From the NCBI GenBank assembly GCA_029060585.1, contig JAIDTS010000015.1, positions 1 to 17,284 of the forward strand: a stretch of DNA of 17,284 bases, read 5' to 3'. Under the pieces are notes generated by a model that was not told where the DNA came from, did no database searches, and worked only from the letters and a program-made list of their open reading frames with translations. The position numbers were made by a program, and so were the translations under genes. This DNA is from Muribaculaceae bacterium. Lineage in GTDB: Bacteria; Bacteroidota; Bacteroidia; Bacteroidales; Muribaculaceae. Within the stretch, counting starts at the first letter, position 1; each line of letters begins with the position of its first letter. Shown piece by piece: positions 1 through 17,284 of this stretch.

Positions 1-79
1 CAGCATATTTAGCGCGTCTAGCCGCCAGTTCAATTCACTTTAAGAAGGCGCGACAGTGCTCGGGGGACTTTGCGTGAAG

Positions 80-92
80 TTTCCGTCGGAAA
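80..92. repeat. 13-bp dyad (TTTCCG-T-CGGAAA)
   Basis: A perfect 6-bp inverted repeat around a single central T lies about 140 bases upstream of parA and just before the AT-rich promoter region. It could be a regulator site or the remains of a terminator for an upstream gene. No T tract follows it, which argues against a terminator. Dyads of this size occur by chance, so confidence is low. Confidence 0.3.
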
Positions 93-141
93 GACATCAT
101 AAATGAAAGAAATGTTAATGGTTGTAAAAAGGGAATAGAAA

Positions 142-175
142 ATTGGGAAATTTCGGTAATTTTTGTTTATTTTGC
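142..175 (+). promoter_or_regulatory. Candidate Bacteroidetes-type promoter for parA
   Basis: An AT-rich stretch holds TTTATTTTGC at 166-175, close to the Bacteroidetes -7 element TAnnTTTG but one base short between TA and TTTG. An ATTG at 142-145 could stand in for the -33 TTTG, with 22 bases between it and the TA. Neither element is perfect. It is proposed because it is the only such match between the window start and the conserved parA start codon. Confidence 0.35.
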
Positions 176-234
176 ATTTTCTAAGGCGTCGACCGCTCTG
201 CGGCCGGCCCCTCGGCTTATATATTACACGCAAC

Positions 235-1017
235 ATGGGTAAGATAATAGCAATAGCAAACCAGAAAGGAGGCGTGGGGAAGACCACTACGGCATTCAAC
301 CTCGGCGCCTGCCTCGCAATAGAGGGAAAGAAGGTGCTCCTCGTAGACGCTGACCCCCAGGCCAACGCCACTTCCGGCCTCGGCCTCGACGGCAACGAGG
401 CTCCTGCCTCCATCTACGAATGCATCGTAGACGACTACCCCATCCTCGACAGCATAGTCAAGTCTGACATAGAAGGCCTTGACGTGATCTGCTCACGCAT
501 CGACCTCGTCGGCGCGGAAGTGGAGCTCATGAACAGGCGCGAACGCGAGAAGGCCCTCCTCAGGGTACTCATGCCCATCAAGGACCTATATGACTATATC
601 CTCATAGACTGTTCCCCATCGCTGGGTATCATCACCGTTAACGCCCTTACAGCCGCAGATTCGGTAATCATCCCCGTTCAATCGGAATACTTCGCCCTGG
701 AAGGTATCTCGCAGCTCCTCAATACCATCCGCATAATCAAGAGCCGACTGAAGCCATCTCTGGAAATCGAGGGTTTCCTGCTGACGATGTATGACGCCCG
801 ACTGCGCCTGGCCAACCAGATCTTCGAGGAGCTCAAAGGGCATTTCGGCGATATGGTGTTCAGCACCGTGATTCCCCGCAATATAAAGCTCTCAGAATCA
901 CCGAGCCACGGTCTGCCGGTAATCCTTTACGACCCCGACTCGCGCGGTGCCATAGCCTACGTGCAGCTCGCAAAGGAACTGATGGCGCGCAACCGCAAGA
1001 AGAATACTCAGAACTAA
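235..1017 (+). CDS. parA: ParA/Soj chromosome-partitioning ATPase
   Basis: A 260-residue ParA-family ATPase that moves or positions ParB-bound origin regions using ATP-dependent, non-specific DNA binding. The deviant Walker A motif KGGVGKTT is at residues 11-18, the DADPQ motif at about 38-42, and the Walker B-like ILIDCSPSLG at 122-131. Length is typical of chromosomal Soj proteins. The frame is open back to 163, but the extra 24 residues are Arg-rich and unlike the family. The start at 235 gives the standard MGKIIAIANQKGG opening. parB follows after 19 bases, so the two are almost certainly co-transcribed. Function is known from the family; nothing in the sequence looks unusual. Confidence 0.97.
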   Translation: MGKIIAIANQKGGVGKTTTAFNLGACLAIEGKKVLLVDADPQANATSGLGLDGNEAPASIYECIVDDYPILDSIVKSDIEGLDVICSRIDLVGAEVELMNRREREKALLRVLMPIKDLYDYILIDCSPSLGIITVNALTAADSVIIPVQSEYFALEGISQLLNTIRIIKSRLKPSLEIEGFLLTMYDARLRLANQIFEELKGHFGDMVFSTVIPRNIKLSESPSHGLPVILYDPDSRGAIAYVQLAKELMARNRKKNTQN

Positions 1018-1036
1018 AAACTCTCCCGAAAGAAAA

Positions 1037-1915
1037 ATGGCAATCCACAGACGCAACGCGCTCGGACGAGGACTCGACTCGCTGATCGGTATCTCCGAAG
1101 TGAGAACCGACGGAGGTAGCGCCATATCCGAGATAGATATTGACTCCATCTCCCCAAATCCGGACCAACCCCGACGAACATTCTCCGACGAAGGGCTTGA
1201 GGAACTGGCCGCATCAATACGCGAGATCGGAATCATACAGCCTCTCTCGCTCCGAACAGCCCCCGACGGCGGCTACCAGATTATCGCCGGCGAACGCCGC
1301 TGGCGCGCTGCCCAGCGCGCCGGTCTACACACTGTCCCCGCCTACGTGCGTTCGGCTTCCGACTCGGAAGTGACCGAGATGGCCCTTATCGAGAATATTC
1401 AACGCGAAGACCTCAATGCTATAGAGGTGGCGCTGGCGTTCCGAAAGCTAATCGACACTTATTCCCTGACGCAGGAAAGGCTCAGCGAAAGGGTTGGAAA
1501 GTCGCGCTCAGTCATAACAAACCACCTGCGCCTGCTTAAGCTACCGGCTGAGATACAGATTGCCCTGCGCGACCGCATGCTCGACATGGGACATGCACGC
1601 GCACTCCTTTCGATCGACGACCCAAAGCTCCAGCTCAAGATATTCAAGCAGATCATAAAGGAGGGACTAAGTGTCAGGAAAGTGGAGCAGATGGCCCGGG
1701 AGGCTGCAGAAGGCAACCTGACCGACAACGCCCCTAAAAAGCAGAACCAGCAGAGCCACGAATACGACTTCTTCGTGCGCGACCTGCAGCAGTATTTCCC
1801 GACTCCGGTGAAATTCTCCAGAAACGCCAGCGGAAAGGGAAGCATCACACTGAAATTCGACAACGACGAGCAGCTGATGCAGCTCGTCGGAGCATTTGAG
1901 AACATCAAGAGATGA
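1037..1915 (+). CDS. parB: ParB/Spo0J chromosome-partitioning protein
   Basis: A 292-residue ParB. It opens with the conserved NALGRGLDSLI segment (7-17, the likely ParA-stimulating region). The ParB/Srx-type CTP-binding domain follows, with PNPDQPRR near 40-47, GERRWRA at 85-91 and ENIQRED at 119-125. A helix-turn-helix at about 145-168 should read parS. The C-terminal ~50 residues (from YDFFVRDL) match the dimerisation domain. ParB binds parS, slides as a CTP-loaded clamp and loads SMC; this is family knowledge. Its TGA stop overlaps the ATG of the next gene (ATGA at 1912-1915), so translation of the two is probably coupled. No good parS sequence was seen nearby. Confidence 0.97.
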   Translation: MAIHRRNALGRGLDSLIGISEVRTDGGSAISEIDIDSISPNPDQPRRTFSDEGLEELAASIREIGIIQPLSLRTAPDGGYQIIAGERRWRAAQRAGLHTVPAYVRSASDSEVTEMALIENIQREDLNAIEVALAFRKLIDTYSLTQERLSERVGKSRSVITNHLRLLKLPAEIQIALRDRMLDMGHARALLSIDDPKLQLKIFKQIIKEGLSVRKVEQMAREAAEGNLTDNAPKKQNQQSHEYDFFVRDLQQYFPTPVKFSRNASGKGSITLKFDNDEQLMQLVGAFENIKR

Positions 1916-2637
1916 AACAAGCCGGAAGCCTCTTACGCCTTATCGCCCTCACGGTGCTGACAGCGCTGTGCGGCCTCGGACGTGCCTATGCCCAGGATCC
2001 CGACCCGCTTCCGCTTCCCAACGACTCCACGCTTGACACCGAAATCCTCGTCAGGACTCCGATCGAGGCCGAAGTGACGGAGGAAGACGGCCACACGGTG
2101 GTCGTAGCCGATGATTATCCATACGGATTCGACGGAAAGAAGATATTCAATCCCGACCCTACCAGGGCGGTATGGATGTCGGCCCTCTTCCCCGGACTCG
2201 GACAGATATACAACAGACGATACTGGAAACTGCCAATCGTCGTGGCCGGATTCATGGGACTCGGTTACGGCATGAGCTGGAACAACACCCAATATCAGGA
2301 CTATTCAAACGGATATCTCGACCTCATGAGCGGAGACCCGGACAAGAAATCATACATGAACTTCTTTCCCCCAAACACCGACGAGGCCTCGCTCGACAAG
2401 AACTGGCTCCAATCTGTGCTGAAGACCAGGAAGAATTTCTACCGACGCAACCGCGACCTATGCATCATCTGCATGGTGGCCGTCTATCTGATAGCCATCG
2501 TCGACGCATATGTCGACGCTCAGCTCGCTCACTTCGACATAAGTCCCGACCTATCCATGGACATAAGCCCGGGCTTCTACACGGAACCGATGACCCGAAA
2601 ATATTCCGTCGGCCTGAATTGGGCTTTCACCTTCTAA
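1912..2637 (+). CDS. DUF5683 membrane protein downstream of parB
   Basis: A 241-residue protein with an N-terminal signal or anchor segment (about residues 5-27, possible cleavage after AYA). An acidic region (30-80) leads into the DUF5683 core: AVWMSALFPGLGQIYNRRYW around 86-105, a hydrophobic segment at about 107-122 and a second one at about 182-200. This ends in the conserved-looking VDAYVDAQLAHFDIS. The PGLGQIYNRRYWK motif resembles TM2-type domains. The domain is a Bacteroidetes family of unknown function that commonly follows parAB. The 4-base overlap with parB suggests coupled production, perhaps linking origin segregation to the envelope, but that link is inference. The next gene starts after a repeat-bearing 92-base gap. 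Confidence 0.85.
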   Translation: MKQAGSLLRLIALTVLTALCGLGRAYAQDPDPLPLPNDSTLDTEILVRTPIEAEVTEEDGHTVVVADDYPYGFDGKKIFNPDPTRAVWMSALFPGLGQIYNRRYWKLPIVVAGFMGLGYGMSWNNTQYQDYSNGYLDLMSGDPDKKSYMNFFPPNTDEASLDKNWLQSVLKTRKNFYRRNRDLCIICMVAVYLIAIVDAYVDAQLAHFDISPDLSMDISPGFYTEPMTRKYSVGLNWAFTF

Positions 2638-2640
2638 TCA

Positions 2641-2720
2641 ATGCATAATGCACAATGCATGATTCTCCCGAGTCTTACAGACAATTCGATTATGCATTAT
2701 GCATTATGAATTATGAATTA
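2641..2720. repeat. Heptad-repeat inverted pair between DUF5683 gene and transglycosylase
   Basis: The right arm has four exact 7-bp units: TGCATTA (2693-2699), TGCATTA (2700-2706), TGAATTA (2707-2713) and TGAATTA (2714-2720). The left arm (2641-2661) has three units of the opposite strand: ATGCATA, ATGCACA and ATGCATG. Bases 2644-2664 can pair with 2688-2708 as 18 Watson-Crick pairs, two G:U pairs and one mismatch, with a 23-base loop. The array ends 9 bases before the mltD-like start codon. The same unit recurs in other gaps of this window. Confidence 0.85.
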
Positions 2721-2729
2721 ACTAAGATT

Positions 2730-4445
2730 ATGAAAAAGACGATATTACTTACCTTTGCTCTTCTGGCTTCGTCAGCCCTTCCGCCTCTGACAGTTCAAGC
2801 CGCCAATCCGAACGTGATGAACTTGAAGACTTCCATCACCGACGACGCAATCGTATTCCCGGAGACTTTCGAACAGGACACACAGAAACTGCTCGAGGGT
2901 TGGTTTATGCGCAACTATACCGCAACTGACAATAGCTATACGGCAAAGAAGGACGTAGACACATCAGACGAGACCATCAAAAAACGTCTGGCTGCAATGC
3001 CAACAGTGATTGAGATGCCCTTCAACTCGATCGTAAGGCAATATATCGACCGATACACCAGGAACGGACGTCCGCAGGTAGCGGCGATTCTCGGGCTCGG
3101 CCTCTACTACATGCCGATTTTCGAGCAGGCGCTCGAGGAACGCGGTCTGCCGCAGGAGCTGAAATACCTCCCCGTCATCGAGTCGGCCCTTGATCCTAAC
3201 GCAGTCAGCAAGCACGGGGCCACAGGTCTCTGGCAGCTGATGCTGGCCACCGGAAAAGGACTCGGCCTGGAATGCAACAGTCTCGTCGACGAGCGCAGAG
3301 ACCCTTACGCCTCGTCAAGAGCCGCCGCAGACCTCCTGAAACAACTCTACGACACATACGGCGACTGGAGCCTCGCTATCGCTGCATACAATTCAGGCCC
3401 GAGCGCAGTCAACAAGGCTATACGACGCGCCGGTGGCGACCCTTCAAAGGCCGACTTCTGGAGCGTTTATCCATACCTCCCGGACGAGACACGCGGCTAC
3501 GTCCCCATGTTCATCGCCGCAAACTACGTGATGACATACTACCCGCAGCACAACATCAGCCCTGTACTACCCACTAAGCCGCTCGTCACTGACACCGTGG
3601 GAGTGACAGACCGCGTACACTTCGACCAGATAGAAGCCGTGCTCGCAATTCCCAAAGACGAGCTGCGGATACTCAATCCACAATACCGGGAAGACATCAT
3701 CCCGGGTACCCCGGAAAGAGCCTATATGCTCGTGCTGCCCTCGAAGCAAATCCATGCCTACATCATGAGCCACGACCAGATACTATCGTATCAGGCCGAC
3801 AAATACCGCCGACGCACTACCGTGCAGCCCGGAAAGGCCTCTGAAGAGGCTCCCGTGCTGGCATCTGCAGACAACCAGGAACCCGTAGGGCAACAGCTCC
3901 CTGAGGCTTCAGGATCCCCCACCACCCTCTCGCATAAGGTAATCGCTGGCGAGACCCTGACCTCGATCGCCGCTAAATACGGAGTGCAGGCCGCCGACAT
4001 AAGAAGCGCCAACAACCTGAGGCGCAACGCCGTGAGGGTTGGCCAGGTGCTCACCATCAACGGCGTCGATCCGGCTCTCGCAGCCTCCGCCCGCAAGGAA
4101 GCGGCCGACAATATGCTCGCAGCCGACGACACCCGGAAGAAGGCCTCGGAGACATCGGCTGCACAGACACAGTCCCAGACTCGTCAGGAATCACAGACAC
4201 AAAAGAAAGAGACTGCACAGGCTTCTGCTAAAAACAGCAAGAAGAAAGAGACTGCACAGGCACAGGCCAAGAAACAGACAGCCAAGAAGCAGAAACAGAC
4301 CGTTCATACCATCAAGAGCGGCGAGAACCTCGGCCGCATAGCCAAGAAATACGGTGTGACTGTGGAGGCCATCAAGAAGGCCAACGGAATGAAGAGCGAT
4401 GCAATACGTGCGGGAGCGGAACTAAAGATTCCGGCCAGAAAATAA
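2730..4445 (+). CDS. Secreted lytic transglycosylase (MltD-like) with two LysM domains
   Basis: A 571-residue peptidoglycan lytic transglycosylase that cleaves MurNAc-GlcNAc bonds with formation of 1,6-anhydroMurNAc. The signal peptide is residues 1-24 (cleavage likely after VQA). The SLT domain spans about 120-270, with the catalytic Glu151 in VIESALDPNAVS and the GATGLWQ motif at 163-169. AAYNSGP is at 218-224. Two LysM domains lie at about 401-445 and 525-569, joined by a Lys/Gln/Ala-rich linker. The frame is open from 2655, but the start at 2730 gives the signal peptide and avoids translating the upstream repeat. No lipobox Cys follows the signal peptide, unlike E. coli MltD, so a soluble periplasmic form is likely. 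The ABC exporter gene starts 24 bases downstream, a probable operon. Confidence 0.93.
   Translation: MKKTILLTFALLASSALPPLTVQAANPNVMNLKTSITDDAIVFPETFEQDTQKLLEGWFMRNYTATDNSYTAKKDVDTSDETIKKRLAAMPTVIEMPFNSIVRQYIDRYTRNGRPQVAAILGLGLYYMPIFEQALEERGLPQELKYLPVIESALDPNAVSKHGATGLWQLMLATGKGLGLECNSLVDERRDPYASSRAAADLLKQLYDTYGDWSLAIAAYNSGPSAVNKAIRRAGGDPSKADFWSVYPYLPDETRGYVPMFIAANYVMTYYPQHNISPVLPTKPLVTDTVGVTDRVHFDQIEAVLAIPKDELRILNPQYREDIIPGTPERAYMLVLPSKQIHAYIMSHDQILSYQADKYRRRTTVQPGKASEEAPVLASADNQEPVGQQLPEASGSPTTLSHKVIAGETLTSIAAKYGVQAADIRSANNLRRNAVRVGQVLTINGVDPALAASARKEAADNMLAADDTRKKASETSAAQTQSQTRQESQTQKKETAQASAKNSKKKETAQAQAKKQTAKKQKQTVHTIKSGENLGRIAKKYGVTVEAIKKANGMKSDAIRAGAELKIPARK
4203..4261 (+). repeat. 20-bp direct repeat in the LysM linker
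   Basis: The 20 bases at 4203-4222 (start AAGAAAGAGA, end CTGCACAGGC) recur exactly at 4242-4261, a spacing of 39 bases or 13 codons. The protein repeats KKETAQA in the linker between the two LysM domains. An in-frame duplication or slippage is the simple explanation, and it would change linker length without breaking the gene. Confidence 0.9.
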
Positions 4446-4469
4446 GCCTTCGGCATATCAGAAGCACTT

Positions 4470-6308
4470 ATGAAAGACTTCATCAGATTCCTGAAGCGTT
4501 TCGCCCGCCCCTACGCAGGGACACTCACGCTGAGCATTATCTTCAACCTGCTCAACGGAGTGATGACCGTATTCTCGTTCGCCTTCATCATCCCGATCCT
4601 GCAGGTGATATTCGGTCTTGAAAGAGGACACTACGAATTCAGGCCATGGAACTCCCCGGACATCATCGACACAGTGACCAACAATTTCTACTACTTCACC
4701 GGCCACGTGATCGACACGCAGGGCCCTTCGAAGGCACTCGCTCTACTTGGTGTGATTTTCATTATCATGACGCTGGCGAAGGTCATGACGGGATACCTCA
4801 GCGAATACTTCACAGTGCCGATGCGCAATGGAGTGGTGCGCGACATCCGCAACACGATGTATGCGAAGATCCTCTCGCTGCCTATCGGATATTTCAGCGG
4901 AGAACACAAGGGCGACATCATGGCCCGAATGAGCGGAGACGTGACGGAGGTAGAGGCCTCGGTGATGTCGTCGCTCTATGCCCTATTCCGATACCCTATC
5001 CTTATCATCATCTATCTTGCCACGATGATTGCCGTCAGCTGGCGGCTGACCCTCTTTGTCTTCGTTCTCCTTCCCATAATGGGATGGGTGATGGGGACTG
5101 TAGGCAAGAAGCTGAAGGCTCAGAGCCTGCGCACCATGCAGATCGGAGGACAGATACTATCTACTATAGAGGAAAGCCTCGGAGGACTGCGCATCATCAA
5201 GGCCTTTAACGCAGAGCGCCAGATGGACACACGGTTCCGATCTGAGACTCAGAGCTACGTAAAGTCGGCCAACGCCATGCTCCGACGCCAGGCGCTCGCA
5301 CATCCGATGAGCGAATTCCTGGGTACGATAGCCGTCATGGTGGTGCTTTGGTTCGGAGGCACCCTGATCCTCAGCGGGAACTCCTCGATCGACGCTGCGT
5401 CGTTCATATTCTACATGACCATTTTCTACAGCATCATCAACCCGGCAAAAGACCTTTCGAAGACCGGCTACGCGGTGTCTAAGGGCATGGCGGCCCTCGC
5501 CCGCATCGACAAGATACTTGATGCAGAGAATCCCATCAAGGATCCCGTAGAGCCCGAGCTAATCCCGGAGGACTTCGACGGAAATCCGGCTATTGAATTC
5601 AGGGGAGTGACATTCAGATATGACGGCGACGACAGGAAGGTGCTCGACGATATCAACCTGAAGGTAAAAAAAGGACAGACCGTGGCCATAGTTGGTCAGT
5701 CCGGTTCGGGCAAGTCCACGCTCGTTGACCTCATTCCCCGCTTCTACGACGTCGCGGAAGGCTCCGTCCGTGTGAAAGGGAGAGACGTGAGAGATGTCAA
5801 GGTTGCCGATCTGAGGGGCCTTATGGGCAACGTTAACCAGGAGGCGATACTTTTCAACGACACCTTCCGCAACAACATAGCCTTCGGCAACGAAGATGCG
5901 ACACAGGAGGAAGTAGAGCGAGCGGCTAAGATAGCCAACGCCCACGAGTTCATCATGGCGACACCCGAAGGCTATGATACCATGCTCGGCGACCGAGGCT
6001 GCCGCCTCTCGGGAGGCGAGCGCCAGCGCATCAGCATAGCGCGGTCTATACTCAAGAACCCCGATATACTCATCCTCGACGAAGCTACCTCGGCCCTCGA
6101 CAACGAGAGCGAGCGCCTCGTGCAGGAAGCCCTCGACCGACTTATGGCCGACCGAACCACCATCGTCATCGCCCACCGCCTGTCTACCATCGTCAATGCC
6201 GATGTGATTTGCGTGATGAAAGAGGGCCGCATCGTAGAGACAGGCACCCACGAGGAGCTGATCGCCCTTGACGGCCAGTATGCACGCCTCCACGCCCTCT
6301 CATCCTGA
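4470..6308 (+). CDS. MsbA-like ABC exporter (fused TMD-NBD)
   Basis: A 612-residue half-transporter expected to work as a homodimer in the inner membrane. The transmembrane region covers about residues 15-330, with about six hydrophobic segments (for example 20-48, 88-110, 170-190, 193-212, 283-302 and 308-324). The nucleotide-binding domain has Walker A GQSGSGKST (409-417), signature LSGGERQ (513-519), Walker B ILILDE (533-538) and the H-loop His569. The layout fits type IV exporters such as MsbA, which flip lipid A or other lipids. Substrate cannot be read from the sequence. An LpxL-type acyltransferase and an ArnT-like transferase in the window make a lipid A role plausible. A repeat-derived palindrome begins one base after the stop codon. 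Confidence 0.9.
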   Translation: MKDFIRFLKRFARPYAGTLTLSIIFNLLNGVMTVFSFAFIIPILQVIFGLERGHYEFRPWNSPDIIDTVTNNFYYFTGHVIDTQGPSKALALLGVIFIIMTLAKVMTGYLSEYFTVPMRNGVVRDIRNTMYAKILSLPIGYFSGEHKGDIMARMSGDVTEVEASVMSSLYALFRYPILIIIYLATMIAVSWRLTLFVFVLLPIMGWVMGTVGKKLKAQSLRTMQIGGQILSTIEESLGGLRIIKAFNAERQMDTRFRSETQSYVKSANAMLRRQALAHPMSEFLGTIAVMVVLWFGGTLILSGNSSIDAASFIFYMTIFYSIINPAKDLSKTGYAVSKGMAALARIDKILDAENPIKDPVEPELIPEDFDGNPAIEFRGVTFRYDGDDRKVLDDINLKVKKGQTVAIVGQSGSGKSTLVDLIPRFYDVAEGSVRVKGRDVRDVKVADLRGLMGNVNQEAILFNDTFRNNIAFGNEDATQEEVERAAKIANAHEFIMATPEGYDTMLGDRGCRLSGGERQRISIARSILKNPDILILDEATSALDNESERLVQEALDRLMADRTTIVIAHRLSTIVNADVICVMKEGRIVETGTHEELIALDGQYARLHALSS

Positions 6309-6309
6309 C

Positions 6310-6326
6310 CTATGCATAATGCATAG
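6310..6326. repeat. Perfect 17-bp palindrome (CTATGCAT-A-ATGCATAG)
   Basis: The palindrome lies one base after the ABC transporter stop. It is built of the same 7-bp material as the other gap repeats, in the opposite strand sense. It is largely complementary to the heptad array at 6401-6428, so the pair can form a long-range hairpin around the 70-odd bases between them. It could also act alone as a small transcript-end hairpin. A T6 run (6330-6335) follows four bases downstream, so weak termination is possible. Confidence 0.75.
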
Positions 6327-6400
6327 TTATTTTTTCAGTTTAATCTAAAAAAACGCATGATTGATTCTGCATATCATTGAGATCTATAGCCGGTTGATTG

Positions 6401-6428
6401 TGAATTATGCATTATGAATTATGCATTG
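6401..6428 (+). repeat. Heptad array upstream of purN
   Basis: Four adjacent 7-bp units: TGAATTA (6401-6407), TGCATTA (6408-6414), TGAATTA (6415-6421) and TGCATTG (6422-6428). The array ends 10 bases before the purN start codon. Between this array and the palindrome at 6310-6326 lies AT-rich sequence with no promoter that I can recognise. Confidence 0.85.
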
Positions 6429-6438
6429 ACAAAAGAAT

Positions 6439-7440
6439 ATGACCAACATAGCAGTATTCGCCTCAGGCAACGGCTCAAACGCCGTAAACCTCGTGAAAGC
6501 ATTCAACGCGGGATCCCGCATACGCGTAGACCTCTGCCTAACAGATAGGGAGAACGCACCGGTAATCGAAAAGATGAAAGAGCTGGGAGTAGAGACGATC
6601 TACTTTCCACGCAGCGTATGGAAGGATGAGCCACAGACAATTCTCGAGACGCTGAGAGCCCACGACATCAAGGTGATAGCACTGGCGGGCTTCCTCTGCT
6701 TCCTCAGCGAAGATATAGTGGGTGCCTACGAAGGACGGATCCTCAACATCCACCCATCGCTACTCCCGGCATATGGAGGGAAGGGAATGCACGGAGCAAA
6801 CGTGCATAAGGCGGTCATCGAGGCCGGCGATACGAAGAGCGGTGCTACCGTGCATATTGTCACTAACGAGATCGACGCCGGTCCGATAGTGGTGCAGAGG
6901 GAAGTGGCCGTGCTTCCCGACGACACCCCGGAATCGCTCGAGGCCAAGGTGCATCAGGTGGAATACGAGATATTCCCCGAGGCGGTCATGAAGACCGTGG
7001 CATCCCAAACTCCCCCGGAAGTTCCTAAAAGTGTTGATGAGGCATGGGCTGAGGCTTTGGGTGTGCCCAACAACGTGCCTCCCGTTCCGGAGCAGCCAGC
7101 GCAACCTGTCGCAGTCGAGCCTGTCGCAGTCAGGCAGCCTGAACCATACGCCCACAACATAGACCCTGCCCCCGCTCCGCTAAAGGCGGCAGCAAGCGGC
7201 GAGGCGATGCCTCCTACCTATCTCGCATGGTCCGTGGTCATGACGATTCTCTGTTGCATGATTCCAGGCATTGTCGCAATTATCTATTCTGCACAAGTCA
7301 GCTCAAAATACTATCAGGGCGACTTGGAAGGGGCGCGTAGGGCATCTCGCAATGCCGAGATCTGGATCATCATATCTTTTGTGCTGGGAGTTCTGACCAA
7401 CACCCTCTATCTTCCGTTGATGATAGCCGGGGGCATGTGA
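6439..7440 (+). CDS. purN: GAR transformylase (PurN) fused to a CD225/dispanin-type membrane domain
   Basis: A 333-residue fusion. Residues 1 to about 188 are a complete PurN, which transfers a formyl group from 10-formyl-THF to glycinamide ribonucleotide in purine synthesis. ASGNGSN is at 8-14, and the catalytic trio is Asn103 and His105 (NIHPSLLP) plus Asp146 (EIDAGPIV). Normal PurN ends near here. A Pro/Ala/Val-rich linker (about 190-258) leads to a C-terminal domain with two hydrophobic segments (about 261-285 and 308-330). Between them sits SAQVSSKYYQGDLEGARRAS, the pattern of CD225 (PF04505) proteins. The frame is continuous, with no sign of a frameshift. The linker and tail use more T-ending codons (GTT, GAT, GGT, GCT, TTT) than the PurN half, hinting at later fusion. 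The prediction is a membrane-tethered enzyme with its catalytic head in the cytoplasm. Confidence 0.9.
   Translation: MTNIAVFASGNGSNAVNLVKAFNAGSRIRVDLCLTDRENAPVIEKMKELGVETIYFPRSVWKDEPQTILETLRAHDIKVIALAGFLCFLSEDIVGAYEGRILNIHPSLLPAYGGKGMHGANVHKAVIEAGDTKSGATVHIVTNEIDAGPIVVQREVAVLPDDTPESLEAKVHQVEYEIFPEAVMKTVASQTPPEVPKSVDEAWAEALGVPNNVPPVPEQPAQPVAVEPVAVRQPEPYAHNIDPAPAPLKAAASGEAMPPTYLAWSVVMTILCCMIPGIVAIIYSAQVSSKYYQGDLEGARRASRNAEIWIIISFVLGVLTNTLYLPLMIAGGM
7105..7131 (+). repeat. 12-bp direct repeat in the PurN linker
   Basis: CCTGTCGCAGTC occurs at 7105-7116 and again at 7120-7131, in frame and 15 bases apart. It encodes PVAVE then PVAVR (residues 223-232). It sits inside the linker joining the PurN and CD225 parts and looks like a recent five-codon duplication. 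Confidence 0.9.
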
Positions 7441-7456
7441 TGCGCTTTGCGTATCA
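7438..7456. terminator. Hairpin between convergent purN and polyprenyl synthase genes
   Basis: TGATGCGC (7438-7445) can pair with GCGTATCA (7449-7456) around a three-base TTT loop, with one G:U pair. The left arm includes the purN TGA stop. Its place between two converging genes suits a transcript-end structure for either strand. No clear T tract follows, so factor-independent termination is uncertain. Confidence 0.4.
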
Positions 7457-7463
7457 CATCCTC

Positions 7464-7519
7464 CGCAATACGCAATACTCATTACGTATTACGTATTACG
7501 CAAAACTCATTACGCATTA
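7464..7519. repeat. Eight-unit heptad array (CGNATTA flavour) between convergent genes
   Basis: Eight unbroken 7-bp units: CGCAATA twice (7464-7477), CTCATTA (7478-7484), CGTATTA twice (7485-7498), CGCAAAA (7499-7505), CTCATTA (7506-7512) and CGCATTA (7513-7519). The last two enter the polyprenyl synthase gene on the minus strand and supply its final codons and TAA stop. This is the longest array in the window. It shares the 7-bp period and the xxxATTA ending with the TGMATTA arrays but has C in place of T at the first position. Confidence 0.85.
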
Positions 7520-8490
7520 CGCCGGATAGTGAAGTCGAAAAGGTCGGCGAAATCATCACGCCATTCATTGGCAGGAAGAGCCCTTAGAAGCGTATCAGCC
7601 TTACGGTGCATATCCTCCATCACAGAGTAGGCGTAGTCGATCCCGCCGTGGGTCTTGGCGAAGTCGATGAGTACAGCGATTTCGGCGTCCGATAGGTCGC
7701 CGCGCACAAGCAAGGCACGCATTGAGTCACTTTCCATGCCTTCGGTGGAATTAACCGCATAAATGAGAGGAAGACTCACCTTGTTCTCTCGCAGGTCGTT
7801 GCCTGTCGGCTTGCCGACCTCTTTGTCTTCGTAATAGTCGAAGATATCATCCTTTATCTGGAAGCAGAGACCAAGAAGCCGCGCATATTCCACAAGAGAT
7901 TCAATCTCAGAAGGGGTAGCATCAACGCTTTCAGCTCCCATCTTGACACATTTCATGAAGAGCGACGCCGTCTTCTTGCCGATAACGTCGAAATAGCGGC
8001 ATTCGTCAATCGATCGGTCTCGCGCATTTGAAATCTGGTCTATCTCACCGAGGGAAAGCTCGCGACCGAGCTCTGCAACCGACCTGACGGCCTTCATGTC
8101 TTTCGTCTTAATCGCCTCCTGAAGGGCCGTGCTGACGAAGAAGTCGCCCACGAGCACAGCTATGCGGTTGTCGAAATCCTTATTGAGTGTGGCGGTGCGA
8201 CGGCGGTAATCGGCATTGTCCACGACATCGTCGTGGATCAGCGTAGCGTTGTGCAGCATTTCAAGGGAAGCCGCCGCGTGGAGGGTTGAGTCGTTGATTT
8301 CGCCGAATAGGCGTCCGCTCAGAAGTACGAGCAATGGGCGAATCTGCTTCCCCTTAGTGCGTAGATATTGCTCCACTACCCGGCCCATCAGCGGGTCGGA
8401 TGTGGCAAGGCTCGTGCGGATGATGGAGTTCATCGCATCAAGCTCGGCACCCAAACGATGCCGTATTTTCTCTATAGTAGTCTTCGACAT
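7510..8490 (-). CDS. Trans-polyprenyl diphosphate synthase (IspB/long-chain type)
   Basis: A 326-residue head-to-tail prenyltransferase that adds isopentenyl diphosphate units to make the side chain of a quinone (menaquinone in Bacteroidales; inference). KGKQIRP is at 46-52. The first Asp-rich motif DDVVD is at 87-91 and the second, DDIFD, at 214-218. GNDLRENKVSLPL lies near 230-242. Ala82 and Thr83, the small residues before the first motif, fit long-chain products. The frame is open upstream to 8562, but the start at 8490 gives a normal family N-terminus and leaves a good -7 element 49 bases upstream. The last residues, Asn-Ala, and the TAA stop lie inside a heptad repeat array. This is the only gene on the minus strand. 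Confidence 0.93.
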   Translation of the reverse strand: MSKTTIEKIRHRLGAELDAMNSIIRTSLATSDPLMGRVVEQYLRTKGKQIRPLLVLLSGRLFGEINDSTLHAAASLEMLHNATLIHDDVVDNADYRRRTATLNKDFDNRIAVLVGDFFVSTALQEAIKTKDMKAVRSVAELGRELSLGEIDQISNARDRSIDECRYFDVIGKKTASLFMKCVKMGAESVDATPSEIESLVEYARLLGLCFQIKDDIFDYYEDKEVGKPTGNDLRENKVSLPLIYAVNSTEGMESDSMRALLVRGDLSDAEIAVLIDFAKTHGGIDYAYSVMEDMHRKADTLLRALPANEWRDDFADLFDFTIRRNA

Positions 8491-8538
8491 CTTTCTGATC
8501 AGAAGCATCCCGGACAGAGGGAGCTGCGTATTACACCA

Positions 8539-8546
8539 CAAAATTA
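8539..8546 (-). promoter_or_regulatory. -7 element for the polyprenyl synthase gene
   Basis: The minus strand reads TAATTTTG here, a full match to the Bacteroidetes -7 element TAnnTTTG, in an AT-rich stretch. Transcription would start near 8532, leaving a leader of about 40 bases before the ATG at 8490. A matching -33 TTTG at the right spacing is not evident. The element overlaps the in-frame upstream extension and so supports the shorter start. Confidence 0.6.
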
Positions 8547-8668
8547 CAAAATATTTTTTCAATTTCAGTACTACTTCCCCCGATATTTGTTATTTTTATA
8601 GTGAAGAAGCGTTTTTTTTGCCCTTCCGACCCCCTAAACACCTGTTTTCAACCTTACAGAACACCGAC
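8547..8668. promoter_or_regulatory. Divergent intergenic region, polA side
   Basis: This stretch between the minus-strand -7 element and the polA start is AT-rich and free of heptad repeats. On the + strand there is a TTTG at 8586-8589 and a T8G run at 8612-8620, but no TAnnTTTG at proper spacing. The polA promoter must lie here or nearby, yet I cannot name it with confidence. Confidence 0.3.
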
Positions 8669-11434
8669 ATGTCAGAAAAGAGACTGTTCCTTCTCGATGC
8701 CTACGCCCTCATCTTCCGGGCATATTACGCGCTCATAAAGATGCCACGAATGACGAGCGACGGATTCAACACATCCGCCATTTTCGGATTCGTCAACACC
8801 CTTGAGGAAGTGCTTCGCAAAGAGAGGCCCACTCATATCGCGGTATGCTTTGATCCGAAAGGTCCGACATTCCGCTCCGAACTTCTCGAATCATACAAAG
8901 GGGAACGCCCCGACACGCCTGAAGACATCAAGCGCTCAATTCCCATAATAAAGGAAATCATAAAGTGCTACGGCATCCCCGTGCTCGAATCGCCGGGCTA
9001 TGAGGCCGACGACGTAATCGGCACGATGGCCACCCGAGCCTCAAAGGAAGGCTTCACGACCTATATGATGACCCCCGACAAGGATTTCGGACAGCTCGTC
9101 GGCCCTAACGTCATACAATACAAGCCGGCCTACCGCGGACAGGATTTCGAACTCAGAGGCGAGAAAGAGGTGTGCGAGCGCTACGGCATTGAGCGCACCA
9201 GTCAGGTGATCGATCTTCTCGCGCTCATGGGCGACAAGATCGACAACATACCCGGATGCCCGGGTGTAGGGGAAAAGACTGCCCAGAAACTCATAGCGGA
9301 TTTCGGAACGGCCGAAGACGTGATCGCCCGCTCCTCCGAACTAAAAGGCGCCCTCCGGAAAAAGATCGAAGAGAACGCAGCCACTATAATGCTCTCGAAA
9401 GACCTGGCTACAATCCGTACGGATGTACCCGTCGACGCCACTCCGGAAAGCCTCGCACTCGGGAAACCAGACAAGGACAAGCTTTTCGCCATCTTCAAGG
9501 AGCTGGAATTCAAGAGTCTTATCGACAGGATAGGCCGACGCCTGATGGCGGAGGAGTCCCCCACAACCCCTGTCGGAAACAGGCCGGGAGACAAAGCCAA
9601 GACTTCAAGGAAGCAGGCGGCCGAGCAGCCGTCGCTCTTCGATTTCGACAACGAGAATGAAGCGGAGGACACAGCGCCGGGCATAGAGCCGTCGGCAGCG
9701 GGGTCGCTCGGTGCAGAATGTGTGGAGGTTACCGATGCCGTCGCACTCAAGGCGATGGCAGTTGCTATAGCAGAGGCTCCTGCCGTAGGGCTGTACATGG
9801 AGACTGTCGGTGAGAACGATATGGAGGCCGTATGGAACGGCACTGCCTTCGCGTTAACCGACGGAAGGACATGGCATATAGCCCGGTCGGTGGAAGGTGC
9901 TGATGAAACAGTGCTCCGTATACTGGCCGACCCGAAAGTGGAGAAAGTGTCGTGGGCTGCGAAGCGCGACATGGTGACGGCACGTCGCCACCGCACAGAC
10001 CGAGACTCTGACCCCATAAGCATGGTCAACTTCTACGACACCACCATAGCCCATTATCTCCTTGAGCCGGAGATGCGCCACAATCCGGAACTGCTCGCCG
10101 AAAAATACCTTGGCTATGCGATAAGCTCCACTCCCCATGCCGCCGAACTCGCAGCTCTCGCGCTTAAACTTAAGGAGACGTTCGCTCCCGCTCTCGAGCG
10201 CGAGGGCCTGACTCGAATAATGACGGAGATCGAGCTGCCGCTTGTGCCAGTACTTGCAGATATGGAATACACAGGTGTCCGCATCGACACGTCGGCCCTC
10301 GCCGCAGCCGCCGAAGGCATGGAAGATCGCTCGCGCCAGCTTTGCGCAGAGATCTTCGCGATAGCCGGCGAGGAGTTCAACGTAGGCAGCCCGGCCCAAG
10401 TAGGCGAGATACTCTTCGGCAAGATGCAGCTCGATCCCAAAGCCAAGAAGACCAAGACAGGGCAGTATTCGACATCTGAAGAGATTCTCGAGAAACTTGC
10501 CTGGAAGAGTCCCATCATAGGAAAAATCTTGGAATACCGCCAGATAAAGAAACTTCTCAACACCTATCTCAACGCCCTTCCCGAGACCATTAACAAGACT
10601 ACGGGCAAGATACATACCAACTACAACCAGACCGTCACGTCGACCGGACGACTCTCGTCGTCTTCGCCCAACCTCCAGAACATCCCCGTGCGCGACGAGA
10701 TGGGACGCGACATCCGCCGTGCATTCATTCCGGATCCGGGACATCTCTTCCTCTCGGCCGACTACAGCCAGATCGAGCTGCGTCTCGTGGCGGACTTCGC
10801 GAAGGACGAGACTATGATAGAGGCATTCCGCAAGGGAGACGATATACACGCCATAACGGCCGCCAAAATCAATCACGTGCCTCTTGAAGAGGTGACGGCA
10901 GATGAGCGCAGAAAGGCAAAGACCGCCAACTTCGGCATTCTCTACGGCATCACGGCCTTCGGACTTGCCTCGCGTCTGCAGATACCTCGTCAGGAAGCAA
11001 AAGAGCTTATCGACGGATATTTCGCGACTTTCCCTTCTATCCATAAATATATGAGCGACAGCGTGGAGGAGGCCAGAGAGAACGGCTATGCCGTCACGCG
11101 CCTCGGGCGTAAGCGCCGTCTGCCCGACATCAACAGCAAGAACCCGGTGGTGCGCGGTTATGCCGAGCGAAACGCCATTAACGCTCCGGTGCAAGGCACT
11201 GCGGCAGATGTCATCAAGCTCGCTATGGTTGGAATATGGCAGGAGATGCAGGAGAGACACTTGAAGTCGAAGATGATCATGCAGGTGCACGACGAACTTA
11301 ACTTCGACGTGGTGCCAGGCGAGGAAGGAGAACTCCAGGAGATTGTAGAGCGCCGGATGGAAGAAGCCTACGACGGTGCTGTGCCTCTGACAGCATCCGC
11401 AGGCATAGGCGCCAACTGGCTGGAAGCACATTAG
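8669..11434 (+). CDS. polA: DNA polymerase I with degenerate 3'-5' exonuclease site
   Basis: A 921-residue family A polymerase for Okazaki fragment processing and repair. The 5' nuclease domain spans 1 to about 290 (ESPGYEADDVIG 107-118, TPDKDF 135-140, GDKIDNIPGCPGVGEKTA 188-205). A linker contains QPSLF (320-324), like the sliding-clamp motif QL(S/D)LF. The exonuclease domain (about 350-510) is present but altered: the usual DxE reads Tyr376-Met-Glu378, the NxKYD region reads AAKRD (Asp434 kept), and YAAED reads His490-AAE-Leu494. The polymerase domain is intact, with DYSQIELR 698-705, RRKAKTANFGILYG 747-760 and QVHDE 872-876. The frame is open back to 8216 antisense to the neighbour; MSEKRLFLLDAYA is the family-like start. 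Proofreading loss is inferred from by-eye alignment with E. coli PolA. Confidence 0.96.
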   Translation: MSEKRLFLLDAYALIFRAYYALIKMPRMTSDGFNTSAIFGFVNTLEEVLRKERPTHIAVCFDPKGPTFRSELLESYKGERPDTPEDIKRSIPIIKEIIKCYGIPVLESPGYEADDVIGTMATRASKEGFTTYMMTPDKDFGQLVGPNVIQYKPAYRGQDFELRGEKEVCERYGIERTSQVIDLLALMGDKIDNIPGCPGVGEKTAQKLIADFGTAEDVIARSSELKGALRKKIEENAATIMLSKDLATIRTDVPVDATPESLALGKPDKDKLFAIFKELEFKSLIDRIGRRLMAEESPTTPVGNRPGDKAKTSRKQAAEQPSLFDFDNENEAEDTAPGIEPSAAGSLGAECVEVTDAVALKAMAVAIAEAPAVGLYMETVGENDMEAVWNGTAFALTDGRTWHIARSVEGADETVLRILADPKVEKVSWAAKRDMVTARRHRTDRDSDPISMVNFYDTTIAHYLLEPEMRHNPELLAEKYLGYAISSTPHAAELAALALKLKETFAPALEREGLTRIMTEIELPLVPVLADMEYTGVRIDTSALAAAAEGMEDRSRQLCAEIFAIAGEEFNVGSPAQVGEILFGKMQLDPKAKKTKTGQYSTSEEILEKLAWKSPIIGKILEYRQIKKLLNTYLNALPETINKTTGKIHTNYNQTVTSTGRLSSSSPNLQNIPVRDEMGRDIRRAFIPDPGHLFLSADYSQIELRLVADFAKDETMIEAFRKGDDIHAITAAKINHVPLEEVTADERRKAKTANFGILYGITAFGLASRLQIPRQEAKELIDGYFATFPSIHKYMSDSVEEARENGYAVTRLGRKRRLPDINSKNPVVRGYAERNAINAPVQGTAADVIKLAMVGIWQEMQERHLKSKMIMQVHDELNFDVVPGEEGELQEIVERRMEEAYDGAVPLTASAGIGANWLEAH

Positions 11435-11456
11435 AGTCTTTAATAAACTAAAATCA

Positions 11457-11484
11457 TGCATTGTTAATTATGCATTATGAATTA
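11457..11484 (+). repeat. Heptad array upstream of pfkA
   Basis: Four adjacent units: TGCATTG (11457-11463), TTAATTA (11464-11470), TGCATTA (11471-11477) and TGAATTA (11478-11484). The array ends 8 bases before the pfkA ATG. The junction closely matches the one before the transglycosylase gene: both read TGAATTAA, a few bases, then GATTATGA containing the start codon. Confidence 0.85.
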
Positions 11485-11492
11485 AATAGATT

Positions 11493-12473
11493 ATGAGCAA
11501 TATCAAAAGCATCGGTATCCTCACGTCGGGAGGCGACGCCCCCGGCATGAACGCGGCGATACGCGCCGTCACACGCGCCGGCATCAATTCCGGCTTTAAG
11601 GTTTTCGGAATCTATCGTGGCTATAAAGGCCTCATCTCCGATGAAATCGAGGAATTCTCTACCCAGAACGTCTCTAACATCATACAGCGCGGTGGAACCA
11701 TACTCAAAACAGCGCGCTGCAAGGAATTCGAGACACCAGAAGGACGCCAGTGCGCCTACGACGTGCTCAAGCGCCACGGCATCGACAGCCTTTGTGTGAT
11801 CGGAGGCGACGGTTCACTGACAGGAGCGCGTATCTTCGCCAATGAATTCCAGTTCCCGATCGTAGGCTTGCCCGGCACCATCGACAATGACCTCTATGGT
11901 ACCGACTGGACTATTGGCTATGACACCGCGCTCAACACCATCATGGAGTGTGTCGACAAGATCCGCGATACTGCTACAAGCCACGAACGCCTCTTCTTCA
12001 TCGAGGTTATGGGACGCAACGCCGGCTTCCTCGCTCTCAATAGCGCTATCGCTTCGGGTGCCGAGGCGGCCATTATACCGGAAATCTCTACAGATAAGGA
12101 CCAGCTGGCGGAACTCATCCAGAACGGTTTCCGTAAATCAAAGAACTCTTCGATCGTGCTCGTAGCCGAATCTCCCGTGACCGGAGGTGCAATGGGTCTC
12201 GCGCAGCGCGTGAAAGACGAATACCCCAACTATGATGTACGCGTATCCATACTCGGCCACTTGCAGCGAGGTGGAAGCCCTACAGCACACGACCGTATCC
12301 TCGCATCACGCATGGGTGCGGCTGCCGTCGATGCCCTTCTTGACGACCAGCGCAACGTAATGATCGGCATCCGCAATGACGAGATCGTATATGTGCCGTT
12401 CGTAAAGGCTATCCAGAACGAGAAGACCGTCAACCGCGAGAAACTCAACACGCTCCGCCGACTCTCCATCTGA
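11493..12473 (+). CDS. pfkA: ATP-dependent 6-phosphofructokinase
   Basis: A 326-residue PfkA that phosphorylates fructose 6-phosphate at C1 in glycolysis. [14 protein letters not shown] (11-24) is the nucleotide-binding loop. GGDGS (104-108) and PGTIDND (127-133) carry Gly where PPi-dependent enzymes usually have Asp and Lys, so ATP is the expected donor. MGRNAGF (173-179) is part of the sugar-phosphate site. Length matches bacterial PfkA (about 320). The TGA stop overlaps the next ATG by one base (TGATG at 12471-12475), implying translational coupling to an acyltransferase. The start codon lies 8 bases after a heptad array. Confidence 0.96.
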
Positions 12474-13396
12474 TGGGAAAACATACTCACAACAAGACTG
12501 CAATAGCCATCAACCGCGCCCTGCTCTCCGGCATCTTCCGGGGGCTGGGCGCTTTGCCATGGCCGATACTCAGGGGAGTCTCATCATTCATCGCATGGCT
12601 GGCACATAGCGTGGTGAGATACCGCGTGGGAATCTGCCGAGATAATATAAGCTCGGCCTTTCCCGAAATGCCGGATCAGGATGTAAAGAAGACCGTCGGT
12701 GAATTCTACCGATTCCTGGCCGACTATTTCATCGAGACTGTGAAACTTGGATCAATGGACTCGAAAGAGATGAGGGAGCGCATGCAGTTTGAGAACATCG
12801 AGGAGGTAAACGCCGACCTGCGGGCCGGGCTCAACGTCAGCATCTATCTGGGACACTTCTGCAACTGGGAGTGGGTCAGCAGCATGCCCCTATGGCTCGA
12901 CCTTTCGACAGGAGCCGTCCCGTGCCAGATATATCATCCACTATCCAATGTGGCGGCCGACGAGGTGTTCGGATCGATACGTAGCCGCTTCGGTGCCACC
13001 AACCTCCCCATGGCCTCCTCAGCAAGGACTCTGATGGAGATGACCTCAAAAGGGATTCCGTCCATCACGGGCTACATTGCCGATCAGACACCACCGGGAC
13101 GATCGCTCCACCACTGGATTCCATTCCTCAACCATGATACGGCCGTCTTCACCGGAGCGGAGAAAATTAGCCGGAAGATACATGCCGCAGTATATTACCT
13201 CGACATGAGGCGAACTGAAAGAAATCGATATGTAGGGCGATTCGTGAAGATAACTCCCGATGCGGCAGCTGAACAGGAAAACAACCTGACAGCGGCCTAC
13301 TTCTCGATGCTTGCAGACTCCATAAGAAGGGAGCCTCCGCTCTGGCTCTGGACCCACAGGAGATGGAAACACCAGCGCCCTACGGCATCCTCATGA
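12473..13396 (+). CDS. LpxL/HtrB-family lipid acyltransferase
   Basis: A 307-residue membrane-associated acyltransferase of the lysophospholipid/lipid A family. The catalytic HX4(D/E) motif is His128 to Glu133 in GHFCNWEW. ADQTP (203-207) is the second conserved block of this family. An N-terminal hydrophobic segment (about 28-47) likely anchors it to the inner membrane. The expected role is addition of a secondary acyl chain to lipid A from acyl-ACP. Other acceptors, such as aminolipids, cannot be ruled out. It overlaps pfkA by one base, so its output is probably set by the glycolytic gene upstream. No heptad array follows; the next gap holds a promoter. Confidence 0.87.
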   Translation: MGKHTHNKTAIAINRALLSGIFRGLGALPWPILRGVSSFIAWLAHSVVRYRVGICRDNISSAFPEMPDQDVKKTVGEFYRFLADYFIETVKLGSMDSKEMRERMQFENIEEVNADLRAGLNVSIYLGHFCNWEWVSSMPLWLDLSTGAVPCQIYHPLSNVAADEVFGSIRSRFGATNLPMASSARTLMEMTSKGIPSITGYIADQTPPGRSLHHWIPFLNHDTAVFTGAEKISRKIHAAVYYLDMRRTERNRYVGRFVKITPDAAAEQENNLTAAYFSMLADSIRREPPLWLWTHRRWKHQRPTASS

Positions 13397-13438
13397 AACT
13401 TTTCCGGCTAAATCGCTCTAAATCTCAAATGTTTTTAT

Positions 13439-13446
13439 TAACTTTG
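13439..13446 (+). promoter_or_regulatory. -7 promoter element for the EIIC-KduI pair
   Basis: TAACTTTG fully matches the Bacteroidetes -7 consensus TAnnTTTG. Transcription would begin near 13452-13454, leaving a leader of about 127 bases before the EIIC start. I do not see a good -33 TTTG at the usual spacing, so the promoter may depend on an activator. Confidence 0.65.
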
Positions 13447-13451
13447 CAGAT

Positions 13452-13471
13452 GAAAGTCCCCGATGACTTTC
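13452..13471. promoter_or_regulatory. Inverted repeat at the predicted transcription start
   Basis: GAAAGTC (13452-13458) and GACTTTC (13465-13471) form a perfect 7-bp inverted repeat with a six-base centre. It begins five bases after the -7 element, so it covers the predicted start site. As DNA it is well placed to be a repressor operator. As RNA it would be a hairpin at the very 5' end of the message, which could protect it from decay. Confidence 0.5.
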
Positions 13472-13579
13472 TGCCTCCGACAGAGAACCTCAGCGGGCCT
13501 TTCTTACTGAATCCGGCTTCAGACGGATCCTAACGACTAAACAACCTTATAAACCCTTAAACCACTAAACCAATCAATC

Positions 13580-15001
13580 ATGGAACAGGTATTCGCTTAC
13601 ATCATCGGCCTCGGAGCTGCAGTGATGATGCCTGTCATCTTCACAGTACTCGGCGTCTGCATAGGCATCAAGCCCGGCGACGCCCTCAAGAGCGGCCTTA
13701 AGGTGGGTGTCGGCTTTATCGGACTCTCCATCGTAACGGCACTCCTCACTTCAGCTCTCGGTCCTGCTCTTCAGAAGGTAGTCGAGATCTACGGGCTGCA
13801 ACTCAAGGTGTTCGACATGGGCTGGCCGGCAGCTGCATCGGTTGCCTACAACACAGCCGTAGGCGCTTTCATCATCCCGGTCTGCCTGGGCGTCAACATC
13901 CTGATGCTTCTGACAAAGACCACCCGAACCGTCAACATCGACCTCTGGAACTACTGGCACTTCGCTTTCATCGGCGCTGTGATCTATTTCGCGTCGGAAT
14001 CGCTGGCTTGGGGATTCTTCGGAGCAATCATCTGCTACATCGTCACTCTCGTGCTCGCCGACATGACAGCCTTCAAATTCCAGAACTATTACAAGGATAT
14101 GGACGGAATCTCAATCCCGCAGCCATTCTGCGCCGGCTTCGCCCCCTTTGCCTGGATAATCAACAAGGGACTCGATAAGATTCCAGGATTGAATAAGATA
14201 GAGATCGACGCCGAAGGCATGAAGAAGAAATTCGGCGTGATGGGTGAGCCGCTCTTCCTCGGTGTCGTGGTAGGCATTGGTATAGGCTGCCTCACATGCA
14301 CATCTTGGGACGAAATTGTATCCAATATCCCCCAGATTCTCACGCTCGGCATCAAGATGGGCGCCGTCATGGAACTCATCCCGCGTGTAACCGTACTCTT
14401 TATCGAGGGCTTGAAGCCTATCTCAGACGCGACACGCAGCCTTATCGCACGCAAGTTCAAGGGTGCCGACGGCCTCAACATCGGCATGTCGCCGGCTCTC
14501 GTGATCGGCGACCCGACTACTCTTGTGGTGTCATTGCTCCTGATTCCAGTGACTCTCCTGCTCGCAGTTATCCTGCCCGGCAACCAGTTCCTGCCGCTCG
14601 CCTCGCTCGCAGGCATGTTCTATCTTTTCCCCCTCGTGCTGCCCTTTACCAAAGGCAATGTGCTTAAGACCTTTATCGTCGGGCTCGTCATCATCATCGC
14701 CGGCCTATATATGGTCACCAACATCGCACCAGCCTTCACTCTGGCTGCCCATGACGTCTTCCTGGCCACAGGAGATGCCGCAGTGGCCATTCCCCAGGGA
14801 TTCGAGGGTGGCGCGCTCGACTTCGCGTCATCGCCCCTCTGCTGGGTGCTCTATCAGGGTTGCGTCAACCTCAAATGGATCGGGGCTGGCATCCTGGTGG
14901 TGATTGCATGCGCCATGATGTGGTGGAACCGCGTCCATATCATCCGCAACCAGCGCGATATGGCCAGCAAGGACTCCGACCGCCTGCAGGAGAATATTTA
15001 A
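13580..15001 (+). CDS. Orphan PTS EIIC permease, galactitol (GatC) type
   Basis: A 473-residue polytopic inner-membrane protein with about ten or more hydrophobic segments. It resembles E. coli GatC (about 450 residues) along most of its length. Shared stretches include the GWP motif (residues 81-83), TRTVNIDLWNYWH near 114-126, the KFGVMGEPLFLG block and LAVILPGNQFLPLASLAG. EIIC carries the sugar across the membrane while EIIB and EIIA phosphorylate it. No EIIA or EIIB is in this window and no phospho-Cys or phospho-His domain is fused. Bacteroidales mostly lack complete PTS systems. It may therefore work as an ion-coupled or passive carrier. KduI follows after 84 bases on the same strand, suggesting a uronate-related substrate. 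That substrate is inference. Confidence 0.85.
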   Translation: MEQVFAYIIGLGAAVMMPVIFTVLGVCIGIKPGDALKSGLKVGVGFIGLSIVTALLTSALGPALQKVVEIYGLQLKVFDMGWPAAASVAYNTAVGAFIIPVCLGVNILMLLTKTTRTVNIDLWNYWHFAFIGAVIYFASESLAWGFFGAIICYIVTLVLADMTAFKFQNYYKDMDGISIPQPFCAGFAPFAWIINKGLDKIPGLNKIEIDAEGMKKKFGVMGEPLFLGVVVGIGIGCLTCTSWDEIVSNIPQILTLGIKMGAVMELIPRVTVLFIEGLKPISDATRSLIARKFKGADGLNIGMSPALVIGDPTTLVVSLLLIPVTLLLAVILPGNQFLPLASLAGMFYLFPLVLPFTKGNVLKTFIVGLVIIIAGLYMVTNIAPAFTLAAHDVFLATGDAAVAIPQGFEGGALDFASSPLCWVLYQGCVNLKWIGAGILVVIACAMMWWNRVHIIRNQRDMASKDSDRLQENI

Positions 15002-15028
15002 GTCTTAAGCCTTGAGTCTTGAGTCTTA
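15001..15028. repeat. Heptad array (AGTCTTA flavour) after the EIIC gene
   Basis: Four adjacent units: AGTCTTA (15001-15007), AGCCTTG (15008-15014), AGTCTTG (15015-15021) and AGTCTTA (15022-15028). The first base is the last base of the EIIC TAA stop. The period and the -TTA ending match the other arrays, but the sequence flavour differs. A small hairpin (GCGG-acaag-CCGC, about 15034-15046) follows. Unlike the TGMATTA arrays, this one ends 57 bases before the next start codon. Confidence 0.8.
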
Positions 15029-15085
15029 AGAATGCGGACAAGCCGCTCTAATTCACATAACTGACAATTTTTAACTTAAAAACTC

Positions 15086-16006
15086 ATGAAAAAGATACTT
15101 TTCTCAATCGCTGCCGTAGCCGCAGCGTTCTCGATGTCGGCTCAGACATCCTACACCATTCAGCGCGCCTGTCATCCCGACGATGTGAAGGAATACGACA
15201 CAACGCAGCTCCGCGACCGCTTCTGCATGGAGAAGGTGATGGAGGAAAACAAGATCAACCTCACTTATTCTATGTATGACCGCGTGATATTCGGCGGTGT
15301 TGTGCCCGTAGGCAAGACCATTACCCTCGAGACTATCGACCCGCTCAAAGCTGAATACTTCCTCGAGCGTCGCGAGCTCGGAGTGATCAACGTAGGTGGT
15401 GACGGTATCGTCAACGTAGACGGCAAAGACTACGAGCTCCACTTCAAAGACGCCCTCTATGTTGGCTGCGGCAACAAGAACGTCACTTTCCGCAGCAAGG
15501 ACAACGCCACTCCCGCACGCTTCTACATCAACTCTACTCCGGCCTACAAGCAGTATAAGACCCAGCTAATCACTATCGACGGCCGAAAGGGCACCATTCC
15601 TGCCAACCGTATGCACCTCGGCTCGCTCGAGGAGAGCAACGACCGCATCATCAACCAGCTCATCACCAACAATGTGCTTCAGGAAGGTCCCTGCCAGCTC
15701 CAGATGGGTCTCACAGAGCTTATGCCCGGAAGCGTATGGAACACAATGCCGGCCCATACCCACGACCGCCGCGTGGAGGCTTACTTCTACTTCAACGTGC
15801 CGGAAGGCAACGCCATCTGTCACCTGATGGGCGAACCTCAGGAAACGCGCGTCGTATGGCTCCACAACGAGCAGGCAATCATGAGCCCGGAATGGAGCAT
15901 CCACGCCGCAGCAGGAACCTCGAACTATATGTTCATCTGGGGCATGGGAGGCGAGAACCTCAACTACAACGACAAGGACGAGATCAAATACCTCGACATG
16001 AAATAA
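15086..16006 (+). CDS. kduI: KduI uronate isomerase with an N-terminal signal peptide
   Basis: A 306-residue 5-dehydro-4-deoxy-D-glucuronate isomerase. It converts DKI, formed from unsaturated uronic acids after lyase and hydrolase action on pectin or glycosaminoglycans, to DKII. Metal ligands are visible: His224, His226 and Glu231 ([15 protein letters not shown]) and His273 (SIHAAAGT). They match E. coli His196, His198, Glu203 and His245 with a constant offset of 28. [14 protein letters not shown] and [15 protein letters not shown] are family landmarks. The first 19 residues are a textbook Sec signal peptide (MKK, then a hydrophobic Ala-rich core, then SMSA before Gln20). Known KduI enzymes are cytoplasmic and about 278-280 residues long. 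This one is predicted to be periplasmic. An upstream EIIC gene and a strong terminator downstream define a two-gene unit. Confidence 0.94.
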
Positions 16007-16042
16007 TCTGACGGCGGACGTCCCGACCGCTACTGACAGGCA

Positions 16043-16077
16043 TAACCGCCGCAGGCCCATTGGCCTCGCGGCGGTTA
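16043..16077 (+). terminator. Strong hairpin terminator after kduI
   Basis: TAACCGCCGC (16043-16052) pairs perfectly with GCGGCGGTTA (16068-16077). An inner stem AGGCC/GGCCT (16053-16057 with 16062-16066) has a CATT loop and a bulged C at 16067. The total is 15 base pairs, mostly G:C. The following sequence CTTCATTATCAT is only weakly T-rich. Its position 36 bases after the kduI stop and before a new promoter marks the end of the EIIC-kduI unit. Confidence 0.85.
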
Positions 16078-16098
16078 CTTCATTATCATACCCTCATA

Positions 16099-16130
16099 CT
16101 TGCATATATTACGGATTTTTGCTAATTTTG
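16099..16130 (+). promoter_or_regulatory. Promoter for the ArnT-like gene
   Basis: TAATTTTG at 16123-16130 fully matches the -7 element TAnnTTTG. CTTG at 16099-16102 matches three of four bases of the -33 TTTG, with a 20-base spacer. The predicted start is near 16137, giving a leader of under 20 bases before the ATG at 16155. It lies just after the kduI terminator. Confidence 0.7.
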
Positions 16131-16154
16131 CGGTTCAACCAAGGTATTTTAAGG

Positions 16155-17284
16155 ATGACGGCAACCGACAGACATAACGCATTCGGAGAGCAGGGATTGC
16201 AACCTCTGCTCATGGTGTTGCTTATGGTGCTTGTCGCTGTGCTTCCAATCATAATCTTCCGCGACTTCACTCCCTCCAATGAGCTGCGCTACCTCAGTAT
16301 AGCCGATGAGTCGCTGAGCACCGGCCGATGGTGGGCATTCACCAACCATGGAGTGCCTTACGCTGACAAGCCGCCGCTCTACCTGTGGTGTATAATTCTT
16401 GGTAAATGGCTCTTTGGGGCCCACTACATGTGGTTTTACTCCCTCTTCTCCATAATCCCCGCCTTTGTGACAGCCGGCGTCATGTATGTCTGGACACGCA
16501 GGGAACTTGAAGCGGAATTCCATACCGCGGCCCTTCTGATGCTCTTCACATGCGGTCTATTCGCCGGGATGGTCTTCACCCTGCGTATGGACATGCTGAT
16601 GACTATGTTCATTGTTCTGGCGCTCCGCAGCTTCCGACAGATAGAAATATCGGAGGGAAAGCCGACTTTAGGCAAGCGTCTGCTTTTCGCGCTGTGGATA
16701 TTTCTCGCTGTCTTCTCAAAAGGCCCCATGGGAATTCTCATTCCACTTGTAGCCACTACTGTATGGCTTCTGCTGACGCGTCGCATTCGCCTTTGGACTC
16801 GTGCATGGGGATGGCCAACATGGACTCTTCTTATCGTGCTATGCGCCGGATGGTTCGGAGCTGTATATGCGGAGGGAGGTACGGAGTACCTGGACAATCT
16901 CCTCGTGCATCAGACAGTGGGACGCGCCGTAAATTCCTTTCATCACAAACGTCCGTTCTGGTACTATCTCGTATCGCTCACCTACACACTCCTCCCCTGG
17001 ACCTTTATCATCTTCGGAGCGGTGGTCTACGCCATCCGTAAATACAGGCGTACAGACTGCTCTCTCTTCAACTATTTCCTTGTCATTATCCTCTCCACAT
17101 TAGTGCTTCTCTCCGTAATCAGCTCGAAACTGCAGGTCTATATGCTTCCTGCCTATCCGTTTATGGTCTATCTGGCGGCAATGGTCTGCGCCCGACACAG
17201 GGATTCAAGGCTCGTGGCAGCTGGCATAGCCATACCAGCTGTCATCCTCGGAATTGTAGGTTTAGCCGAGCCCTTCATTACCGA
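16155..17284 (+). CDS. GT39/ArnT-like membrane glycosyltransferase (3' end cut by window)
   Basis: The frame is open from the ATG to the window edge, giving 376 residues with no stop. After a first membrane helix (about 17-35), the periplasmic loop holds the acidic pair region NELRYLSIADE (42-52) and the YADKPPLYLW motif (69-78). These are hallmarks of ArnT/PMT-like transferases that use polyprenyl-phosphate sugars. RMDMLMTMF (144-152) is another shared block, and several further hydrophobic segments follow. ArnT adds aminoarabinose to lipid A; other members modify proteins or glycans. The acceptor cannot be told here. Full members have about 500-550 residues, so roughly a third is missing. 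It has its own promoter and a polyprenyl synthase and lipid A genes are nearby, but no shared operon. Confidence 0.88.
   Translation, partial: MTATDRHNAFGEQGLQPLLMVLLMVLVAVLPIIIFRDFTPSNELRYLSIADESLSTGRWWAFTNHGVPYADKPPLYLWCIILGKWLFGAHYMWFYSLFSIIPAFVTAGVMYVWTRRELEAEFHTAALLMLFTCGLFAGMVFTLRMDMLMTMFIVLALRSFRQIEISEGKPTLGKRLLFALWIFLAVFSKGPMGILIPLVATTVWLLLTRRIRLWTRAWGWPTWTLLIVLCAGWFGAVYAEGGTEYLDNLLVHQTVGRAVNSFHHKRPFWYYLVSLTYTLLPWTFIIFGAVVYAIRKYRRTDCSLFNYFLVIILSTLVLLSVISSKLQVYMLPAYPFMVYLAAMVCARHRDSRLVAAGIAIPAVILGIVGLAEPFIT

Follow-up and report, generated by a model that had tools for sequence, protein, structure and literature searches.

In the 17,284-nt stretch of Muribaculaceae DNA analysed here (the window), an uninterrupted reading frame that opens with ATG at 6439 and closes with a TGA stop at 7438–7440 encodes a 333-residue protein, in which a PurN domain is joined in frame through a short helix and a linker to a CD225/dispanin domain (Table 1). 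Its conserved neighbour is a gene for an ABC exporter, to which we tentatively give the name MsbA. Short GAATTATGCATT-like repeats lie at 2640–2719, 6402–6427 and 11465–11476 (seven matches with at most one mismatch, 0.09 expected), two of them just upstream of the fusion gene; Rfam gave no match in the 17,284 nt.

Table 1. Coordinates of the fusion gene, its parts and its neighbour in the window, and of PurN-GNAT fusions in two other genomes.
Feature	Position	Strand	Basis
PurN-linker-CD225 fusion gene, 333 aa plus stop	6439..7440	+	ORF, Pfam, NCBIfam, relatives
PurN (GAR transformylase) domain, residues 1-188	6439..7002	+	PF00551 residues 3-183; AF2; fold matches
Codons 103-105 (N-I-H), putative catalytic N103 and H105	6745..6753	+	Invariance in alignments
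Codon of D146, putative catalytic	6874..6876	+	Invariant in 120/120 aligned homologues
WAxxL helix (DEAWAEALG), residues 199-207	7033..7059	+	Predicted helix; motif conservation
Pro/Ala/Val-rich linker, residues 208-256	7060..7206	+	Low pLDDT; fast evolution
CD225/dispanin domain, residues 257-323 (last predicted helix reaches 332)	7207..7407	+	PF04505
MsbA-like ABC exporter, 612 aa, conserved neighbour	4470..6308	+	Pfam PF00664 and PF00005
PurN-GNAT fusion, 379 aa	L231:1719-2855	-	Pfam
PurN-GNAT fusion, 378 aa	L232:1994-3127	+	Pfam

The preliminary description of this DNA had reported a complete PurN joined in frame to a membrane tail, and the enzyme half bears this out. Formyl_trans_N (PF00551) matched as a whole domain (residues 3–183, E 2.8e-40, 138.4 bits against a Pfam cut-off of 26.1). 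The NCBIfam PurN equivalog TIGR00639 passed its curated cut-off narrowly (150.7 against 150.1 bits), with a score far ahead of the Fmt, PurU, ArnA-type and sugar-type formyltransferase models. Asn103, His105 and Asp146, which we take to be the catalytic residues of PurN, are all present; together with Trp203 they are invariant in 120/120 aligned homologues (the best 120 of 7375, the window's protein included) and in the 35 fusions of a more diverse alignment. AlphaFold predicted residues 1–190 with a pLDDT of about 96 (blocks 85–98), and the nearest solved folds were PurNs (e.g., 3kcq_A, E 2.1e-18). On sequence grounds, the fused PurN is probably catalytically active as a GAR transformylase. 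It shares with bacterial PurN (TIGR00639/PF00551) the whole domain, the three putative catalytic residues, the GxGSN loop and the fold of solved PurNs, but it carries about 145 additional C-terminal residues ending in a membrane domain; the solved PurN chains matched are 180–216 residues long, against 333 for the fusion. Mammalian trifunctional GART (GARS-AIRS-GART) is likewise a GAR transformylase fused to other domains, its partners being other purine enzymes, whereas the partner here is a membrane domain (extract of PMC10912719).

The tail matched CD225 (PF04505) at residues 257–323 (E 2.8e-25, 88.6 bits), far above the Pfam cut-off of 27.1, in agreement with the CD225 pattern first noticed there. 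Helices were predicted by AlphaFold at residues 262–272, 275–292 and 296–332, so that the two-helix tail proposed earlier is indeed predicted to be helical but is better described as a split first helix followed by one long helix. A further short helix is predicted at residues 199–207 (motif WAEALG), and pLDDT falls below 50 at residues 227–252 of the Pro-rich linker. The sole solved match of the tail under E 0.2 by sequence was the PRRT1/SynDIG4 chain 9zks_M (E 6.4e-6). In SynDIG4, H1a and H1b form a short re-entrant helix that is accompanied by one membrane helix (extract of PMC13262616), and the predicted tail helices come in the same order. Basic residues before the last helix suggest that the tail lies in the membrane with a cytosolic N-terminus. 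Like the CD225/dispanins IFITM3, PRRT1/SynDIG4, PRRT2 and the mycobacterial IFITMs, the protein combines PF04505, a predicted split helix followed by a long one, and a Pro-rich stretch before the domain; it differs from them in having a metabolic enzyme as its N-terminal partner. PRRT proteins bear a Pro-rich region, as their name implies. A SNARE-like motif has been described in human CD225 members (extract of PMC11730294).

All 120 best-listed homologues (of 7375, from 8000 candidates scored; the window's protein included) carry both domains. Among the window's closest relatives, too, the gene is fused and has no separate PurN stop near codon 188, and the recurrence of the fusion in many independent records rules out an assembly or frameshift artefact. 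Where these 120 have a named source, it is a Muribaculaceae MAG or, in one case, a Bacteroides sp. Scanning representative genomes gave 28 related loci, with the full fusion in L001–L012 and L028, degenerate forms in L013 and L017, and plain PurN from Chryseobacterium-like genomes in the remaining 13. In a family sample of 297 genomes, the full fusion is present in at least 18, and identities of fusions to the window's protein reach down to 48%. The idea that the fusion is common across Bacteroidales was unsupported: 393 genomes of the order were scanned, and among the listed matches none but that of the centre fusion genome spans PurN and tail. We found no report of a PurN-CD225 fusion among the titles and abstract openings listed for PurN/GAR formyltransferase, CD225/dispanin in bacteria, the purinosome or PRRT1 structures, and no papers linking GAR formyltransferase to Muribaculaceae or CD225 to Bacteroidetes, or on DUF2752.

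Codon use had been taken as a hint of a later fusion. The excess of T-ending codons (T3) in linker and tail is true for the window (24–25%, against 9% in PurN), but it gives no date for the fusion. In eight relatives, the PurN/tail T3 percentages were 13/19, 7/8, 13/19, 5/10, 27/29, 18/22, 12/14 and 18/15; the tail thus exceeded PurN in seven, by small differences, and GC3 was lower in the tail in all eight. A recent joining judged from codon use is unsupported, since the fusion is shared by many genomes and seems to have arisen once.

In different genomes, four states are found beside the same exporter gene: (i) a plain purN of 187–214 codons without a tail (12 loci); (ii) the full fusion; (iii) an eroded fusion of about 236–314 aa, whose PurN part can be recognised no further than about residue 104 and is followed by a helix, possibly PurN's last one, then by linker and CD225; and (iv) the tail alone (154–186 aa; six genomes), with no PurN match in the gene. 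The exporter adjoins the fusion or its remnant in 41/47 tail loci, although in G013 and G014 in the opposite orientation to the tail gene; it is not found beside the full fusions of G204, G101 and G165, the eroded form of G240 or the shorter, eroded-looking forms of G288 and G303. In all 13 aligned eroded forms, the NxHPS motif and the SN of the GxGSN loop are gone, and most share an EGNR-like stretch whose Arg is invariant. Residues 1–122 of one eroded form were predicted, from only 13 sequences, to fold as a mini Rossmann-like domain (pLDDT blocks 83–92), and the closest solved folds of this domain are again PurNs (3auf, E 1.3e-5).

The WAxxL motif is present in 47/47 tail proteins, including the six without PurN, and in 117/120 best-listed homologues. 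It was found in the linker of none of 18 CD225 proteins that carry a GYF_2 domain (one has the letters inside a membrane helix). Thus, the tail-only forms are tied to the fusion lineage and not to the GYF_2 kind.

Which gene supplies the formyl transfer step? In 26/26 full-fusion genomes, the fusion is the only PurN found with the PurN profile (E up to 1e-10); other profile matches in these genomes are partial and lie in frames of apparently Fmt-like length. Eroded or tail-only forms occur in 21 genomes; a separate PurN is present in 17 of these and absent from four (G245, G230, G288 and G303), such absences being soft as the completeness of the genomes is not given. The separate PurN frames are 190–278 aa long, most of them too short to also hold a tail, and 13 of the 16 loci examined place them in a purL-M-N-H-D cluster (exceptions: G284, G280 and G084). 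PurT scored above its curated cut-off in 9/10 genomes checked, including all four without any PurN; the tenth, G115, lacks PurT and has a separate PurN. Thus, with 17 genomes holding a separate PurN and four holding PurT, formyl transfer looks covered otherwise in 21/21. A test of loss of the fused enzyme against possession of a second PurN yielded only three independent pairs on supported branches (p 0.25) and the expected direction in nearly all random pairings; it excludes the window, G115 and the plain-purN rows, and the genomes share ancestry.

The purL-M-N-H-D clusters (L029, L030 and L156–L166), most of which also contain folD, hold a PurN of a distant type. In a PurN tree whose motif filter dropped 5/13 of these operon PurNs and most outgroup rows, the other eight group apart in a clade with a long branch, which suggests that the cluster was acquired. 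Six of the 12 plain-purN genomes (G038, G048, G153, G079, G113 and G059) have a second PurN-like frame of 289–335 aa (E about 1e-28), perhaps a formyltetrahydrofolate deformylase (PurU).

Both ends of the intact fusion are constrained. Omega is 0.05–0.08 for PurN in five pairs and 0.05 and 0.06 for CD225 in two of the five, dS being at or near saturation in the other three; the linker evolves fast (0.20–0.34 in the three of five pairs computable). In eroded and tail-only pairs, CD225 keeps an omega of 0.07–0.10 in five of six computable cases, the sixth giving 0.19. N-terminal dN divided by CD225 dN is 0.4–1.1 in five intact-fusion pairs and 1.5–3.3 in 6/7 eroded pairs, the seventh, a very close pair, giving 1.0. 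The eroded N-terminal halves themselves show omega values of 0.28 and 0.14 in the two computable pairs: the eroded PurN half is relaxed but still under some constraint. Since these halves are constrained and predicted to fold, the N-terminal domain may serve for something other than catalysis as well.

To order the four states we used a tree of the exporter with 54 rows from the family (24 fusion, 12 eroded, six tail-only and 12 plain purN) and six outgroup rows, from which the outgroup rows L223 and L230 and the tail genomes G204, G101, G165, G240, G288 and G303 are left out. When the tree was rooted with the outgroup, the 42 tail-bearing rows formed one clade (100/95), with the plain-purN rows outside. 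On this tree, the catalytic half was lost five times if loss is irreversible, or with four changes by parsimony. The simplest reading of these sequences would be a single gain of the tail, with about five later losses of the catalytic half. When outgroups are omitted and the tree is rooted at its midpoint, the plain-purN clade nests among the fusions and the tree can be read the other way; because of this, and because the outgroup branches are long, the direction of change rests on the root. In the PurN tree, the plain PurNs of G026, G050 and G022 fall beside the fused G297 (98/78), so that tail loss or gene relocation is possible in some lineages.

The tail has a second recurrent neighbour, the gene of a small membrane protein. 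This DUF2752 (PF10825) gene adjoins the tail gene in 26/47 loci and the GYF_2-CD225 gene in 14/18, and it lies beside plain purN in 0/13. From this pattern we infer a physical CD225-DUF2752 partnership. The window and its clade lack DUF2752 next to the fusion, as do seven other tail loci. All 20 tail genomes searched that lack an adjoining DUF2752 have a match at another place, although that of G165 is weak (E 3.7e-5); in G013, G014, G272, G101 and G204 the match adjoins another CD225 gene; for the non-adjoining loci the partnership is therefore unsupported. In the window's clade (L203, L206 and L212–L215, around 1460–1900), DUF2752 comes after a MGLISKLLRKNTS-like ORF of about 400 aa and is followed in several genomes by an efflux-adaptor-like ORF (assigned by eye, one DUF2752 being confirmed by Pfam).

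In the sister loci, Pfam identified GYF_2 in 18/18 CD225 proteins. These Muribaculaceae proteins have a CD225 of the same kind as the fusion and, in 14/18, a DUF2752 neighbour; they differ in carrying GYF_2 instead of PurN, in a linker without the WAxxL helix, and in often lying next to a deoC-like gene. They often follow deoC, with dtd and a MazG-like gene further up (names given by eye). GYF_2-CD225 together with DUF2752, mostly with the deoC-like gene upstream, occurs at L097, L099, L101, L102, L106, L108–L110, L113, L172 and L173, and we regard these loci as a candidate system. With flanks of up to 1.5 kb, CD225 was beside deoC in 0/18 assessable tail-bearing genomes (G011 ends there); among plain-purN genomes, it is present in G048, begun at a contig end in G184 and absent from the other three tested. 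A relocation of CD225/DUF2752 from the deoC neighbourhood is consistent with these counts but unproven. A DUF4339 protein has been listed near a TM2 protein on a gut fosmid (extract of PMC3861447).

What is the tail for? Of the three functions offered in the preliminary description (tethering purine synthesis to the membrane, bringing PurN into a complex, or an unrelated job), the last fits best, as the tail outlives the enzyme half. Sister lineages keep the membrane module after the enzyme has decayed, which suggests that the module has a job of its own. The reading we favour, with a probability of about 0.6, is that the protein is a probably active PurN held at the membrane by its tail, and that this tail is part of a CD225/DUF2752 membrane device which serves a purpose outside purine synthesis and in which PurN is exchangeable; the membrane location, the enzyme activity and the nature of the membrane function are inferred. 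PurN would lie in the cytosol, tethered by CD225 to the inner face of the inner membrane. The tail module (WAxxL helix, Pro-rich linker and CD225) would have joined once to a purN beside the ABC-exporter gene, and selection would keep it for its own non-purine function, exerted with DUF2752 and perhaps the exporter. PurN would be an exchangeable N-terminal domain, GYF_2 taking its place in the tail's relatives, and where a second PurN or PurT covers formyl transfer, the PurN half would erode or vanish while the tail persists. By analogy only, the tail would most likely assist or organise a complex in the inner membrane: structures of native AMPA receptor complexes show SynDIG4 as an auxiliary component (extract of PMC13262616).

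A bolder version, which we hold only tentatively, is that a housekeeping enzyme of purine synthesis was recruited to serve a CD225/DUF2752 inner-membrane device as its input domain and is turning independently, in several lineages, into a dead domain for ligand sensing or scaffolding. If true, the loci would show an enzyme on its way, through a pseudoenzyme, to complete loss from a single membrane anchor, and could help to find out what bacterial IFITM-like proteins do. In 2015, the native role of CD225 proteins in bacteria, from which the IFITM family has been proposed to descend, was called unstudied (extract of PMC4488726), and we found no later account in the CD225/dispanin literature listed. 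A module of a kind known from human antiviral and synaptic proteins here sits on a purine enzyme of gut bacteria, and a central metabolic enzyme is fixed to a membrane domain; the PurT alternative, seen in 9/10 genomes checked, may make PurN expendable. With one anchor available with an active-looking enzyme, a dead remnant or neither, and with GYF_2 relatives, DUF2752 and the exporter at hand, what the anchor does can be studied separately from purine synthesis.

Alternatively, the tail may exist to place PurN at the inner membrane, for instance to link the supply of purines or formyl-folate to a membrane process, its later retention being secondary. The joint constraint on PurN and CD225 in intact fusions (omega 0.05–0.08 where dS is unsaturated) and the standing of the fusion as the only PurN of all 26 fusion genomes speak for this. 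However, the tail has outlived the catalytic half four or five times, 17 of the 21 genomes concerned have PurN in a separate frame, and the tail's relatives carry GYF_2 in 18/18 sister loci. We consider this explanation improbable; since 21 genomes keep the tail without a catalytic half, tethered purine synthesis, the first function offered, cannot be the whole reason for the tail.

About equally improbable is that the PurN fold, active or dead, acts as a ligand input (GAR, folate or a nucleotide) that switches a CD225/DUF2752 membrane output. The predicted folding of one eroded half, the EGNR-like stretch with its invariant Arg in most eroded forms and the residual constraint on the remnants would fit a sensor, but the SN of the GxGSN loop and NxHPS are gone from the 13 aligned eroded forms, the gene matches no PurN at all in six genomes with the tail alone, and N-terminal dN is raised relative to CD225.

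The fusion could also be a neutral passenger, in which a single event removed the stop codon that had kept purN apart from a CD225 gene behind it; the halves would then do unrelated work and their joint would be without functional meaning. The single clade of tail-bearing genomes, the fast linker and the expendable enzyme half would all be expected. Against this, the joint persists through deep divergence (down to 48% identity to the window's protein), and the WAxxL helix is kept in 47/47 tails, tail-only forms included, which argues that the linker is more than a spacer; we think this account quite unlikely. That the enzyme half is a sugar N-formyltransferase at the membrane, rather than a GAR transformylase, is hardly tenable: the adjoining exporter and a TIGR00639 score barely above cut-off are outweighed by a PurN model well above the ArnA- and sugar-type models, by fold neighbours that are PurNs, and by its being the only PurN-type match in 26/26 fusion genomes.

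Two other fusions of purine enzymes came to light. Two other genomes of the family, G139 and G181, encode PurN and a GNAT acetyltransferase as one protein (PF00551 and PF13302; Table 1), a second PurN fusion unrelated to that of the window. In G250, a 697-aa ORF (L161:360-2450, minus strand) joins PurD to FolD, Pfam placing GARS_N/A/C ahead of THF_DHG_CYH and THF_DHG_CYH_C.
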